From an uncultured Bacteroidales bacterium (lineage in GTDB: Bacteria > Bacteroidota > Bacteroidia > Bacteroidales > Bacteroidaceae): DNA of 64,000 nt. This document shows, piece by piece, positions 1 through 64,000 of the stretch. The stretch covers positions 30,930 through 94,929 of the forward strand of contig CACWFY010000003.1 of NCBI GenBank assembly GCA_902760345.1. Reading direction: 5' to 3'. Made by a program: the position numbers and the translations under genes. Below the pieces are notes generated by a model. It did no database searches, was not told where the DNA came from, and worked only from the letters and a program-made list of their open reading frames with translations. Numbering within the stretch: position 1 is the stretch's first letter; each line of letters opens with the position of its first letter.

Positions 1-219
1 GGTCAGTTCCGACAACTTGCCTAAGAAGCGTGTATAGCCTTTAGGTACCACATACTTGTATTCGTACCAGAAGTCGAACATGTCGCCCAGCAGGTAGATA
101 GCGGCTGCTTTCTCCTTGATGCTGTCAAGGAAACGTACCAGTCGGCGCTCCTGCATGCGCTGGTGAGGAATGGCCCATGAGCCAAGGTGGGCATCGGAAA
201 GGAAATAGACGTTTTTCAT
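1..219 (-). CDS. lpxH: UDP-2,3-diacylglucosamine diphosphatase-like phosphoesterase (partial, N-terminus)
   Basis: Only the first 73 codons lie in the window; the gene runs off the left edge. The visible N-terminus carries the calcineurin-like metallophosphoesterase signatures: DAH at residues 9-11 in the context SDAHLGS, and GDMFDFW at residues 45-51, which supply metal ligands. The wording of these motifs matches LpxH-type enzymes of Bacteroidota, which hydrolyse UDP-2,3-diacylglucosamine to lipid X in lipid A synthesis at the inner face of the cytoplasmic membrane. It begins 1 nt after the stop of the DUF59 gene, so both should share the minus-strand promoter at 563-570. The LpxH assignment instead of another family member is an inference from the N-terminus alone. 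Confidence 0.75.
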   Translation of the reverse strand, partial: MKNVYFLSDAHLGSWAIPHQRMQERRLVRFLDSIKEKAAAIYLLGDMFDFWYEYKYVVPKGYTRFLGKLSELT

Positions 220-220
220 A

Positions 221-541
221 TCAATCAAATCCCAGTTCTACGCGAGCCTCTTCCGACATCATGCTTTGGTCCCATGCCGGTTCAAACACCAGATTGACGT
301 TGGCCGACTTGATGCCGTCGACGCTCTCCACCTTCGTACGTACGTCTTCCAGGATGAAGTCAGCGGCAGGACAGTTGGGCGCAGTAAACGTCATGTCGAG
401 CTCTACGGAGCTATCGTCCTGGACATCAATCTTATAGATCATTCCCAAGTCGTAGATGTTGACGGGTATCTCGGGGTCGTAGACGGTCTTCAGCACGTCG
501 ACGATACGCTCTTCCAGCAGTGTTTTTTCTTGTTGAATCAT
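221..541 (-). CDS. DUF59/MIP18-family Fe-S cluster assembly factor (SufT-like)
   Basis: A 106-residue single-domain protein of the DUF59 (MIP18) family, which assists iron-sulfur cluster assembly or transfer in the cytoplasm. The family hallmarks are visible: YDPEIPVNIYDLGMIY at residues 21-36 and the TFTAPNCPAAD block with the conserved cysteine at residue 57. The ATG at 541 is preferred over an upstream TTG at 565 because the latter would overlap the minus-strand -7 element at 563-570. It is the first gene of a short operon with the lpxH-like gene, 1 nt apart. Substrate apoproteins cannot be read from the sequence. Confidence 0.88.
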   Translation of the reverse strand: MIQQEKTLLEERIVDVLKTVYDPEIPVNIYDLGMIYKIDVQDDSSVELDMTFTAPNCPAADFILEDVRTKVESVDGIKSANVNLVFEPAWDQSMMSEEARVELGFD

Positions 542-562
542 GTTTTTTAATTGTCTTTGTTG

Positions 563-570
563 CAAAGGTA
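563..570 (-). promoter_or_regulatory. Bacteroidota -7 element TACCTTTG for the DUF59-lpxH operon
   Basis: Perfect match to TAnnTTTG on the minus strand, 21 nt before the ATG at 541. It lies back to back with the plus-strand element at 584-591. Confidence 0.7.
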
Positions 571-583
571 CGAAAAAAAATCG

Positions 584-591
584 TAACTTTG
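584..591 (+). promoter_or_regulatory. Bacteroidota -7 element TAACTTTG for the inositol lipid operon
   Basis: Matches TAnnTTTG. Only 9 nt separate its last G from the ATG at 601, so the transcript would have almost no leader. Confidence 0.65.
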
Positions 592-600
592 CAGTCTGAA

Positions 601-1503
601 ATGGAAAAAAAGAGTTACAGACAGTTATTAGGCGAGTCGCTGAAGTCGAACGAAACGGAAGAATGGCTGGACATTTGGTTCACCAGACCCATCGGTTTGG
701 CACTGGCATTGGCCTGTGGACGGCTGGGCATCACGCCCAACGCCATCACTATTGCCGGCATCCTGATAGGTATGGCGGCAGGCTGGATGTTCCACTATAG
801 CGATCTGCCGCACAACATCTGCGGCGTCGTGCTGCTGATGGTGGCAAATTTCTGTGACTCTGCCGACGGACAGCTGGCACGTCTGACCAACCAGAAGACC
901 GTTCTGGGTCGCTTACTTGATGGCTTTGCCAGCGATGCGTGGTTTTTCTGCGTCTATCTGGCCATTATCTTCCGCCTCTGGGATGCCTGGGGTATTTGGG
1001 GCTTTGTGCTCTGTGCGGTGGCTGGACTATTGTGCCATAGTACGCAGTGTGCCCTGGCCGATTACTACCGCAACATCCATCTGTGGTTCCTAAAGGGCGA
1101 TGCAGGCAGCGAACTCGACAGCTATGCCAAGGAACAGCAAATCTATGACGAACTGAAAGGGCAGGGGTTATCGTTTCCGCTCATCTACCACTTTTTCTAC
1201 AAAGGCTATTGCAAGAAGCAGGAACGGCTGACGCCCCGTTTCCAGCAGTTCTTCCAGGCCTACCGGAACAATATCCCTCATTCCTCATTCCTCGTTCCTC
1301 ATTTTCTGAATGGTAGCCGTCCGCTGATGCCATTGACGAATATTCTGACCCACAATACCCGCGCTTTTGCGCTTTTTCTGGCTGCACTAATCAATATTCC
1401 GTGGCTTTATCCGTTATTTGAAATAGTAGTGCTGCAACCGCTGTACTGGTATATGCGCGGAAAGCACGAGCATTTATGTGAAACTTTAAATACTAAGATA
1501 TGA
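601..1503 (+). CDS. CDP-alcohol phosphatidyltransferase (candidate phosphatidylinositol-phosphate synthase)
   Basis: A 300-residue integral membrane enzyme. The complete CDP-alcohol phosphotransferase signature D-x2-D-G-x2-A-R-x8-G-x3-D-x3-D is present, beginning DSADGQLAR. These enzymes move a phosphatidyl group from CDP-diacylglycerol to an alcohol. The next gene, overlapping it by ATGA, is myo-inositol-phosphate synthase, so the acceptor is probably inositol phosphate, as in the inositol lipid locus of Bacteroides. That specificity is inferred from context. Four 7-bp repeat units at 1276-1303 encode residues 226-234 in the loop after the catalytic region. The ATG at 601 is chosen because earlier in-frame starts precede the promoter. 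Confidence 0.85.
   Translation: MEKKSYRQLLGESLKSNETEEWLDIWFTRPIGLALALACGRLGITPNAITIAGILIGMAAGWMFHYSDLPHNICGVVLLMVANFCDSADGQLARLTNQKTVLGRLLDGFASDAWFFCVYLAIIFRLWDAWGIWGFVLCAVAGLLCHSTQCALADYYRNIHLWFLKGDAGSELDSYAKEQQIYDELKGQGLSFPLIYHFFYKGYCKKQERLTPRFQQFFQAYRNNIPHSSFLVPHFLNGSRPLMPLTNILTHNTRAFALFLAALINIPWLYPLFEIVVLQPLYWYMRGKHEHLCETLNTKI
1276..1303 (+). repeat. 7-bp tandem repeat inside the CDP-alcohol transferase gene
   Basis: Four consecutive units of CCTCATT (third unit CCTCGTT). The array is in coding sequence and, being 28 bp, is not a multiple of three; the reading frame is open through it. Confidence 0.85.
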
Positions 1504-2807
1504 AACAAACCAAAGTAAAACCTGTTGAAGGCAAATTAGGAATCCTCGTCGTAGGCTGTGGTGCCGTGGCTACCACGCTGATGACGGGGGTGCTCATGGC
1601 ACGCAGGGGACTGACAAAACTGGTAGGGTCGATGACCCAGATGGACAAGATACGCGTGGGACGCGGCGAAGAAAAGCAATATCTGAGTTATGCCGACATT
1701 GTTCCCATGACACAACTGGACAATATCGTCTTCGGTACGTGGGACGTTTATCCGCAGAATGCCTATCGTGCAGCGATGTATGCCAAGGTGCTCGAAGAGA
1801 AGGACATTGCTCCGGTTCGTGAGGAATTGGAACAGATTGTGCCTATGCCGGCAGCTTTCGACAAGGATTACGCCAAACGACTGGATGGTACGAATGTCAA
1901 GACGTGCAGCAGTCGTTGGGACATGATGGAACAGATACGCGACGACATCCGCCGTTTCCGCACTGAGAAGGGTTGTAGCCGCATTGTTGTGCTGTGGGCG
2001 GCATCAACGGAAATCTATGTACCTGTTGATGAACAGTGCCACTACCGGCTTGCCGACTTGGAAGCTGCCATGAAGGCCGACGACCGCGAGCATATCGCTC
2101 CGTCGATGTGCTATGCGTATGCCGCCCTGAAGGAGGGTTGCCCGTTTATCATGGGTGCACCGAATACGACCGTCGACATCCCTGCCATGTGGCAGCTGGC
2201 CGAAGAGACGCGCATGCCTATCTGCGGTAAGGACTTCAAGACCGGACAGACGCTGGTGAAGTCGGGCTTTGCCCCCATCATCGGTACACGCTGCCTGGGA
2301 CTGAGTGGCTGGTTCTCAACAAATATCTTGGGCAACCGCGACGGCCTGGTGCTTGACGAGCCCGCCAACTTCCATACCAAGGAGGTCAGCAAACTGTCGA
2401 CCCTCGAGACCATTCTCAAGGCCGACGACCAGCCTGAACTCTATGGTGACTACTACCACAAGGTGCGCATCAATTATTACCCGCCGCGCAACGACAACAA
2501 GGAGTCGTGGGACAACATCGACATCTACGGATGGATGGGCTATCCCATGCAGATCAAGATTAACTTCCTTTGTCGCGACAGCATCCTGGCGGCTCCTGTG
2601 GCATTGGACCTCTGCCTGCTCAGCGACCTCGCCCTGCGTGCTGGACGCTATGGCACGCAGCGCTGGCTCAGCTTCTTCCTGAAGTCGCCCATGCACGACT
2701 ACACCCGTGGTGAAGAGGCTGTCAACCACCTGTACCAGCAGTACACGATGCTGAAGAATGCCATCCGCGAGATGGGCGGTTATGAGGGAGATGAAGAATT
2801 AGACTAA
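1500..2807 (+). CDS. Myo-inositol-1-phosphate synthase (inositol-3-phosphate synthase)
   Basis: A 435-residue NAD-dependent cyclase that converts glucose-6-phosphate to inositol-3-phosphate. The N-terminal Rossmann motif is visible as [13 protein letters not shown] (residues 18-30), and the family core appears as [18 protein letters not shown] and the NILGNRDG block. Length fits the Bacteroidota branch of the family. Its start codon overlaps the stop of the CDP-alcohol transferase gene, which links product to use: inositol phosphate for membrane lipid headgroups. Der follows 16 nt downstream. No phosphatidylinositol-phosphate phosphatase or inositol-ceramide synthase gene is visible nearby. 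Confidence 0.92.
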
Positions 2808-2823
2808 TGAAAGAGAAGATTTT

Positions 2824-4137
2824 ATGGGAAATTTAGTAGCGATAGTTGGACGCCCGAACGTCGGCAAGTCCACTTTGTTTAACCGCCTGACCAATTCGCG
2901 TCGGGCTATTGTGAGCGACGAGGCCGGCACCACGCGTGACCGTCAGTATGGAAAGTGTGAGTGGAATGGCCGCGAGTTCTCCGTAGTAGATACGGGTGGA
3001 TGGGTGGTCAACTCCGACGATATCTTCGAAGAGGAGATTCGCAAGCAGGTGATTGTGGCCACTGAAGAGGCCGACCTGGTGCTGTTCCTTGTAGATATCC
3101 AGAACGGACTGACCGACCTCGACGTCGATGTGGCGAATATCCTGCGCCGTTCCAAGCTGCCGGTAGTGCTGGTGGCCAACAAGGCCGATGACGGTAAGCA
3201 CCTGTACGACCAGTACGAGTTCTACCGCCTGGGACTCGGCGACCCATTCTGTGTCAGTGCCGCCACCGGTTCAGGTACGGGCGACCTGCTTGACCATGTG
3301 TTGTCGAAACTCAAGACCGAGGAGGTCGACGACATCGAGGATGGCACGCCGCGTTTTGCTGTTGTGGGACGCCCCAATGCTGGTAAGTCGAGTATCATCA
3401 ATGCTTTCATCGGCGAAGATCGCAATATTGTGACCGATATTGCCGGCACGACGCGCGACAGCATCTATACCAAGTACGACAAGTTCGGTTTCGACTTCTA
3501 TCTGGTCGATACCGCCGGTATTCGCCGCAAGAACAAGGTTTCGGAAGACCTCGAGTTCTATAGTGTGATGCGTTCTATCCGTGCCATTGAGAACAGCGAT
3601 GTGTGTATTCTGATGATTGACGCAACCCGAGGCATTGAGGCTCAGGATATGAATATCTTCCAACTGATCCAGAAAAACAATAAGTCATTGGTGGTCGTCG
3701 TCAACAAGTGGGATCTTGTCGAAGACAAGTCGCAGATAGCCATCAAGACCTTCGAGAATGCCATCCGCGAGCGCATGGCTCCATTTGTCGATTTCCCCAT
3801 CATCTTTGCCTCTGCCGTTACCAAGCAGCGCATCTTCAAGGTGCTCGAAACGGCTAAGCAGGTCTACCTGAACCGCAAGATCAAGATTGGAACCTCGAAG
3901 CTCAACGAGGTCATGCTGCCCATCATCGAGCAGACGCCGCCGCCCAGCATCAAGGGTAAGTACATCAAGATCAAGTATGTGTCGCAGGTGCCTGACACAC
4001 AGATACCAACCTTTGTGTTCTATGCTAATCTGCCGCAGTATGTCAAGGAGGCTTACCGTCGCTTCCTGGAGAATAAGATGCGCGAGAACTGGACGCTGAC
4101 AGGTTGTCCTATCAATATCTTTATCCGACAGAAATGA
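2824..4137 (+). CDS. der: Ribosome biogenesis GTPase Der (EngA)
   Basis: A 437-residue protein with two tandem GTPase domains and a C-terminal KH-like domain, the defining layout of Der, which acts in 50S subunit assembly. The first P-loop is GRPNVGKST at residues 9-17 and the second GRPNAGKSS at 182-190. Both domains keep DTGG/DTAG switch II and NKAD/NKWD base-recognition motifs. The KH-like region follows residue 350. It is the third gene of the plus-strand operon and ends overlapping the lipoprotein gene by ATGA. Confidence 0.97.
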
Positions 4138-4529
4138 GAAAACAGGTAGCGATAGTTTTTTCAGTTGTGATGGTGATGGCTTGCAGTCAGTCGCAGACTC
4201 CTGAGCAGCAGGCTGCCGAGGCTGCCTTGTCGTATTACAACCGCTTGCTTGAGGGTTATCCCGATGGTTTTATGGCGGGTAAGGTAAACTTTGATTCCCT
4301 GCCTTCCGATTATCGTCGCCAGCTGGTCAAGGCTACTGAGCAGTATGTGGCAGATATGGAGTCACAGCATGGTGGTCTCCAGTCTGTTGCGATCTCCAGT
4401 AATGTGGGACGCAGCGACTCGACGCTCCGGCTGACTTATGCCTTTCTCCTGCTGTCTTTCCGCGACTCTACGCAGGAAGAAATTTCTGTGCCGATGGTCG
4501 AGCGCAATGGCGAGTGGCTGATGAAGTAG
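4134..4529 (+). CDS. Small lipoprotein of unknown function
   Basis: A 131-residue protein beginning [20 protein letters not shown], a short charged start, hydrophobic stretch and a lipobox with the acylated cysteine at residue 17. The mature part (about 115 residues) is acidic and soluble, with a pattern that could be a small alpha/beta (NTF2-like) fold, but no family is recognised. The ATG at 4134 overlaps the der stop codon, so it is translationally coupled. It converges with radC 2 nt downstream. Probable location: periplasmic or outer-membrane lipoprotein. Confidence 0.75.
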
Positions 4530-4531
4530 GG

Positions 4532-5221
4532 CTACAGTCGTCCTGATTCGTGGTAGCTGAAATAGCTGCCATCGGTGATAATCACGTGATCCAGGAATTT
4601 GATACGCATCACGCTGCAGGCTTGCTGCAGGCTGGTGGTGATATTGTTGTCGGCCTGACTGGGACGCAAGCTTCCTGACGGGTGGTTGTGGCATACGGCC
4701 AGGATGGTGGCGTTGTTGAGCACGGCTTCACGCATAATGATACGGATGTCGACAGCCACCTCTGTGATGCCGCCATGTGCAATACGCATTTTCTTGATGA
4801 GTCGGTAGTCCTGGTTCATCAGCAACAGCCAGAATTCTTCCACATCCAAGTCTTGCAGCACGGGGTGCATGTGGTTGTAGATGCGTGTGGCAGTGCCCAG
4901 GTCGGGGCGTTCCTCGGGTGTCTCCATCTGTCGGCGTTTGCCCAGTTCACAGGCAGCCAGAATGGTAATGGCCTTCGCCTCGCCAATGCCCTTAAACGCC
5001 ATCAGCTCACGAATGGTCATCTTCCCCAGCGTGTTCAGGTTGTTCTTGCAACTGTTCAGCACCGTCTGCATGAGTTCAACAGCACTGGTTCCCGGCGTTC
5101 CAGAACCGATAAGAATGGCTAAAAGCTCCGCATTGCTGAGGGCTTCAGGACCTTTGTCACGCAATTTCTCGCGTGGCTGATCGTCTTCAGACCAATGTGC
5201 AATGGTTAGCTTTTCGCCCAT
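4532..5221 (-). CDS. radC: RadC family JAMM-domain protein
   Basis: A 229-residue RadC/DUF2466 protein. An N-terminal helix-hairpin-helix (FKGIGEAKA, residues 76-84) precedes a JAMM metalloprotease-like domain with HNHPSG at 178-183 and the distal aspartate at 191, so all predicted zinc ligands are kept. RadC proteins are linked to DNA repair only by old genetics, and their biochemical role is unsettled. It is the last gene of the efp-glycosyltransferase-radC minus-strand unit, 7 nt after the glycosyltransferase start region. Confidence 0.92.
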   Translation of the reverse strand: MGEKLTIAHWSEDDQPREKLRDKGPEALSNAELLAILIGSGTPGTSAVELMQTVLNSCKNNLNTLGKMTIRELMAFKGIGEAKAITILAACELGKRRQMETPEERPDLGTATRIYNHMHPVLQDLDVEEFWLLLMNQDYRLIKKMRIAHGGITEVAVDIRIIMREAVLNNATILAVCHNHPSGSLRPSQADNNITTSLQQACSVMRIKFLDHVIITDGSYFSYHESGRL

Positions 5222-5228
5222 ATAGTTT

Positions 5229-6218
5229 TTATTTGTAGAAGTTCTTCTCGAAGGCCGTAAACTCGTCTTGCTTCAGCACGCAGCGCTTCCACCACGACTC
5301 GATAAAGCCGAAACCATAACCCATCAGTTGGGTGAAGGCGGCAGGAATGGAGAGTAGGCCTACCCAGAGGCTGCTGTTTTGACGTGAGGAGTCTGCCAGA
5401 ATCAACAGACAGTAAAGCATGAGGGGCAACAAGGTCAGTCCATAGCAGAACGGTGCCAGCAAGAGGCAGCCAAGAACGCCGACGGTGAAGACCGTAGGCA
5501 GCAGATGTACCAGCTTCATCGTGCCGGGATGGCGCTTCTCCAGATTGATGCGGGCGATGCCGCTATTATAGACCTGGCGGAAGAACTTGCGGAAGTCGGT
5601 GCGACGCTTGTGCCACACCCATGCTTCTGGGATAAGGGCCGTTTTATAGCCTGCCTCGATGATGCGATAGGAGAAGTCGATATCCTCGCCAAAACGCATT
5701 TTGGTAAAGCCTCCCAGCTCTTGATAGACCTCACGACGGATTCCCATGTTATAAGAACGGGGGAAGAACTTGTCGAGCTTCTTACCCTTACCACCACGAA
5801 TGCCGCCTGTGGTAAAGAAGGAAGTCATAGAGTAGGAGATAGCCTTTTGAATAGGAGTGAAAGATGGGTGCGAGGCATCAGGTCCGCCAAAGGCATCCTC
5901 ATTTCTCATTCCACTTTCCACATTCCTCAAATAGTCTTTCGGCAGAACGACGTCCGAGTCAAGCACGATGAGCCATTCCCCATTAGCGCGCTCTGCACCA
6001 TAATTGCGGCTCTGTCCTGGGCCGCTATTTTCTTTGAAGTAATAATGCAAATCAAGGATGTTTGCGTACTTGTCGCAAACATCCTTGCAGGGTTTCTCCG
6101 ATCCGTCTTCAACGATGATAACCTCAAAGTCCTTTACATCCTGATGACAGAGGCTTTCCAATAATTCGTCGACCTCATCAGGACGATTGAAGACAGGAAC
6201 GATGATAGAATATCTCAT
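5229..6218 (-). CDS. Family 2 glycosyltransferase with C-terminal membrane segment
   Basis: A 329-residue GT-A fold glycosyltransferase. The nucleotide-sugar site is seen as VPVFNRPDE (residues 7-15), VEDGS (36-40) and the metal-binding DSD at 87-89. A hydrophobic region after residue 235 should anchor it in the membrane. The acceptor is unknown; polysaccharide or glycolipid synthesis is likely. It lies 2 nt from efp. Residues 96-108 (around VESGMRNEDAF), just before the conserved GGPD block, are encoded by a degenerate 7-bp repeat array. Confidence 0.88.
   Translation of the reverse strand: MRYSIIVPVFNRPDEVDELLESLCHQDVKDFEVIIVEDGSEKPCKDVCDKYANILDLHYYFKENSGPGQSRNYGAERANGEWLIVLDSDVVLPKDYLRNVESGMRNEDAFGGPDASHPSFTPIQKAISYSMTSFFTTGGIRGGKGKKLDKFFPRSYNMGIRREVYQELGGFTKMRFGEDIDFSYRIIEAGYKTALIPEAWVWHKRRTDFRKFFRQVYNSGIARINLEKRHPGTMKLVHLLPTVFTVGVLGCLLLAPFCYGLTLLPLMLYCLLILADSSRQNSSLWVGLLSIPAAFTQLMGYGFGFIESWWKRCVLKQDEFTAFEKNFYK
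5897..5931 (-). repeat. 7-bp tandem repeat inside the glycosyltransferase gene
   Basis: Five units of consensus CCTCATT (plus-strand reading: CCTCATT, TCTCATT, CCACTTT, CCACATT, CCTCAAA). It has the same consensus as the array at 1276-1303. Confidence 0.8.
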
Positions 6219-6220
6219 TC

Positions 6221-6787
6221 TTATTCCTTGGCGCGAGCCAGATAAGAACCGTCGCGGGTGTCAACCTGAATCAGGTCGCCCTCGTTGATGAACAGGGGAA
6301 CGCGAACCTCAACACCGGTCTCCAGCGTAGCAGGCTTCAGAGTGTTGGTAGCGGTGTCACCCTTGATACCAGGCTCAGAGTGAGTCACGCGCAGAATGGT
6401 CTTTACAGGCATCTCGGCATAGAGGATAGTACCGTCGGTGGTGTCGCTGACAACCGATACGACGTCGCCTTCCTTCATATATTCGTGACCGATAACGAGG
6501 TCGTTAGCGATGGGAATCTGCTCGAAAGTCTCCTGATTCATGAAGATGCGGCCTTCCTGATCCTCGTAGAGGTACTGATAGTCGCGGTGCTCGATGACCA
6601 CGTCTTCCAGTTTTTCACCGATGTTGTAGCGGCGCTCCAGCACGCGACCGTCGGTGACGTTCTTCATCTTGATGTTCATGATGGTGTTTCCCTTACCGGG
6701 CTTACGGTGCTGGAAGTCAATGCAAACCCAAATGGCACCGTCCATGCGAATGGCGGTTCCCTTCTTAATGTCTTGTGAGTTAATCAT
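6221..6787 (-). CDS. efp: Translation elongation factor P
   Basis: A 188-residue EF-P with the usual three beta-barrel domains. EF-P binds between the P and E sites and helps ribosomes through polyproline stretches. The modification loop reads RKPGKGNT near residues 28-35, so the tip residue is lysine, as in species using lysine-type modification or none. No epmA/epmB-like gene is in the window. A perfect -7 element lies 44 nt upstream at 6832-6839. Confidence 0.96.
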   Translation of the reverse strand: MINSQDIKKGTAIRMDGAIWVCIDFQHRKPGKGNTIMNIKMKNVTDGRVLERRYNIGEKLEDVVIEHRDYQYLYEDQEGRIFMNQETFEQIPIANDLVIGHEYMKEGDVVSVVSDTTDGTILYAEMPVKTILRVTHSEPGIKGDTATNTLKPATLETGVEVRVPLFINEGDLIQVDTRDGSYLARAKE

Positions 6788-6831
6788 AAAAAATATGCTA
6801 TAATAATAATGTAATTTTCGCTTTCAGGGTG

Positions 6832-6839
6832 CAAAGGTA
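6832..6839 (-). promoter_or_regulatory. -7 element TACCTTTG for efp
   Basis: Perfect TAnnTTTG on the minus strand, followed by an A/T-rich leader of about 40 nt before efp. Confidence 0.7.
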
Positions 6840-6843
6840 CGAA

Positions 6844-6878
6844 TAAAAATTAAAAATGAGACATTAAAAATTAAAAAT
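6844..6878. repeat. 7-bp tandem repeat between the efp and rpmH promoters
   Basis: Five units, four of them TAAAAAT and the middle one GAGACAT. It separates the divergent efp and rpmH promoters. Confidence 0.75.
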
Positions 6879-6890
6879 TTCGCTCAAAAC

Positions 6891-6921
6891 TTGCACAATT
6901 AGAAATAATTATGTAATTTTG
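6891..6921 (+). promoter_or_regulatory. Promoter of rpmH (TTG ... TAATTTTG)
   Basis: A -33 TTG at 6891-6893 and -7 element TAATTTTG at 6914-6921 with the spacing usual for Bacteroidota sigma factor. Leader to the rpmH ATG is about 40 nt. Confidence 0.65.
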
Positions 6922-6967
6922 CAGCCCGAATTGACGAATCATAACAATAAAAAAATAAGATAGAACA

Positions 6968-7123
6968 ATGAAAAGAACATTTCAGCCGCACAATCGCCGC
7001 CGCGTGAATAAGCATGGTTTCCGCGAGCGCATGGCAACAAAGAATGGTCGTCGCGTACTGGCTTCTCGCCGCGCTAAGGGCCGTAAGAAGTTAACTGTAT
7101 CTGACGAGCATCACGGAAAGTAA
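6968..7123 (+). CDS. rpmH: 50S ribosomal protein L34
   Basis: A 51-residue, strongly basic protein with the L34 signature: [20 protein letters not shown], then [19 protein letters not shown]. It is a structural protein of the large subunit near the exit tunnel. It has its own promoter and is followed at once by a strong intrinsic terminator, so it is monocistronic. The short C-terminal tail ([10 protein letters not shown]) is longer than in E. coli, as usual in Bacteroidota. Confidence 0.97.
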
Positions 7124-7144
7124 TTCTAGAATCTCACTGATAAG

Positions 7145-7180
7145 AATTGGGTATATTTCAAAAATATACCCAATTTTTTT
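7145..7180 (+). terminator. Intrinsic terminator of rpmH
   Basis: A perfect 13-bp inverted repeat (AATTGGGTATATT, 7145-7157, with its complement at 7163-7175) and a five-base loop, followed by a run of seven T. Confidence 0.92.
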
Positions 7181-7200
7181 GTTGTGTCAATATTTCTTTG

Positions 7201-7208
7201 TACTTTTG
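7201..7208 (+). promoter_or_regulatory. -7 element TACTTTTG for the PASTA-rluD-ddl operon
   Basis: Matches TAnnTTTG, 32 nt before the ATG at 7241. TTG candidates for the -33 box lie at 7178-7183. Confidence 0.6.
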
Positions 7209-7240
7209 CTTTCGAATCTGAATGATATGTGAATAGAACG

Positions 7241-7891
7241 ATGAGTGGAAAAGACTTCCTTGATAAGATTTTCAGCCGCTATCTGCTGCTCCATCTGGCA
7301 GCAATGGCATTGGTGGTCATACTGTTGTGTGTAGGTGTTGGCTTCGGACTGGCCGCCTATACCCATCATGGCGAGGGCATTGTTGTGCCAGACCTTAAAG
7401 GTGTGGGGTACGAAAAGGCCTACCGTCAGTTGGAAGAGTTGGGCCTGCATCTGGTGGTTAGCGATTCTGGCTATAACAAACGCCTGCCTGCCAATTGTGT
7501 GTTGGCTCAGGTGCCGGCTAATGGTGCCCGTGTAAAACAGGGACGCATCATCTATGTCACATTGAATTCTCCGTCGTCACCGACTTTTCAGTTGCCTGAC
7601 ATCGTAGACAACTCCAGTGTCCGTGAGGCTGAGGCCAGACTGATGGCCATTGGCTTCCAGCTGACGGAACCGCAAATGGTCGAGGGCGAGAAAGACTGGG
7701 TATATGGTATCGTGTGCCGCGGACGCCGTGTGTCGAACGGTGACCGCCTTTCGGTCGACTATCCGCTGACGTTGCTGGTTGGACGGGGAACAGCCGACGA
7801 TAGCGCTGACATGGACTTTGCCAATTCCAACGATGAGGAGATGTCTTCAGAAGGCGATGTCGACGAATTTGTAGAAGTGAAGGAGCCGTAA
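7241..7891 (+). CDS. Membrane-anchored PASTA domain protein
   Basis: A 216-residue protein with one N-terminal transmembrane helix (about residues 20-44) and two PASTA domains outside: VVPDLKG onward (about 50-115) and LPDIVDNSSVREA onward (about 120-185), then an acidic tail. PASTA modules bind peptidoglycan fragments or act as spacers. There is no kinase or transpeptidase domain, so it is a stand-alone PASTA protein. The ATG at 7241 is favoured over a GTG at 7229. The rluD start follows directly with no gap, a pairing common in Bacteroidota; cell wall sensing or scaffolding is inferred. Confidence 0.85.
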   Translation: MSGKDFLDKIFSRYLLLHLAAMALVVILLCVGVGFGLAAYTHHGEGIVVPDLKGVGYEKAYRQLEELGLHLVVSDSGYNKRLPANCVLAQVPANGARVKQGRIIYVTLNSPSSPTFQLPDIVDNSSVREAEARLMAIGFQLTEPQMVEGEKDWVYGIVCRGRRVSNGDRLSVDYPLTLLVGRGTADDSADMDFANSNDEEMSSEGDVDEFVEVKEP

Positions 7892-8956
7892 ATGATGATG
7901 ACCGAGGAGCTGGAGGATATAGAACTGATGGACGAGCAGCCTGCTGACGGTGTGCTCTACGAGCATCTGCGCATGGAGGTCGATCGTGGCCAGGAGTCTG
8001 TACGTATAGACAAGTATATGTCTGAACACGTGCAGCACTCGTCGCGCAACCGTATCCAGAAAGCTGCCGATGCCGGTTTTATTCAGGTCAATGGCCGTGC
8101 GGTGAAAAGTAACTATAAGGTGCGTCCTGGCGATGTCATCACGCTGATGCTCGACCGTCCACACTATGATACCACCATCGAACCGGAGGATATTCCCCTT
8201 GACGTGGTCTACGAAGACGACCAGCTGATGGTTGTCAACAAACCGGCAGGACTGGTGGTGCACCCCGGTGTGGGGAATTTCCATGGTACGCTGGTAAATG
8301 CTATTGCCTGGCACCTGCGTGAACTGCCGTCGTTCGACCCTAACGACCCCAGTGTGGGGCTGGTACACCGCATCGACAAGGATACCAGTGGCCTGTTGGT
8401 CGTAGCCAAGACCCCTGAGGCCAAGACGGAGTTGGGCGCTCAGTTCTTCAACCACGATACGCACCGCTCCTATCAGGCGCTGGTGTGGGGCAACTTCACG
8501 GAAGACACAGGACGCATCGAGGGCAATATTGGGCGCGATCCTCGTGACCGCCAGCGCATGGCGGTATTCCCGCCGGGCTCTGATATAGGAAAGTCTGCCG
8601 TCACACACTACCGTGTTCTGGAGCGCTATGGCTATACCACGCTGGTGGAATGCCGCCTAGAGACAGGACGTACCCACCAGATTCGTGCACACATGAAGCA
8701 CATCGGCCATCCGCTGTTTGCCGACGAGCGCTATGGTGGCATGGAGATACTGCGTGGCGAGCGGACGGCATCGTATAAGGCCTACATACAAAACTGTTTC
8801 AAGCTGTGTGGCCGTCAAGCATTGCACGCCCGTACGCTGGGTTTTATACACCCCGTGACCCATGAGCAGATGGATTTTACCAGCGAGCTGGCCGACGATA
8901 TGGCGGCGCTCATAGACAAGTGGCGCAACTATACCCGAAGCATCGCCACTTCGTAA
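7892..8956 (+). CDS. rluD: RluA/RluD-family 23S rRNA pseudouridine synthase
   Basis: A 354-residue enzyme with an N-terminal S4 RNA-binding domain (about residues 30-90, VRIDKYMSEH through GDVITLML) and the RluA catalytic domain. The catalytic signature HRIDKDTSGLLVVAK carries the active aspartate. RluD-type enzymes modify uridines of helix 69 in 23S rRNA; the exact target here is inferred from similarity. It sits between the PASTA gene and ddl in one operon. Confidence 0.92.
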   Translation: MMMTEELEDIELMDEQPADGVLYEHLRMEVDRGQESVRIDKYMSEHVQHSSRNRIQKAADAGFIQVNGRAVKSNYKVRPGDVITLMLDRPHYDTTIEPEDIPLDVVYEDDQLMVVNKPAGLVVHPGVGNFHGTLVNAIAWHLRELPSFDPNDPSVGLVHRIDKDTSGLLVVAKTPEAKTELGAQFFNHDTHRSYQALVWGNFTEDTGRIEGNIGRDPRDRQRMAVFPPGSDIGKSAVTHYRVLERYGYTTLVECRLETGRTHQIRAHMKHIGHPLFADERYGGMEILRGERTASYKAYIQNCFKLCGRQALHARTLGFIHPVTHEQMDFTSELADDMAALIDKWRNYTRSIATS

Positions 8957-8983
8957 CATCGAAATATCGCAACATCGAAAAAA
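8952..8983 (+). repeat. 8-bp tandem repeat between rluD and ddl
   Basis: Four 8-bp units: CGTAACAT, CGAAATAT, CGCAACAT, CGAAAAAA. It overlaps the last codons of rluD and fills the spacer to ddl. The consensus equals the complement of the array at 22323-22354. Confidence 0.8.
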
Positions 8984-8990
8984 TAACAAT

Positions 8991-9980
8991 ATGAAACAAC
9001 TCAAACGCAACATTGCCATCGTCTGTGGTGGCGACTCTTCGGAGCACGACGTCTCGCTGCGCTCCGCACAAGGTCTTTATTCGTTTTTCGACAAGGAACG
9101 TTACAACGTCTACATCGTTGACGTGAAAGGGCAGGACTGGCATGTCGAGCTGCCGGGTGGACTGACGGCCCGCATCGACCGCAACGACTTCTCGTTCGTC
9201 GAGGACGGCAAGGCCAAACTCTTCGACTATGCCTACATCACTATTCATGGAACACCGGGCGAGAACGGCATCCTGCAGGGCTATTTCGACCTGATCGACC
9301 TGCCGTACTCTACCAGTGGCGTACTCGTCGAGGCCATGACGTTCAACAAGTTCGTGCTCAACCAGTATCTGCGCGGCTATGGCGTGTCGGTGGCTGACTC
9401 GTTGTTGATTCGCCAGGGCTACGAACAGCTGGTCAGTGACGACGAGATTGAGCAGCGCATCGGTATGCCTTGCTTTGTCAAGCCTGCTGCCGACGGCTCA
9501 TCGTTCGGCGTGTCGAAGGTGAAGAACAAGGACCAGTTGGCTCCTGCCATCCGTAAGGCCATGCTCGAGAGCCCTGAGATTATGGTCGAACAGTATTTGG
9601 AGGGAACCGAGATTTCCATTGGTGTCTATAAGACCCACGAGAAGTCGGTGGTGCTTCCTGCCACGGAGGTGGTGACACAAAACGAGTTCTTCGACTACGA
9701 TGCCAAGTATAATGGACAGGTGAAGGAGATCACCCCCGCCCGTCTTTCAGAGGATATCACCCGCCGTGTCCGCGAGATTACCAGCCATATCTACGACATC
9801 CTGCACTGCAACGGTATCATCCGTATTGACTATATTATCTCGAAGGATGGTAAGATTCACATGCTGGAGGTGAACACCACGCCGGGTATGACGCCCACCA
9901 GCTTCATTCCGCAGCAGGTGAAAGCCGCCGGCCTCTCAATGACTGATGTGTTGTCAGAGATTGTGGAGAATCAGTTCTAA
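8991..9980 (+). CDS. ddl: D-alanine--D-alanine ligase
   Basis: A 329-residue ATP-grasp ligase that makes the D-Ala-D-Ala dipeptide for peptidoglycan. Visible family landmarks are the GGDSSEHDVSLRS N-terminal substrate loop, KPAADGSSFGVSKV in the ATP-grasp domain and the metal-binding EVNTTPGMTPTS near the C-terminus. Unlike in many bacteria, ddl is outside the division cluster at 12211-27839, which holds the other Mur enzymes except MurA, MurB and MurF. Confidence 0.96.
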   Translation: MKQLKRNIAIVCGGDSSEHDVSLRSAQGLYSFFDKERYNVYIVDVKGQDWHVELPGGLTARIDRNDFSFVEDGKAKLFDYAYITIHGTPGENGILQGYFDLIDLPYSTSGVLVEAMTFNKFVLNQYLRGYGVSVADSLLIRQGYEQLVSDDEIEQRIGMPCFVKPAADGSSFGVSKVKNKDQLAPAIRKAMLESPEIMVEQYLEGTEISIGVYKTHEKSVVLPATEVVTQNEFFDYDAKYNGQVKEITPARLSEDITRRVREITSHIYDILHCNGIIRIDYIISKDGKIHMLEVNTTPGMTPTSFIPQQVKAAGLSMTDVLSEIVENQF

Positions 9981-10005
9981 GAGACAATAGTAAAGAGGAA
10001 GCGAT

Positions 10006-11187
10006 ATGAGTAGCGAGTTTGATGAGATACGGCCTTACGAGGCGGGTGAGATGAAGCAGGCGTTCAACGACCTATTGAACGACCGCCAATTCTCTGTCAT
10101 GTTGAAAGGCTTTGTGCCTTGGTTGCCCAAAGGATTGCGCAACGGGTTGTTGAAGTTGCTCTTCATTGGGGTCAAGACGCCGCTGGATTTCCAGAAGCGC
10201 TTCATGAAACCCATCGTGTGGCATATCATCCACAAGCATACTGACGGCACCCGCTTCGATGATGCCGCGCTTCGTGGTAATCATAATTCTCCATTCGACA
10301 AGCGCTATACCTTCGTCAGCAATCATCGCGACATTGTGCTCGACTCTGCCTTCCTCGACGTACTGCTGGTCAAGGCCGGCTATCCCACCACGGTAGAGAT
10401 AGGCATTGGCGACAACCTGCTCATCTATCCGTGGATCAAGCGTCTGGTGCGTATGAACAAGGCGTTTACCGTGCGTCGTGGCTTGACGGCTCACGAGATG
10501 ATGCGCTCCAGCCAGCTGATGAGCCGCTATATCCACTATGCTGTCACCCAGAAGCAGGAAAACATCTGGATAGCCCAGCGTGAGGGACGTGCCAAGGATA
10601 GTGACGACCGCACACAGGACTCTGTGCTGAAGATGCTGGCGATGGGCTCTGCCACTCCCGGCGCTTCTCCCGCTGACAGTCTCCGCGAGCTGAACATCGT
10701 CCCCCTCACCATCAGCTACGAGTTCGACCCGTGCGACTATCTCAAGGCACAGGAGTTCCAGCAGAAACGCGACAACCCCGCCTTTAAGAAATCGCGTCAG
10801 GACGACCTTGACAACATGAAGACGGGCATCTTCGGCTATAAGGGACGCGTAGTCTATCGCTGTGCGGCACCCATCAACACCTGGATCGATGAGTTGGCCG
10901 ACCTGCCGCGTAACGAGTTCTTTACGGCACTCAGCCGTCGCATGGACCGCCAGTTGCATGGCAACTATGAGTTCTACCCCTGTAACTATCTGGCGTACGA
11001 CGAGCTGGAAGGTACGAGTCGTTTCTCTGGCCTCTATACACCTCTCGACCGCCAGCGTTTTGAAGTCTATCTGGCCGGACAGTTGGCAAAGATTCAGATT
11101 CCCAACAAGGACGAGGCATTCCTCCGTGAGCGCATGCTCACCATGTATGCCAACCCTGTCCGCAACTATTTGGAAGCACATAAGTAG
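10006..11187 (+). CDS. PlsC-like glycerolphosphate/phospholipid acyltransferase
   Basis: A 393-residue acyltransferase-like protein. The catalytic block reads SNHRDIVLD (residues 104-112), a histidine and aspartate separated by five residues instead of the four of classic PlsC enzymes. Later blocks FTVRRG and IAQREGRAKD stand for the phosphate-binding and P-E-G motifs. Members transfer acyl chains in membrane lipid synthesis. The precise acceptor is unknown. It is 25 nt after ddl and 7 nt before the NigD-like lipoprotein. Confidence 0.8.
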   Translation: MSSEFDEIRPYEAGEMKQAFNDLLNDRQFSVMLKGFVPWLPKGLRNGLLKLLFIGVKTPLDFQKRFMKPIVWHIIHKHTDGTRFDDAALRGNHNSPFDKRYTFVSNHRDIVLDSAFLDVLLVKAGYPTTVEIGIGDNLLIYPWIKRLVRMNKAFTVRRGLTAHEMMRSSQLMSRYIHYAVTQKQENIWIAQREGRAKDSDDRTQDSVLKMLAMGSATPGASPADSLRELNIVPLTISYEFDPCDYLKAQEFQQKRDNPAFKKSRQDDLDNMKTGIFGYKGRVVYRCAAPINTWIDELADLPRNEFFTALSRRMDRQLHGNYEFYPCNYLAYDELEGTSRFSGLYTPLDRQRFEVYLAGQLAKIQIPNKDEAFLRERMLTMYANPVRNYLEAHK

Positions 11188-11194
11188 ACGATCT

Positions 11195-11887
11195 ATGAGG
11201 AATGCTCGCAGTGTCCATGAGGTGGTGGTGAGGCTTTTGCCCCTCCTTCTTCTTGCCTTCCTGCCGTGCTCGTGTACGAAGGACAGCTACGAGCAGGGCG
11301 ATGGCCAGTATTCCCAGCTGACGGCAGACTTCGCTGAGCTTACTGTCAATAGCCGCAAACAGGGCGTCTCGTTTGTCACTGACGAGGGTGTGCGCTACAT
11401 CTTGCAGCAGTCTGTCAGCGCCTCCTGGATCAAGACCGCCGACTCGGTTTATCGCGCCACTATATATTATAATAAGGTGCAGGAACAGACTGCCGAGGTG
11501 GTCAGACTGATGAGCATGCCCACCTTGATACCTCGTGATGCCAGCCTCTACAAGCGGCAACCGCAAGACCCGTTAGGTATCGAGAGCTGCTGGGTGACGC
11601 CTAACGGAAAGTATCTCAACATGGGACTACTATTGAAGAATGGCCGTAACGATGAGGGCGCTGAAGGCACCCACGCCCTGTCGCTGGTTTGCGACGAGGT
11701 ACATCTGAACGACGACCATACGCGTACCGCCTATTATCGCCTGCTGCACGAACAGGGAGAGGCCCCCGAGTATTACACCAACCGCCGCTACGTGTCTATC
11801 CTGCTGCCCGACAAAAACCGTCCCGACAGCGTACGACTCACCATACAGACCTACGACGGTCTCGTCGTACGCAAGTTCAAGATCTAA
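11195..11887 (+). CDS. NigD-like lipoprotein
   Basis: A 230-residue exported protein. The start MRNARSVHEVVVRLLPLLLL gives a positively charged segment and hydrophobic core ending in FLPCSCTKD, a plausible but imperfect lipobox. The C-terminal half has the pattern of NigD-like beta-sandwich proteins of Bacteroidota: a KYLNMGLLLK strand, then a HALSLVCDEV strand and a YVSILLPDKN strand. Function is unknown; NigD homologues were first noted next to bacteriocin genes but are widespread. The ATG at 11195 is chosen because longer in-frame versions would overlap the acyltransferase gene. Confidence 0.7.
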   Translation: MRNARSVHEVVVRLLPLLLLAFLPCSCTKDSYEQGDGQYSQLTADFAELTVNSRKQGVSFVTDEGVRYILQQSVSASWIKTADSVYRATIYYNKVQEQTAEVVRLMSMPTLIPRDASLYKRQPQDPLGIESCWVTPNGKYLNMGLLLKNGRNDEGAEGTHALSLVCDEVHLNDDHTRTAYYRLLHEQGEAPEYYTNRRYVSILLPDKNRPDSVRLTIQTYDGLVVRKFKI

Positions 11888-12171
11888 ATGCATCGTTTTC
11901 GCTCGCTGAATCCTACGTTTCCGGGCCCTGAAAACTATGTTTTCGCGCGGCGGCCACTATGTCTTTTCGTTTGACAATGCGAAGGTACGAAAAAACGAGA
12001 GGTATGCAAGGGTTCGTAGAAATCATTTCCGATTTATTGCCGAAGTGTTAAAATGGCAGATAGACGAAAGACTGTGCACCAGTGTACCATTTGGAAGTCA
12101 TGGACTGGCTGGCGATGCTGAGAGGGTGGGAGAGGTGCAGATCTCAAGTATGAGGTCTGATAGCCGAAAGA
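11888..12171. other. Intergenic region between convergent operons, no recognised feature
   Basis: About 280 bp separate the NigD-like gene from the ftsZ terminator. A plus-strand open frame crosses it but has no family match and runs into ftsZ antisense. No RNA gene or clear repeat is seen. Confidence 0.5.
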
Positions 12172-12202
12172 ACAACAAAAGCACTGCCTGCGGGCAGTGC
12201 TT
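12172..12202 (-). terminator. Intrinsic terminator of the division cluster (after ftsZ)
   Basis: On the minus strand AAGCACTGCC pairs with GGCAGTGCTT across a CGCA loop, followed by a T-rich tract (TTTTGTTGTT). It starts 8 nt after the ftsZ stop codon. Confidence 0.88.
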
Positions 12203-12210
12203 AGTTTGTT

Positions 12211-13533
12211 TTATGAGAAGCGGATCGTACCCTGGATGGTCTCGGGTTGAGGCTCGCTCTTCTGTTGAGGTTCTTCACCGCTGGCCTGTTGGTAGATGCT
12301 GTCGAGTATCTCGCGGGTACGTTTGTAGGTCGGCGTCTGCTCGACGGCAGAGATGACATCGTCGTTGTCGAGGTCTTCAGGACGGAACAGGTAGATGTGC
12401 GGACGGCGCTTGTAGCGCTTCGACTGGCCGGTATCGCCATAGAAGCGGTTGCGGCGGTCTTGGCGCTGGGCCTCTTTCTCCTGTTGCTCGGCGATGCGGG
12501 TAGCCTCTTCCTGTGTGTTACGGTGCTGGCGGTGGTTGGACATGCCGTCGACACGGTCGATGCCGAAGCCGGTGGCCAGGATGGTGACCTTGACTTTCTT
12601 GCCTAACTCTGGGTCGGTGGCAAGACCCCACTTGATTTCAAAGTCGTTGCCGAACTTACCCATGAAGTCGTTGACATCGTTCATCTCTTCCATCATCAGC
12701 GAACCGCTGCCGTCTTTGTTGCCGGCAAACGAAATGCTAAGCAGAATCTTCTTGGAGTTGAAGACGTCGTTCTCGTTGAGAAGCGGTGAGTTCAGGGCGT
12801 CGTCAATGGCTTTCTTGACACGACCTTCACCCTCGCCAAAACCGGTAGACATGATGGCTACGCCACCATCCTTCAGCACGGTCTTCACATCGTTGAAGTC
12901 GAGGTTGATGAGTCCATGAACGGTGATGATCTCAGCAATAGACTTTGCAGCTACGCTGAGCGTGTCGTCGGCCTTGCCAAAGGCATCGAGCACCGTCAGC
13001 TCGGGATAGATTTCGCGAAGACGCTCGTTGTTGATGACCAACAGGGCATCGACGTGTTTCGACATCTCCTCGACGCCGTCGAGGGCCTGGTCGATCTTAC
13101 GGTCGCCTTCGAAGCGGAAAGGAATGGTGACGATACCTACGGTGAGGATGCCCATCTCCTTAGAGACGCGGGCAATAACAGGTGCTGCACCAGTACCCGT
13201 ACCACCACCCATGCCGGCAGTGATGAATGCCATGCGGGTGCCGTCGCTGAGTACTTTCTTGATATCTTCGAGACTCTCTTCGGCTGCGGCACGTGCCTTT
13301 TCGGGGCGGTTGCCGGCACCGAGTCCCTCCTTGCCTAACTGCAAGTGTACGGGTACGGGTGAGTCGTTGAGTGCCTGATTGTCGGTATTACAGAGTACGA
13401 AGGTTACGTCGTGTATGCCTTCGCGATACATGTGATTGACGGCATTACCGCCACCACCGCCAACACCGATCACCTTGATGATGCTGTTCTCTTTTTCGGG
13501 TTCACCGAAGTCGAGCAATATGTTATTATCCAT
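12211..13533 (-). CDS. ftsZ: Cell division protein FtsZ
   Basis: A 440-residue tubulin-like GTPase that forms the Z ring. The GTP-binding loops are present: VGGGGGNAVNHM near residues 24-35 and the tubulin signature GGGTGTGAAPVIA near 108-120. The globular domain ends near residue 320. A long linker follows, then a conserved-looking peptide DVISAVEQTPTYKR that resembles the FtsA-binding tail, but here about 45 more residues continue to the end (TIRFS). It is the last gene of the cluster, 21 nt after ftsA. Confidence 0.97.
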   Translation of the reverse strand: MDNNILLDFGEPEKENSIIKVIGVGGGGGNAVNHMYREGIHDVTFVLCNTDNQALNDSPVPVHLQLGKEGLGAGNRPEKARAAAEESLEDIKKVLSDGTRMAFITAGMGGGTGTGAAPVIARVSKEMGILTVGIVTIPFRFEGDRKIDQALDGVEEMSKHVDALLVINNERLREIYPELTVLDAFGKADDTLSVAAKSIAEIITVHGLINLDFNDVKTVLKDGGVAIMSTGFGEGEGRVKKAIDDALNSPLLNENDVFNSKKILLSISFAGNKDGSGSLMMEEMNDVNDFMGKFGNDFEIKWGLATDPELGKKVKVTILATGFGIDRVDGMSNHRQHRNTQEEATRIAEQQEKEAQRQDRRNRFYGDTGQSKRYKRRPHIYLFRPEDLDNDDVISAVEQTPTYKRTREILDSIYQQASGEEPQQKSEPQPETIQGTIRFS

Positions 13534-13554
13534 AGTATTTGTCAGTTTATTAAT

Positions 13555-15006
13555 TTATTCTTCATCTTCTACCATTTTCTTACCAAACTCCTTTAGTCCC
13601 TTGAAGGCTTTGTTCCAGAAAGAGTTTTCCTTACGGACACGTGCTTCCTCACGGGCTTTGGCCTCGGCTTCCTCGCGGGCGATACGTTCCTCTTCCTCGC
13701 GTTTCAGGCGAGCTTCCTCTTCGGCACGGCGTTTCTCCTCAGCTGTACGAACCACACCTGCCGGCACCTCTGTACCCTGACGGGCCTTGCGCTGTTCGGC
13801 AGTAATGGGATCAAAGGAAGACTTTTGTTGGGCAAAGAGATCGCCATTGGGATCGTACTCGCTGCCTGCGCAGTTGATGTCGCCCTTGGCCAACAGACCC
13901 AAGACGGTGTTCATCATGCCGTTGTGGGCGGCCATCTCGGCATTGTTGCCGGTAATGGTCTGCGTGACGAACTTGGCAATACGAATCTTGTCGATGTGCG
14001 TATAGTTCTGGAAGGCTTTCTCGATGTCTTTCAGGTTTGATCCGCCACCCGTCAGAATCAGTCCACCCAGCAGCTTGTCGCAGTACTCCTCGGGAACCTG
14101 GCACCATACATTGGCGATAATCTCTTCCAGACGGCCCTCGACAATCTCGATGAACTTACGCGTCTCCACCTGACGGTCTGCGTCGATGGAGTATTTCATA
14201 TTGTTGTCGATGTCGTTGTTCTCAGTATAGGCGCTGGCATACTTCAGTTTCATCTTCTCGGCATCGCTCTCTTCCATCTGTAGCGAGGCAATATCCTTGG
14301 TGATATTGTTGCTGCCCAGAGGAATGACTGCCAAGTGACGCAGAATGTTTTTCGAGTAGACGCTGACGGTCGTCGTGTCGGCACCCATGTCTACCAGTGC
14401 ACATCCGGAGCGCCGCTCAGCCTCGGTCAGCACGCTGTCGGCCAGTGCCAGCGGAGCCAGGAACATCTCGGCAACATTGATGCCGGCAGTCTCGAAGCAT
14501 TTATTCAGGTTCTTGTAGAACGTCTTACGCTGCAGGATATTAAGGAAGATACCCTCGAAATGGCTGCACTGTATGCCTACAGGGTCGAGCTGATACTGTG
14601 AGTCTACCTTGTATTCCTGAACGGCAGCATCGAGAATCTCCTGATCGGGATAAACCACGTTGCGGTTATCGTCCATCAGTTCAATGACCATCTCCTGTGT
14701 CACCTGCGTCTCACCAGGCAGGTCCTTGGCGATGGTGTTGCGAATAGAGCGGATAGACTGTCCACCAACACCCACATATACCTGTGTGATGGTTGTCTTC
14801 AGTTGTTTTTCCAGTCGGCTGACGATGTTGGTCAGACACTGGGCAGTCTTGTCGATGTTGTACACAACACCCTTGCGGATAAAGGCAGAAGAGTCTTCCT
14901 TCACGCATGCCAGCACCTGAATGCTGCCGTCAAGGTTCTTCTTGCCTGCAATACCGGTCATCTTCGATGATCCCAGTTCGATAGCTACAATAAATTCTCT
15001 TGGCAT
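13555..15006 (-). CDS. ftsA: Cell division protein FtsA with long charged C-terminal extension
   Basis: A 483-residue actin-like ATPase that tethers FtsZ filaments to the membrane. The N-terminal phosphate loop IELGSSKMTG (residues 9-18) and LTGGGSNLK of the second phosphate loop are present. After the actin fold (about residue 395) comes a Glu/Arg/Ala-rich stretch predicted as a coiled coil (EEKRRAEEEARLKREEEER), then a terminal amphipathic helix SFWNKAFKGLKEFGKKM, the likely membrane anchor. The ATG at 15006 fits the FtsA N-terminus; upstream in-frame codons overlap ftsQ. Confidence 0.96.
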   Translation of the reverse strand: MPREFIVAIELGSSKMTGIAGKKNLDGSIQVLACVKEDSSAFIRKGVVYNIDKTAQCLTNIVSRLEKQLKTTITQVYVGVGGQSIRSIRNTIAKDLPGETQVTQEMVIELMDDNRNVVYPDQEILDAAVQEYKVDSQYQLDPVGIQCSHFEGIFLNILQRKTFYKNLNKCFETAGINVAEMFLAPLALADSVLTEAERRSGCALVDMGADTTTVSVYSKNILRHLAVIPLGSNNITKDIASLQMEESDAEKMKLKYASAYTENNDIDNNMKYSIDADRQVETRKFIEIVEGRLEEIIANVWCQVPEEYCDKLLGGLILTGGGSNLKDIEKAFQNYTHIDKIRIAKFVTQTITGNNAEMAAHNGMMNTVLGLLAKGDINCAGSEYDPNGDLFAQQKSSFDPITAEQRKARQGTEVPAGVVRTAEEKRRAEEEARLKREEEERIAREEAEAKAREEARVRKENSFWNKAFKGLKEFGKKMVEDEE

Positions 15007-15025
15007 CTTCTCTCGTTTTATATTC

Positions 15026-15775
15026 TTATAATTTTCTTTTCTTACAGATAATCTGGTTGTCAAATTCCAGACTGATATAGGAGTATTTGTTCCATCCGGC
15101 TTTCGACAGTCCATAGCGATAGAACTTCTCCAGTCGGCTAAACTTATGGTCCAATTTAACAGGTTTGCCCAGATAGACGATATGGTCGCCGACACGTGGC
15201 ACCATCTCTATACTTCCGTCGGGCAACACCTGCAGCTGTTCTACTTGGTTTGCCCATAGGGGGTTGTTCATAAGGAACCGCCCTACACGCGTCAGCGCCT
15301 TCTGTGCATAGGCATGGTTGACAGGTCCTGTGGCGATAGCCAGCTCGCTGACGAAATGGGTGTTTGGCATGATGTTGCCGAACTCGTCCAGATAGTAGTC
15401 TTCGCCATTGTCTGCTTTGACACGCAATATCGGCAGGCGTTGCGTCAGATTGATGTAGATATGGCCCGTCTGGCTCTTATACACCTGTGCCTCCTTGACA
15501 AACGGATTCTGGCGCAGGGTCTCCTCCATTTTTCTTGTGTCGATGGTATTGATGGGGTCGCCCAGTGGATAGAGCCGTGCACGTTGCAGCTGTGTCTTGA
15601 TGTCGTCGGCATTCAGGAACCCTTTGACGACACTCTCCTCAATATGTATGTTTACTTCGTTGCAGACGTCACTGGACTCGTCAGGGTGATTAAACGCCGT
15701 GACAGCCAATAACAGATAGACAGCCAGCAGACCGTCTGCCAGTATGATTGCGCTTTTCTTCCAGTTGAACGTCAT
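15026..15775 (-). CDS. ftsQ: Cell division protein FtsQ
   Basis: A 249-residue bitopic membrane protein: short cytoplasmic tail, one helix (about residues 9-27), then the periplasmic POTRA-like and beta domains. Similarity is weak, as usual for FtsQ, but the pattern NPFVKEAQVYKSQTGHIYIN and the DEFGNIM block are typical of the family in Bacteroidota. Position between murC and ftsA supports the call. FtsQ bridges the early divisome to FtsL and FtsI. Confidence 0.9.
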   Translation of the reverse strand: MTFNWKKSAIILADGLLAVYLLLAVTAFNHPDESSDVCNEVNIHIEESVVKGFLNADDIKTQLQRARLYPLGDPINTIDTRKMEETLRQNPFVKEAQVYKSQTGHIYINLTQRLPILRVKADNGEDYYLDEFGNIMPNTHFVSELAIATGPVNHAYAQKALTRVGRFLMNNPLWANQVEQLQVLPDGSIEMVPRVGDHIVYLGKPVKLDHKFSRLEKFYRYGLSKAGWNKYSYISLEFDNQIICKKRKL

Positions 15776-15790
15776 CTTGTATATCGGGTA

Positions 15791-17173
15791 TTAAGCTTTT
15801 ATTCTATTTTTCAGCTCGTTGGCCATCTGTGGCACCATATTGTCGAGGTCACCAGCCCCCAGCACCACCAGCACGTCGAAGTCACGGCTCTTGATGAGGG
15901 ACATCACGTCGTCCTTGTTGATGAGCTGTTTTTCGATGCCAGGGCGCAGACGGTCATAGATGAGTTGTGAGGTCACCCCCTCGATGGGCTTTTCGCGTGC
16001 GGGGTAGATCTCTGTCAATATCACCTCGTCGAGCAGGCTCAGTGCGTCGGCAAAGTCCTGATAGAAGTCGCGGGTGCGTGTGTAGAGGTGCGGCTGGAAA
16101 ATAGCTGTGATGTGGCGGTTGCTATACAGTTGGCGTATGCTACGCGCACTCTGCAGAATCTCCTTGGGGTGGTGTGCATAGTCGCTGAGCAGTACCAGAT
16201 GGTCGGTCTTGATCTTAAAGTCGAAGCGACGATCCACTCCTCCATAGGTCATCATGCCGATGCGCAGCTCTTCAGCGGTGCATCCAGCCAACTGTGCCAT
16301 AGCCATAGCCGCTACACCGTTCTCGATATTGATGGGTACGGGTTGTCCCAGTTCGATGTTTTTCACCGATTCGATAGGCGACACGAAGTCGAACGTGATC
16401 TCACCATTGTCGATGCGGATATTCTCAGCATGGAAGTCGCCTTCGGTCAGCGCGTAGTCGTAACGGCGTACACCCTCGGGCAACGACTCTTTCATCTCCA
16501 GTCCGCGATGGATGATTAGAGCTCCCTCGGGCTGGATGAGTTCTGTATAGTGGCGGAAACTTTCCAGATAGGCCTCTTTTGTGCCGTAGATATCCAGATG
16601 GTCGGGGTCTGTCGACGTGATGACCGTCATATAGGGTGACAGCCAATGAAACGAACGGTCGAACTCGTCGGCCTCAATGACTACATAGTCAGAGTCGCTG
16701 AGGATATAGTTCGTTCCGTAGTTCTTCGAGATGCCGCCCAGGAAGGCGTTGCAGTCCAGATGGCTCTGGTGCATGATGTGGGCGCACATGGTCGATGTGG
16801 TGGTCTTGCCGTGCGTACCAGCCACACACAGTCCGCGGTGCTCACGGGTCAGCGTACCCAGCACCTGGGCGCGCTTCTGGATTTCAAAACCGTTCTCGCG
16901 GAAGAATTGCAGCTCTTTGTGGTCTGCCGGTATAGCTGGTGTGTAGATGACCAGACAGGTCTCCGGCTTGCGGCAGGCTACGGGAATCTCGTCTACGTTC
17001 TCCTCGTAGTGTATCAGCATGCCTTCCTTCTCTAATTGTCTGGTCAGCGTGCTGGGTGTCTTGTCGTAGCCGCCAACGACGAGCCCTTTCTTGATGAAAT
17101 AGCGAGCGATGGCACTCATGCCGATGCCACCGGCTCCTACGAAATATACTGCGTTGATATCTTTGATATTCAT
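15791..17173 (-). CDS. murC: UDP-N-acetylmuramate--L-alanine ligase MurC
   Basis: A 460-residue Mur ligase that adds L-alanine to UDP-MurNAc, the first amino acid of the stem peptide. The N-terminal domain has VGAGGIGMSAIARYF (residues 12-26), the ATP site reads AGTHGKTTTS near 118, and later DYAHHPKE marks the C-terminal domain. Length is normal. It is separated from murG by a 9-bp repeat array (17200-17244) and from ftsQ by 15 nt. Confidence 0.97.
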   Translation of the reverse strand: MNIKDINAVYFVGAGGIGMSAIARYFIKKGLVVGGYDKTPSTLTRQLEKEGMLIHYEENVDEIPVACRKPETCLVIYTPAIPADHKELQFFRENGFEIQKRAQVLGTLTREHRGLCVAGTHGKTTTSTMCAHIMHQSHLDCNAFLGGISKNYGTNYILSDSDYVVIEADEFDRSFHWLSPYMTVITSTDPDHLDIYGTKEAYLESFRHYTELIQPEGALIIHRGLEMKESLPEGVRRYDYALTEGDFHAENIRIDNGEITFDFVSPIESVKNIELGQPVPINIENGVAAMAMAQLAGCTAEELRIGMMTYGGVDRRFDFKIKTDHLVLLSDYAHHPKEILQSARSIRQLYSNRHITAIFQPHLYTRTRDFYQDFADALSLLDEVILTEIYPAREKPIEGVTSQLIYDRLRPGIEKQLINKDDVMSLIKSRDFDVLVVLGAGDLDNMVPQMANELKNRIKA

Positions 17174-17199
17174 ATTGTTTTTGTTGTTCTTTTCTTTCT

Positions 17200-17244
17200 T
17201 ATAGGGCCTATGGGCCTTATAGGCCTTATGGGACCAATGGGACT
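17200..17244. repeat. 9-bp tandem repeat between murG and murC
   Basis: Five 9-bp units of the form (T/A)AT(A/G)GGnC(C/T): TATAGGGCC, TATGGGCCT, TATAGGCCT, TATGGGACC, AATGGGACT. The last base touches the murG stop codon. Confidence 0.9.
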
Positions 17245-18356
17245 TATGATTTTGCTATGGCGATGACCTCTTTGGCAATGATTTCCGCTGCGTCGGGCAG
17301 TGCCATCGTCAGGATGTGCTCGCTCAGCGACTGAAGCTTGGCGGCATCGTTGACGGTGTCGATGGCTAATGGCAGCAACAGTTTGGCGGCCTCTACGTCC
17401 CTGACATACAGGGCGGCCTGCTTGTTGACCAGTGCCAGTGCGTTCTTCGTCTGGTGGTCTTCAGCCACATTGGGCGACGGTACTAGGATGACGGCCTTGC
17501 CTAACAGGCAGAACTCGCTGATGCTGCCTGCTCCTGCACGGCTGATGACCAGGTCGGCGGCACGATAGGCTGCTGCCATGTCGGCAATAAAGTCGGTCAC
17601 CACCAGGTTCTGAGGCTTGTCGTTACCTAGACGCTGGCTGATTTCCTGGCTGTAGTATTTTCCGGTCTGCCAGATGAACTGTACGTCCTGGTGTTCACTG
17701 ATCAGCGCCAGATGTCCGAGAACACTCTCGTTCAGTGTGCGTGCTCCTAAGCTGCCGCCGACGATGAGTACCGTCTTCTTCTCGGTACTTAGTCCGAATG
17801 ATGCCAGTGCCTCCTCGCGGGTGATAGGAGAGTCCAGCAGCTGCTGGCGTACAGGGTTACCCGTCAGCATGATTTTATCAGCAGGGAAGAAACGCTCCAT
17901 ACCCTCGTAGGCGACACAAATCTTTGCTGCTTTGTATGACAACGTTTTGTTGGCCAGTCCAGCATAGCTGTTCTGCTCCTGTAGCAGGGTAGGGATGCCT
18001 AGGCTGTTGGCAGCACCTAAGGCCGCACTACTGGCATAGCCTCCGACGCCTACCGCCACTTGCGGCCGGAAATCCTTTAATATCTTTTTGGCTTGCCACT
18101 TGCTCTTAAGGTAGTCCAACGCTACACCGAAGTTCCCCAAACGCCATAAGGGGCGCAGGAAACCACGAATGGGTAGTCCGACTATCTCGTAACCTGCTGC
18201 GGGTACGCGTTGCATCTCCATACGTCCCTGTGCACCCACAAACAGTATTTTGGCATCAGGGCGCAGGGCCTTGATGGCATTGGCTATTGATACGGCAGGG
18301 AAGATGTGTCCACCCGTGCCACCGCCACTGATAATCACTCTTAGTTCGTCACTCAT
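17244..18356 (-). CDS. murG: Undecaprenyl-PP-MurNAc-pentapeptide GlcNAc transferase MurG
   Basis: A 370-residue GT-B glycosyltransferase at the inner face of the membrane that converts lipid I to lipid II. The glycine-rich loop ISGGGTGGHIFPA (residues 9-21) and the second loop GGSLGARTLNE are visible, as is the SRAGAGSISE UDP-GlcNAc site near residue 265. It is between ftsW and murC in the cluster. A candidate internal promoter lies upstream at 18380-18387. Confidence 0.97.
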   Translation of the reverse strand: MSDELRVIISGGGTGGHIFPAVSIANAIKALRPDAKILFVGAQGRMEMQRVPAAGYEIVGLPIRGFLRPLWRLGNFGVALDYLKSKWQAKKILKDFRPQVAVGVGGYASSAALGAANSLGIPTLLQEQNSYAGLANKTLSYKAAKICVAYEGMERFFPADKIMLTGNPVRQQLLDSPITREEALASFGLSTEKKTVLIVGGSLGARTLNESVLGHLALISEHQDVQFIWQTGKYYSQEISQRLGNDKPQNLVVTDFIADMAAAYRAADLVISRAGAGSISEFCLLGKAVILVPSPNVAEDHQTKNALALVNKQAALYVRDVEAAKLLLPLAIDTVNDAAKLQSLSEHILTMALPDAAEIIAKEVIAIAKS

Positions 18357-18379
18357 ATACTTTGTTATATAAGATTGTG

Positions 18380-18387
18380 CAAATATA
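18380..18387 (-). promoter_or_regulatory. Candidate internal -7 element TATATTTG before murG
   Basis: Fits TAnnTTTG, 23 nt upstream of the murG ATG in the only spacer of the cluster that is A/T-rich. No good -33 partner is seen. Confidence 0.3.
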
Positions 18388-18395
18388 CAAATTTT

Positions 18396-19661
18396 CTATG
18401 AATCTAAGCTTATGTTTTCATCTTTTTCTTTCGTGTCGCCCTTTTTTATCTTTGCTGAACGGCTAACACTCAGTATAGCACCGATATAGGCACAGTTGAT
18501 GATGGTCGACGTACCACCCTTTGAAATCAACGGCAACGGCTGACCGGTAACTGGTGCCAAGCCTACGGCCACCATCATGTTGAACGTTGCCTGGACCACG
18601 AGCAGCAGGCCCAGTCCCATGGCCAGGAAAGCAGGGAAATTATTCTCGCAACGACTGGCAATTCGTGCACAGCGGTAGAGCAGGACGATATACAGGAACA
18701 TGACGGCAAAGGCTCCCAGTATGCCTAACTCTTCGATGACAATGGCGTAGATGAAGTCGCTGAAGGCCTGTGCCAGGAAGTCACGCTCGACCGATTGTCC
18801 AGGGCCTTTGCCCACGATACCGCTTGACACAATAGCGATATTGGCATGAGCCACTTGGGCATCCTTGTCAAGGTCATACTCCTGTGGGGTGGGGTCGTCT
18901 TTTCCGAATTTCAGGATACGGCTTTTCCAAGTGTCGGCACGGTGCAGCATCTTCTCCACCTTGCTTTTCTTCTTGGGTTGCTCCACCTGTTCCACTTTCG
19001 TCAGTTGCTCGTCTTCACCAGTAGTGTCGTGCCCGATAATCATCACCATCGAGATGGCAAAGATACCACATGCGGCAATGATAGCGACAAGTTTTGCTAA
19101 CTGACGTATGGGCACCTGTCCGATAAACATCATCATCACTACCACTCCAAAGAGCAGGGCGGCCGTTGAGAGGTTCTCAACGCCAATGGCCAAACAGGCA
19201 GGGATGGTAATCCACAGTATCCACTTAAAGGCCTGACGGTCAGCACCTGTTTCACGCTGCATAGCTGCCAGAATCTGTGCTACAGCGAGTACAATAGTCC
19301 CCTTGGCAATCTCTGAAGGCTGTATGGTAAAGCCCATGATGCTAATCCATCGCGAAGCGTCGTTGGTGCTCTTTCCGCCACCCAGCATGACGATGAGTAG
19401 CATGATGGCTGTAATCAGCATCAGGAAGGGTGTCAGCAGTTTGAAGTAGCGGCATGGAATATTTAACGTGACGACCGCTACTACCACACCAGCAATGATG
19501 GTGCCGGTATGATAGGCGATGGGACCTACGTAGTTATGGCTCTTATACGTCAGTCCGCTCGATGCCGAGAATACCTCTACAATACTAATCATGCAGAGGA
19601 AGAAGAACACCATCCAGATGACCTTGTCGCCTTTGAAGATATTGCCTATTCTCTTGTTCAT
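18396..19661 (-). CDS. ftsW: Lipid II polymerase/flippase family protein FtsW
   Basis: A 421-residue SEDS-family membrane protein, the septal peptidoglycan glycosyltransferase partner of FtsI. About ten hydrophobic segments are visible, and conserved SEDS motifs include QPSEIAKG and the C-terminal PLPLISKGGTS. A loop of about 50 charged residues (QPKKKSKVEKMLHRADTWK region) sits between the middle helices, longer than in E. coli. The position between murD and murG supports FtsW over RodA. Confidence 0.95.
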   Translation of the reverse strand: MNKRIGNIFKGDKVIWMVFFFLCMISIVEVFSASSGLTYKSHNYVGPIAYHTGTIIAGVVVAVVTLNIPCRYFKLLTPFLMLITAIMLLIVMLGGGKSTNDASRWISIMGFTIQPSEIAKGTIVLAVAQILAAMQRETGADRQAFKWILWITIPACLAIGVENLSTAALLFGVVVMMMFIGQVPIRQLAKLVAIIAACGIFAISMVMIIGHDTTGEDEQLTKVEQVEQPKKKSKVEKMLHRADTWKSRILKFGKDDPTPQEYDLDKDAQVAHANIAIVSSGIVGKGPGQSVERDFLAQAFSDFIYAIVIEELGILGAFAVMFLYIVLLYRCARIASRCENNFPAFLAMGLGLLLVVQATFNMMVAVGLAPVTGQPLPLISKGGTSTIINCAYIGAILSVSRSAKIKKGDTKEKDENISLDS

Positions 19662-19670
19662 TTTTCTATT

Positions 19671-19706
19671 TATGGGTCCTATGGGGCTTATGGGGCCTAT
19701 GGATCT
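19671..19706. repeat. 9-bp tandem repeat between murD and ftsW
   Basis: Four 9-bp units: TATGGGTCC, TATGGGGCT, TATGGGGCC, TATGGATCT. Same family as 17200-17244; it ends at the murD stop codon. Confidence 0.9.
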
Positions 19707-21037
19707 TATAAGTTTCTTGCTAATTCCTTGAATTGTTCACCGCGGTCTTCCATGTTCTTAAACAGGTCGAACGATGCACAGCAGGGTGACAGCAGCACCG
19801 TCATGCCGGGTTCGGCGAGTTCGTAGCAGGCGTTGACGCAGTCTTTCATCGAGTGGGTGTCGCGAACGGGTATGCCCAACTGGTCGAAGTTGTCGTGCAG
19901 CTTCTGGTTGTCGGCACCCAGATACACCAGTCCAGCGCATTTCTCGCGAATCAGCGGCAGCAGCGGTGTATAGTCGTTACCCTTGTCCTTGCCGCCGACG
20001 ATAAGGATGGTCTTGGTCTTCATCGACTCTAGTGCATACCAGCAGGCATCGACGTTGGTAGCCTTCGAGTCATTGATATATTGTACGCCACGTACGGTAC
20101 ATACTTTTTCCAAACGGTGCTCCACGCCGGGGAAGTCGCTTAGTGACTGCCTGATGACTTCTTTCTTGATACCTGCAATATTGGTGGCAATACCTGCGGC
20201 CAGCGAGTTGTAGATATTGTGCTTACCGGTCAGCGACAGTGCTTCCTGTTCCATATTGAAGGGTTCCGGCTGTTCTATCGTATATTGTCCCTCCTCGATA
20301 TAACCGATGCTACCCTTTTCTTTCAGTTCAGAGAACGGATACTGGATGGACTGGATATCGTATTTGGCCAGTTCCTTCTTGATGATGGGGTCGTCGTTCC
20401 AGTAGATGAAGGCATCCTGTGCCGTTTGGTTCTGGATGATGCGCATCTTCGAGTCTACATAGTTTTGCATCTTGAAGTCGTAGCGGTCGAGATGGTCTGG
20501 CGTGATATTCAACAAAATGGCGATATTGGCACGGAAGTCGTACATGTTGTCGAGTTGGAACGAGCTGAGCTCAATGATGTAGTATTCGTGCGGATCTTCA
20601 GCCACCTGCAAAGCCAGTGAGTTGCCGATGTTTCCTGCAAGTCCGGCATCGTATCCGGCTTCGCGGAAGATGTGGTAGATGAGACTCGTGGTCGTGGTCT
20701 TGCCGTTCGATCCCGTGATGCAGATCATCTTCGAGGTGGTGTAGCGTCCGGCAAACTCAATCTCACTGATGATATGGATGCCCTTCTCCTTGATCTTGAC
20801 AATCATCGGTGCAGTGTCAGGAATGCCCGGGCTTTTGATAATCTCGTCGGCATTGAGAATCTTTTCCTCGGTATGCTGGCCCTCTTCCCATGCTATCTGA
20901 TGGTCGTCCATCAGCGTCTTATACTTGTCGGAAATCTTCGACATGTCTGAAACAAACACGTCGAAACCCTCTTTCTTAGCCAGTACGGCAGCACCTGCTC
21001 CGCTTTCGCCGGCTCCTAAAATGACAATCCTTTTCAT
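19706..21037 (-). CDS. murD: UDP-N-acetylmuramoylalanine--D-glutamate ligase MurD
   Basis: A 443-residue Mur ligase adding D-glutamate to UDP-MurNAc-L-Ala. The N-terminal ILGAGESGAGAAVLAKK motif and ATP loop ITGSNGKTTTTSL are intact, with NDSKATNVDA and the C-terminal LSPCCASFD region. The ATG at 21037 overlaps the mraY stop codon by ATGA and fits the family N-terminus; an in-frame extension upstream would lie within mraY. Confidence 0.97.
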   Translation of the reverse strand: MKRIVILGAGESGAGAAVLAKKEGFDVFVSDMSKISDKYKTLMDDHQIAWEEGQHTEEKILNADEIIKSPGIPDTAPMIVKIKEKGIHIISEIEFAGRYTTSKMICITGSNGKTTTTSLIYHIFREAGYDAGLAGNIGNSLALQVAEDPHEYYIIELSSFQLDNMYDFRANIAILLNITPDHLDRYDFKMQNYVDSKMRIIQNQTAQDAFIYWNDDPIIKKELAKYDIQSIQYPFSELKEKGSIGYIEEGQYTIEQPEPFNMEQEALSLTGKHNIYNSLAAGIATNIAGIKKEVIRQSLSDFPGVEHRLEKVCTVRGVQYINDSKATNVDACWYALESMKTKTILIVGGKDKGNDYTPLLPLIREKCAGLVYLGADNQKLHDNFDQLGIPVRDTHSMKDCVNACYELAEPGMTVLLSPCCASFDLFKNMEDRGEQFKELARNL

Positions 21038-22305
21038 CTTACTTTCAGTGTGATAATCGTTAATGCAGCCAATATAATTGTTGTAATCCAAAATCGAATG
21101 GTAATCTTTGACTCATGGAACGGACGGTGTGGCCATCCCTTGAGGATATAGCGACTCGTTGGGTCGAGCTGTGAGTCAAGCCTGCGAAACGTGTCGTGGA
21201 TGGGTGTTGCACGGAAGACACGAACACGCTCTCCCTTGCGCTTCTTCAGCTTAAACCATTGCGTCTGGATGATGACGCTGAGGCTCTCGATGAAGAAGAT
21301 GCCACACAACAAGGGTAGCATCAGCTCCTTGTGGATGATGACGGCACAGACACCAATGATGCCACCGATGGTCAGCGAACCCGTATCGCCCATAAACACC
21401 TGCGCCGGGTAGGCATTATACCAGAGGAAACCAATCATTGCTCCGATGAAGGCGCTGAGGAATACTACCAACTCTTGTGAGCCAGGGATGTACATGATGT
21501 CGAAGTATGCCGCATAGACAATATGCGACGATACGTAGGAGAAAATCAGTAGCGCTACACCAATGATAGCTGAGTTGCCCGCACACATGCCGTCCATACC
21601 GTCGTTCAGGTTTGCACCATTTGACACGGCGGTGACGACGATGATGGTCATAATGACGAACAGCACCCATCCTGCAGCCACCTTATATTTACCGCAGAAC
21701 GCCATCACATCCGAGTAGTTCAGGTTGTGGTTCTTGATGAATGGTATGGTGGTGTGTAGCGACTTGACGGGTTCTGTGTTGTGCTTCACCACCACCTCTT
21801 GATTCTGCTGTACCTCAGAGACGTTTTCACGCACCACGGCATCTGGACTGAGCCATAGCGTCAGTCCGACAATGAAGCCGATACTCACCTGTCCGACAAT
21901 CTTATAGATGCCTTTCAGACCTTCCTTGTTCTTACGGAAAATCTTGATGTAGTCGTCCATGAAGCCTAGGAATCCCAGCCATACAGTAGTGACAATCATC
22001 AGCAACAGGTAAGTGTTGCGCATACGTCCTAACAGCAATACGGGAATGAGGATGGCGACAATGATGATGATACCACCCATCGTGGGTACCCCTTTCTTCT
22101 CAATGCCGAAGGGGTCGATGCTGGCGTCGCGTGCTGTCTCTGAGATGTTGCGGCGTTTCATCCACTTGATGAAATACTCGCCGAACCATGCCGAGATGAC
22201 CAGCGACAAAATCAGCGCCAGCAGGGCGCGGAACGAGATGTACGACCAGATGTGTGCGCCCGGGATGTTGTATTGCTCTAAAAAGCGGAAGATGTAGTAC
22301 AGCAT
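21034..22305 (-). CDS. mraY: Phospho-N-acetylmuramoyl-pentapeptide transferase MraY
   Basis: A 423-residue polytopic membrane enzyme that forms lipid I on undecaprenyl phosphate. The conserved GVPTMGGIIII, FLGFMDDYIKI (catalytic aspartates) and MGDTGSLTIGG blocks are all present. The length above 400 residues reflects a loop insertion (about residues 165-200, ENVSEVQQNQEVVVKHN) characteristic of Bacteroidota MraY. Coupled to murD by overlapping codons. Confidence 0.97.
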   Translation of the reverse strand: MLYYIFRFLEQYNIPGAHIWSYISFRALLALILSLVISAWFGEYFIKWMKRRNISETARDASIDPFGIEKKGVPTMGGIIIIVAILIPVLLLGRMRNTYLLLMIVTTVWLGFLGFMDDYIKIFRKNKEGLKGIYKIVGQVSIGFIVGLTLWLSPDAVVRENVSEVQQNQEVVVKHNTEPVKSLHTTIPFIKNHNLNYSDVMAFCGKYKVAAGWVLFVIMTIIVVTAVSNGANLNDGMDGMCAGNSAIIGVALLIFSYVSSHIVYAAYFDIMYIPGSQELVVFLSAFIGAMIGFLWYNAYPAQVFMGDTGSLTIGGIIGVCAVIIHKELMLPLLCGIFFIESLSVIIQTQWFKLKKRKGERVRVFRATPIHDTFRRLDSQLDPTSRYILKGWPHRPFHESKITIRFWITTIILAALTIITLKVR

Positions 22306-22322
22306 ATCGTTATTATGTTATG

Positions 22323-22354
22323 TCGATGTTTCGAAGTTTCGAAATTTCGATGTT
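22323..22354. repeat. 8-bp tandem repeat between murE and mraY
   Basis: Four units TCGATGTT, TCGAAGTT, TCGAAATT, TCGATGTT. Complementary to the consensus at 8952-8983; it ends on the murE stop codon. Confidence 0.88.
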
Positions 22355-23810
22355 ACGACTGAAATATTTCTCTCACAATCTCTCGGTCGTCGAAGTGGTG
22401 CTTGACGCCCTTGATTTCCTGATAGTCCTCATGGCCTTTACCGGCAATGAGGATGACGTCGCCCTTTTGGGCCAGCATACAAGCAGTTTTGATGGCTTCC
22501 TTGCGGTCGACAATGCTCACCACTTTCTTCATCTGCTTCTGGTCCAAACCGGCCAGCATGTCGTTGATGATGTCTTGCGGCTCCTCGAAACGGGGATTGT
22601 CTGAGGTGATGATGACGCGGTCGCTCTGCTTGACGGCTTCTTGTGCCATCAGCGGACGCTTACCCTTGTCACGGTTGCCACCTGCGCCACAGACGGTAAT
22701 GATCTGTCCCTGCTTGCCGTCCAGTACCTCGTGGATGGCTTTGAGCACGTTCTCCAAGGCGTCGGGTGTGTGGGCATAGTCAACGATAGCCGTGACACCC
22801 TCTTCCGAGCGGATGGGCTCCAGGCGCCCTGCCACACTCTTCAGCGTGCTCAGCACCACTAGAATGTCTTCGGGTTGCTTGCCCAACATGACGGCAGCAC
22901 CATATACTGCCAGCAGGTTCGAAACATTGAACTTTCCGATAAATTGTACACCCACCTCGCGGCCATTGATGTCAAGGTACATACCCTCAAAGTGGCATTC
23001 GATAATTCGTGCGCGGAAGTCGGCCATGCGCTGTGTCGAATAGGTCTTGACGGTCGCTTTTGTGTTCTGTACCATGACCATGCCATTCTTGTCGTCGGCA
23101 TTGGTGATCGCGAAGGCACCCTTCGGCAGTCCGTCGAAGAAGGCTTTCTTCGCGTCGCGGTAGTTCTCAAATGTCTTGTGATAGTCCAAATGGTCGCGTG
23201 TGAGGTTGGTAAACAGTCCTCCGGCAAATGTCAGACCACCAATGCGCTGTTGGGCGATGGCATGGCTCGAACACTCCATGAAGGCATATTCGCAACCGGC
23301 GGCCACCATTTGGGCCAGCAGTTTGTTCAGTTCGATGGGGTCGGGAGTAGTATGGTCTGCAGGTATGGCTTCTCCTTTAATATAGTTACATACTGTCGAC
23401 AGGAGTCCACACTTGTGCCCCATTTTCCGGAACATATTATATAATAAGGTGGCGATGGTGGTTTTACCATTGGTACCCGTCACACCCACCAGCTTTAGTT
23501 GTTTCGATGGTTCGCCATAAAAAGCGGTAGCCACAGGGCCTACGGCAGCCTCTGTCGATTCTACTTGCACGTACGTCACTCCACTATTCTCAGCTGTCTC
23601 CGGCAGGTCTTCGCATAATACTGCGACAGCTCCCAGCTCCAAGGCTTTGGGAATAAAGCGGTGGCCGTCAGTTTGTGTGCCCTTGATGGCGACGAAGAGA
23701 TGGCCTTTCTCTACCTTGCGTGAGTCGATGTTCACGCCAGTAATGTCTGCCTCGGCATCGCCAATGATGGCGAGAGGCTTGACGTTCTTTAGCAGTTCGC
23801 TTAATTTCAT
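22353..23810 (-). CDS. murE: UDP-MurNAc-L-Ala-D-Glu--2,6-diaminopimelate ligase MurE
   Basis: A 485-residue Mur ligase adding the third stem residue. The ATP loop [13 protein letters not shown] and the specificity motif DNPR (in [12 protein letters not shown]) are visible; DNPR is the signature of meso-diaminopimelate-adding enzymes as opposed to lysine-adding ones. The ATG at 23810 gives the expected [10 protein letters not shown] start; an upstream in-frame codon at 23849 overlaps ftsI. Confidence 0.96.
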
Positions 23811-23827
23811 ATCTCTTGTTTCTTTGT

Positions 23828-25927
23828 TTATTCTAAAATCAACAAGCATTCGCAGCCCTTCATAATCTGTTTGCCGGCGGGGTAGCTCTGGTGGCGCACC
23901 TTTCCGCGACCATGGATTTTTACGCGTAGGCCACGGTGTTCCAGTTCGTATACCGCATCTTTGGCACCCATACCTGTCACGTCGGGACAGACAGACTGTT
24001 TGTACTTGGGCGACTGGCCGACACGTTTGTTGATGTCCAGCTTGCTCAGCACGTAGTTGGCAGCCGTCGTGTTGCCGTTTTTGACATCAGGAATGATGAC
24101 GGACTTCTCGTCGTGGGCAGCATCGACGCTCATCTTCAGATTGCGGGCCATGACACCCTCAGCAATATGGTGGAAGACGACACCGCTCATACCACCTCCA
24201 GAAGCCGGCAGTCCCGACTTCTTTAGACAGACAATACATGTATAGTGCGGATTGTCGGCAGGGAAGTAGCCGGCAAAACTCAGCCAGTAGCGGGTGGTTC
24301 CTGAATGATAGCCGCCATGTTCGTCGGCAATCTGTGCCGTACCTGTCTTTCCGGCAACCTTGAAGAGTTTCGATCCTGCTTTGCGTCCCAGACCCTGACT
24401 GACAACATGCTCCAGAATGGTTTGTATGGTCTTGATGGCTTTCGGTTTGGCAATACGGTTCTTAATGACTTCTGGTGGGAATTCCGCAATGGTTTCACCG
24501 TTCTTCACTACTTTCTTGACAAACCGCGGACGCATCATCTTACCATTGTTGGCAATGGCATTATAGAAGGTGACGGTATTGATGGGTGCTATCTGCGTCT
24601 CATAGCCGATGGACATCCAGGGCAGAGCGGTCTTGCTCCAGTTGACATATTGTCCGCGCTGGTTCTTCTGCGGCATGCGGATGTGGGGCGGCTGGTAACC
24701 TACCAGTGGCAGTTTCAGATCTTCGTGGATACCCACACGATACAGTCCCTTGACGTAGCGCTCGGGATTACTGCCGTAGAAACGGTCGATGACGTGGCTG
24801 ACACCGATGTTCGAACTGACCTCCAGCGTACGGGCGACATTGATGTCTTGATAACCGCCGCGACGCCAGTTATGGTCTTTCATCCAACGGCCATGCATCT
24901 GTTGTACACCGCTACCGGTATGGATGACGTAACTTGTGTCCACTACCTCATCATCAAGGGCAACCAGGAATGAGGCGACCTTGAATACCGAACCGGGCTC
25001 GCAACGGTAGCTGATGGCCGAATTGACGGCCTCGATATATTTACCTTCTTCGTTGCGCACCATGTTGACGATGGCCTTCACGTCTCCCGTCTCTACCTCC
25101 ATGAGGATGGCGACACCCATATCGCCGCCGATGAGTTTCAGCTCATCCAGTACTGCACGTTCGGCGAGATCCTGCATGTTTACGTCGATGGTCGTCACGA
25201 TGTCGGCACCGTCGACGGGCAGTGTCACGGGAATGTTCATGTACTTGTTCAGAACCTTACGGCGTCCTGTAATGCCAGGCGTGCCACGCAGGATGCTATC
25301 GTACGATAGTTCCAGACCATAGTATGCTGAGTCCTTGGCACCATACATGCCACCTACCGTACGCAGTGCCAGCGTGCCGAAAGGACGGTTGCGCGAGTTG
25401 AATTCCTCCTCGTGGAAGCCACTCTTGTATTTGGGTAGGTTAAAGAACGGCAACTGTTTCACCTCCATATAGGTATTGTAGTTGATGCGCTTTGGCCAGA
25501 TAGGCCAGTGGCGGGCACCTACGCTGCCGTTTTTGTTTTCCTTCTGCCTGCCTTTCTCCAGCCATACCTTGAATTCATGGGCCGTAATCGGTGGAAATAT
25601 CTTGCTCAGGCCTTCACAGACAGAGTCCAGTTTGTCTTGCCATAGTGAGTCGTTCTTCTCGAAAGCTGCTGCCTGATAATCCATGAAGATCTTGTATTCG
25701 GGTATCGACGAGGCCATCAACTGTCCGTCACAGCTGAGGATGTTGCCGCGGTTGGGTTTGACCATCACGCTGTCGCGCTTCAGTCGGTCGGCTACCTCGG
25801 TCCAATACTGTTTCTTGGCAGTCATAATATATAGCGCCTTGCCAATGACGGCAAAGCCGATGATAGTCAGCACGACCGCTATCGCCATGTAGCGGGGCAT
25901 CACTTTATCGTTGTCGAACTTACTCAT
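23828..25927 (-). CDS. ftsI: Septal transpeptidase FtsI (penicillin-binding protein) with PASTA domains
   Basis: A 699-residue class B penicillin-binding protein. One N-terminal membrane helix (about residues 13-35) precedes the dimerisation domain and the transpeptidase domain with all active-site motifs: SVFK at 313-316, SSN at 371-373 and KTGT at 527-530. Residues from about 608 form one complete and one further PASTA-like unit (IIPDVKNGN and [12 protein letters not shown]), as in Bacteroidota FtsI. It crosslinks septal peptidoglycan with FtsW. Confidence 0.95.
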
Positions 25928-25954
25928 TTCTTGTTTTCTTACTTCTCACCTCTA

Positions 25955-26404
25955 TTACTCAGGCACCTGAATGATGTAAGGCGGCTGGTCAGCCTGATGT
26001 AGCAGTGAGTCTTTGTTCTCTTTCAGTATCTCCAGCACATGACTCTCACGGCATTTCTCCGTCAGCGTGCTCGACGACGACAGCGCCTTGAACTTCGCAT
26101 CCTTGAGGTCGTTCTCCAGTTTGTCTATGGTCAGCAGGTCTTGCTGGCACTGATAGCGGAAAGCCACATAGACAATGGTGAATGCCACGATGACCAGAAA
26201 CAGCCAGATTTGTGAACGTACAGTCTGCGTAGTCAGCAGGTCGCCGCCCAGAATGGTACGCAGCTTTAACTGTTGCGATGGCTTCGGGTCTTCTTCCGTA
26301 GCCGTCTCCTTGATTTTCTTCAGCGTTTCTGTCAGTTTGCTCTCTGGCGATTCCTGGACCTCAGGACTTTCAGGTTGCTCAATCTTTATGTTGTCGTCTT
26401 CCAT
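25955..26404 (-). CDS. ftsL: FtsL-like division protein
   Basis: A 149-residue bitopic protein: an acidic, proline-rich cytoplasmic tail of about 70 residues, one membrane helix (IWLFLVIVAFTIVYVAF, about 85-101), and a short periplasmic coiled coil (DKLENDLKDAKFKALSSSS). Sequence similarity to FtsL is weak, but size, topology and position between rsmH and ftsI fit the FtsL-like family of Bacteroidota. It would act with FtsQ and a DivIC/FtsB-like protein encoded elsewhere. Confidence 0.88.
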   Translation of the reverse strand: MEDDNIKIEQPESPEVQESPESKLTETLKKIKETATEEDPKPSQQLKLRTILGGDLLTTQTVRSQIWLFLVIVAFTIVYVAFRYQCQQDLLTIDKLENDLKDAKFKALSSSSTLTEKCRESHVLEILKENKDSLLHQADQPPYIIQVPE

Positions 26405-26409
26405 ATGGG

Positions 26410-27345
26410 TTATATCTTTTCTGCTATTCTTAGTTTGGCACTGCGGCTACGTGGGTTCTCTTGCTGTTCGTCGTCAGTCGGGGTGATGACCTTGCAGACG
26501 GTTTTCAGCGGACAGTGGATGCGTCCGAAAAAGTCTTGCTCTACTTTCCCTTCGGCATTGCCGGCCTTCATTACGTTCTTGACGATACGGTCTTCCAACG
26601 AATGGTAGGTGATGACGCTCAGCCTGCCACCTTCTGCCAACAGTTCCGTAGTACCTTTCAGCATGTCACGTAGGGCATCCATCTCGTGATTGACCTCGAT
26701 GCGTAGGGCTTGGAACAGACGGGCTATGTCTTTCTTTAGCGCGGCATTGACGATGGTCAGTTGTCCTTCTTCCTGTATTGTCTCAATACCTAGCACATCG
26801 AGCAGCTGTCCCGTAGTTTTGATGTGCTCCTGCTGGCGTGCCGTAACGATGGTCTTGGCCAGTCGACGGGCATTCTTCAGTTCGCCATACAGGTAGAATA
26901 CGTCGGCCAGATGCTCTTCCGTGTAGTCGTTCAGCACGTTTGCGGCAGTCATCCCAGCCCGCTTGTTCATGCGCATGTCCAGAGGAGCCTCAAAGCGGAA
27001 CGAAAAGCCGCGGGTCTCGTCGTCGAAGTGGTGGCTCGACACACCGAGGTCGGCCAGCAGTCCGTTGATTTTCTCCACGCCGTAGTAGTGCATCCAGTTG
27101 CTGATATATCTAAAGTTGCTGCGTACGAAGGTAAATCTATCATCATCGACGATATTTTTTTCCGCATCAGCATCCTGGTCGAAGCTGTATAGGTGTCCAT
27201 TCTTGCCTAGTCGCGACAAAATCTCCCGCGAGTGGCCGCCACCGCCGAAGGTGACATCTACATAAATGCCGTCGGACTGGATGTCCAGTCCGTCGACGCT
27301 TTCTTTTAGGAGTACGGGTACATGATATGTCTCGGCTGTCTTCAT
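26410..27345 (-). CDS. rsmH: 16S rRNA (cytosine1402-N4)-methyltransferase RsmH
   Basis: A 311-residue SAM-dependent methyltransferase (MraW) that modifies C1402 in the decoding centre of 16S rRNA. The SAM motif DVTFGGGGHS, the LADLGVSSHHFD block and the late YHSLEDRIVK motif are present. It is the second gene of the division cluster and starts 32 nt after mraZ. Confidence 0.97.
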   Translation of the reverse strand: MKTAETYHVPVLLKESVDGLDIQSDGIYVDVTFGGGGHSREILSRLGKNGHLYSFDQDADAEKNIVDDDRFTFVRSNFRYISNWMHYYGVEKINGLLADLGVSSHHFDDETRGFSFRFEAPLDMRMNKRAGMTAANVLNDYTEEHLADVFYLYGELKNARRLAKTIVTARQQEHIKTTGQLLDVLGIETIQEEGQLTIVNAALKKDIARLFQALRIEVNHEMDALRDMLKGTTELLAEGGRLSVITYHSLEDRIVKNVMKAGNAEGKVEQDFFGRIHCPLKTVCKVITPTDDEQQENPRSRSAKLRIAEKI

Positions 27346-27369
27346 AGTCTTGATGGAATGATTTTCCCT

Positions 27370-27397
27370 CTCACCACTTACTTCTCGTCACTCGCCT
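27370..27397. repeat. 7-bp degenerate repeat at the mraZ 3' end
   Basis: Four units CTCACCA, CTTACTT, CTCGTCA, CTCGCCT. It spans the mraZ stop codon and encodes its last residues. Confidence 0.6.
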
Positions 27398-27839
27398 CTT
27401 CTTTCATCAGCTCTTCAAGAGCAGCTCCAAAGGCTTCGGGTTGCATCTGGTGTTCTTCGGCTTTGGTGGTGCTCCATATCTCGATGGTGTCCCCCATGCC
27501 AACAAACTTGATGTCTTGTACGATGTCGGCCATGCGCTGGTAGCGCTTGGGTATCAGGAAACGACCGTTGCCGTCGAGTGTCAGGATCTCCACTTCTGAG
27601 ACAAACTGTCGGAATACCTGCTGGTGCTGCTTGTTCCAGCGGTTCAGCCGTTGGCGCAGGGCATCTGTCTGTTCGTTCCACACGGATTCCGGGTAGAGTA
27701 CCAGGCACGGCTGGAACACATCCTTACGCAGAATGATATGCTCTTCACCGTCCGCCAGCAGTGTCTTGCGGAAGATGGCGGGCAGGAAAGCACGTCCTTT
27801 AGCGTCGATTTTGGCCTCTATGTTTCCTAAGAATCGCAT
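27378..27839 (-). CDS. mraZ: Transcriptional regulator MraZ
   Basis: A 153-residue protein with two swapped-hairpin AbrB-like domains, the MraZ layout: IEAKIDAKGRAFLPAIFRK near the N-terminus and LDGNGRFLIPKRYQR in the second half. MraZ binds direct repeats upstream of its own operon and represses it in E. coli. Three TGGGG repeats with 10-bp spacing lie directly upstream here (27889-27913). The ATG at 27839 matches the family start; an in-frame extension to 27914 would run across the promoter. Confidence 0.96.
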   Translation of the reverse strand: MRFLGNIEAKIDAKGRAFLPAIFRKTLLADGEEHIILRKDVFQPCLVLYPESVWNEQTDALRQRLNRWNKQHQQVFRQFVSEVEILTLDGNGRFLIPKRYQRMADIVQDIKFVGMGDTIEIWSTTKAEEHQMQPEAFGAALEELMKEEASDEK

Positions 27840-27871
27840 GTGTACTTCTTTAATTAATGTGAATTCGGATG

Positions 27872-27879
27872 CAAAGATA
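27872..27879 (-). promoter_or_regulatory. -7 element TATCTTTG of the division cluster promoter
   Basis: Matches TAnnTTTG on the minus strand, 32 nt upstream of the mraZ ATG. It lies just downstream of the MraZ box array. Confidence 0.7.
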
Positions 27880-27888
27880 CACAATTCT

Positions 27889-27913
27889 CCCCACAATCCC
27901 CCACAATTCCCCA
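27889..27913 (-). promoter_or_regulatory. Predicted MraZ operator (three TGGGG boxes)
   Basis: On the minus strand TGGGG occurs at 27913-27909, 27903-27899 and 27893-27889, exactly 10 bp apart. This is the known MraZ recognition arrangement (TGGGN separated by 5 nt). The boxes cover the region just upstream of the -7 element, where bound MraZ could block the sigma factor. Confidence 0.85.
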
Positions 27914-27997
27914 CAAAATTTTAGCTAATAAATGCTAAAGATTATCTTTTTTGCACATTTTAGTACCTTTAGTGCAATTGTTTTTAAATAAAATCAC

Positions 27998-28005
27998 TAA
28001 CTTTG
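27998..28005 (+). promoter_or_regulatory. -7 element TAACTTTG of the glycine lipid/PqqD operon
   Basis: Matches TAnnTTTG with a -33 TTG at 27978-27980; the first ATG is 25 nt downstream. Confidence 0.7.
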
Positions 28006-28030
28006 CAATCGTTAAGAAGAAAGTGAGAGA

Positions 28031-28855
28031 ATGGGACAAGTCACTGAGAAGATTATCGACATCGACCAAATACTGAAAAGTAAATTGGGCGCCAAAGCTA
28101 AATGGGTGCCCAGTCCGTTGGTGTCATGGCTCAAACGCATCGCTCATCAGGATGAGGTCAACGGATTTCTGTGGAGCGCACGTGATAAGGAGGGAACACC
28201 GTGGCTGGATGCAACGTTGGAGTACCTGCAGGTCACACTTGAGGTGGTGGGGCGCGAGAATTTGCCCGACCCCAATGACGGAAGGCTTTACACGTTTGTG
28301 TCGAACCATCCGTTGGGTGGGCAGGATGGTGTGACACTAGGTGCTATCATAGGCAATCACTACGACTCGCGGTTTCGCTATCTGGTCAATGACCTGCTGA
28401 TGTATCTCCCGGGTTTAGCACCACTATGTATCCCTATCAACAAAACCGGCAAACAGAGCCGTAATTTTCCAGCGATGGTCAAGGCGGGTTTTGAGAGCGA
28501 CAACCATATGCTGATGTTCCCTGCCGGACTGTGTTCACGCCGCCACAATGGCGTTATCCGTGATATTCCTTGGTCGAAGACCTTTATCACGAAGAGCGTG
28601 GAGTACAAGCGCGACATTGTTCCTATCCGCTTCGGAGGCCGTAACAGCGACTTTTTCTACCGCTTGGCCAATTTCTCCGACCGCTTCCTGCCGTTTAATC
28701 TGGCCATGCTCTTTCTCGTCGACGAGATGTATAAGAATGTCGGCAAGACCTTTCGCGTGACCATCGGCAAACCTATTCCCTGGCAAACGTTCGACAAGAG
28801 TAAAACGCCGTCGGAATGGGCACAATATGTACAAGATATCGTCTACAACCTTTAA
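28031..28855 (+). CDS. glsA: GlsA-like O-acyltransferase (glycine lipid synthesis)
   Basis: A 274-residue PlsC-fold acyltransferase. The catalytic block is SNHPLGGQDG at residues 91-100 (histidine 93, aspartate 99) and a later MFPAGLCSRR block stands for the acceptor phosphate motif. In Bacteroides the pair GlsB/GlsA makes N-acyl glycine (commendamide) and then O-acylates it to glycine lipid. The next gene is the GlsB-type N-acyltransferase, 5 nt away, which supports this role. Homology to GlsA is judged from motifs and context, not an alignment. First gene of a six-gene operon. Confidence 0.8.
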   Translation: MGQVTEKIIDIDQILKSKLGAKAKWVPSPLVSWLKRIAHQDEVNGFLWSARDKEGTPWLDATLEYLQVTLEVVGRENLPDPNDGRLYTFVSNHPLGGQDGVTLGAIIGNHYDSRFRYLVNDLLMYLPGLAPLCIPINKTGKQSRNFPAMVKAGFESDNHMLMFPAGLCSRRHNGVIRDIPWSKTFITKSVEYKRDIVPIRFGGRNSDFFYRLANFSDRFLPFNLAMLFLVDEMYKNVGKTFRVTIGKPIPWQTFDKSKTPSEWAQYVQDIVYNL

Positions 28856-28860
28856 CAAAT

Positions 28861-29853
28861 ATGGAACAACCGATTATCTCTCCCATTTCCAAGGAGGTGC
28901 TCAAGAGTGAGCTGACTCCTGACAAGCAGTTGCGAATGACCAACAAGAGCAATAATGAAATCTATATCATCACTGCTCACAATGCTCCCAACGTCATGCG
29001 CGAGATAGGTCGTCTACGCGAGATTGCTTTCCGTGAGGCCGGTGGTGGCACTGGTAAGGAGATTGATATCGACGAGTTTGATACCTGCGAGAACTGCTAC
29101 AAACAGCTTATCGTCTGGAATCCCGACGAAGAGGAGATCATCGGTGGCTACCGCTACCTGCTGGGTACTGACTGGCAGTACGACGATAATGGACAGCCCA
29201 TTCTGGCTACGAGTCATATGTTCCATTTCTCTGAGCGTTTCATCCGAGACTATGCTCCCTGGACGGTAGAGCTTGGCCGTTCGTTTGTGTCATTGCCCTA
29301 TCAGTCGTCGCGTATGGGTGCCAAGAGTCTCTTTGCTCTCGATAATCTATGGGATGGCTTGGGCGCCCTGACAGTCATCCGTCCAAATGTCAAATACTAT
29401 TTCGGCAAGATGACGATGTACCCCAGCTACATCCGTAAGGGTCGCGACATGATACTCTATTTTCTGAAGAAGCATTTCGATGATAAGGATAACCTTATTA
29501 TCCCGATGAAACCGCTGGAATTGGAAACTGATCCTGCTGAACTCGAGCGTTTGTTTTGTGGACATAACTTCCGTGAAGATTATAAGATTTTGAACGGAGA
29601 AATTCGTCGGTTGGGCTATAATATTCCCCCGCTGGTGAACGCATATATGGGTCTGTCGCCGACGATGAAGCTCTTCGGTACGGCCATCAACTATGGCTTT
29701 GGCGATGTCGAGGAGACAGGTATCCTGATTGCCGTTGACGAGATACTGGAAGACAAGCGCAAGCGCCATATCGACTCGTTTATCCGTGAGCACCATGACG
29801 AGATTGAGATTACGTCTGGAGCCAACAAGATTATCTATCGCTACAAACAATAA
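28861..29853 (+). CDS. glsB: GlsB-like glycine N-acyltransferase (OlsB-related GNAT fold)
   Basis: A 330-residue protein of the OlsB/hemolysin-type acyltransferase family, which loads a 3-hydroxy fatty acid from acyl carrier protein onto an amino acid nitrogen. Family features are the early RLREIAFREAGGGTGKEID block (about residues 45-63), EEIIGGYRYLLG, and VELGRSFV around residue 140. In Bacteroides the homologue uses glycine. The ATG at 28861 follows the glsA stop by 5 nt; the in-frame codon at 28816 is inside glsA. The gene order glsA-glsB is noted as seen; the Bacteroides operon also pairs these genes. Confidence 0.82.
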   Translation: MEQPIISPISKEVLKSELTPDKQLRMTNKSNNEIYIITAHNAPNVMREIGRLREIAFREAGGGTGKEIDIDEFDTCENCYKQLIVWNPDEEEIIGGYRYLLGTDWQYDDNGQPILATSHMFHFSERFIRDYAPWTVELGRSFVSLPYQSSRMGAKSLFALDNLWDGLGALTVIRPNVKYYFGKMTMYPSYIRKGRDMILYFLKKHFDDKDNLIIPMKPLELETDPAELERLFCGHNFREDYKILNGEIRRLGYNIPPLVNAYMGLSPTMKLFGTAINYGFGDVEETGILIAVDEILEDKRKRHIDSFIREHHDEIEITSGANKIIYRYKQ

Positions 29854-29858
29854 ATTAC

Positions 29859-30761
29859 ATGTCGGTGCACTACTATCGGGTAGCCGGTCACACCTTTTCC
29901 GTGACACTAGGGAATCATGAGTCCATTGTCGATGAAATGGGACAATATGAGCCGTTTTCCGTGTTGGCTACCGATGAGGTAATGTTTAATGTTACCGTGG
30001 TTGCTTCCGATGGGTTCCCTGCCCATGATGACATCACTATAGAGATGAGCCAGGACGATGACGGCTCACAGATTCTCGCGGGCCGTATGGGCGATCAGCC
30101 GTATTTTGAGTTTCATCTGTGGGGACGCTGTGCTGCCCGTATGGTGACGGATGTGCAGTATCGTCATGCTACAGTGTTGCTCGTCGACGAGCCGTTATTC
30201 GGTATCAACAATGCGCTGATGGTTATGTATGCCCTCTCGACCGCCTGTCAGCAGACGGCGCTTTTCCATTCTTCTGTGGTTAGCTATGACGGTCGTGGCT
30301 ATATGTTCCTGGGCAAGAGTGGCACGGGTAAGAGCACACATTCCAGCCTGTGGTTGCGCTATATTGAGGGTACGCAACTCGTCAACGACGATAATCCCGT
30401 AGTACGCCAGATGCCCGATGGATTCTATGTTTTTGGTTCTCCCTGGAGTGGTAAGACACCCTGCTATCGTAACGTATCCTATCCGTTAGGTGCAATTGTT
30501 CAGCTCAGTCAGGCGCCCTATAATAAGATAGTGCGTTTGTCGCCGCTGATGGCCTATGCCGCCTTGGTGCCTTCCATCTCTGGCAAGCGATGGGATAGTA
30601 TGGTCGCCGAGGGACTCCACGAGACGGAGAACCTATTGGCAGGTCATGTTGCTGTATGGCATCTGGAGTGTCTACCTGATGAGGGTGCTGCCCTCCTCTG
30701 CTCTGAAACCGTGAGAAATCCCGTTGAAATCGCTAAAAACGATGACAAACATATCCGATAA
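29859..30761 (+). CDS. HPr-kinase-like P-loop protein
   Basis: A 300-residue protein with a P-loop GKSGTGKST at residues 152-160 in an HPr-kinase-like fold (upstream LFHSSVV, downstream NDDNPVV and GSPWSGKT). Members of this family beside PqqD-like genes occur in peptide modification clusters (some lasso peptide loci have a kinase of this type). The N-terminal 110 residues are poorly conserved and may bind the substrate. It sits 5 nt after glsB and overlaps the S26 peptidase gene by 20 nt, so it is part of the same operon. The substrate is unknown. Confidence 0.75.
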   Translation: MSVHYYRVAGHTFSVTLGNHESIVDEMGQYEPFSVLATDEVMFNVTVVASDGFPAHDDITIEMSQDDDGSQILAGRMGDQPYFEFHLWGRCAARMVTDVQYRHATVLLVDEPLFGINNALMVMYALSTACQQTALFHSSVVSYDGRGYMFLGKSGTGKSTHSSLWLRYIEGTQLVNDDNPVVRQMPDGFYVFGSPWSGKTPCYRNVSYPLGAIVQLSQAPYNKIVRLSPLMAYAALVPSISGKRWDSMVAEGLHETENLLAGHVAVWHLECLPDEGAALLCSETVRNPVEIAKNDDKHIR

Positions 30762-31194
30762 TGATATCATCCGTAGTGCCATTAACCTCGTGAATGAAGG
30801 CATGCGCGTCACCTTCCCGGTGAAGGGATATAGCATGTTGCCTTTCATTATCGGTGGCAAGGAGAGTGTCGACCTCGTCAAACCTACAGAACTGCATGTC
30901 GGTGACGTGGTACTGGCATGGGTCGAACAATGTCGGTATGTGGTGCATCGTATTATCCGCATTGACGGGGATGCCGTCACACTGATGGGCGACGGTAATG
31001 TTGCAGGAGTGGAGCACTGCACCGTAGCCGATATAGCGGCTTTGGCGGTTAATGTCGTGACGCCTGCCGGACGTCATCATCCATTATATAACCCGTGGCG
31101 GCGCCAAACCAGTCGCTTGTGGTGGCGCCTGCTGCCCGTACGTCGCTGGATATTGGCGATATATCGAAGGACGTGGCTGAGATTTTTTTATTAA
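30742..31194 (+). CDS. S24/S26-family signal-peptidase-like serine protease (Ser-His type)
   Basis: A 150-residue protease-like protein. The nucleophile block is GYSMLPFI with Ser31, and the general-base position reads VVHRIIRID with His69 in place of the lysine of LepB, as in ER-type and archaeal signal peptidases. GDGN follows at 83-86. There is no clear N-terminal membrane anchor; the C-terminus (WWRLLPVRRWILAIYRRTW) is hydrophobic and basic and may associate with the membrane. It overlaps the kinase gene, and the PqqD gene starts 4 nt later. Likely role: cleaving a leader or processing an exported product. Confidence 0.75.
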   Translation: MTNISDNDIIRSAINLVNEGMRVTFPVKGYSMLPFIIGGKESVDLVKPTELHVGDVVLAWVEQCRYVVHRIIRIDGDAVTLMGDGNVAGVEHCTVADIAALAVNVVTPAGRHHPLYNPWRRQTSRLWWRLLPVRRWILAIYRRTWLRFFY

Positions 31195-31198
31195 TGAT

Positions 31199-31468
31199 AT
31201 GAAGCAAAAAGAAGGATTTATCTTGCGCGAGGTTTGTGGCGAGCGCGTCATTGTGGCTGAAGGCTTGAAGACCATTGATTTTGGCAAGCTGATTAGTCTT
31301 AATGAAACCGCTGCTTGGCTTTGGGGAAAAGCTGGTGAAATGGGCGATTTTTCTATCGACCAGCTCACTGATGCCCTGTGTGCCGAGTATGAGGTCGACG
31401 CCGCTCAAGCCCGTAAGGATGTGACCGCTATGGTCAGCCAGTGGCAGGAGATAGGAATTATAGAATGA
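31199..31468 (+). CDS. PqqD-like peptide-binding protein (RRE fold)
   Basis: An 89-residue PqqD-family protein. PqqD folds bind the leader peptide of ribosomally made, modified peptides. Family features are FILREVCGERVIV at the start, the SLNETAAWLWGK core helix (about 34-45) and the C-terminal helix with AQARKDVTAMVSQW. It starts 4 nt after the peptidase gene and overlaps the ABC transporter gene by ATGA. No precursor peptide or cyclase gene lies in the operon, so its partner peptide, if any, must be elsewhere. Confidence 0.82.
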   Translation: MKQKEGFILREVCGERVIVAEGLKTIDFGKLISLNETAAWLWGKAGEMGDFSIDQLTDALCAEYEVDAAQARKDVTAMVSQWQEIGIIE

Positions 31469-33096
31469 GATATATCCGCTGGATATGGACTAACATGGCG
31501 GGCATCCGGTGGAACACCGCCATTCGCATTATTACCGGCATCACTCAGGTGCTGTTGGGCTTGCTGATGATATGGCTCAGCAAGCAGTTTATCGATATTA
31601 CTATTCGTGTGGGTACGCGCGATGACGTGTTGCGCATGTGTACCTTACTTATAAGTGTTGTCGTGACAGGTATCTTGCTGCGCCAGTTCTACTACTATCT
31701 CTCGGTTAAGGCCAGCACGCACCAGTCTAACATCATCCGTCTGCGTGTGTTCAGTAATTTGTTCCGCCGTCAGATGTATGAAGACCAACTGCATTCAGGT
31801 GATGTGGCCTCGCGACTGAGCAAGGATATCGACACCGTGGCCGATGCTACCACCTCACTTTTGCCCCAATTCATCGTGACGGGAACCCAACTGGTCGGTG
31901 CCTTCCTGCTATTGGCAAAGATGGACCTGACGTTGGCCTTGGCACTGTTGCTTGTGACCCCGTTCCTAGCTGCCTTCGGAAAGTTCTTCGCCCATCGCAT
32001 GCGTGCGATGACCACCGATATCCGCCAGCAGGAGAGCGCCATACAGATGCAGGTTCAAGAGGGTATGGAATATAGCGACGTCATTCGTTCGCTGGGTTCC
32101 GAACAGTGGGTAGCTGGCCGTCTGAACAAGTTACAAGAATTGCTGATGGGACGTGTGCTGCGCCGTAGCCGCTTTACTATTATCACACGCCTGCTGATGG
32201 CTTTTGCCTTCAGCTTAGGATATCTACTGGCCTTCATTTGGGGTGGTTTGCAGTTGCGTGCCGGAGTCATCACCTTTGGAGTGATGACATCGTTCCTGCA
32301 GCTGGTTGGCCAGATACAACACCCCATTCTTAACCTGCTCAACATGTTGCCGCAGTTCATCTCTGCCACGGCAAGTATCGACCGTATCGATGAACTGGAA
32401 CGCTCGGCTAAGCAGCGCAAGCAAGCAGAGAAGCAGGTGATGCTCCAAGGTCCCGTGGGTGTGCAGGCCAGCGAAGTGACCTTCGGCTATGCTTCGGGCG
32501 ACCGCCTGATTCTCGACCACTTCAGTCACCTGTTCCGTCCAGGCAGCAAGACCGCTATACTGGGACAGACTGGTATCGGCAAGACCACGCTCTTCCGACT
32601 GATGCTTTCGTTCATACAGCCTCGCGAGGGTAGTCTGACGTTGTTCAACCGCGAGATCTCCGAAGCGGTGAGCGACCATACGCGTGGCAACTTCGTCTTC
32701 GTGCCTCAGGGAAATACGCTGATGAGCGGCACCATCCGTTATAATCTGCAGTTGGCGCGTCCCACGGCCACCGACAAGGAACTGTGCGACGTACTCGATG
32801 TCGCTATGGCCGACTTTGTGTTTAGCCTGCCTAACGGTTTGGACACCAAACTCGGAGAGCGTGGTGCAGGACTCAGCGAGGGTCAGGCTCAACGTATCGG
32901 TATTGCCCGTGGTCTGTTGCGTCCTGGTCCTATCATGCTGCTCGACGAAATCAGCTCGTCGCTGGATGAGGCCACCGAACAGGAGCTCTTCCGTCGTTTG
33001 TTCGTCTATTGCCATGAAAAAACCATGATATTCATCACCCACCGCATGGCCGTCTGTGAGCTGTGCGACGATGTTCTCCGCTTAGGAGAAGATTAA
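31465..33096 (+). CDS. ABC exporter (fused membrane and ATPase domains)
   Basis: A 543-residue half-transporter: about six membrane helices (residues 15-300) then the nucleotide-binding domain with Walker A GQTGIGKTT (near 374), signature LSEGQAQRIGIARG and Walker B IMLLDEISSSLDE. No peptidase C39 domain is fused. As last gene of the operon it would export the product of the modifying enzymes, either a lipid such as an acyl glycine or a peptide. The ATG at 31465 overlaps the pqqD stop codon. Confidence 0.88.
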   Translation: MRYIRWIWTNMAGIRWNTAIRIITGITQVLLGLLMIWLSKQFIDITIRVGTRDDVLRMCTLLISVVVTGILLRQFYYYLSVKASTHQSNIIRLRVFSNLFRRQMYEDQLHSGDVASRLSKDIDTVADATTSLLPQFIVTGTQLVGAFLLLAKMDLTLALALLLVTPFLAAFGKFFAHRMRAMTTDIRQQESAIQMQVQEGMEYSDVIRSLGSEQWVAGRLNKLQELLMGRVLRRSRFTIITRLLMAFAFSLGYLLAFIWGGLQLRAGVITFGVMTSFLQLVGQIQHPILNLLNMLPQFISATASIDRIDELERSAKQRKQAEKQVMLQGPVGVQASEVTFGYASGDRLILDHFSHLFRPGSKTAILGQTGIGKTTLFRLMLSFIQPREGSLTLFNREISEAVSDHTRGNFVFVPQGNTLMSGTIRYNLQLARPTATDKELCDVLDVAMADFVFSLPNGLDTKLGERGAGLSEGQAQRIGIARGLLRPGPIMLLDEISSSLDEATEQELFRRLFVYCHEKTMIFITHRMAVCELCDDVLRLGED

Positions 33097-33109
33097 CTGG
33101 CAAACAAAA

Positions 33110-34450
33110 TTATATAATAGGCAGGGAGATACCGTTGATCTTCTGGTAGACATCGAGGGCATAGACATCGGTCATGCCGCTGATGTAATCAATGACGGCC
33201 ATGAGGCGGGTCTCCAGGTCGGGGGCGTCGATATGATACTGACTCGACACGCGGCCGATGAGCTGTTTTGAGTAGTAGCGGTCGGGGTGTATGACGGCTT
33301 CGACCATCTGCTGCATCAGCGTTTCCATGATTTTGTAACCTGACAGTTCTACATCCAAGACAGGTCGGCTACGGTAGATGCGAGCCTCCGACAGGCGGGC
33401 ACAACGGCGGTAGGCCTCGCACTGGCGTTCGCTGACATGGTCGATGAGCGACCCCGTAAAGGTACCGTTGAGTATTTCCTGTTCGTGATCCATAAACGTC
33501 TTTACACACTCGTTCTCGAGTTTGCCGATGACGCTGGCACGCAGATAGACGATCTGTTCGTTGGGGTCAGTGAGCTGTTCCTGTTCGATGCGCTGGCGCA
33601 GATGCTGCTGGGTCTCCTCGTCGAAGAAAGCCAGCATGAGTTGGGAAGCCTCGTCGAACGACACAATCTTCAGCTTATGGGCATCTTCGAGGTCCATGAT
33701 CTCGTAGCAGATGTCGTCAGCAGCTTCTACAAGATACACCAGCGGATGGCGGGCGTAGCGCAGGGGTTTACCAGGCTTTGATAGACAAATAATGCCCATT
33801 TCATCGGCAATTCGTTGGTAGATTTCCTGCTCGCTTTGGAAGAATCCGAACTTCCCTTTTTTGCTGGCGGCCGACGAGGCAAAGGGATATTTGACGATGC
33901 TGGCAATGGTCGAGTAGGTCATCACGAAACCACCTGGGCGGCGACCCTTGAACTGATGGGTCAGCAAACGGAAGGCATTGGCATTACCCTCGAAGTGGGT
34001 GATGTCGTCCCAAAAAGGTTCCGATATCTCTTTGCGCAACGAGCGTCCGGGACCTTCGGTGAAAAACGTCTGGATGGCCTTCTCACCACTATGTCCGAAC
34101 GGTGGGTTACCCAGGTCGTGGGCTAGACAGGCCGTACTGACAATCTGTCCGATTTGTTCGACGAGCGTACCCTTCAGTTCTGGGTGGGTGGTGTTGACCA
34201 ACCGCTGGGCGACATCGTTACCCAGCGACATACCTACGCTGGCCACCTCGAGCGAGTGCGTCAGACGGTTATGTACAAATACGCTGCCCGGCAGCGGGAA
34301 TACCTGTGTCTTGTTTTGCAGTCGACGAAACGGTGCCGAGAAAATCAGGCGGTCGTAGTCGCGCTTAAACTCAGTACGGTCATCGTGGCGCTCGATGTGG
34401 CGCTGTTCCTGGCCGAGTCGCTTGTTTGAAATCAGTCTTGTCCATTCCAT
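33110..34450 (-). CDS. dgt: dGTP triphosphohydrolase
   Basis: A 446-residue HD-domain enzyme that splits dGTP to deoxyguanosine and triphosphate. The HD ligands are visible: HNRLTHSLEVA, then AHDLGNPPFGHSGE. The N-terminal block RDYDRLIFSAPFRRLQNKTQ is typical. The ATG at 34450 is chosen over an in-frame codon at 34459 because that one lies inside the -7 element (34457-34464). This leaves a leader of a few bases at most. It is divergent from dut, a functional pair in nucleotide pool control. Confidence 0.95.
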   Translation of the reverse strand: MEWTRLISNKRLGQEQRHIERHDDRTEFKRDYDRLIFSAPFRRLQNKTQVFPLPGSVFVHNRLTHSLEVASVGMSLGNDVAQRLVNTTHPELKGTLVEQIGQIVSTACLAHDLGNPPFGHSGEKAIQTFFTEGPGRSLRKEISEPFWDDITHFEGNANAFRLLTHQFKGRRPGGFVMTYSTIASIVKYPFASSAASKKGKFGFFQSEQEIYQRIADEMGIICLSKPGKPLRYARHPLVYLVEAADDICYEIMDLEDAHKLKIVSFDEASQLMLAFFDEETQQHLRQRIEQEQLTDPNEQIVYLRASVIGKLENECVKTFMDHEQEILNGTFTGSLIDHVSERQCEAYRRCARLSEARIYRSRPVLDVELSGYKIMETLMQQMVEAVIHPDRYYSKQLIGRVSSQYHIDAPDLETRLMAVIDYISGMTDVYALDVYQKINGISLPII

Positions 34451-34456
34451 GGGTTG

Positions 34457-34464
34457 CAAAATTA
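34457..34464 (-). promoter_or_regulatory. -7 element TAATTTTG for dgt
   Basis: TAnnTTTG match ending 6 nt before the dgt ATG, implying a leaderless or nearly leaderless transcript. Confidence 0.55.
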
Positions 34465-34527
34465 CGTAAAAATGAGTAAAAAGCCAAAAGATTTTCCCTT
34501 TTCTTTTGTGTTTTGCTTACTTATTTG

Positions 34528-34535
34528 TACCTTTG
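34528..34535 (+). promoter_or_regulatory. -7 element TACCTTTG for the dut operon
   Basis: Perfect TAnnTTTG, 24 nt before the dut ATG. Confidence 0.7.
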
Positions 34536-34559
34536 CACATTATTTATAAGCGTAAGAAC

Positions 34560-34997
34560 ATGGTAAAGATACAAGTAGTCAATCGCGGACACCAGCCGCT
34601 GCCCGCATACGCCACACCTCAGAGTGCTGGCATGGACCTGCGTGCCAACCTCGAAGAGCCTATCACCCTGCGTCCCTTGGAGCGCCGCCTGATACCCACC
34701 GGACTGTATATCGCACTGCCCGAAGGTTATGAAGCACAGGTGCGCCCACGTAGTGGACTGGCCTTGAAGCATGGACTGACCGTGCTGAACGCCCCAGGTA
34801 CCATCGATGCCGACTATCGTGGTGAGGTTGGTGTCGTGCTGATCAACCTCTCTCAGCAGGACTTCATCATCAACGATGGTGAGCGCATCGCCCAAATGGT
34901 AATCGCCTGTTGTGAGCAAGGCGAAATGGTGGTGGTAGAGGCTCTGGACGAGACGGAGCGTGGTGCAGGTGGTTACGGACATACCGGAATAAAGTGA
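34560..34997 (+). CDS. dut: Deoxyuridine 5'-triphosphate nucleotidohydrolase
   Basis: A 145-residue trimeric dUTPase. All five motifs are present: SAGMDLRA (I), [11 protein letters not shown] (II-like, PRSGL), [12 protein letters not shown] (III), GERIAQMV (IV) and the C-terminal [10 protein letters not shown] (V, the lid). It lowers dUTP and supplies dUMP for thymidylate. The gene is followed by a GTGA overlap with the TPR gene, so it heads a four-gene operon ending with the EnvC-like gene. Confidence 0.97.
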
Positions 34998-36724
34998 AGT
35001 TGATAAGGACTATATGGATATTGCTGGCAGTATGCTGCGTTCTGCCAGCTATTGCCGACGATGCTGACCAGCGCCGGCGCTATGATGCTTTCTTTTTAGA
35101 GGCAGTATGTCAGCGTCAGAAGGGAAATACCGATGCGGCGTTCGACTTGATGCGACATTGTATGGACATTGATTCCACACGTTCGGAGGCCTACTCCTTC
35201 TTGTCGCAGTACTATTCCCACCTGAAAGACAAGCAGCGCGCCCTACAATACTGCAGGAAGGCCGCTGCGCTGGAACCCGAAAACACTACCTATCTGGCAA
35301 CCCTCGCCGACGCCCTGCTCAGCCAGCGCGAATACAATGAGACCATTGGGGTGCTGGAACAACTCTACAGTCTCTGCCACGACCGCGACGACGTGTTGGG
35401 CATGCTCGTCCAGCTCTATGAGCAACAAGAGCAGTACGATAAAGCTATCGATGCACTGACACGTCTGGAAGTGCTGGAGGGTAAGAGCGAGCGTCTGTCG
35501 TATGCCAAGAGTAATCTCTATACGAAGAAAGGTGACAAACGGGCTGCCATCGCCGAGATGAAGACCTTGGCCGACCAGTATCCTAACGACAATAACTACC
35601 GTTGTCTGTATGCTAACACGCTGTATATCAACGGACAGAAGAAAAAGGCGGTAGCAATCTATAATGCCGTGCTACGTAAAGAGCCAGACCACCGTAATGC
35701 GCTGTTAGCGATGTTGGCTTACTATAATGATCAGAAAGACTCCGTACACGTGCAGGAGTATACGGAAAAGGTGCTCTTCAACAAACAGATGGCCAGTGGG
35801 GACCGTGTGGAACTGATGCGACGGTTTGTCATCGAGAACGAGCAGACAGGTGGTGACAGCACGCGCGTGTTGCAACTGTTCCATCGGCTGTTGCAAGGTT
35901 CGCAGGAAGATGCCGACATGGCGCTGCTCTGTGCATCGTATATGAATCTGAAGAAAATGCCGGAAGACAGCATCCGCGTGGTGTTGGAACAGGGTCTGCA
36001 GATTGCTCCCGACAATGCTGCCGTACGTCTGCAGCTAGTGATGTATGCCTGGCAGGCGCAAGACCGTGACCGTGTCATAGACCTGTGTACTGCGGCACGC
36101 CAGTATAATCCCGAAGAGATGGCGTTTTACTACTATCAGGGTATCGCTTATTACCAGAATGGCAACTTAGACGGCGCCCTGAACGCCTTCCAGAACGGCA
36201 TCAGCGTCATCACCCCGCAGAGCGACCCCGCCATTGCCAGCGACTTCTATGCTGTCCTGGGTGACATCCTGCACCAGAAAGGCTTGGAGCAAGAGGCTTT
36301 TGCCGCCTATGATAGCTGTCTGGTGTGGAAAGACGACAACCTTGGCTGTCTGAACAACTACGCCTACTATCTCAGCGAGAAGAACATCCGGCTGGATGAG
36401 GCTGAGCGCATGTCGCTGCGTACCATCAAGGCTGAGCCGAAAAATGCCACCTACCTCGACACCTATGCGTGGATACTGTTTATGCAGCAGCGCTATAGCG
36501 AGGCAAAGATATATATCGACCAGACGTTGCAGAACGATAGCGACACGTCGGCCGTACTCCTCGAACATGCCGGTGATATCTATGCCATGGCCGGCGACAT
36601 CCGACAGGCCCTCGTCTTCTGGCAGCAGGCACTGGAACGCATTGCCGCCGAACCATCTAGTGACGAAGACCGTTCGGCTATCATCACAAGAAAAATAAAA
36701 CTGAAAAAATATCTGAAAGAATGA
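34994..36724 (+). CDS. Exported TPR-repeat protein
   Basis: A 576-residue protein with an N-terminal signal sequence ([20 protein letters not shown]) and many tetratricopeptide repeats across nearly all of its length, for example at [20 protein letters not shown] and the [16 protein letters not shown] region. The start is a GTG overlapping the dut stop (GTGA), which implies translational coupling. TPR scaffolds in the periplasm assemble envelope complexes; with the DUF4292 lipoprotein and EnvC-like gene downstream a role at the outer membrane or in division is plausible. Confidence 0.8.
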
Positions 36725-37668
36725 AAGCACTACATGTATGGACACTGGCAGCCGCCACCGTTGCCCTGACGGTAATGACGGCATGTGGCTCTTCGCGTGG
36801 ACTGGGCCGCAGGTCGGCACCATCCGACGACCAGTCGGTAATGACCGTTGCGCCAAGCTATGAGAAGTCTGCACAGAATAACGACCAGCAGGCAACTGTC
36901 GCTACAGCGCCTGCAGAACAGGTCGACACCCTACAGCGGGAACAGTTCCTGCAGAAAGTCAACGACAATGCACAGCACGCCCGCTTCCTCACGTCAAAGG
37001 TGAAGTTCTCGGTTTCTGTCGGCAATCGCGAGATGACGCTCACCGGCAACCTGAAGATGAAGCGCGACGATGTCATCCGCCTGCAGCTGATGGCCTTCGG
37101 ATTCGTCGAGGCAGGCCGTCTGGAGTTTACTCAGGACTATGTGCTCATCGTCGACCGTATCAACAAACAGTATCTGCAGGTGCCCTACAAACATCTGGAT
37201 TTCCTGCGAAACAGCGGTATCGACTTCAATATGCTGCAGGCCCTCTTCTGGAACGAGCTCTTCCAGCCCGGCAAGGGTCGTCTGACCGACCGTCAGCTGA
37301 AGAAATTCGAGACACAGAGCAGCTCAGACGAGAATATCGTCATCTCGCTGGAGAGCGACAAACTCTCCTACCGTTGGCTGGCTGACAAGGCTAACCAGCG
37401 TGTAAAGATGGCCAACGTGCTGTATAACGATCGCTATCGTGGCAACTACCAGCTGAACTGGGACTATGACGACTTCAAGACCATCAATCGCAAGTATTTC
37501 CCCCACCAGCATAAGGTGACGTTCACTACCCCCGACCGTGAGGTGAAGTTCGATATGATACTGAACTACGTGGGTTCTGACGATGACTGGGAGACACGTA
37601 CCGTGTTGCCCGGCAAGTATCGTCAGATGCCTGTCGACGAGATTCTCCGCCGCTTTATGTCACTATAA
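36721..37668 (+). CDS. DUF4292 lipoprotein (LolB-like fold expected)
   Basis: A 315-residue lipoprotein: lipobox region VALTVMTACGSS with the acylated cysteine at residue 22, a low-complexity linker, then a DUF4292 domain (about 75-300) recognised by VGNREMTLTGNLKMKRDD and the QLMAFGFVEAGRLEFT strands, a fold related to LolA/LolB lipoprotein carriers. It overlaps the TPR gene by ATGA and is 9 nt before the EnvC-like gene, a combination conserved in Bacteroidota. Function unproven; transfer of lipids or lipoproteins is a reasonable guess. Confidence 0.85.
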   Translation: MKALHVWTLAAATVALTVMTACGSSRGLGRRSAPSDDQSVMTVAPSYEKSAQNNDQQATVATAPAEQVDTLQREQFLQKVNDNAQHARFLTSKVKFSVSVGNREMTLTGNLKMKRDDVIRLQLMAFGFVEAGRLEFTQDYVLIVDRINKQYLQVPYKHLDFLRNSGIDFNMLQALFWNELFQPGKGRLTDRQLKKFETQSSSDENIVISLESDKLSYRWLADKANQRVKMANVLYNDRYRGNYQLNWDYDDFKTINRKYFPHQHKVTFTTPDREVKFDMILNYVGSDDDWETRTVLPGKYRQMPVDEILRRFMSL

Positions 37669-37677
37669 CCCCGACGA

Positions 37678-39159
37678 ATGAAGCAAAGAATCTGGTTGAT
37701 ACTCGTCCTTTTAGCATTTGTCACTGCTACGCCTTATGCGCAGCAGCGCAGCAAGGTTCGTACTACTACCCAGAAGACCCAGAAGTCCAATAGGACCAAT
37801 AAGTCCAATGGGACCAATAGGACCAAGAAGAATAAGAAAGCCGCCGCTTCCGCTACTCCTACCGTACAGTCGTTGCAGAACCAGCGCCAACAGATACAGA
37901 AACAGATTAAGGAGCAGGAGCGTCGTCTGGCCTCGTCACAACAGGACGTAAAGAAACGCCTGCAGACGTTGATGGTAATCAATAACGAGATTGCCGGCAA
38001 GCGCCGTACCATCGATACCATCCGTCACGACATCGTCACGCTCGATGATAATATCGAGCATTTGGGCATACAGCTCGACGAGTTGCAGGCACAGCTGGCC
38101 GAGTGTAAGCAACGCTACGTCAAGTCGATGCGTTACATGCACCGCAACCGTTCGGCACAGAGTCAGATGATGTTCATCTTCAGTGCCGACAACCTGACGC
38201 AGATGGTGCGTCGCCTGCGTTTTATGCGCGAATATGCTGCCTATCAGCATGTACAGGGCGACGAGGTGAAGACGCAGCAGGAGGCCGTCAATAGCAAGTT
38301 CCAGGAACTGAACCGGGCCAAGAGTCAGAAGACCGTCCTGCTGGCTAAAGGTGAGCGCGAGCGTATCGCCCTCGAAGACAAGCAGGCAGAACAGCAGAAT
38401 GTTGTGAAGACCCTGCAGAAGGAACAGAAGACCATTCAGGGCATCATTGCCCAGCAGAAGAAAAAAGATGCTGCACTGAATGCGCAGATCGACCGTTTGA
38501 TTGCTGAAGAGATAGCCCGCCAGAAGGCACGTGCTGCTGCAGAGGCTAAGCGTAAGGCAGAGGCAGCTGCCCGTGAGCGTCGTCTGGCCGAGGCCCGTGC
38601 CCGTGAGGAGGCTGCCAAGGCGAAGGCGTTGGCTGCCAAGAGTAAGAAGGAGAAGGAAGATGCCGAGCGGTCAGTGCGTGAGGCTGAGGAGAATCGTAAG
38701 GCCGAGGAGCGTCGCGTAGAGCGTGCCCCGCTGACCATGCCCTCAGAGGATGTGCGCATCAGCGGCAATTTCGAGAGTAATCGTGGACGTCTGCCGATGC
38801 CTATCACGGGGCCTTATCGGGTTGTCAGCCACTTCGGACAGTATAATGTCGAGGGCTTGCACGGTGTTACGCTCGACAACAAGGGTATCAATATCCGTGG
38901 AGAACAGGGTGCCCAGGCACGTAGTATCTTCGATGGTGAGGTTAGCGCCGTGTTCAGCTTCGGTGGTACCATGGTCGTCATGGTGCGCCATGGCAGCTAT
39001 ATCTCCGTCTACTGCAACCTTTCAAGCGTCAGCGTTCATCGTGGTCAGAAGGTTTCTACGCGTCAGATTCTCGGACGTGTTGCCGGCGATAACATTCTCC
39101 AGTTCCAGTTGCGCCGCGAGACAGCGAAGCTCAATCCGGAATCGTGGCTGGGCCGGTAA
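37678..39159 (+). CDS. envC: EnvC-like murein hydrolase activator (degenerate LytM)
   Basis: A 493-residue periplasmic protein: signal peptide, a Lys/Asn/Thr-rich segment, two long coiled-coil regions (about 60-250 and 260-350, the latter Ala/Arg/Glu-rich) and a C-terminal LytM domain from PMPITGPYRVVSHFG. The LytM zinc-binding residues are missing: the H-x-H position reads ILQFQLRR and the usual YAHL is YCNL. This is the EnvC/NlpD situation, where the domain activates amidases instead of cutting peptidoglycan. Residues about 36-50 (SNRTNKSNGTNRT) are encoded by a 9-bp repeat array. Confidence 0.88.
   Translation: MKQRIWLILVLLAFVTATPYAQQRSKVRTTTQKTQKSNRTNKSNGTNRTKKNKKAAASATPTVQSLQNQRQQIQKQIKEQERRLASSQQDVKKRLQTLMVINNEIAGKRRTIDTIRHDIVTLDDNIEHLGIQLDELQAQLAECKQRYVKSMRYMHRNRSAQSQMMFIFSADNLTQMVRRLRFMREYAAYQHVQGDEVKTQQEAVNSKFQELNRAKSQKTVLLAKGERERIALEDKQAEQQNVVKTLQKEQKTIQGIIAQQKKKDAALNAQIDRLIAEEIARQKARAAAEAKRKAEAAARERRLAEARAREEAAKAKALAAKSKKEKEDAERSVREAEENRKAEERRVERAPLTMPSEDVRISGNFESNRGRLPMPITGPYRVVSHFGQYNVEGLHGVTLDNKGINIRGEQGAQARSIFDGEVSAVFSFGGTMVVMVRHGSYISVYCNLSSVSVHRGQKVSTRQILGRVAGDNILQFQLRRETAKLNPESWLGR
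37784..37828 (+). repeat. 9-bp tandem repeat inside the envC-like gene
   Basis: Five units: AGTCCAATA, GGACCAATA, AGTCCAATG, GGACCAATA, GGACCAAGA. Same family as 17200-17244 (AATRGGNCC rotation). Being a multiple of three it keeps the frame and encodes an S/T-N-R/K/G triplet repeat. Confidence 0.9.
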
Positions 39160-39160
39160 T

Positions 39161-39192
39161 TCGAAATATCGACATTTTGTCATTCCGAAATC
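39161..39192. repeat. 8-bp degenerate repeat between convergent envC and argE-like genes
   Basis: Units TCGAAATA, TCGACATT, TTGTCATT, CCGAAATC. It occupies the short spacer and the end of the M20 gene. Confidence 0.55.
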
Positions 39193-40232
39193 AGTTCCAC
39201 ATAAGTGGCGATGGCCTTTTGGATTTCACTGACGCAAATATACTCGTCAGCACGATGACTGCGGCTGCTCTCACCGGGTCCGAGTTTGAACGACGGAAAC
39301 GGCATGAGCGCCTGGTCGCTGAGCGTCGGCGAACCAAACGGTACCATTCCCATACGGATGCATTTCTGTACCAGCGGGTGGCCTACGGGGATGTGCGAGG
39401 ACGACAGACGGAACGAGCGGGCCGTTAGCTCGCACTTCTTCATGTGCTTCTGCAGGAAGGCGAAGAGGAATTCGTTCTGGTAGTGCTCGTTGGTGCGCAC
39501 GTCGATGACGAAGCGGCACTCGTCGGGCACGACATTATGCTGTGTGCCACTGTTTATCACCGTTACCGTCATCTTCGTATTTCCCAGCAACATGCTCTTC
39601 TTTGTAAAGCGATAGTCGCGCAGCCATACGAGGTCGTCAAGGGCTTCGTAGATGGCATTCACCCCCTCTTCGCGTGCCGCATGGCCGCTCTTGCCATGGG
39701 CCACACCGTCGATGACCATCAGTCCTTTCTCGGCAATGGCGGGTTGCAGTCCCGTCGGCTCACCAACGATAGCCACATCGATGTGGGGTAACTGAGGCAA
39801 GGCCAGCCGGAAACCGTTCTCACCGCTGACCTCCTCTTCGCACGACGCTAAATATACCAAATTGTACTGCGTGCTTTTGCCACGCAGCAACCGATATGCC
39901 TGCAGCAGACTTACCAAGCCGCCACCGCAGTCGTTGCTTCCCAGACCATATAGCATGTCACCCTCACGCGTCGCCGTAAAGGGGTCACGCGTCCATGTAC
40001 TGACAGGTTTGACTGTGTCGATGTGGGCGTTGAGCAATAGCGTGGGCTTTTGCTCGTCGATGTCTTCATACACCAGCAGATTGTTGCCAATACGCTGACA
40101 GGGTAGGCCGCAGTTCTCGGTGAAATGGGCTAAAATGTCGGCTGCCGCCCCTTCGTCGCGGCTCACCGATGGCGTCTGGATAAGCTGACTGAGCAGTTCT
40201 ACCGCCTCGTTGGTATAGTTTTGAATTTCCAT
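39180..40232 (-). CDS. argE: M20-family deacylase, ArgE/DapE type (likely acyl-ornithine deacetylase)
   Basis: A 350-residue metallopeptidase-fold amidohydrolase. Zinc and catalytic motifs are visible: NAHIDTVKP (His and Asp), SNDCGGG, the EEE of SCEEEVSGENG and GEPT, with a SHRADEYI histidine at the end. The length and wording match the Bacteroidota ArgE branch, which in this phylum can act on N-succinyl-ornithine because their arginine pathway uses succinylated intermediates. No other arg gene is nearby, so the substrate is inferred. The ATG at 40232 is preferred to a GTG at 40238. Confidence 0.8.
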   Translation of the reverse strand: MEIQNYTNEAVELLSQLIQTPSVSRDEGAAADILAHFTENCGLPCQRIGNNLLVYEDIDEQKPTLLLNAHIDTVKPVSTWTRDPFTATREGDMLYGLGSNDCGGGLVSLLQAYRLLRGKSTQYNLVYLASCEEEVSGENGFRLALPQLPHIDVAIVGEPTGLQPAIAEKGLMVIDGVAHGKSGHAAREEGVNAIYEALDDLVWLRDYRFTKKSMLLGNTKMTVTVINSGTQHNVVPDECRFVIDVRTNEHYQNEFLFAFLQKHMKKCELTARSFRLSSSHIPVGHPLVQKCIRMGMVPFGSPTLSDQALMPFPSFKLGPGESSRSHRADEYICVSEIQKAIATYVELISE

Positions 40233-40240
40233 AATCACTG

Positions 40241-40248
40241 CAAAGATA
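40241..40248 (-). promoter_or_regulatory. -7 element TATCTTTG for the argE-like gene
   Basis: TAnnTTTG match ending 8 nt before the ATG at 40232; leader expected to be a few bases. Confidence 0.55.
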
Positions 40249-40254
40249 TAAAAT

Positions 40255-40289
40255 AATTCTTAATTCTTAACTCTTAATTCTTAATTTAT
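40255..40289. repeat. 7-bp tandem repeat between divergent promoters
   Basis: Five units: AATTCTT, AATTCTT, AACTCTT, AATTCTT, AATTTAT. Located between the argE-like and acyl-CoA synthetase promoters, as the 6844-6878 array is between efp and rpmH. Confidence 0.85.
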
Positions 40290-40292
40290 TTG

Positions 40293-40300
40293 TACCTTTG
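40293..40300 (+). promoter_or_regulatory. -7 element TACCTTTG for the acyl-CoA synthetase operon
   Basis: Perfect TAnnTTTG, 26 nt before the ATG at 40327. Confidence 0.7.
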
Positions 40301-40326
40301 CACCTAATTAATAAATAGAGAGAGCT

Positions 40327-42135
40327 ATGCAGACCAATTATCACATGTCAGTGCTGGTGCACGAACAGGCCAAGAAGTATGGTGACCGCGAGATGCTGAT
40401 TTATCAGGACTTCGGTGGAACGGAGTGGAAATCGCTCAGTTGGAAGCAGGTGTCGGCAATCGTTATGCAGGTAAGTAACGCCCTATTGAACCTCGGTGTC
40501 AAGCCCCAGGAGAACGTCGGCGTATTTTCGCAGAACTCCGTACAGTACCTCGAGTGCGACTTTGGTGCATGGGGTATCCGTGCGGTGACCATCCCGTTCT
40601 ATGCCACCAGCTCGGAACAGCAGATACAGTTTATGGTCAACGATGCCAAGGTGCGCTTCCTGTTTGTCGGCGAGCAGGAACAGTACGATAAGTCCCGCCG
40701 CATCGTCTCGCTCTGTCCGACGCTCGAGCGTATCATCGTGTTCGACCCTGCCGTACATATCTCGTCACACGATCCTAACGCCATCTATTTCAGCGACTTC
40801 CTGAAGCTTGGCGAGAACCTGCCGCGCCAGACGGAGGTCGATAAGCTAATGAAGGAAGCCTCGTTCGACGACATTGCCAACATCCTGTATACCAGTGGTA
40901 CTACTGGCGACTCAAAGGGTGTCATCCTGACGCACGGACAGTTTAATGCCGCCATGGTGGCCAATGCGAAGTGTGTGCCGGTGAACGAGAACGACCGCAT
41001 CATGAACTTCCTCCCCTATACGCACATCTTCGAGCGCGGCTGGGCCATCCTCTGTCTCTATGCCGGTGCCCGCATGATTGTCAACACGCACCCGCTGGAT
41101 GTCCAGCAGTCTATGCGTATGACGCACCCGACGTGTATGTCGGCCGTGCCCCGCTTCTGGGAAAAAGTGTATATGGGTGTCATGGATAAGATCGAGCATG
41201 CGAGTGCCGTCCAGCGCAAGCTGTTCCGTCACGCCCTGGCCGTAGGTCGCAAACATAATATCGAGTATCTCAGCCGTGGTAAGAAGCCACCCTTGGCGCT
41301 GCATGTGGAATACGAGATGCTCAACCGCACTGTCTTCTCGCTGGTACGCAAGGAGCTGGGTCTGGAGAATGCCCACTTCTTCCCCACGGCAGGTGCTGCC
41401 GTCAGTGCCCACGTGGAGGAATTTGTCCATTCCATCGGCATCAACATGGTGGTGGGCTATGGTCTCACCGAGTCGTTGGCCACCGTCAGCTGTAACCATC
41501 TGGGCAAGCCCTGGACGGTAGGCGGCGTGGGTATACCTATCGAGGGTATCGATATCAAGGTCAGCGAAGAGGGCGAGATTCTTCTCAAGGGTCCGACGAT
41601 TACCCGTGGCTACTACAACCGTGACGACCTGACTAAGCAGGCCTTTACCGATGATGGCTACTTCCGCACAGGCGATGCCGGCTATCTGAAGAATGGTGAA
41701 TTGTTCCTGACGGAGCGCATCAAGGATCTCTTCAAGACGTCGAACGGCAAGTATATCGCTCCGCAGATGATCGAGTCGAAGCTGTTGGTCGACAAGTACA
41801 TCGACCAGATATGCCTTATTGCCGACCAGCGCAAGTTCGTCTCGGCACTCATCGTGCCTGTCTATGCGCTCTTGGAAGAGTATGCTCGTGCCCACGGCAT
41901 CAGTTTTGAGAACCGTGAGCAGCTCTGTGCCGATCCACGCATCATCGAGATGATGAAGGAGCGCATTGACACCCTGCAGCAACAGCTGGCCCACTACGAA
42001 CAGGTGAAGCGCTTCACCCTGCTGCCCCACCACCTGTCGATGGAGAAGGGCGAGCTGACGAACACGCTGAAGATTCGCCGCCGCGTGCTCAACGAAAACT
42101 ATAAGGAACAAATCGACGCGATGTACGCCGAATAA
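40327..42135 (+). CDS. fadD: Long-chain acyl-CoA synthetase (AMP-forming)
   Basis: A 602-residue adenylate-forming enzyme that activates fatty acids with ATP and CoA. The AMP-binding signature YTSGTTGDSKGVILTHG (near residue 187), the GYGLTES motif and the hinge/late motifs YFRTGDAGYL and LTERIKDLFKTSNGKYIAP are present. Length is typical of the Bacteroidota long-chain group. First gene of an operon with prfB (6 nt later), a micro membrane protein and the CYTH gene. The link between fatty acid activation and RF2 is probably not functional. Confidence 0.93.
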   Translation: MQTNYHMSVLVHEQAKKYGDREMLIYQDFGGTEWKSLSWKQVSAIVMQVSNALLNLGVKPQENVGVFSQNSVQYLECDFGAWGIRAVTIPFYATSSEQQIQFMVNDAKVRFLFVGEQEQYDKSRRIVSLCPTLERIIVFDPAVHISSHDPNAIYFSDFLKLGENLPRQTEVDKLMKEASFDDIANILYTSGTTGDSKGVILTHGQFNAAMVANAKCVPVNENDRIMNFLPYTHIFERGWAILCLYAGARMIVNTHPLDVQQSMRMTHPTCMSAVPRFWEKVYMGVMDKIEHASAVQRKLFRHALAVGRKHNIEYLSRGKKPPLALHVEYEMLNRTVFSLVRKELGLENAHFFPTAGAAVSAHVEEFVHSIGINMVVGYGLTESLATVSCNHLGKPWTVGGVGIPIEGIDIKVSEEGEILLKGPTITRGYYNRDDLTKQAFTDDGYFRTGDAGYLKNGELFLTERIKDLFKTSNGKYIAPQMIESKLLVDKYIDQICLIADQRKFVSALIVPVYALLEEYARAHGISFENREQLCADPRIIEMMKERIDTLQQQLAHYEQVKRFTLLPHHLSMEKGELTNTLKIRRRVLNENYKEQIDAMYAE

Positions 42136-42141
42136 AAGTAT

Positions 42142-43263
42142 ATGATAACACAAGATCAATTAAAGGATGTGCTTGACCGTGCGGACGCACTGTACAAGTA
42201 CTTGAAGATAGACGAGAAACGCATGGAGTACGAGGAGGAGGATCTTCGTACCCAGGCTCCTGACTTCTGGGAGGACCAGAAGCGTGCCGAGGAACAGATG
42301 AAGAAGGTAAAGGGCATCAAACGATGGCTCGACGACTACCAGGAGGTTCGCACTGCTGCCGACGAGTTGCAGCTGGCTTTCGACTTCTACAAGGAGGAGA
42401 TGGTGACCGAGGAAGAGGTCGACGAGGGCTATCGTCATGCCATCACCGCCATCGAGGCCCTCGAGTTGCGCAACATGCTGCGCCAGAAGGAGGACCCCAT
42501 GGATGCCGTGCTGAAGATTAATAGTGGTGCCGGAGGTACCGAGGCACAAGACTGGGCACAGATGCTCATGCGTATGTACCAGCGCTGGGCCGAGGCTCAC
42601 GGTTATAAGGTGTCTATCGCCAACCTGCAGGACGGCGACGAGGCCGGCATTAAGAGCGTTACCATGCAGATTGAGGGTGGCGAATATGCCTATGGCTACT
42701 TGAAGAGCGAAAATGGTGTGCACCGTTTGGTGCGCGTCAGTCCTTACAATGCCCAGGGCAAGCGTATGACGTCGTTCGCCTCCGTCTTCGTATCACCGCT
42801 GGTCGACGATACCATCGAGGTGTATGTCGACCCTGCCAAGCTGTCATGGGACACGTTCCGCAGCTCGGGTGCCGGCGGTCAGAACGTCAACAAAGTAGAG
42901 TCAGGTGTCCGCCTGCGCTACTGGTATACCGACCCCGATACCGGCGAAGAAGAGGAAATCCTCATCGAGAATACTGAGACGCGCGACCAGCCCAAGAACA
43001 AGGAGCGTGCCATGGCCCTGCTGCGCTCACAGCTCTACGACCGTGCCATGCAAAAGCGTTTAGAGGCACAGGCAAAGATCGAGGCAGGCAAGAAGAAGAT
43101 AGAGTGGGGCAGTCAGATTCGCTCGTATGTCTTCGACGACCGCCGCGTAAAAGACCATCGCACCAACTTCGAGACCCATGACGTAGATAGCGTGATGAAT
43201 GGCAAAATCGACGATTTCATCAAGGCATACCTCATGGAATTCCCCTCTAATGATGAAGAGTAA
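42142..43263 (+). CDS. prfB: Peptide chain release factor 2 (no programmed frameshift)
   Basis: A 373-residue RF2 that ends translation at UGA and UAA. The GGQ loop (SSGAGGQNVNKVESG) is intact and the stop-recognition tripeptide is SPY (in VRVSPYNAQGK) where E. coli has SPF. The frame runs uninterrupted from the ATG; around codon 22, where most bacteria have an internal TGA and a +1 shift site, this gene reads TAC TTG AAG ATA GAC without CTTTGA. RF2 here should therefore not be autoregulated by frameshifting. Confidence 0.96.
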   Translation: MITQDQLKDVLDRADALYKYLKIDEKRMEYEEEDLRTQAPDFWEDQKRAEEQMKKVKGIKRWLDDYQEVRTAADELQLAFDFYKEEMVTEEEVDEGYRHAITAIEALELRNMLRQKEDPMDAVLKINSGAGGTEAQDWAQMLMRMYQRWAEAHGYKVSIANLQDGDEAGIKSVTMQIEGGEYAYGYLKSENGVHRLVRVSPYNAQGKRMTSFASVFVSPLVDDTIEVYVDPAKLSWDTFRSSGAGGQNVNKVESGVRLRYWYTDPDTGEEEEILIENTETRDQPKNKERAMALLRSQLYDRAMQKRLEAQAKIEAGKKKIEWGSQIRSYVFDDRRVKDHRTNFETHDVDSVMNGKIDDFIKAYLMEFPSNDEE

Positions 43264-43286
43264 TTAATAACTAAAATAATACAACT

Positions 43287-43427
43287 ATGAAAAAAAGTAA
43301 TGCAAAGCGTGAGGCCTGGCAGAAGAAGCAGGAGGAGCAGGGTAAGAAAGTCGTGATGTGGATCTTTGGAGCACTCATTGTGCTCGCCATCATCTACCTG
43401 GTCTGGACCTTCTCAATGATGGCCTGA
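43287..43427 (+). CDS. 46-residue single-pass membrane protein
   Basis: A small gene, 23 nt after prfB and overlapping the CYTH gene start by one base (TGATG). The protein starts MKKSNAKREAWQKKQEEQGK, a strongly basic cytoplasmic part, followed by a single hydrophobic helix (VVMWIFGALIVLAIIYLVW, residues 22-40). Positive-inside topology is clear. The start ATG has a purine-poor but A-rich leader as usual here. No family recognised; co-translation with prfB and CYTH genes and clean topology support a real gene. Confidence 0.75.
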   Translation: MKKSNAKREAWQKKQEEQGKKVVMWIFGALIVLAIIYLVWTFSMMA

Positions 43428-43906
43428 TGGCGCAGGAAATCGAACGCAAATACCTCGTGCTTGACTCATCGTACAAGCACGAGGCTTATTCTTCCAGTCA
43501 CGTCCGCCAGGGCTATCTCTGCAGCGACCGTGGCAAAACGGTACGTATACGCCTTCGCGACGACCGTGCCTATATCACCATCAAAGGACCCTCGCTCGAT
43601 GGCGGCCTCTCTCGCTATGAGTTTGAACAGGAGATACCCTTCGAGGATGGCGAGAAGATGATGTCGCTCTGTCAGGAGGGACTTATCGACAAAACCCGCT
43701 GGCTCGTCCGTTCGGGCGATCACACCTTCGAAGTTGACGAATTTCATGGCGACAACGAAGGACTGGTCGTGGCTGAAGTCGAACTCAGAAACCGTGACGA
43801 ACAGCCAATAATTCCCCATTTCATCGGAAAAGAAGTAACAGGCGACCGCCGTTACTATAATGCCCAGCTGTGTGTTAATCCCTATTGTCGTTGGGATAAG
43901 GAATAA
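43427..43906 (+). CDS. CYTH domain protein (triphosphate tunnel metalloenzyme)
   Basis: A 159-residue CYTH protein. The defining EIERKYLV motif is at residues 4-11 and the alternating charged strands of the tunnel follow (VRIRLRDDRAYITIKGP, then YEFEQEIP, EVDEFHG and VVAEVELRN). Family members hydrolyse inorganic triphosphate or similar compounds with Mg2+; the substrate here is unknown. The start overlaps the stop of the 46-residue membrane protein. It converges with the C11 peptidase gene, 4 nt apart. Confidence 0.9.
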   Translation: MAQEIERKYLVLDSSYKHEAYSSSHVRQGYLCSDRGKTVRIRLRDDRAYITIKGPSLDGGLSRYEFEQEIPFEDGEKMMSLCQEGLIDKTRWLVRSGDHTFEVDEFHGDNEGLVVAEVELRNRDEQPIIPHFIGKEVTGDRRYYNAQLCVNPYCRWDKE

Positions 43907-43910
43907 CACT

Positions 43911-45098
43911 CTACCAACCTAAGTCGGCAAGTCCTGCAGCCTGGTACCATGCCATCTTATGGATGTTTTTGTTTTGTATGGCAATGACATCACGAATGTC
44001 CGAGCTATACTTCGACGCATCCATCGGCACATACATGCTCACACCCCCATAGCGCTCTTCGCTAGCGGTGAAGTCACCGGACGTCACATGGTTGGCCCGC
44101 CAGGGATATGCGAACTTCTTATAGGCTACTGCCGCGTTATCAGCCTTGTCAAACACCTGTTTCCACGCTTCGTACTCGTCCGTGGCGGCATGGCGCATCA
44201 TGAAGTCATTCATGTCAATCAGCGTCTTGTCAAAGTAATAGATGAGTCCGCTTACGTCTGGATAGCGGCTGTCAGGCAGGCTGGGCACGAACGATGCCAA
44301 GGCTTTTTTGGTCGCTGCGGCGAGTGCTTCCATAGCACTTGTCCTGATGACCGACAGTGGCACTCTCCAACCGTACATTACTTGGGCGTAATAGGCATCG
44401 GCCATCTGCTGGTAGAAGGTCTCGCTCTTGCTGAACATCGTCGGCACCAGGGTGGAATATGGAGCGCCCTCGCCTGGAATCTCGGCTGGCGAGGCCATGA
44501 TGTAGTTGGTCACGTCTCGCAGTTCGTAGGCACTCTCCACGCTCTGGAAGTCACAGCAGTCGGCAAAGATAAACTCCAGCTTGGGTACTACGGCCAATGC
44601 CTTTGCCATATCGGGAATGTTCATCCACGTTTTACCTCCTGAAGTAGTCAGGCCGTAAGCCCTGCGAGCCTGTGCCGCCTGCTCGTTGTCCTTGTATATC
44701 CACCCGTCGGCATGCCCCCACAGCACCAGTCCGTAGCTGTTGCACGGATAGCGTTGCACCACCTGCTCCATCGCCATCTGCAGCACGCTGGCATCCGACG
44801 ATTTCAGGTCGCTGCCAAATGTTTGCAGTCTGGTGGTGTCACCCTTTGCCACTTCCAGCAGATAAGACCTTTGTCCCCGCTTGTCAACAAACAACACCAG
44901 CTTTTGGTGTTTGTCCAGCTCGCGGCTGCCCGCCATCATTTCCTTGATGTCGTAATTAATATAGCTTGACAGGTCGTTGTCGCCAGCCATATATACCAGC
45001 ACCGCGCGGTCTACATGGTCGTCAGTATCCTCTTGGTCATCGTGACTACAGGCGACAAAGAGCAAAAACCCTGCTATGATAGTGATTATCTGTTTCAT
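43911..45098 (-). CDS. Clostripain-family (C11) peptidase lipoprotein
   Basis: A 395-residue surface or periplasmic lipoprotein: MKQIITIIAGFLLFVACSHD gives a lipobox with the cysteine at residue 17, followed by an acidic linker. The peptidase C11 (clan CD) dyad is visible as GLVLWGHADGW (His) and FADCCDFQSVESAYEL (Cys). These Arg/Lys-specific cysteine proteases act outside the cell. The promoter element lies only 6 nt before the ATG. It stands alone in the minus orientation. Confidence 0.88.
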   Translation of the reverse strand: MKQIITIIAGFLLFVACSHDDQEDTDDHVDRAVLVYMAGDNDLSSYINYDIKEMMAGSRELDKHQKLVLFVDKRGQRSYLLEVAKGDTTRLQTFGSDLKSSDASVLQMAMEQVVQRYPCNSYGLVLWGHADGWIYKDNEQAAQARRAYGLTTSGGKTWMNIPDMAKALAVVPKLEFIFADCCDFQSVESAYELRDVTNYIMASPAEIPGEGAPYSTLVPTMFSKSETFYQQMADAYYAQVMYGWRVPLSVIRTSAMEALAAATKKALASFVPSLPDSRYPDVSGLIYYFDKTLIDMNDFMMRHAATDEYEAWKQVFDKADNAAVAYKKFAYPWRANHVTSGDFTASEERYGGVSMYVPMDASKYSSDIRDVIAIQNKNIHKMAWYQAAGLADLGW

Positions 45099-45104
45099 TG
45101 AGTG

Positions 45105-45112
45105 CAAAGTTA
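45105..45112 (-). promoter_or_regulatory. -7 element TAACTTTG for the C11 peptidase gene
   Basis: TAnnTTTG match ending 6 nt before the ATG at 45098; near-leaderless transcript predicted. Confidence 0.55.
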
Positions 45113-45149
45113 CAGTTTTTTTCTGAAACACAAAACTTTCTTAGTTGAA

Positions 45150-45287
45150 AATGATGTTAACCGCAAGTACGACATCTATGGCCATACGGGTACAGAATAT
45201 TCTCCCTATCAGATTAGTACTGTCTATCAGCCTGCCAACTATCCCAAGTTGAACGAAACCTTCGAAGAAGAGAGTCAGACTCCGTGA
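45150..45287 (+). pseudogene. Possible 3' remnant of a protein-coding gene
   Basis: The open frame ending at 45287 encodes about 45 residues (VNRKYDIYGHTGTEYSPYQI onward, ending EEESQTP) with codon choice like the neighbours, but lacks a plausible start: upstream it merges with the C11 peptidase promoter. It looks like the C-terminus of a lost protein. No family recognised. Confidence 0.35.
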
Positions 45288-45292
45288 GTAGA

Positions 45293-45330
45293 AAGAAAAA
45301 TGGGGGCCGCGCAGATTGCGCAGTCCCCAT
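45293..45330 (-). terminator. Intrinsic terminator of the smalltalk gene
   Basis: On the minus strand TGGGGACTGCGC pairs with GCGCGGCCCCCA around an AATC loop, followed by TTTTTCTTTC. Confidence 0.75.
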
Positions 45331-45356
45331 TCCTAATTCTTAACTCCTAACTCTAA
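45329..45356. repeat. 7-bp tandem repeat at the end of the smalltalk gene
   Basis: Four units ATTCCTA, ATTCTTA, ACTCCTA, ACTCTAA, the same family as 40255-40289, lying between terminator and stop codon. Confidence 0.75.
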
Positions 45357-45463
45357 AACGGGCCGTGGCCCATGCAACTCGTGGTGGTGATGGCGGTCAG
45401 GAAGGCGGTGAGGGCGGCTACTAGCATCTTCACCGCAATCTCAATGATTCGTTTCTTCAGCAT
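45353..45463 (-). CDS. Smalltalk protein (36-residue micropeptide)
   Basis: A 36-residue protein too short for usual gene finders. It has the layout of Bacteroidota smalltalk proteins: a basic start (MLKKRIIEIAVK), a hydrophobic Ala/Leu/Thr-rich helix (MLVAALTAFLTAITT) and a TTSC lipobox-like end followed by MGHGPF. Smalltalk genes often neighbour lysozyme- or amidase-like and HU-like genes of prophage origin; here none of these is intact. A terminator follows directly, which supports expression. Confidence 0.8.
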   Translation of the reverse strand: MLKKRIIEIAVKMLVAALTAFLTAITTTSCMGHGPF

Positions 45464-45558
45464 AATTTCTCATTTTTGATTGTTGAATGTTGTTGAGACA
45501 AAAACCATAAAAACCCCTCTGCTGATGCTTTCGCTCTTCGAGCTTTCGTGCTGATGTC

Positions 45559-45684
45559 ATGGCTTTGTGCTTAAGAGCTGTGGCTCTTGCACCAGCCCTC
45601 GCCTCACAATTGACAACTGAGGTTAAGACCCTTGTGCCAGGTGAAGAAGTGACTATCGTGATAGACCATAATTATAGCGAGTAA
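45559..45684 (+). other. Short open frame, possible gene remnant
   Basis: 41 codons ending TTEVKTLVPGEEVTIVIDHN plus YSE. The tail reads like a beta-strand-rich protein end, and upstream the same frame stays open for 14 codons without a better start. Nothing else is identified between the smalltalk gene and the araC-type gene. Confidence 0.25.
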
Positions 45685-45705
45685 AAGAATGAAGAAGTAG
45701 TTGCG

Positions 45706-46584
45706 TCACCCCTTCCGATATTCCTTCGGACTCATACCGTTCAGACGTGAGAAGAACTTGCTGAAGGAGGGGGTGTCAGCGAAGTGGAGGTGGTCAGCAA
45801 TCTGGGTGATGCTCAGTTGGGAGGTTTGCAACAGGAAGGAGGCCTCCATCAGTAGCATCTGATTGATATAGTCGACAACGGTACGGCCAGTAACCTGACG
45901 GACCACGCGGGAGAGATAGACGGGAGAGATATGGAGCTGGTCGGCGTAGAACGGGATGTCGTGGTGCTCAGCAAAGTGGCGGGGCAGCAGACGGATGAAG
46001 CCGATGAAGATTTCCTCCACACGCTGGGGTGTCTGGCGTTGTACGATGGCACGCTGCTGGGCGTTCTGCAGGTCGAGCAGGAATATGGAATAGAGCATGC
46101 GTAGCACCTCGCCTTTATAGATATGATCGGAATGAATATAGCCGATGATTTCTTTCATTTTTGCTATCAGATGCTGGGCGGCATCTGGGGCCAGTGTCTG
46201 CTTCGGCTCATGCAACTGCACGATAGGCAGGTAGGCCAGATGTACGAGGTCGTGGACGGATGGGGCCTCGATAGTGACATGCTCATCGGCCATCAGGCAG
46301 TAGCCGTGAAAATCGTCGGAAGTGGCGATGACATCGACAGGGAGGCCCGGCGAATAGGTGTACAGGTCGTTGGGGTGAAACGTCAGTTCACGGCCATTGT
46401 AGTAAATCGTCATCCACCCTTTGTCAACCAGCATAAAGGCGAAGCTGGACACGAATCCGCGCTGCAGGTTACTACGAAGGATCTTCACCGCATCTGTTTC
46501 TAAGCAGTACATCCCTGTGTCCCAGCCTTTTTCGGGCAAGTCGTCGCCTACAAATGTTGGCAAATATTCATTCAGCGTGTACAT
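45706..46584 (-). CDS. AraC-family transcriptional regulator
   Basis: A 292-residue regulator. The N-terminal 170 residues look like a cupin sensor domain (GWMTIYYNGRELTFHPNDLY). The C-terminal two helix-turn-helix units are typical AraC: HISPVYLSRVVRQVTGRTVV and LSITQIADHLHFADTPSFSK, ending MSPKEYRKG. It is divergent from the ferritin-like gene, which may be its target. Its promoter element ends only 8 nt before the ATG. Confidence 0.92.
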   Translation of the reverse strand: MYTLNEYLPTFVGDDLPEKGWDTGMYCLETDAVKILRSNLQRGFVSSFAFMLVDKGWMTIYYNGRELTFHPNDLYTYSPGLPVDVIATSDDFHGYCLMADEHVTIEAPSVHDLVHLAYLPIVQLHEPKQTLAPDAAQHLIAKMKEIIGYIHSDHIYKGEVLRMLYSIFLLDLQNAQQRAIVQRQTPQRVEEIFIGFIRLLPRHFAEHHDIPFYADQLHISPVYLSRVVRQVTGRTVVDYINQMLLMEASFLLQTSQLSITQIADHLHFADTPSFSKFFSRLNGMSPKEYRKG

Positions 46585-46592
46585 ATCAATTG

Positions 46593-46600
46593 CAAAATTA
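46593..46600 (-). promoter_or_regulatory. -7 element TAATTTTG for the araC-type gene
   Basis: TAnnTTTG match, 8 nt before the ATG at 46584. Confidence 0.55.
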
Positions 46601-46677
46601 CAAATATTTTTTTAAAGTTGTATCGTTTCAGACAACTTTTGTATTGTTTCAGATTTGGATTCGTAGTAAAAACATCG

Positions 46678-46685
46678 TAACTTTG
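46678..46685 (+). promoter_or_regulatory. -7 element TAACTTTG for the ferritin-like operon
   Basis: TAnnTTTG match, 39 nt before the ATG at 46725. The divergent spacer to the araC-type gene is 140 bp and could hold operator sites. Confidence 0.65.
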
Positions 46686-46724
46686 CGGCGTGAATATATT
46701 ATTAACAACTAAAACAAAAGCATT

Positions 46725-47180
46725 ATGGACAAGCAGAAATCAATTGAGTCATTACAGTTTTTCGTAACTCATCTGGCAGAAGGTGCCATGGTTCACAAAC
46801 AGCAGGGCATGATCTTCAAGGCGCAGGGCTTCACAAAACTCGGAGAGAAGTACATCGGCCACTTCGGTGAGGAGATGGGCTGGGTAGAGAAGTTCACAGA
46901 GCGCATCCTCGACCTGGGAGGAGATGTTAAGTTCGAGGGCATGAAGAGCCGCGACCTTATTGGCGATCCCATTGAATATGTCAAGGCTGACCTCGCCATT
47001 CAGGAGCCGGGCGTTGAGTTGCTGATGAAGTGCATGGAGGGCGTGAAGGACGATCCCACCACTTACGACCTACTGAAGGCTTATCTTGCAGACGAAGAGG
47101 AAGACCTCTACTGGAGCCAGGGCGCAGTGGAGCTCATCGAGAAGATTGGTATCCAGAATTGGCTGGTGACACAACTGTAA
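46725..47180 (+). CDS. Ferritin-like (bacterioferritin-type) protein
   Basis: A 151-residue four-helix protein. Acidic and histidine residues typical of a ferroxidase centre recur in the helices: GEKYIGHFGEEMGWVEKF (about 40-57) and ADEEEDLYWSQGAVELI (about 122-138). Length fits bacterioferritin/Dps-like proteins that store iron or detoxify peroxide. Lacking an alignment, the subfamily is uncertain. It is followed by the DUF2156 gene 5 nt later. Confidence 0.75.
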   Translation: MDKQKSIESLQFFVTHLAEGAMVHKQQGMIFKAQGFTKLGEKYIGHFGEEMGWVEKFTERILDLGGDVKFEGMKSRDLIGDPIEYVKADLAIQEPGVELLMKCMEGVKDDPTTYDLLKAYLADEEEDLYWSQGAVELIEKIGIQNWLVTQL

Positions 47181-47185
47181 AACTA

Positions 47186-48094
47186 ATGACACTCGCGTTT
47201 CATCCTTTGACGTTGATAGACCGCGAAGCGATGCAGGCAGTTACGCTACCCTCTGGGCGGCGTAACTGCAACTATAATTTTGCCAACCTTGTGGGATGGA
47301 AGTTTCTGTTCGGCACCGAGGTGTGCGTGCTGGAAAAAGCCGTGGTGCTGCGCTATACCTTCGATGGCCAGCGAGCGTATATGGTGTGTACGTCAGAAGC
47401 ATTGTCGCAGGAACTGATTGAGGCGTTACTTGAGGATAGCAAGGGAGATTTCTCCGACGGAACGGAGTGTGGCGCTGCAATGACATTGATTGGGCTTGAA
47501 GATTCGCAAGTACCCCAATTGTCCGGATTCTTGATTTCTGTCGAGTCAATTCGTGACCGCTACGACTACATCTATTGTCGCACGGATCTCGCAACGCTGC
47601 ATGGAAAACATCTGGACGGCAAGCGTAACCACATCCGTCGTTTCCGTACGCAGCATCCCGATTTTGAATATCGTCCTCTAATGCCGGAATTCTTTGACGA
47701 ATGTCGCCGGCTGACGGAAATATGGCAGGAAGAGAAGGGCGGTAACGATACTATACACGCTGAGAAACAGGTGATGGAGACCATATTTTCCAATTGGGAC
47801 GCTCTCGGCATGATAGGTGGAAGCATCTTCGTGGACGGTCGTATGGTGGCGTTCGCATACGGCTCTGCTGTCACAACCGACACCTTCGACGTCTGCGTGG
47901 AGAAAGCCGACCGGCACGTGGAGGGTGCCTTTGCCATCATCAACCAGCAGTTCGCTGAGCATCTGCCTGAGCAATATGTCTATCTGAACCGCGAGGAAGA
48001 CATGGGAATCCCAGGTCTTCGCCAAGCGAAATTGTCGTATCACCCTGAAATACTATTGACCTACAATGCCGTACATATTACAGAGAATGACTGA
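47186..48094 (+). CDS. DUF2156 family protein
   Basis: A 302-residue protein with two GNAT-like halves, the DUF2156 layout related to the C-terminal domain of phosphatidylglycerol lysyltransferase. Recognisable parts are NYNFANLVGWKF near residue 28, LDGKRNHIRRFRTQHPDFEY near the middle and EDMGIPGLRQAKLSYHPE at the end. Such proteins may transfer an aminoacyl or acyl group, but no function is proven for this branch. The ATG at 47186 is chosen because the longer frame overlaps the ferritin-like gene. It overlaps the GNAT gene by 29 nt. Confidence 0.8.
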   Translation: MTLAFHPLTLIDREAMQAVTLPSGRRNCNYNFANLVGWKFLFGTEVCVLEKAVVLRYTFDGQRAYMVCTSEALSQELIEALLEDSKGDFSDGTECGAAMTLIGLEDSQVPQLSGFLISVESIRDRYDYIYCRTDLATLHGKHLDGKRNHIRRFRTQHPDFEYRPLMPEFFDECRRLTEIWQEEKGGNDTIHAEKQVMETIFSNWDALGMIGGSIFVDGRMVAFAYGSAVTTDTFDVCVEKADRHVEGAFAIINQQFAEHLPEQYVYLNREEDMGIPGLRQAKLSYHPEILLTYNAVHITEND

Positions 48095-48548
48095 AGATGA
48101 CGCGCTGTTGACCGCCCGCTGGATGGTGCGACAGTACGGTTTCGACCGTGCTGAGGTGGAGTCGTGGGTGCAAGACCTGCATTTCAACTGGCCGTTGAGT
48201 GTCAAGGCCTTAGATGAAGACGGCCATGTCGTGGGGCTGCTCAACATGAGTGACTATCGCATTGAGGAGGAGACGCCGCAGATTCTGAAAGACGAGCCGG
48301 AGCTGATAAAAAGTCTGAACGCTCAGCGTTATATTGCTGTCTTTTCGTTCATCGTGGCTGAAAATTATCGTGGTACCCGGTTGAACTACGACATGCTGAT
48401 GTCCATCATGCCCGAGTTGAAAACCAACTACGATTTCATCTTCATTCCTGTGCTGCATCGCCTCAAAACCCATCAATACTGGCAACGCTGGGGTGCAAAG
48501 GAGTTTTACCGCGATGCGGATTGTGTGTGTTATAAATTGGATATTTAG
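48066..48548 (+). CDS. GNAT-like N-acetyltransferase
   Basis: A 160-residue protein resembling GNAT acetyltransferases: a MTEDDALLTARWM start, a central strand VVGLLNMSDYRIEEE, FIVAENYRGTRLNYDMLMSI as the acetyl-CoA loop region (weakly matching R/Q-x-x-G-x-G/A) and YDFIFIPVLHRLKTHQYWQRWG at the end. Two in-frame starts exist, 48066 and 48087; the first overlaps the DUF2156 gene by 29 nt. Substrate unknown. Together with DUF2156 it forms a two-gene acyltransferase pair. Confidence 0.65.
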   Translation: MPYILQRMTEDDALLTARWMVRQYGFDRAEVESWVQDLHFNWPLSVKALDEDGHVVGLLNMSDYRIEEETPQILKDEPELIKSLNAQRYIAVFSFIVAENYRGTRLNYDMLMSIMPELKTNYDFIFIPVLHRLKTHQYWQRWGAKEFYRDADCVCYKLDI

Positions 48549-48576
48549 TATCTTTACACCCTAAATATAATCAGAT

Positions 48577-49356
48577 ATGACAACGTTAATCATAGGTCTT
48601 TTGATTCCACTGCTGGGCACTATGCTCGGCTCAGCCTTCGTGTTTTTCATGAAGAAAGACATGTCGCCGAGGCTACAGAAGTCGCTGTTAGGCTTTGCGT
48701 CGGGCGTGATGGTGGCAGCATCTGTGTGGTCGCTGCTGATTCCGTCGATGGAGATGGCGGCAGACAGCGGACGGTGGTCTGTTTTGCCTGCTGCTGTGGG
48801 ATTCCTGTTGGGTATGGGATTCCTGCTGATGATTGACGAGCTGACACCCCACCTGCATATCGGAACTGATAAGCCAGAGGGTATGCGGTCGCATCTTTCA
48901 AAAACCGCTATGCTGGCTTTAGCGGTCACCATTCACAACCTTCCTGAAGGTATGGCTGTGGGTGTCGTTTTTGCTGGTGCCGAGAGTGGTACCTCAAATA
49001 TCTCACTGGCCAGTGCTGTTGTTGTAGCACTGGGTATTGCTATCCAGAACGTGCCGGAGGGAGCTATTATTTCCATGCCTATGCGTGCGGCTGGCAATTC
49101 CAGGTGGAAGTCTTTTCTTATCGGTTCACTGAGTGGTGCCGTCGAACCTGTCGGAGCCGTTGCTGTTCTGTTGTTGGCTTCGCTGCTGATGCCTATTCTG
49201 CCTTATATGCTAGCCTTTGCAGCTGGTGCTATGTTCTATGTAGTTGTCGAGGAACTTATCCCCGAGGCCTCCAGCGGTCAGCACAGTAATCTCAGCACCA
49301 TCGGATTTGCCATCGGCTTTGTCCTGATGATGGTACTCGACGTGGTGATGGGATAG
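48577..49356 (+). CDS. zupT: ZIP-family metal transporter
   Basis: A 259-residue membrane protein with about eight helices. The ZIP binding motifs are explicit: HNLPEGMAVG in helix IV and QNVPEGAII in helix V, in which His/Asn/Glu residues bind the metal (the second motif starts with Gln instead of His). ZIP proteins import zinc, iron or manganese. The start is 28 nt after the GNAT gene; whether it is in the ferritin-like operon is unclear. Confidence 0.9.
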   Translation: MTTLIIGLLIPLLGTMLGSAFVFFMKKDMSPRLQKSLLGFASGVMVAASVWSLLIPSMEMAADSGRWSVLPAAVGFLLGMGFLLMIDELTPHLHIGTDKPEGMRSHLSKTAMLALAVTIHNLPEGMAVGVVFAGAESGTSNISLASAVVVALGIAIQNVPEGAIISMPMRAAGNSRWKSFLIGSLSGAVEPVGAVAVLLLASLLMPILPYMLAFAAGAMFYVVVEELIPEASSGQHSNLSTIGFAIGFVLMMVLDVVMG

Positions 49357-49403
49357 CTCCTTATTGGTGATCTTTTTGCGAGGGTGACGACTGGCTTGAC
49401 GAG

Positions 49404-49475
49404 ATGGAGCGTCTGTTCCGTACAGCCAAACCCATGATGGACTTTACAAACTCTGTGATAGACGATTACGAATAA
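49404..49475 (+). other. Short open frame after zupT, possible remnant
   Basis: 23 codons (MERLFRTAKPMMDFTNSVID plus DYE) with further open codons upstream reading SFCEGDDWLDE. Codon use resembles real genes but no start context or family is seen. Probably the end of a lost gene. Confidence 0.25.
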
Positions 49476-49494
49476 ACTAAAAGTTATTTTAGGG

Positions 49495-51564
49495 CTATTT
49501 ACTCAGTTGTTTCTTTGCTATACGTTTCGTCATACCTATGGCACCGGCAGGACATACCAGACGGCAGAGGTGGCATCCTACACACTTGGTGCCTACCAGA
49601 CGAGGACGACGGGTCTCATGGTCGAAGACAATGGCCTGATGGCCACCATCGCTACACGATACCTCGCAGCGGCCACAGCCGATACACAACTCTTTATCGA
49701 ACTTTGGATAAATAATGGTGTCGCGGTCCAGATGATCAGGATTCTGGAACTTCTCCAGCCGCTCGCCCACCAACTGCTGCAACTCTGTGACGCCGCGCTT
49801 GGCCATATAGCGCTGCAGACCCAGTATGAGGTCGTCGATGATGCGATAGCCATACTGCATCACGGCGGTGCATACCTGCACGTTGCCGCAACCCAACTGA
49901 ATGAACTCCAAGGCGTCGCGCCACGTCTCGATGCCGCCGATACCGCTCAGGTCAAATTGAGAGGTGAGGGGTGAGGGGTGAGGGGTGAGCGTTCTCATCT
50001 GCGCCAATTCCAGCACATGGCGCAGGGCTATAGGACGCACGGCACGGCCTGAGTAGCCCGAAATAGTGCGCTGTCCTGACACCTCCGCGTCGAAGGTCAT
50101 CGTTACCGATTTGATGGTGTTGATGGCCGAGATGGCGTCGGCACCAGCTTCCACACAAGCGACAGCAGGCTCAGTGATATGCGTGATGTTGGGTGTCATC
50201 TTCGGGATGACGGGAATCTTCACACTGCTTTTCACACAGGCCGTATAGGTCTTCACCAGTTCAGGACTCTGCCCCACATCGCTACCCATACCCTTATACT
50301 TCATCTGCGGACACGAGAAGTTCAGCTCCACGGCATCGCAGCCAGCCTCTTCGGCCATGCGGGCCAACTTCATCCACTCGTCCTCGTTCTGTCCCATGAT
50401 GGAGGCGATGACCACCTTTGTGGGATAGTCCTGCTTCAGTCGGCGCAGGATGTCGAAATCCATCTCTACAGGGTTTTCACTCAATTGTTCCATGTTGCGG
50501 AAACCGTAGAAGTCACCGTGCGAGGCATTATTGTGCATGGCGTCGAAGCGTGGCGACACCTCTTTGATTTCCTGCATGCAAATGGTCTTGTAAAACACGC
50601 CTGCCCAACCGGCATCGAAGGCACGGGCTACCATCTCGTAGTTGGTACATACGGCCGACGAGGCCAGGAAGAACGGATTCTCGCACTTGATACCACAAAA
50701 CGTGATATCGAGCGAAGGATAATGAGTGTCGTCCACCTCGTCCTTGTGGATACTGCGCAGCATCTCCTTGATGCGGATGGGCCAGTTGTAGTGGATGCAG
50801 GCCTCTTCTGCCCGCTCCAAGTCAGCGTCCGTGCAGTCTTTCACCCATTGCAGGGCGGGCTTGTGGTTGTCGAAGCGGATGGCACGGATGGCGCGCGCAG
50901 GATCGCCCGTCTTGCAGGCCTTGGTGCAGGGTGCATCTTGGCACAACAGACAGCGGCTAGCCTCTTCGTATATGTTCACCCTGCGCAGTCTCACATCTTT
51001 CAGCTTTATCTGGTTGTTCTCCAACGACTCGACGATGGCCAGCGACTCGATGTGCGTCACACCGGCATCTACCAGCACCTTGCGACCGCCTTGGAACTCC
51101 TTCTCTATGAGGAATCCCATGCCCACCAGCTCTGCACCGGCCTGCTGGCAAAGGTCTAAGATGGCCAGTCCCGTGTTGCCGTACGCCAGGAAATCGTCTA
51201 TGAACAGTACGCGATCACTGCTCCTCAGGTGTTCACGGCTGATGATGAGAGGGCAGTCCATGTCCTTGGTAAACGAGTGTACTGTCGCAACTAGAGAATC
51301 GCCCATCGTTGAAGGTTTCTGCTTCTTGGCAAACACCACCGGCAGCTCCATCATATATCCCAGCATCACCGCTGGTGCAATACCTGAAGCCTCGACGGTT
51401 ACTATCTTTGTCGCTTCCAAATGGCCAAAGCGCGAGAAAAACTCTACCGCCACCTGTTTCATCAGGTAGGGGTCCATCTGGTGGTTGATGAAACGGTCCA
51501 CCTTCAAGATGCCACCTTCCAGACAGTGGCCGTCCTGGATGATGCGATTAATCAATGTTTTCAT
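49495..51564 (-). CDS. Fusion: xanthine phosphoribosyltransferase + PreA-like dihydropyrimidine dehydrogenase
   Basis: A single 689-residue frame joins two enzymes. Residues 1-190 are a complete Xpt-type phosphoribosyltransferase: [20 protein letters not shown], the PRPP loop [11 protein letters not shown] (119-129) and [10 protein letters not shown]. From about 197 a Fe-S helical domain begins (cysteines 205, 208, 213, 217 in [17 protein letters not shown]), then a TIM barrel of the DHOD/PreA family (284-590, with NFSCPQ and GIGGIETW), and two 4Fe-4S clusters (C627-IGC-GRC, C661-VGC-HLC). PreA reduces uracil/thymine. No FAD/NADH partner gene (preT) is adjacent. There is no linker between the parts. 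Residues 526-535 are encoded by a 7-bp repeat array. Confidence 0.85.
49963..49990 (-). repeat. 7-bp tandem repeat inside the xpt-preA fusion gene
   Basis: Four units GGTGAGG, GGTGAGG, GGTGAGG, GGTGAGC (plus-strand reading). It encodes [10 protein letters not shown] between the [14 protein letters not shown] region and the flavin-site GIGG motif. Confidence 0.9.
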
Positions 51565-51621
51565 AGGCTTGAACTGTTTTAGGTAACTATTTCTTATAAA
51601 AACTGCTGTAGTTTTTCGCGA

Positions 51622-51629
51622 CAAAGATA
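51622..51629 (-). promoter_or_regulatory. -7 element TATCTTTG for the xpt-preA gene
   Basis: TAnnTTTG match, 57 nt before the ATG at 51564. The leader is too short for a purine riboswitch and none is seen. Confidence 0.6.
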
Positions 51630-51711
51630 CACATTTTTTTTGAAATCAGCACACAAGTTCCTGTCTTTTATTACTTTGTTCTTTTCAGGGTGTATTGAAA
51701 TATGTTACACG

Positions 51712-52272
51712 TCAGTATGTTAATTCAGTATACGCCCTTTTCAAAAAGGGCAGAGAAATACTGGCGAAAAACAGGAAGAAGATACCGATGATGGCAGCCG
51801 ACGAGGGGCGAGGGGAGTGTTTGCTTCCACCGAACTGGCACTGATACTGAATCATACGTTCGACATAGGCATCGACCGTAGACCAATGGCCTGCCTGTAC
51901 TTCGGCAACAAGACGGGGAAAGACCTCGCGGATATACCGCTGGTGCTCAGAATCCATAGAGTGGGGGAGTTCGTCTGTGGCACTATACCACGATACTACG
52001 CCCCCCTGCTGATGAGGAAACAGACGCATGGATTGCCAACCATCGGCCAACAAGACGTAGCCGGCAAAAATCTGCTCAACGGTAAGGCTATCGGCAGGCT
52101 GGATGGTCTTGACGGCATGGGTAGACAGCGTAGACACTGAGCGGCCATCGGCAATGAGCAGCTGACAGAAATGTGCAGCCTGCGCCTGCGGGATGACCTG
52201 AGGCGCTGCATAAAGAGATGCTGACCCTACCGAAAAAAGCAGGGCCAGCACAAAAAGAAATTGTTTTATCAT
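51712..52272 (-). CDS. Exported protein with C-terminal membrane helix, unknown function
   Basis: A 186-residue protein with a signal sequence (IKQFLFVLALLFSVGSASLYA) and a second hydrophobic helix near the C-terminus (AIIGIFFLFFASISLPFL, about 160-178). The region between is periplasmic, with no recognised domain. It is the last gene of the porin-imelysin-di-heme operon; the ATG at 52272 is adjacent to the stop of the di-heme gene. A role in iron or heme handling is only suggested by context. Confidence 0.7.
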   Translation of the reverse strand: MIKQFLFVLALLFSVGSASLYAAPQVIPQAQAAHFCQLLIADGRSVSTLSTHAVKTIQPADSLTVEQIFAGYVLLADGWQSMRLFPHQQGGVVSWYSATDELPHSMDSEHQRYIREVFPRLVAEVQAGHWSTVDAYVERMIQYQCQFGGSKHSPRPSSAAIIGIFFLFFASISLPFLKRAYTELTY

Positions 52273-52274
52273 CA

Positions 52275-54032
52275 CTATATCGATTCAATGAATTTTACGA
52301 TAGCGTCACGATCGGATTTGGGCAGATTGTAGAACTTCTCAGTGGCACGATAGCCATCCGACTGCTTAGAGTAGCCATGCCACATGATGGCCTCAACAAC
52401 GGTGCGTGCACGGCAGTCGTGCAAACGGTCGTCGGCACCAGTGAGACGGCGACTCAAACCGCGTCCCCATAACGGCGTAGTGCGACACCAACCGGTACGG
52501 ATATCGTTGGCCATGAACAAACGGTGCTGAACCAAGTCGGTATAAGGCCAGATAGTCTGGTGGGCGTACTTCGGCAGCATACTATTGGCGTTCTTGCCTA
52601 TCTGCTTGGCATAAGCCTTGGTGCTGGCATCGACCCACATATCGTCAGAGCCAGTGGTCCACGACGGACGGTGACAGTTGGCACAACCTATCTCGCTGAA
52701 CAGTTGCTTGCCACGCTGTACATCGGCGTCGTTCAAGTTACGGGCAGCAGGCACAGCCAAACCTCTGTGCCACACCATAAACTGATAGTACTGCTTGTCG
52801 CTCATCTCCTCAACGCCATTATAGGGCGCACCGTTCAGCAGATACTTTTCGAAGGTCTCCTTATAAGCGACAGACGGGGTGTTGAGCACCTCGTAAACAC
52901 GATTGGCAATGCCCTCGTCGGTGCCGTCGGCATAGTATGGATACAGAATGCTGGTGGGCGACGAACCATGCTGCTTGATGTAGCTGATCACCTCAGGATC
53001 TTCGCTCTGAGCCTTGGCCCACGCTGTGGTGGTGTAGAGCCAATGGCGGTCGCTGCGGGTGACGTTGGTGATGTTCCAGATGGCATTGGCACCAGCACCG
53101 TCCTGCAGCGAACCACGGGTCATGGCGTAGGTGAAGCGCTTAAGCGGACCATGAGAGCCACGATGTGCGCCAGTATCGTTGTAAGGTGCCGAATAGTAGG
53201 CAGCAGCCTTGAAGGTGTTGGCCTCCTTGTCCCACATGGCGGGGTTCATCTCGGCAAAGCGAGCCTCTGATGCCCACTGCTTCTCAATCTCCTCGTCGTC
53301 GATGGCATCGAGTAGGGCAGTACCGTAGATGCCGATGGTTGATTCGAGGCGTACATCATAGTCAGTAGGCTTCGGATTGGTGTTGAAGGCCGACTGCGGG
53401 ATGCGCACCTCAGGATAGATCAACGAATAGCTCTCACCGTCAGGGAAGGTCATCGCCAGTCCACTCTCCATAGCCGTTACGGTCTTCCACTCTATCTGTA
53501 TCTGCGTCTCGTCGATAGGTGCCTTGAAAGGCGCCATCGCCTGTGTCTGCGGCATACCCGTCACCTCAGAGATATAGGCATTCGTGCCCGGGTGATAGAT
53601 CACTAGCAGATAACCGTTGCCGATAGTGTTGGCACGATACTCCGTCTGGCGTTTGCCGTGGCCGTAGCTCGGATGACAGGCAATACAACTGTTGCGCACC
53701 CAGGCTGGACCCAAGCCGCGACGGGGGGCCTGCTCAAAGGTATATAAGTGCTCGAAGAAGTCTTCGCCGGTATTAAAGTCCTCCTCCATACCTGCAATGT
53801 TCTGAACGGCAGGCGTAGGCGCAGAATAACTGGCCTTCTCGGTAGTGCCCAGTTCTCCGCCAGGGAACCACTCTTCAGCCGTGAAGTTACCTGTGGCCTT
53901 GCCAAAAGCCTGTTCCTCAGTCTCCAGCGGACCCAGTTCGGTCAGATCATTGCTGTCCGAACAAGCGGTAAAGGCAGGCGCTACCAAAAGCCCTGCCAGT
54001 ACCATTTTTAAAATATTTTGATAACGTACCAT
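52275..54032 (-). CDS. Di-heme oxidoreductase (DHOR/DUF1111 family) lipoprotein
   Basis: A 585-residue lipoprotein (lipobox APAFTACSDS, cysteine at residue 23). Two c-type heme motifs are visible: CIACH near residue 117 and CANCH near residue 450. The DHOR family is related to di-heme peroxidases but its activity is unproven. In Bacteroidota it commonly sits next to imelysin genes; the imelysin gene lies 3 nt upstream here. Heme attachment implies a periplasm-facing protein and a cytochrome c maturation system elsewhere. Confidence 0.9.
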   Translation of the reverse strand: MVRYQNILKMVLAGLLVAPAFTACSDSNDLTELGPLETEEQAFGKATGNFTAEEWFPGGELGTTEKASYSAPTPAVQNIAGMEEDFNTGEDFFEHLYTFEQAPRRGLGPAWVRNSCIACHPSYGHGKRQTEYRANTIGNGYLLVIYHPGTNAYISEVTGMPQTQAMAPFKAPIDETQIQIEWKTVTAMESGLAMTFPDGESYSLIYPEVRIPQSAFNTNPKPTDYDVRLESTIGIYGTALLDAIDDEEIEKQWASEARFAEMNPAMWDKEANTFKAAAYYSAPYNDTGAHRGSHGPLKRFTYAMTRGSLQDGAGANAIWNITNVTRSDRHWLYTTTAWAKAQSEDPEVISYIKQHGSSPTSILYPYYADGTDEGIANRVYEVLNTPSVAYKETFEKYLLNGAPYNGVEEMSDKQYYQFMVWHRGLAVPAARNLNDADVQRGKQLFSEIGCANCHRPSWTTGSDDMWVDASTKAYAKQIGKNANSMLPKYAHQTIWPYTDLVQHRLFMANDIRTGWCRTTPLWGRGLSRRLTGADDRLHDCRARTVVEAIMWHGYSKQSDGYRATEKFYNLPKSDRDAIVKFIESI

Positions 54033-54035
54033 ATC

Positions 54036-55196
54036 TTATTCTTCTACGTCCCAATCCTCATCGTCTTCAAATGCGATGTTCCAGATGGTGCAGCAGTACT
54101 TCACGAAGGGTGAAGGCATGTTGCTGATACCCTCGATGGCGCTGACATAGGCACCCTCTACCTTGTTATCTATGGCATCCTGCTTCACGCTGGCAAAGAA
54201 GGTGTGGAAGCTGTACTTGTTGGCCGTCTTGTCGGTAGAGCCGAGCCATACGTTACGGATAGAACGGATGTTATCGCGGAAGTCGGCGATGGAGTTGTAG
54301 CTGTAAGGCGACTCCACATACGACACGTCGCCGGCAGAGAACGGGTTGGCAATCTTGGCCGTGCCCACCTCGTTGGCGATGGCCAGACAACTGCCCTCAT
54401 CGTCAGAGAGAATCTGGGCAATGGCATCCTTCAGTGTGGGGAAACTACTGTTAGAACCGCTGATACCTGCATTGATGAGGTTGTCGCCGAAGGAGAGACC
54501 CTTCTCGGTCTGATAGTCGAGGCCGGCTGCCTTTACAACGGCCATACGACTGGCATCCTTACCGCCGTCCCAAGCGCACTGCAACTGGAAGGTGCGCTGC
54601 TTGAGCAGGGTGCAGACGGTCTGGGCGTAGGCCAGTTCCTGTTCGCCAGAGACATGTTCGAAGTTCTTGTAGGTGTCGTTGCCTTTCAGTTCGGCCACCT
54701 TGCGAGGCTGACCATCGCGGAAGAGGATGAACTCCAGCGCGTGGAAGTCAAGGATGGTGGCATTGGAGAGCATCTCGTCGTTCATGCCGCTGTTGAAGTA
54801 ACTGAGCAACGCCGAGCGGTTGAGCGGCCATGAGTCGATGGTGGGGTCGATGTCGAAATCAGAAGCGGCACCACCAAGGAACGCCTCGCTCTGCTCCCAG
54901 TACATACGGGCGGCCTTAAAGTCACGGCAAGCCTCATCAATCTGAGCCTCAGAGAGCTTGGCACTACCAATGATGGCGTTAGCAGCCTCAAGCTGACTGA
55001 CGATATCAGCACAACCGTCCACGGCACCCTCGCCAAACGACTTCACTGAATAGTTGGCAGCAGTGGTGTTCGGGTTGTAGTTGTCGTCGTCGACAAGTGG
55101 TGTTGTCTCAGTAACATTGAACACAGTTTCTGCGTTGTTCTTGTCGTCATCCTTACTACATGATGTAAATGTCATTGCGCCCATCATCAGCGCCAT
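54036..55196 (-). CDS. Imelysin-family (M75) lipoprotein, N-terminus disturbed
   Basis: A 386-residue protein from the ATG at 55196; an alternative start at 55229 is possible. The mature part has the imelysin/EfeO fold pattern, with the HxxE metal motif in DFHALEFILFRDG. The segment MALMMGAMTFTSCSKDDD is a typical lipoprotein signal core and lipobox, but the usual basic residues before it are missing: upstream sequence belongs to the overlapping porin gene. A deletion joining the two genes would explain this. Imelysins bind iron or heme at the envelope. Confidence 0.82.
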   Translation of the reverse strand: MALMMGAMTFTSCSKDDDKNNAETVFNVTETTPLVDDDNYNPNTTAANYSVKSFGEGAVDGCADIVSQLEAANAIIGSAKLSEAQIDEACRDFKAARMYWEQSEAFLGGAASDFDIDPTIDSWPLNRSALLSYFNSGMNDEMLSNATILDFHALEFILFRDGQPRKVAELKGNDTYKNFEHVSGEQELAYAQTVCTLLKQRTFQLQCAWDGGKDASRMAVVKAAGLDYQTEKGLSFGDNLINAGISGSNSSFPTLKDAIAQILSDDEGSCLAIANEVGTAKIANPFSAGDVSYVESPYSYNSIADFRDNIRSIRNVWLGSTDKTANKYSFHTFFASVKQDAIDNKVEGAYVSAIEGISNMPSPFVKYCCTIWNIAFEDDEDWDVEE

Positions 55197-55986
55197 GGAT
55201 AGGGTTGGAATACTCGGCCTTGATGACAATCTCTGGTACGGGATAGTAGTTCACGCCAAAGGCCATACGCTTCACCTCGGTATAGTCGTAGGCCGTACTT
55301 TTGGTCATGCTCGCATAGGGGTTATACTGTTCATAGCGGCCGAAGACGTAGAACTTCTGATCATCGTTTCGCAGACTGCTTATCTGCGAAAAGACATCGT
55401 AACCAGCCTCGATGCCTACGGCGTATGCATTCTTGCTGACAAAAGCCGAGTGGTGATAGGGCGACTTCTTGTTAGTACGGTTATAGACGTATTTCAGTTG
55501 TTCCGTATCACCCAGATAGCCATAGTCGGCCTGTCCGCGGATGATCCAGTTGTGGGCATTGTAAGTGAAGTCGAAGGCACCAATCAGTACTTGGCCCTTA
55601 TACTCTACCTCGCCACCCTTCTCGGTCTCCTGTTCCCATTCGCCGCCTTCCTCGTCTTCCTTCTCATAGGCCAGACCAGCGCCACCGTGTTCAAACTCAA
55701 TCTCCGTACCCAACGACCAGCCCTTGCCGAAGTTGTAACCTAGATAGATAACGGCATGGGGAATGTCGAAACGTCCGTGACTGGGGTCGTTTCTATGCTC
55801 CTCGGGCTGACTGTAACGGCTCACGTGATCACTAAAGAAATTGCGCGTATAAGCCACTTCACCGTAACCACCCACGCTCAACCTGTTGCCTTTGGCATGA
55901 TTCATCACACTATCAGCGGCATTCACCTGTGCATTCGCTGTCAACACCATGCTGATAAATGCTATAAAACTCACTAACCTTTTCAT
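55156..55986 (-). CDS. Outer membrane porin-like protein, probably C-terminally truncated
   Basis: A 276-residue protein with a signal peptide (KRLVSFIAFISMVLTANA) and alternating beta strands typical of Bacteroidota phosphate-porin-like proteins: GGYGEVAYTRNF, HAVIYLGYNFGKGWSLGTEI, GAFDFTYNAHNWI, GINYYPVPEIVIKAEYSN-like end. After KAEYSN it reads PIHGADDGRNDIYIM and stops, without the last strand and terminal aromatic residue expected. It overlaps the imelysin start by 41 nt. First gene of the operon. Confidence 0.72.
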   Translation of the reverse strand: MKRLVSFIAFISMVLTANAQVNAADSVMNHAKGNRLSVGGYGEVAYTRNFFSDHVSRYSQPEEHRNDPSHGRFDIPHAVIYLGYNFGKGWSLGTEIEFEHGGAGLAYEKEDEEGGEWEQETEKGGEVEYKGQVLIGAFDFTYNAHNWIIRGQADYGYLGDTEQLKYVYNRTNKKSPYHHSAFVSKNAYAVGIEAGYDVFSQISSLRNDDQKFYVFGRYEQYNPYASMTKSTAYDYTEVKRMAFGVNYYPVPEIVIKAEYSNPIHGADDGRNDIYIM

Positions 55987-56006
55987 GCTTTTTCTGTTTT
56001 TGGCTG

Positions 56007-56014
56007 CAAAAGTA
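56007..56014 (-). promoter_or_regulatory. -7 element TACTTTTG for the porin-imelysin operon
   Basis: TAnnTTTG match, 20 nt before the porin ATG at 55986. Confidence 0.6.
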
Positions 56015-56105
56015 CGGCGGTTTTTGCGCATCTGCAATACCTAAAAACGATGATTCTGTCTCATAATACCTACTAATGGGGATTGCGTAATTATACAAAA
56101 ATGTG

Positions 56106-56113
56106 TACCTTTG
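56106..56113 (+). promoter_or_regulatory. -7 element TACCTTTG for the RIC-LuxR regulator gene
   Basis: Perfect TAnnTTTG, 22 nt before the ATG at 56136; divergent from 56007-56014 with about 90 bp between. Confidence 0.65.
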
Positions 56114-56135
56114 CACCCAGTAATTAAATGTAGGT

Positions 56136-57098
56136 ATGAAGAATCAGAAAATGTATGAGGCGGACGACAAGATGATCTCGCTCATCCGCGATAATTACGA
56201 TCTGCTGCAGTCGTTAGGCAGTTTCGGTATCAATCTGGGTTTTGGCGACAAGACCGTACAGGAAACCTGTGAGGATAACGGCGTAGACACCTATACGTTC
56301 CTTGCTGTGGTCAATTTTACAGCTAACGGCTATGGTGAGTTTGAGTCTGACGAAAAAATCAGTATACCTACGCTGCTTCACTATCTTGAAGCAAGTCATG
56401 CTTACTTCCTCGACTTCCAGTTGCCCTATATCCGCAGGGAACTCTCGGAGTCGCTCAACGAAAATGATTCCTTGGCACGACTCATTCTCCGCTTCTACGA
56501 TGAGTATGCCCGTGAGATACGCCAACACATGAAATACGAGCAGAAAACGCTGTTCCCCTATGTAGAGTCACTGTTAGAAGGACAGCCTGCCAACGACTAT
56601 AATGTTGAGACCTTTTCAAAGCATCATGGGGCTACCGACAAGAAGTTGCGCGAGCTGAAGTTGTTGATTATTAAATATTTACCGCAAGACGGCCTGCATA
56701 ACAATCAGCTCACCGCCACGCTGCACGATATCTACGAGAATGAGGTGTGGCTGCGCCAGCATGCTGAGGTCGAAGATCATATTTTTGTACCTGCCATCCG
56801 TCGGTTGGAGCAGATCGCTAAACAGAATGATGTCACCAAGAATATCTCAGAGATGGTGTTCAAAGGTGGCATTGGTCAGAACCCAGAAGCCCTCTCCGAC
56901 CGCGAGAAAGATGTCATCATTTCGCTTGTGCAAGGTATGTCGAACAAGGAAATCGCCGACCATCTCTGCATCTCGACGAATACCGTCATCACTCACCGCC
57001 GCAACATCGCCCGCAAGCTACAGATTCACAGTCCGGCAGGCCTTACTATCTATGCCATCGTCAACGGACTGGTGGACATCTCTGCGGTAAAAATCTGA
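56136..57098 (+). CDS. Regulator fusing a RIC/hemerythrin-like domain to a LuxR helix-turn-helix
   Basis: A 320-residue protein. Residues 1-235 resemble RIC (YtfE/ScdA) di-iron proteins: an N-terminal DUF542-like segment with ETCEDNGVD (cysteine 45) and a hemerythrin-like four-helix part with ligand candidates H88, H131, E135, H163/H164, H209, E213. Residues 250-310 are a LuxR-type helix-turn-helix (LSDREKDVI, NKEIADHLCISTNTVITHRR). So a di-iron sensor, possibly for nitric oxide, oxygen or iron, is tied to DNA binding. It lies divergent to the porin-imelysin-di-heme operon and may control it. Confidence 0.85.
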   Translation: MKNQKMYEADDKMISLIRDNYDLLQSLGSFGINLGFGDKTVQETCEDNGVDTYTFLAVVNFTANGYGEFESDEKISIPTLLHYLEASHAYFLDFQLPYIRRELSESLNENDSLARLILRFYDEYAREIRQHMKYEQKTLFPYVESLLEGQPANDYNVETFSKHHGATDKKLRELKLLIIKYLPQDGLHNNQLTATLHDIYENEVWLRQHAEVEDHIFVPAIRRLEQIAKQNDVTKNISEMVFKGGIGQNPEALSDREKDVIISLVQGMSNKEIADHLCISTNTVITHRRNIARKLQIHSPAGLTIYAIVNGLVDISAVKI

Positions 57099-57101
57099 CT
57101 C

Positions 57102-57209
57102 TTAGAACGCTTCTGATGCGCCAGCGTCGACGGGCAGAAAGACTCCGTTGACGTAGCTGCCACCACCAGTCACTACGGCACGCTGTCCGTCAATTCTGAA
57201 TGCATTCAT
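57102..57209 (-). pseudogene. SDR-family dehydrogenase remnant with large internal deletion
   Basis: A 35-codon frame reads MNAFRIDGQRAVVTGGG then SYVNGVFLPVDAGASEAF. The first part is the N-terminal strand and glycine loop of a short-chain dehydrogenase; the second is the C-terminal SYVxGxxLPVDxG signature of the same family. About 200 residues are missing between, at a GG/S junction, in frame. The remainder has normal start and stop codons. It cannot be an active enzyme. Confidence 0.8.
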
Positions 57210-57221
57210 TGTCTGATATCT

Positions 57222-57629
57222 TTAATTCTTTTTCGATTGCAAAGTATTAATAAGTAGTCCGACGAGGGTTCCTGACACGACGCCGAGACTGTCGGCCCAG
57301 AAATCGAGCCACTCGCCCGAGCGGGTGGTGGTGCAGTGGGCTTGCAGCAGTTCCATGAGTCCGCCGAGGGCGACGAGGAAGAGAATGGTGATGAGTGAAA
57401 AGTGAATCGTCTGCCGGCGTCCGGAAAGATGGGTGTGGCGTACGTGCTCCCACCACATGACGCTGCAGGTGCCGCCATACATCACGAGGTGAGTCCACTT
57501 GTCAATAAAGGCGACATCGTCGAGTGGTGTCTCAGGAAAGAAGGGGGTCAGCGAGAGCACCCAGATGAGTGTGATGCAGATCAGCGAGCAGGGGTAGTGG
57601 CTTACAAAATGATATATTTTCTTGGTCAT
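57222..57629 (-). CDS. VanZ-like membrane protein
   Basis: A 135-residue protein with four hydrophobic helices. The VanZ family pattern is visible: IDKWTHLVMYGG after the first helix, LVALGGLMELLQ in the third and GEWLDFWADSLGVVSGTLVG before the end. VanZ itself gives low teicoplanin resistance; most homologues have unknown roles in the envelope. The ATG at 57629 is chosen over a TTG at 57638. A -7 element is at 57647-57654. Confidence 0.85.
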   Translation of the reverse strand: MTKKIYHFVSHYPCSLICITLIWVLSLTPFFPETPLDDVAFIDKWTHLVMYGGTCSVMWWEHVRHTHLSGRRQTIHFSLITILFLVALGGLMELLQAHCTTTRSGEWLDFWADSLGVVSGTLVGLLINTLQSKKN

Positions 57630-57646
57630 TTCTTTCAATTTTGATG

Positions 57647-57654
57647 CAAAATTA
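57647..57654 (-). promoter_or_regulatory. -7 element TAATTTTG for the vanZ-like gene
   Basis: TAnnTTTG on the minus strand, 17 nt before the ATG at 57629. Confidence 0.55.
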
Positions 57655-57687
57655 CGAAAAACTTGTCAATTATCCATAATAATTTCG

Positions 57688-57695
57688 TAATTTTG
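57688..57695 (+). promoter_or_regulatory. -7 element TAATTTTG for the SNF transporter operon
   Basis: TAnnTTTG match ending 8 nt before the ATG at 57704; near-leaderless transcript predicted. Confidence 0.55.
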
Positions 57696-57703
57696 CAGGC
57701 GTT

Positions 57704-59074
57704 ATGACAAAACAGATTAGCGAGCGTGCCAATTTTGGCAGCAAGTTAGGCATCATTCTGGCTACGGCGGGTTCAGCCGTTGGGCTGGGTAACGTGTGGC
57801 GTTTCCCCTATATGACGGGCGAGAACGGTGGTGCTGTGTTTATCCTGATTTATGTGGTGTGTGTGCTGTTGCTGGGTATTCCCTGTATGATTAGCGAATT
57901 TATCATTGGCCGTCACGGACAGTCGAATGCCGCCCGGTCTTTTCGCACCTTGGCAGGTGGCACCCCATGGGCACTGATAGGCTATATGGGTGTGCTGACG
58001 GGTTTCCTGATTGTCAGTTACTATGCGGTGGTCAGCGGCTGGTGCCTGCAGTATGTGTGGGCGTCGCTGGCCGGTCACCTGCAGGGTGATCCTGAATACT
58101 ATAAGACCTATTTTACCGAACTGTCGGCCGACCCCGTGAAGCCGGTGCTGTGGACAGTGGTCATCCTGGGCATGAGCTATCTGATCATCGAGCACGGCGT
58201 GCGCAATGGTATTGAGCGTGCGTCGAAGATGATGATGCCCACGCTGTTTATCCTGCTGTTGATCATCGTCGTGGCGTCGTGTCTGTTGCCGGGAGCCGGC
58301 AAGGGCATCGAGTTCCTGTTGCGCCCCGACTTCTCGAAGATTACCAGCGACGTGTTCCTGGGGGCACTGGGCCAGGCGTTCTATTCGCTGAGCATCGGCA
58401 TGGGTGCGCTGTGTACCTATGCCAGCTATTTCTCACGCTATACCGATCTGACCAAGTCGGCCACGCAGATTGCCGTTATTGACTGTGTGGTGGCGGTTTT
58501 GGCCGGTCTGATGATATTTCCTGCAGCGTTCTCTATCGGCGTCAGTCCCGACAGTGGGGCGTCGCTTATCTTCATCACGCTGCCCAACGTCTTTCAGCAG
58601 GCGTTTGCCGCCATTCCGGCGTTGGGCTATGTGGTGTCGTTGCTGTTCTTTGTGCTGTTGTCGTTAGCCGCACTGACGTCGTTGATGTCGCTGCATGAGG
58701 TGGCTACGGCGTTCTTTGAGGAGGAGTTGCACACCACCCGCAAGCGTGCCGCCCTGTTGGTTACTGTGGTCACGTCGGTTATTGGTGCGTTCTGTTCGCT
58801 GTCGCTGGGTGCCACCGATGTGCTGACATTTGCGGGTCGCAGCCTCTTCGACTGGTTCGACTTCGTAACGGGTCAGGTGTTCCTGCCCATCGTGGGCTTC
58901 CTGACGTGTCTGTTTGTCGGCTGGGTATTGCCTCACAAGGTGGTGCGCGACGAGTACACCAATTGGGGAGCACTGCGCGGACGCTCCATTCACCTCTTTC
59001 TGTTGCTGGTGAAGTATGTCTGTCCGCTGGCCATCCTTGTCATCTTCCTTCATCAGTTGGGATTGTTGAAGTGA
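57704..59074 (+). CDS. Sodium-dependent transporter, SNF (neurotransmitter:sodium symporter) family, copy 1
   Basis: A 456-residue membrane protein with about eleven to twelve helices. The helix 1 sodium-site motif ATAGSAVGLGNVWRFPYM (residues 20-37) and the unwound helix region are intact, and the FSLSIGMGAL-like block near 225 covers the helix 6 substrate site. Bacterial members take up amino acids with Na+. Substrate unknown. It shares most of its sequence with the next gene, 31 nt downstream, so the two arose by tandem duplication. Confidence 0.93.
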   Translation: MTKQISERANFGSKLGIILATAGSAVGLGNVWRFPYMTGENGGAVFILIYVVCVLLLGIPCMISEFIIGRHGQSNAARSFRTLAGGTPWALIGYMGVLTGFLIVSYYAVVSGWCLQYVWASLAGHLQGDPEYYKTYFTELSADPVKPVLWTVVILGMSYLIIEHGVRNGIERASKMMMPTLFILLLIIVVASCLLPGAGKGIEFLLRPDFSKITSDVFLGALGQAFYSLSIGMGALCTYASYFSRYTDLTKSATQIAVIDCVVAVLAGLMIFPAAFSIGVSPDSGASLIFITLPNVFQQAFAAIPALGYVVSLLFFVLLSLAALTSLMSLHEVATAFFEEELHTTRKRAALLVTVVTSVIGAFCSLSLGATDVLTFAGRSLFDWFDFVTGQVFLPIVGFLTCLFVGWVLPHKVVRDEYTNWGALRGRSIHLFLLLVKYVCPLAILVIFLHQLGLLK

Positions 59075-59076
59075 GG

Positions 59077-59111
59077 AATGTTGAATGTGGAATGTTGAAT
59101 GAGAAATGAAG
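59077..59111 (+). repeat. 7-bp tandem repeat carrying the start codon of SNF copy 2
   Basis: Five units AATGTTG, AATGTGG, AATGTTG, AATGAGA, AATGAAG. The ATG at 59106 is in the last unit. It is the complement of the CCTCATT family. Confidence 0.85.
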
Positions 59112-60461
59112 GAGAGAGGTAATTTCGGCAGTAAGTTGGGTATCGTGCTGGCAACGGCAGGATCGGCTGTCGGACTGGGTAACGTGTGGCGTTTCCCCTA
59201 TATGGCAGGGGAAAATGGTGGCGCGGCATTTATTCTGATATATATTGCTTGTATACTGGTGCTGGGCGTGCCGGGCATGGTGAGTGAGTTCATCGTGGGG
59301 CGCCACGGACAGGCTAATGCTGCCAAGGCTTACGACCTGCTGAGCAATGGCAAGCCCTGGAAACTGGTGGGCTATCTGGGCATTCTGACGGGAACCATCA
59401 TTCTGGGCTTCTATGCCGTGGTGGCCGGCTGGTGTCTGCAATACCTGTTTGCCTCTGTTGCCGGACAGCTTAGCGGCGATGCGGCGTATGTGAAAGACTA
59501 TTTCGTCACATTCTCGAGCGACCCCGTCAAACCCGTGCTGTGGGGTGTGGGCTTTATTCTGTTGACCCATATCGTCATTGTGCGAGGGGTGCGCAGAGGC
59601 ATCGAGCGGGCCTCAAAGTGGCTGATGCCCATCCTGCTGCTGTTGCTGGTGGTCATCGTCGTAGCCTCGTGCATGTTGCCGGGGGCTATGGAGGGCGTGC
59701 GCTTCCTCTTCCAACCCGATTTCTCGAAGTTGAGCAACAAGGTGCTGCTCGAGGCCCTGGGTCAAGCGTTCTTCTCACTGTCGCTGGGAACGGCGTGTCT
59801 GTGTACCTATGCCAGCTACTTCTCTCAGCAGACCAATCTGTTGCGTTCGGCAGGTCAGATAGCTCTGCTCGATACGATTATAGCCATTCTTGCCGGTCTG
59901 ATGATTTTTCCTGCCGCAGCGAGCGTGGGTGTCAGTCCCGACAGTGGTCCGTCGCTCATCTTCATCACGCTGCCCAACGTGTTTCAGCAGGCGTTTGCCG
60001 CTGTACCTGTCGTGGGCTATGTCATCAGCCTGATGTTCTATGCCTTGCTGGTATTTGCCGCCCTGACCAGCACCATCTCCATGCACGAGATCGGTACGGC
60101 ATTCTTTACCGAGGAGTTCTCGCTACCACGTCCTAAGTCTGCCTGGATTGTCACCGTTGTGACATCCGTCATCTGCTTCCTCTGTGCGCTGTCCGTCGGT
60201 GCCAATCCCGAAATAAAACTCTTGGGCCATTCGCTCATGGACTTCTGCGACCAGCTGACAGCCAATATCATGCTGCCATTGGGTGGTATGCTGACCTGTC
60301 TTTTTGTGGGGTGGTTTGTTCCTAAGCAGATGGTGCGTAGCGAGTTTACCAACGACGGCACGCTGGCAGCCACCTTCTTTGGCATCTACCTCTTTGCCGT
60401 ACGCTATGTGTGTCCCATCGGCATCATGTTGGTATTCCTTCATCAGTTGGGCATTCTATGA
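59106..60461 (+). CDS. Sodium-dependent transporter, SNF family, copy 2
   Basis: A 451-residue paralogue of the preceding transporter: MKERGNFGSKLGIVLATAGS, then the same GLGNVWRFPYM motif, and matching blocks DSGPSLIFITLPNVFQQAFA and SLGTACLCTYASYFS. Differences in the helix 6 region (SLGTACLC versus SIGMGALC) suggest another substrate or a heteromeric pair. The start codon lies inside a 7-bp repeat array. Its stop overlaps the helix-hairpin-helix gene by ATGA. Confidence 0.93.
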   Translation: MKERGNFGSKLGIVLATAGSAVGLGNVWRFPYMAGENGGAAFILIYIACILVLGVPGMVSEFIVGRHGQANAAKAYDLLSNGKPWKLVGYLGILTGTIILGFYAVVAGWCLQYLFASVAGQLSGDAAYVKDYFVTFSSDPVKPVLWGVGFILLTHIVIVRGVRRGIERASKWLMPILLLLLVVIVVASCMLPGAMEGVRFLFQPDFSKLSNKVLLEALGQAFFSLSLGTACLCTYASYFSQQTNLLRSAGQIALLDTIIAILAGLMIFPAAASVGVSPDSGPSLIFITLPNVFQQAFAAVPVVGYVISLMFYALLVFAALTSTISMHEIGTAFFTEEFSLPRPKSAWIVTVVTSVICFLCALSVGANPEIKLLGHSLMDFCDQLTANIMLPLGGMLTCLFVGWFVPKQMVRSEFTNDGTLAATFFGIYLFAVRYVCPIGIMLVFLHQLGIL

Positions 60462-61312
60462 ACAGGAGTGACAGGCGGATTGCTGTAGCGGCTACACTGG
60501 TAGCGGTGATGGCCCTGGTGGCGTTGTTTGCCACCGATGGAGAGGACAAGACACCTGTTTCCACCGCTGTTCGACAGGACAGCGTTGTCTCGCAGCGTCC
60601 TCATCGGCAGGGCTATTATCGTGTGGCGTCACAGCAGACGGTAGAGACGTTTCCCTTCGACCCCAATACTGCCGACTCATCCCAGCTGCTGCGCTTGGGC
60701 TTGCAACCCTGGCAGGTACGTAATATATATAAGTACCGCGCGCATGGTGGCATCTATCGTCACAAGGAAGACTTTGCCCGCCTCTATGGACTGACGGTCA
60801 AAGACTACCGCCGTCTGGAGCCTTTTATTCGCATCTCGCCTGACTATCAGCCTGCCGCAAGCCTTGTGGGTGACCGACCACCTGTAGTGCGCGACACCCT
60901 GCGCTATCCTCAGAAGTTCGATAGTACCGCACGAGTCGCTCTGAATACCGCCGATACGGCGTTGTTGCGCCGCGTGCCGGGCATAGGCAGCTACTATGCC
61001 AAGGAGATTGTACGTCTGCGCCAGTGGCTGGGTGGCTTTGTCAGCACCGACCAACTCGATGAAATCGAGGGCTTCCCTGCTGCTGCCAAGCGCTATTTCA
61101 CCGTTTCCTCGTCCGATGTCCGTCGGCTGAACATCAACCAGCTATCCCTTCAAGAGCTGCGCCGACATCCTTATATCAACTACTATCAGGCCAAAGCCAT
61201 CGTAGATTATCGCCGTCTGCACGGCCCTATACGCAGTCTGAACGACCTCCGTTTCTCGCGCGACTTTACCCCCGAAACCATCGCCCGTTTGGCACCTTAT
61301 GTGACATTTTGA
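60458..61312 (+). CDS. ComEA-like helix-hairpin-helix protein
   Basis: A 284-residue protein with an N-terminal membrane helix (about residues 9-24) and three helix-hairpin-helix segments: DPNTADSSQLLRLGL, LNTADTALLRRVPGIGSYYAK and LNINQLSLQELRRHP. This is the layout of ComEA-type DNA-binding proteins, which take up DNA at the periplasmic face. Whether this one serves in competence is unproven. It is co-translated with SNF copy 2 (ATGA overlap), although no functional link is obvious. Confidence 0.85.
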   Translation: MNRSDRRIAVAATLVAVMALVALFATDGEDKTPVSTAVRQDSVVSQRPHRQGYYRVASQQTVETFPFDPNTADSSQLLRLGLQPWQVRNIYKYRAHGGIYRHKEDFARLYGLTVKDYRRLEPFIRISPDYQPAASLVGDRPPVVRDTLRYPQKFDSTARVALNTADTALLRRVPGIGSYYAKEIVRLRQWLGGFVSTDQLDEIEGFPAAAKRYFTVSSSDVRRLNINQLSLQELRRHPYINYYQAKAIVDYRRLHGPIRSLNDLRFSRDFTPETIARLAPYVTF

Positions 61313-61386
61313 TTGATATAGGTCAATAACAACACTTTTTTTGCAAAAAAACTATCAAATTGTTTTGTTGTGTGCGAACACATTCG

Positions 61387-61394
61387 TACCTTTG
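61387..61394 (+). promoter_or_regulatory. -7 element TACCTTTG with no obvious gene
   Basis: Perfect TAnnTTTG with TTG at 61366-61368. Transcription would run through 125 nt of T/A/G-rich leader to the short frame at 61519. Confidence 0.6.
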
Positions 61395-61518
61395 CATCGT
61401 CTTCAGAGGAAGTCTTAAAGGTAAAGAAAGATTGTTTAAGGATTAGTTTTTAAGTTAGATTCATATTTTGTTTTAGGTTAGTAGTTTTGGTTAGTTAGTA
61501 AGATTTTGGTAGAGGAAA

Positions 61519-61629
61519 ATGAAAAACATACGAAGAGGGAACAGTCGTGAGACCGTTCCCTCTCGCTGTTATTACGGGACTCTTTTTTGCTCGTTCCCCT
61601 GTCATGCGCAATCGGCATTCAGGCTATGA
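61519..61629 (+). pseudogene. Short frame with signal-peptide-like end, possible RHS gene start remnant
   Basis: 36 codons from an ATG preceded by AGAGGAAA. The encoded C-terminus GTLFCSFPCHAQSAF looks like a signal peptide cleavage region and stops soon after, as the start of an exported RHS-type protein would if cut off. Between codons 6 and 15 the DNA forms a perfect GAGGGAAC/GTTCCCTC hairpin (61534-61562), so a small RNA is an alternative. Confidence 0.35.
61534..61562 (+). other. GAGGGAAC hairpin downstream of the orphan promoter
   Basis: Perfect 8-bp stem (GAGGGAAC with GTTCCCTC) and a 12-nt loop. There is no direct T-run; CTCTTTTTTG occurs about 20 nt later. It might be structure in an RNA or a weak terminator. 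Confidence 0.4.
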
Positions 61630-61713
61630 ATTAACATGCTTGAAGTCGTACCTCAATGATGTCGAAGTCGTACATGAACGGTGGTGGAGGAGTGGAGAAG
61701 TAGAGTAAAATCT

Positions 61714-61755
61714 TAAACTTTCCCGCGTACGTGCGTGTGTACGCGAAAAAGTTTA
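61714..61755. repeat. Long inverted repeat (hairpin) upstream of the RHS tip gene
   Basis: AAACTTT-CC-CGCGTAC pairs with GTACGCG-AAA-AGTTT around an 8-nt GTGCGTGT core. Flanks extend the pairing (CTTAAAC/GTTTAG). Could be a bidirectional terminator or the end of a small mobile element. Confidence 0.6.
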
Positions 61756-61856
61756 GAAAACCACTGTATCATTTTGATTCCCTGAAGGAAGAAAAATTGG
61801 GTATCCAGGTGATCCACTTTTTGATGAAAACATTTTGAATTGTTGATATAAATATG

Positions 61857-61864
61857 TATCTTTG
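61857..61864 (+). promoter_or_regulatory. -7 element TATCTTTG for the orphan RHS tip gene
   Basis: TAnnTTTG match, 13 nt before the ATG at 61878. It makes independent expression of the tip fragment likely. Confidence 0.6.
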
Positions 61865-61877
61865 CGCTGTAAATAAT

Positions 61878-62870
61878 ATGGTAGTGTACAATTACAACGG
61901 CATGAAGAACGACGGTCTGATACTTCGTGGCGACACAACGCTGCTGTGGCAGTTCGACGGCGGCTATGTAGATTTGGATGCCAACGGCACCCCGACCTGT
62001 TGGAACTACTACGTCACCGACCACCTGGGCAGTACGAGGATGGTGGTCAGCAGCAACGACAGCATCAGGGAGACCATTAACTATTACCCCTTCGGCAGCG
62101 AGATGAGGATGGAGCTTCCTGCTCAGATGACCAGTGACCCCTCGCATCCCTTCCGCTTCACGGGCAAGGAGCTGGACAAGCAGAACGGCCTGAACATGTA
62201 TGACTTCGGTGCAAGACTCTTTGATGTAGCTGGTGTGCCGATGTGGACGAGCGTCGACCCGCTGGCGGAAAAATATTACCCCTTTACTCCCTATTCATAT
62301 TGCGCAGGCGATCCTGTGAATAAGATTGATCCGGATGGAAAGGAAGTTGTTAACAAATTTGACCAGAATGATCCTAATGTACAAAAAGCAAATGACTTAT
62401 ATATAGACAAAGTTAACGACGAGGATGACGCTATTATTGTATTTGCTCATGGAACAGTAGGAGGTAATGGCCTTACAATTCAAGACAAAGACAATCCGAC
62501 TAAAATCTACGATACACCTACTTTTGAAACTTTTCTAAACAATAATAGTGAAGAGTGGAAAAATAGGTTTGCTAGTGGTAAGGACTTAAAAATCATTCTT
62601 TTTTCTTGTGAGACTGGAGTTGAAGGTAAATTTGCTCAATCGATATCTGCAGATCCTGCATTTGAGGGAGTGAAGATTGTTGCTCCCGCAGATGATGTGA
62701 CAATACGCGAAAATGGCACCGCATCTGTTGATCATAATAAGCCATGGATAGAGTACACTAATGGTAAGGTTACTAATACTTATAACGGAAAAATCTTGCC
62801 TGGAACCAAAGAGTTTGAAAGGGCTTCGTCATGGGACAAAACTTGGAATAAATATTGTAGTCATAAATAA
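61878..62870 (+). CDS. Orphan RHS tip: RHS core end plus clan CD protease-like toxin domain
   Basis: A 330-residue protein. Residues 1-155 are the end of an RHS repeat protein: DHLGSTRMVV, INYYPFGSEM, RFTGKELDKQNGLNMYDFGA and the core-closing SVDPLAEKYYPFTPYSYCAG and DPDGKE. After that the base composition drops sharply and a different domain begins. It has hydrophobic strands ending in a His-Gly (AIIVFAHG, H191) and Ser-Cys (LKIILFSCETG, C244), the two catalytic blocks of clan CD (caspase/C80-like) cysteine proteases. There is no signal peptide; the start is internal to a full RHS protein. A lipoprotein gene follows 11 nt later. Confidence 0.75.
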   Translation: MVVYNYNGMKNDGLILRGDTTLLWQFDGGYVDLDANGTPTCWNYYVTDHLGSTRMVVSSNDSIRETINYYPFGSEMRMELPAQMTSDPSHPFRFTGKELDKQNGLNMYDFGARLFDVAGVPMWTSVDPLAEKYYPFTPYSYCAGDPVNKIDPDGKEVVNKFDQNDPNVQKANDLYIDKVNDEDDAIIVFAHGTVGGNGLTIQDKDNPTKIYDTPTFETFLNNNSEEWKNRFASGKDLKIILFSCETGVEGKFAQSISADPAFEGVKIVAPADDVTIRENGTASVDHNKPWIEYTNGKVTNTYNGKILPGTKEFERASSWDKTWNKYCSHK

Positions 62871-62881
62871 ATCGTTATTAT

Positions 62882-63634
62882 ATGAAGACTTTATCTGTTA
62901 TCTTGATAATTCTTTCATTATGCAGTATTGCTTGTAATCAAAGGAAATCCAACAATACTATGCATCAGAAAGTTGATACGTCTATTATTGTACCACTGGC
63001 ACAAAAAAATGATAAACCGATTGTCTTAAACAGACCGCCTATTGATAGCGATGTGGATTCATTCATGACATGTAGGACGAAAGAGAGCTTTTATAATCTA
63101 GATAAACGTTATGATATGGCAGATAAAACCAATGAATTGTTGTTCTATGCTATAGTTGCTGCTGATAAGTTTAACATTTCACACGCATATTATAATATCT
63201 CAGGTTCCTTGACAAACTATTTTAGCTACATGTCAATAAGTATACACTCAAAGGAAATAGCAACTCATTATTTATTAAAAGGTTCAAAGAAGGGAGATAA
63301 AGCATGCACTGAAGTTTACGAAGCCATAGACCAACATATAAAAAAAGAGCTGCAAAAACTATTTCTTCCTGAAAACGATAAAGGGAATTCGATAGTGGCG
63401 TATAAAGCTAAATCTCTGATGGGAAATATAGATGATTACAACCAATTGAAGAACCATTTAATAGAGAAAAAGCCTGAAGAATTGTTGTATTATTCCTATA
63501 TCATGGCAGACAGGTATGATTATGAGCCTGCACGTAAAGATATCATAGATGTTATGGAAAAAGGGTACAAAAAATATGGTTTGGGAAAAATGGGACAAGA
63601 CGCAAAGTATTTCTGTAGTTTTTTTCAAGATTAA
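62882..63634 (+). CDS. Candidate immunity lipoprotein for the RHS toxin
   Basis: A 250-residue lipoprotein (MKTLSVILIILSLCSIACNQ, cysteine at residue 18). The body is mostly helical, with tyrosine- and lysine-rich segments (LLFYAIVAADKFNISHAYYN and YYSYIMADRYDYEP) that look like two repeats of a SEL1/TPR-like helical unit. The very A/T-rich composition equals that of the toxin domain. Position directly after the toxin tip is that of an immunity gene. No family is recognised, so this is inference from context. Confidence 0.6.
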   Translation: MKTLSVILIILSLCSIACNQRKSNNTMHQKVDTSIIVPLAQKNDKPIVLNRPPIDSDVDSFMTCRTKESFYNLDKRYDMADKTNELLFYAIVAADKFNISHAYYNISGSLTNYFSYMSISIHSKEIATHYLLKGSKKGDKACTEVYEAIDQHIKKELQKLFLPENDKGNSIVAYKAKSLMGNIDDYNQLKNHLIEKKPEELLYYSYIMADRYDYEPARKDIIDVMEKGYKKYGLGKMGQDAKYFCSFFQD

Positions 63635-63734
63635 TAAAAATGAGGACTGAGTTCACTTCGTTTTTTTATTCCAATGAAGGGATGCGATGAACCAATCGTA
63701 AGTAAGTTAATCCGTATTGCAATTACAATATCTT

Positions 63735-63896
63735 ATGCGTATATTCAGTTTTAAAATAAACAGAGTATTGTATCTCTTGCTTATGTTGCTGCCACATGCC
63801 AATACGTTTGCCCAGAGTTCCGACAAGAACTATGTCCAGACGAAGACATTCCTTGACGGGAATGCTTCTACGTTCCTGCGGCATATCGACTACTGA
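63735..63896 (+). pseudogene. Truncated start of an RHS-type protein (DUF6443-like)
   Basis: 53 codons: a signal peptide (FSFKINRVLYLLLMLLPHAN then TFAQ) and SSDKNYVQTKTFLDGNAS, wording typical of the N-terminal DUF6443 region of Bacteroidota RHS proteins, where HIDYYDGLGR should follow. Here HIDY is followed by a stop (TGA) and a TGATCACTGATCAC direct repeat. The remainder of the gene is absent. Confidence 0.6.
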
Positions 63897-64000
63897 TCAC
63901 TGATCACGGGGTCTCTAAGTTTGCATTCTGATAGAGAATATCAGTGAAGAATTTGCTCAATACCGGCCAATTCCTTACCTTTGTTGTCAGAAGGAGGAAA
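63897..64000. other. Window end, no recognised feature
   Basis: About 100 bp after the broken RHS start. A TACCTTTG element is at about 63978-63985 on the plus strand and may precede a gene beyond the window. Confidence 0.4.

Follow-up and report, generated by a model that had tools for sequence, protein, structure and literature searches.

Gene content of the operon

The window, by which we mean the whole 64,000-nt stretch analyzed here (positions 30,930-94,929 of contig CACWFY010000003.1, + strand), comes from an uncultured gut bacterium of the Bacteroidales (family Bacteroidaceae) whose genome we designate G000. It contains one run of six + strand genes, glsA, glsB, and genes for a kinase, an S26-type peptidase, a PqqD-like protein, and an ABC exporter, separated in that order by gaps of 5, 5, -20, 4, and -4 nt, a layout that upholds the original prediction of a six-gene operon. 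Ahead of the run lies TAACTTTGC (27998..28006, +), an exact match to TANNTTTGC that we take to be a -7 promoter element of the Bacteroidales type; the next + strand match is at 34528, in agreement with the promoter previously placed at 27998, and the -7 pattern occurs 35 times in the window versus 6.35 expected from shuffles. The genes glsA (28031..28855, +), encoding the lyso-glycine-lipid O-acyltransferase, and glsB (28861..29853, +), encoding the glycine N-acyltransferase, exceed the cut-offs of their NCBIfam equivalog models (NF053697, 395.7 bits versus 260; NF053696, 533.7 bits versus 300), which confirms the identities first given to them; they are an ordinary glycine lipid pair. The right-hand neighbor is dgt (33110..34459, -), of the dGTPase family (TIGR01353, 363.7 bits versus 152.35).

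The third gene (29859..30761, +) encodes an HprK/ScmC-like P-loop kinase, and the fourth (30742..31194, +) an S24/S26-type peptidase and predicted leader peptidase; both proteins fall below every curated Pfam and NCBIfam cut-off. The kinase assignment draws on sub-cut-off scores (TIGR00679, 21.1 bits; ScmC, 19.6 bits), on GxSGTGKST and NDD motifs invariant in an alignment of 15 relatives, and on weak profile matches to the solved structures of PEPCK (1ii2, E value of 0.018) and HprK (1ko7, E value of 0.076). Similarly, the S26-type protein has a sub-cut-off match to TIGR02228 (23.6 bits), weak profile matches to LexA, SPase I, and SEC11A, and Ser31, His69, and GDGN invariant among 18 aligned relatives, with no membrane anchor apparent by eye. 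The fifth gene (31199..31468, +) encodes a PqqD-like discrete RRE of the lasso B1 type, predicted to bind leaders, with 61.5 bits to PF05402 versus a cut-off of 23.4; the top solved relatives of its profile are the lasso RREs TfuB1 (6jx3, 1.3e-4) and 9x90 (1.1e-3), and it remains under the NCBIfam cut-offs for lasso PqqD proteins (28.6 versus 70 and 28.5 versus 80). The ABC exporter (31465..33096, +) is a fusion of membrane and ATPase domains (PF00664 and PF00005, above cut-off); its Pfam matches include no C39 peptidase domain. In some relatives the cassette is accompanied by a PF14907 nucleotidyltransferase or radical SAM gene. A related cassette in the cultured rumen strain Segatella baroniae B14 (L126) has genes for the kinase, the S26 protein, and a nucleotidyltransferase. 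A second form, type B, has the kinase, S26, and PqqD genes in common with the window type and lacks the ABC gene in the loci fetched.

Independence of the cassette from the glycine lipid genes

GlsB was found in 59 of 60 genus genomes, G000 included, with a single match in each, while the cassette kinase adjoins glsB in only 3 of the 60. A search of 249 genus genomes recovered the kinase at an E value of ≤1e-75 in 54, and among the 30 best kinase loci of this search, 8 have glsB as the immediate upstream neighbor; no glsB appears in the available flanks of the other 22, some of which are short (213 nt upstream in L223 and 515 nt in L221). Within the sequence available, glsB does not adjoin the cassette at 76 of the 80 named loci (the best 80 of 581 relatives), and G187, the nearest cassette without gls genes, has no glsB within 515 nt upstream. 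The kinase, S26, PqqD, and ABC genes are a cassette independent of the gls genes.

The first of two options in the original prediction was a functional link to glycine lipids or a lipidated product, and one could envisage the cassette and the glycine lipids cooperating in the manufacture or export of a lipidated peptide or an aminoacylated glycine lipid. The single promoter-like element, the tight spacing, and a gls-cassette juxtaposition kept in 8 sampled genomes are in keeping with such cooperation; the near-universal GlsB, the few kinases that adjoin it, the 76 loci and G187 without neighboring glsB, and the scores of GlsA and GlsB as ordinary equivalogs all argue against it, and we regard it as very unlikely. 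The distribution of GlsB and the kinase among genomes led us to reject a gls function for the cassette.

In G037, G035, and G050, glsB and dgt are separated by 4, 3, and -4 nt, leaving an empty site where the window has the cassette; glsB abuts dgt in 3 of the 11 gls loci fetched that have no adjacent cassette. Six gls-linked kinases form one clade (100/94) in a tree of 91 kinases from which duplicates, L085, proteins of >330 aa, and most type-B rows were excluded, in which G106, G154, G110, G203, and G219 are absent under those handles, and whose bootstrap had not fully settled. This single clade indicates that several species have retained the gls-cassette arrangement, so that the linkage, which the original prediction allowed might be accidental, is not purely so, although gls adjacency is not general (8 of the 30 best loci). 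The gls link of the cassette is lineage specific and probably incidental. We propose that a movable four-gene cassette was probably inserted once behind glsB, in the forebear of a small clade of Prevotella-type rumen bacteria, and that it presumably now uses the gls promoter.

A peptide family with a common leader

The original prediction suggested a search for short conserved peptides with a common leader, and such a family was found upstream of the cassette at 16 of 94 related loci. Small peptides near related cassettes have in common the leader KKx[YF]xxPxMxVxxLx5LLAGS, followed by variable cores. A regex search returned 43 matches, of which 22 were chosen by eye as seeds; the other 21 comprised some chance matches together with duplicates or unneeded members. 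The [YF]xxP motif is present in 78 of 80 distinct peptides, in part by construction, and in the same set information drops to ≤1 bit past the S at +20, marking a step between leader and core. YxxP is listed in one report as a characterized lasso leader motif (PMC12710340).

The 94 type-A loci contain 31 of these peptides, and 21 of them, distributed over the 16 loci, map to the upstream 2.5 kb on the strand of the kinase gene, a zone that makes up 8.4% of strand-bases (p 5e-16, ignoring kinship and the presence of several peptides per locus). A profile built from 47 scattered peptides, themselves first detected with an earlier profile, gave a comparable picture, with 17 of 27 peptides in the upstream zone at 13 loci (p 2e-12, ignoring kinship). 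Exact duplicates (L115, L129, and L145) were removed for these position tests and near-duplicates such as L107/L108 and L114/L151 were kept. Upstream placement recurs in loci labelled Fibrobacter, and the radical SAM variants L034, L035, L036, and L155 have the identical leader motif. The remaining 78 type-A loci have no peptide in this upstream zone, and the window is likewise empty by the regex and by two profiles, as the original prediction had it; the general RiPP arrangement of a precursor beside its machinery is matched by candidate precursors at the 16 related loci and not at the window locus. No peptide was found near type-B cassettes in the loci fetched, and, given this and their missing ABC gene, the type-B kinase, S26, and PqqD proteins may have other substrates.

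Scattered peptides and their co-occurrence with the cassette

The genome of the window encodes six family members at an E value of ≤0.01, all on other contigs, which together with the family upstream of related cassettes supports the earlier suggestion of a peptide system whose precursor is encoded at a distance. Two of the six are rows of the search profile and four are independent of it; a first single-sequence search of G000 had given three matches (E values of 0.7 to 1.2), two of which were later strong under the profile. C46, one of the two profile rows, shows a stop within the aligned stretch because the match extends beyond the end of its 42-aa frame. The eight gls-linked genomes encode 6, 21, 25, 7, 7, 5, 15, and 8 peptides. 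Of 50 scattered peptides examined, 24 come after a protein with a common C-terminal tail and 18 lie ahead of a lipoprotein gene (9 by a narrower first pattern), while no cassette gene was seen in 40 stretches around scattered peptides, hand-picked from the listed matches rather than drawn at random. The 657 control ORFs originate from loci selected on account of their kinase or gls genes. The candidate precursors constitute a large and uncatalogued family with scattered genes, often adjoining genes for surface proteins.

Peptides and cassette also co-occur at the genome level. The median number of peptides per genome is 8 with a type-A cassette (n = 14), 1.5 with type B only (n = 36), and 1 with neither (n = 10), and type-A genomes differ from the rest with p 5e-5, ignoring phylogeny. 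In a family sample, peptides occur in 56 of 123 kinase-positive versus 3 of 28 kinase-negative genomes (p 3.5e-4; G370 counted as negative by its absence from the match list) and in 8 of 9 type-A-like versus 48 of 114 other kinase-positive genomes (p 0.008), again ignoring phylogeny in both comparisons; one of six kinase-near peptides in this sample, the six chosen by eye, lies upstream on the kinase strand. At least one peptide is present in 24 of the 36 type-B-only genomes, with 10 in G050 and 11 in G051, and none was found in G045, which has a type-A cassette. Five of the 10 genomes without a kinase match nevertheless have peptides: G001 (12 peptides, 79% complete), G056 (9, 62%), G023 (2, 56%), G032 (2, 97%), and G054 (2, 76%).

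These five genomes somewhat weaken our preferred explanation and strengthen another, in which the cassette has other substrates, the YxxP peptides pair with surface proteins and are served by separate machinery, and upstream placement marks only those sub-lineages that captured a peptide gene. The 78 cassettes with no peptide in the tested zone and the type-B cassettes with none nearby point the same way. Against this we set the pronounced clustering of peptides ahead of cassettes on the operon strand, Fibrobacter-labelled loci included, the mutual consistency of the leader motif and a lasso-type RRE, and the genome-level co-occurrence; overall we judge separate machinery to be rather unlikely.

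A proposed trans-acting RiPP-like system

The observed order of the genes and the empty site, together with the peptide family, its presence in G000, its placement ahead of some related cassettes, and its co-occurrence with the cassette, are best explained, in our view, by a trans-acting RiPP-like system, which we consider likely: an inserted four-gene cassette that would process and export dispersed peptides with a common leader, its link to lipids being incidental. Its substrates would be small peptides whose genes lie at other places in the genome and whose leader is KKx[YF]xxPxMxVxxLx5LLAGS. We hypothesize that PqqD binds the YxxP leader, given its relation to lasso-type RREs and the published motif, and that the Ser/His S26-type peptidase, apparently cytoplasmic, probably cleaves just beyond the small residues that close the LLAGS motif, where conservation ends and where A-x-S resembles a signal peptidase site. 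Gene content suggests that the HprK-like kinase would then phosphorylate the peptide and that in some relatives the PF14907 nucleotidyltransferase or radical SAM enzyme would add further changes. The ABC protein is predicted to export the product, which, more speculatively, may act with surface proteins encoded by neighboring genes. Leader binding, cleavage, modification, and export by the cassette are all predictions from sequence.

A broader and more tentative possibility is that in rumen Prevotella and relatives one cassette serves up to some 25 dispersed peptides per genome, many coupled to an adhesin- or fimbrillin-like protein, and that the mature, perhaps phosphorylated peptides are released with or act on those proteins. 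If so, the mature peptides would be signals or surface modifiers.

Relation to known systems

We found no published description of this cassette system in the open-licence literature. Its closest parallels include paeninodin-type lasso maturation, with which it has in common a discrete PqqD-like RRE, a YxxP-type leader, an HPr-kinase-like gene, an ABC exporter, and, in some relatives, a nucleotidyltransferase; it differs in having an S26-type Ser/His peptidase and no B2 protease over cut-off, in the lack of a cyclase among the six operon genes (Pfam and NCBIfam), and in candidate precursors that lie away from the cassette and whose leader ends in LLAGS. Leader binding in the nanomolar range is reported for PadeB1 (Kd, 5.3 nM; PMC5067487). 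A degenerate or unusual lasso peptide system would account for the RRE, leader, kinase, and occasional PF14907 gene, and a study of rumen lasso clusters reports HPr kinase, PqqD, and nucleotidyltransferase with them (PMC7533575). Such a lasso system is extremely improbable given the lack of a cyclase among the six operon genes and the S26-type peptidase in place of the PF13471 protease, which is over cut-off in 0 of the 8 gls-linked genomes (G000 has one sub-cut-off match, 17.7 bits); lasso peptide membership was rejected because this protease is missing.

The RRE-Finder study counts almost 8,000 proteins for which the lasso-type model is the best match, only ∼4,000 of them with a lasso peptidase and cyclase, and regards the remainder as possible false positives (PMC7470986). 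The PqqD of the window resembles these orphans in having no lasso peptidase or cyclase encoded in its operon and differs in that a candidate substrate family and a partner peptidase can be named. For one such group of orphans, the cassette points to a specific family of candidate substrates, to a peptidase that may remove the leader at a predicted site, and to a genome layout that pairs many precursors with surface proteins, and the question of orphan RRE ligands becomes directly testable in cultured rumen bacteria.

Prochlorosin precursors are dispersed in the genome. In the prochlorosin system (ProcM; PMC10783134), a single promiscuous machinery likewise acts on many precursors with a common leader and variable cores; the enzymes and leader are different, and the precursor genes described here often lie beside surface protein genes. 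The rSAM/PCAT RiPP clusters of Bacteroidales also place genes for maturation and export alongside those for small peptides with leaders, but mostly have GG leaders and C39-type PCATs (PMC10352776), unlike the S26-type peptidase and YxxP...LLAGS leader of this cassette. SynChlorMet (ScmC/ScmD) and HPr-rel-A cassettes similarly pair an HprK-like kinase with a PqqD-like chaperone, whereas the present cassette scores below their cut-offs (ScmC, 19.6 versus 125 bits; HprK_rel_A, 16.5 versus 200 bits; PqqD_rel_X, 19 versus 35 bits).

A gls-linked kinase-peptidase-PqqD-ABC cassette

Six consecutive genes occupy the + strand of the window: glsA (28031-28855), glsB (28861-29853) and a four-gene cassette encoding an HprK-like kinase (29859-30761), an S24/S26-type peptidase (30742-31194), a PqqD-like protein (31199-31468) and an ABC exporter (31465-33096), with intergenic gaps of 5, 5, -20, 4 and -4 nt and with dgt following on the opposite (-) strand. 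A TAACTTTGC element stands ahead of glsA at 27998-28006, and its next + strand occurrence comes only at 34528. TANNTTTGC is found at 35 places in the window (6.35 expected from shuffles) and is a useful promoter marker for this genome. Gene coordinates, gaps and element spacing bear out the six-gene operon of the original prediction, single promoter-like element included. glsA is divergent from mraZ-, rsmH-, ftsL- and ftsI-like ORFs (23828-27914, - strand), which we take to be a division/cell-wall cluster.

GlsA and GlsB both score above NCBIfam equivalog cut-offs and PqqD above the Pfam cut-off; the cassette kinase and peptidase fall below every cut-off. Among relatives, GxSGTGKST and NDD are invariant in 15 kinases, and Ser31, His69 and GDGN in 18 peptidases. 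Profile comparison with solved structures returned only weak matches for the kinase (PEPCK and HprK) and the peptidase (LexA and signal peptidases), and the best solved relatives of the PqqD profile were lasso-peptide RREs, TfuB1 6jx3 (E 1.3e-4) and 9x90 (E 1.1e-3).

A functional link to glycine lipids, as originally suggested, is not supported: across 60 genus genomes glsB is present in 59 and the kinase in 50, and the two adjoin only in the window's genome (G000), G055 and G040. The kinase was detected at E ≤ 1e-75 in 54 of 249 genomes, and glsB lies directly upstream in 8 of the 30 best loci of that search, these being the top eight scores; it is absent from the 515 nt examined upstream in the ninth-best (G187) and from the flanks examined in the remaining 21. 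Among named loci (the best 80 of 581 relatives), glsB precedes the cassette in L084-L087 and was not seen in the other 76. The six gls-linked kinases placed in a tree group in a single clade (support 100/94); the linkage has thus persisted across several species and is not purely accidental, but it is not general. Among 11 gls loci lacking an adjacent cassette, glsB abuts dgt in three (G037, G035 and G050; spacing 4, 3 and -4 nt), is separated from a downstream dgt in two (L070 and L071) and has other genes after it in six. The cassette lies between glsB and dgt in the window, and genes other than dgt lie downstream of it in G055 and G040. The simplest account is a single insertion followed by vertical descent and later downstream rearrangement. 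Steady expression from the gls promoter would be enough for the cassette in this clade, and its link to the lipid genes is probably incidental.

The nearest named relatives of the window genome, among the best 80 of 581, are rumen Prevotella-type MAGs. The nearest cassette outside the gls clade (L221, 71% kinase identity) begins after DNA that lacks any clear long reading frame and in which a promoter-like sequence was seen by eye.

A candidate precursor family encoded in trans

In G007 and G040, related cassettes are preceded by a peptide of 41-46 aa and by a radical SAM enzyme; the enzyme scores best against RiPP SPASM maturases, always under their cut-offs. In other loci the same peptide leader occurs upstream of a PF14907 nucleotidyltransferase and the kinase. 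As the original prediction had proposed, a scan for short peptides with a common leader recovered a family. In 94 loci with window-like (type A) cassettes we found 31 peptides at E ≤ 0.01; 16 loci account for 21 of them that are encoded on the kinase strand no more than 2.5 kb upstream (expected 8.4%, p 5e-16, uncorrected for phylogeny). A profile built from 47 scattered peptides alone placed 17 of 27 matches in the same upstream position (13 loci; p 2e-12, likewise uncorrected), and had no match in type B loci (kinase, S26 and PqqD genes without an ABC gene) or in the window, where the original prediction too had seen no precursor.

Aligned on [YF]xxP, 78 of 80 distinct peptides give the consensus KKx[YF]xKPxMxVVxLx5LLAGS, with at most 1 bit of information beyond LLAGS. 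Because the first search required [YF]xxP, that motif is in part a product of how the family was assembled; this does not apply to the LLAGS end. PMC12710340 includes YxxP among the characterised recognition motifs of lasso systems and gives W/Y/LxxP/L/I recognition sequences for RRE groups including PqqD and FusE. Of ten peptides tested, none matched a Pfam family at E ≤ 1, and all NCBIfam matches were far under cut-offs.

Ten of the named cassette loci (best 80 of 581 relatives) come from MAGs labelled Fibrobacter (L111, L117, L123, L124, L125, L128, L130, L135, L149 and L150), six with one to three peptides upstream; either rumen interphylum transfer or mis-binning may be responsible.

Peptide distribution across genomes

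The distant-precursor option is supported both by these upstream members and by G000 itself, which holds six family members at E ≤ 0.01, all on contigs other than the window's (two are rows of the 26-row search profile). The other seven gls-linked genomes hold 21, 25, 7, 7, 5, 15 and 8; G040 also carries additional type A copies. In the 60-genome sample, median counts were 8 with type A (n=14), 1.5 with type B only (n=36) and 1 with neither (n=10); type A differs from the rest at p 5e-5, or 0.004 at ≥90% completeness, without phylogeny correction. Among 151 family genomes, peptides at E ≤ 0.001 occurred in 56 of the 123 that carry a type A or type B kinase versus 3 of the 28 that carry neither (p 3.5e-4, also uncorrected), and in 8 of 9 type-A-like genomes. 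In six of these family genomes a peptide lies within 5 kb of a kinase (roughly 0.5 expected): in one (G346) it is upstream on the kinase strand, and in the other five it is downstream, three times on the strand opposite to the kinase and twice sharing the kinase's strand (in one of these two the kinase match is weak). The association is, however, imperfect: five of ten kinase-negative genomes hold peptides (12 in G001, 9 in G056, 2 in each of three), type-B-only G050 and G051 hold 10 and 11, and G045, although type A, holds none.

Proposed function

We place the cassette among RRE-guided peptide systems, with this uncatalogued family, encoded in trans, as its likely substrates. Gene content, relatives and the motif make the following order of steps the likeliest: PqqD would bind the leader; the S26-type peptidase would then cut after LLAGS, whose last and third-last residues are small, as at a signal-peptidase site; the kinase would phosphorylate the peptide; and the ABC protein would export it. 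The cassette would work like a lasso-type front end, but lasso-peptide membership was rejected on the protease: in the 8 gls-linked genomes no PF13471 lasso protease scored above cut-off, with a single weaker hit of 17.7 bits in G000.

Neighbours of scattered peptides and the type B set

Among 50 scattered peptides, from 40 stretches around matches, 24 are preceded within 100 nt by a protein with a YDLxGR...KGxYIxNGKKxxxK-like end (control ORFs, 3/657), 18 are followed by a lipoprotein no more than 100 nt away (controls, 23/657) and 8 have neither; three of six downstream lipoproteins tested matched fimbrillin-like PF13149. The C-terminal tail, which resembles those used for sorting or anchoring, has no name in Pfam (five proteins tested) or NCBIfam (four tested). 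In L176-L179, L181, L183 and others, the peptide gene begins 0-57 nt after the gene for such a tailed protein.

A second, divergent kinase-S26-PqqD set without an ABC gene (L038-L060 and L072-L080) follows rpoD, often also an HtrA-type protease, and a secreted-looking protein of 130-220 aa. The gene for this protein is directly upstream of the kinase in all 32 such loci fetched, and rpoD is labelled in 31.
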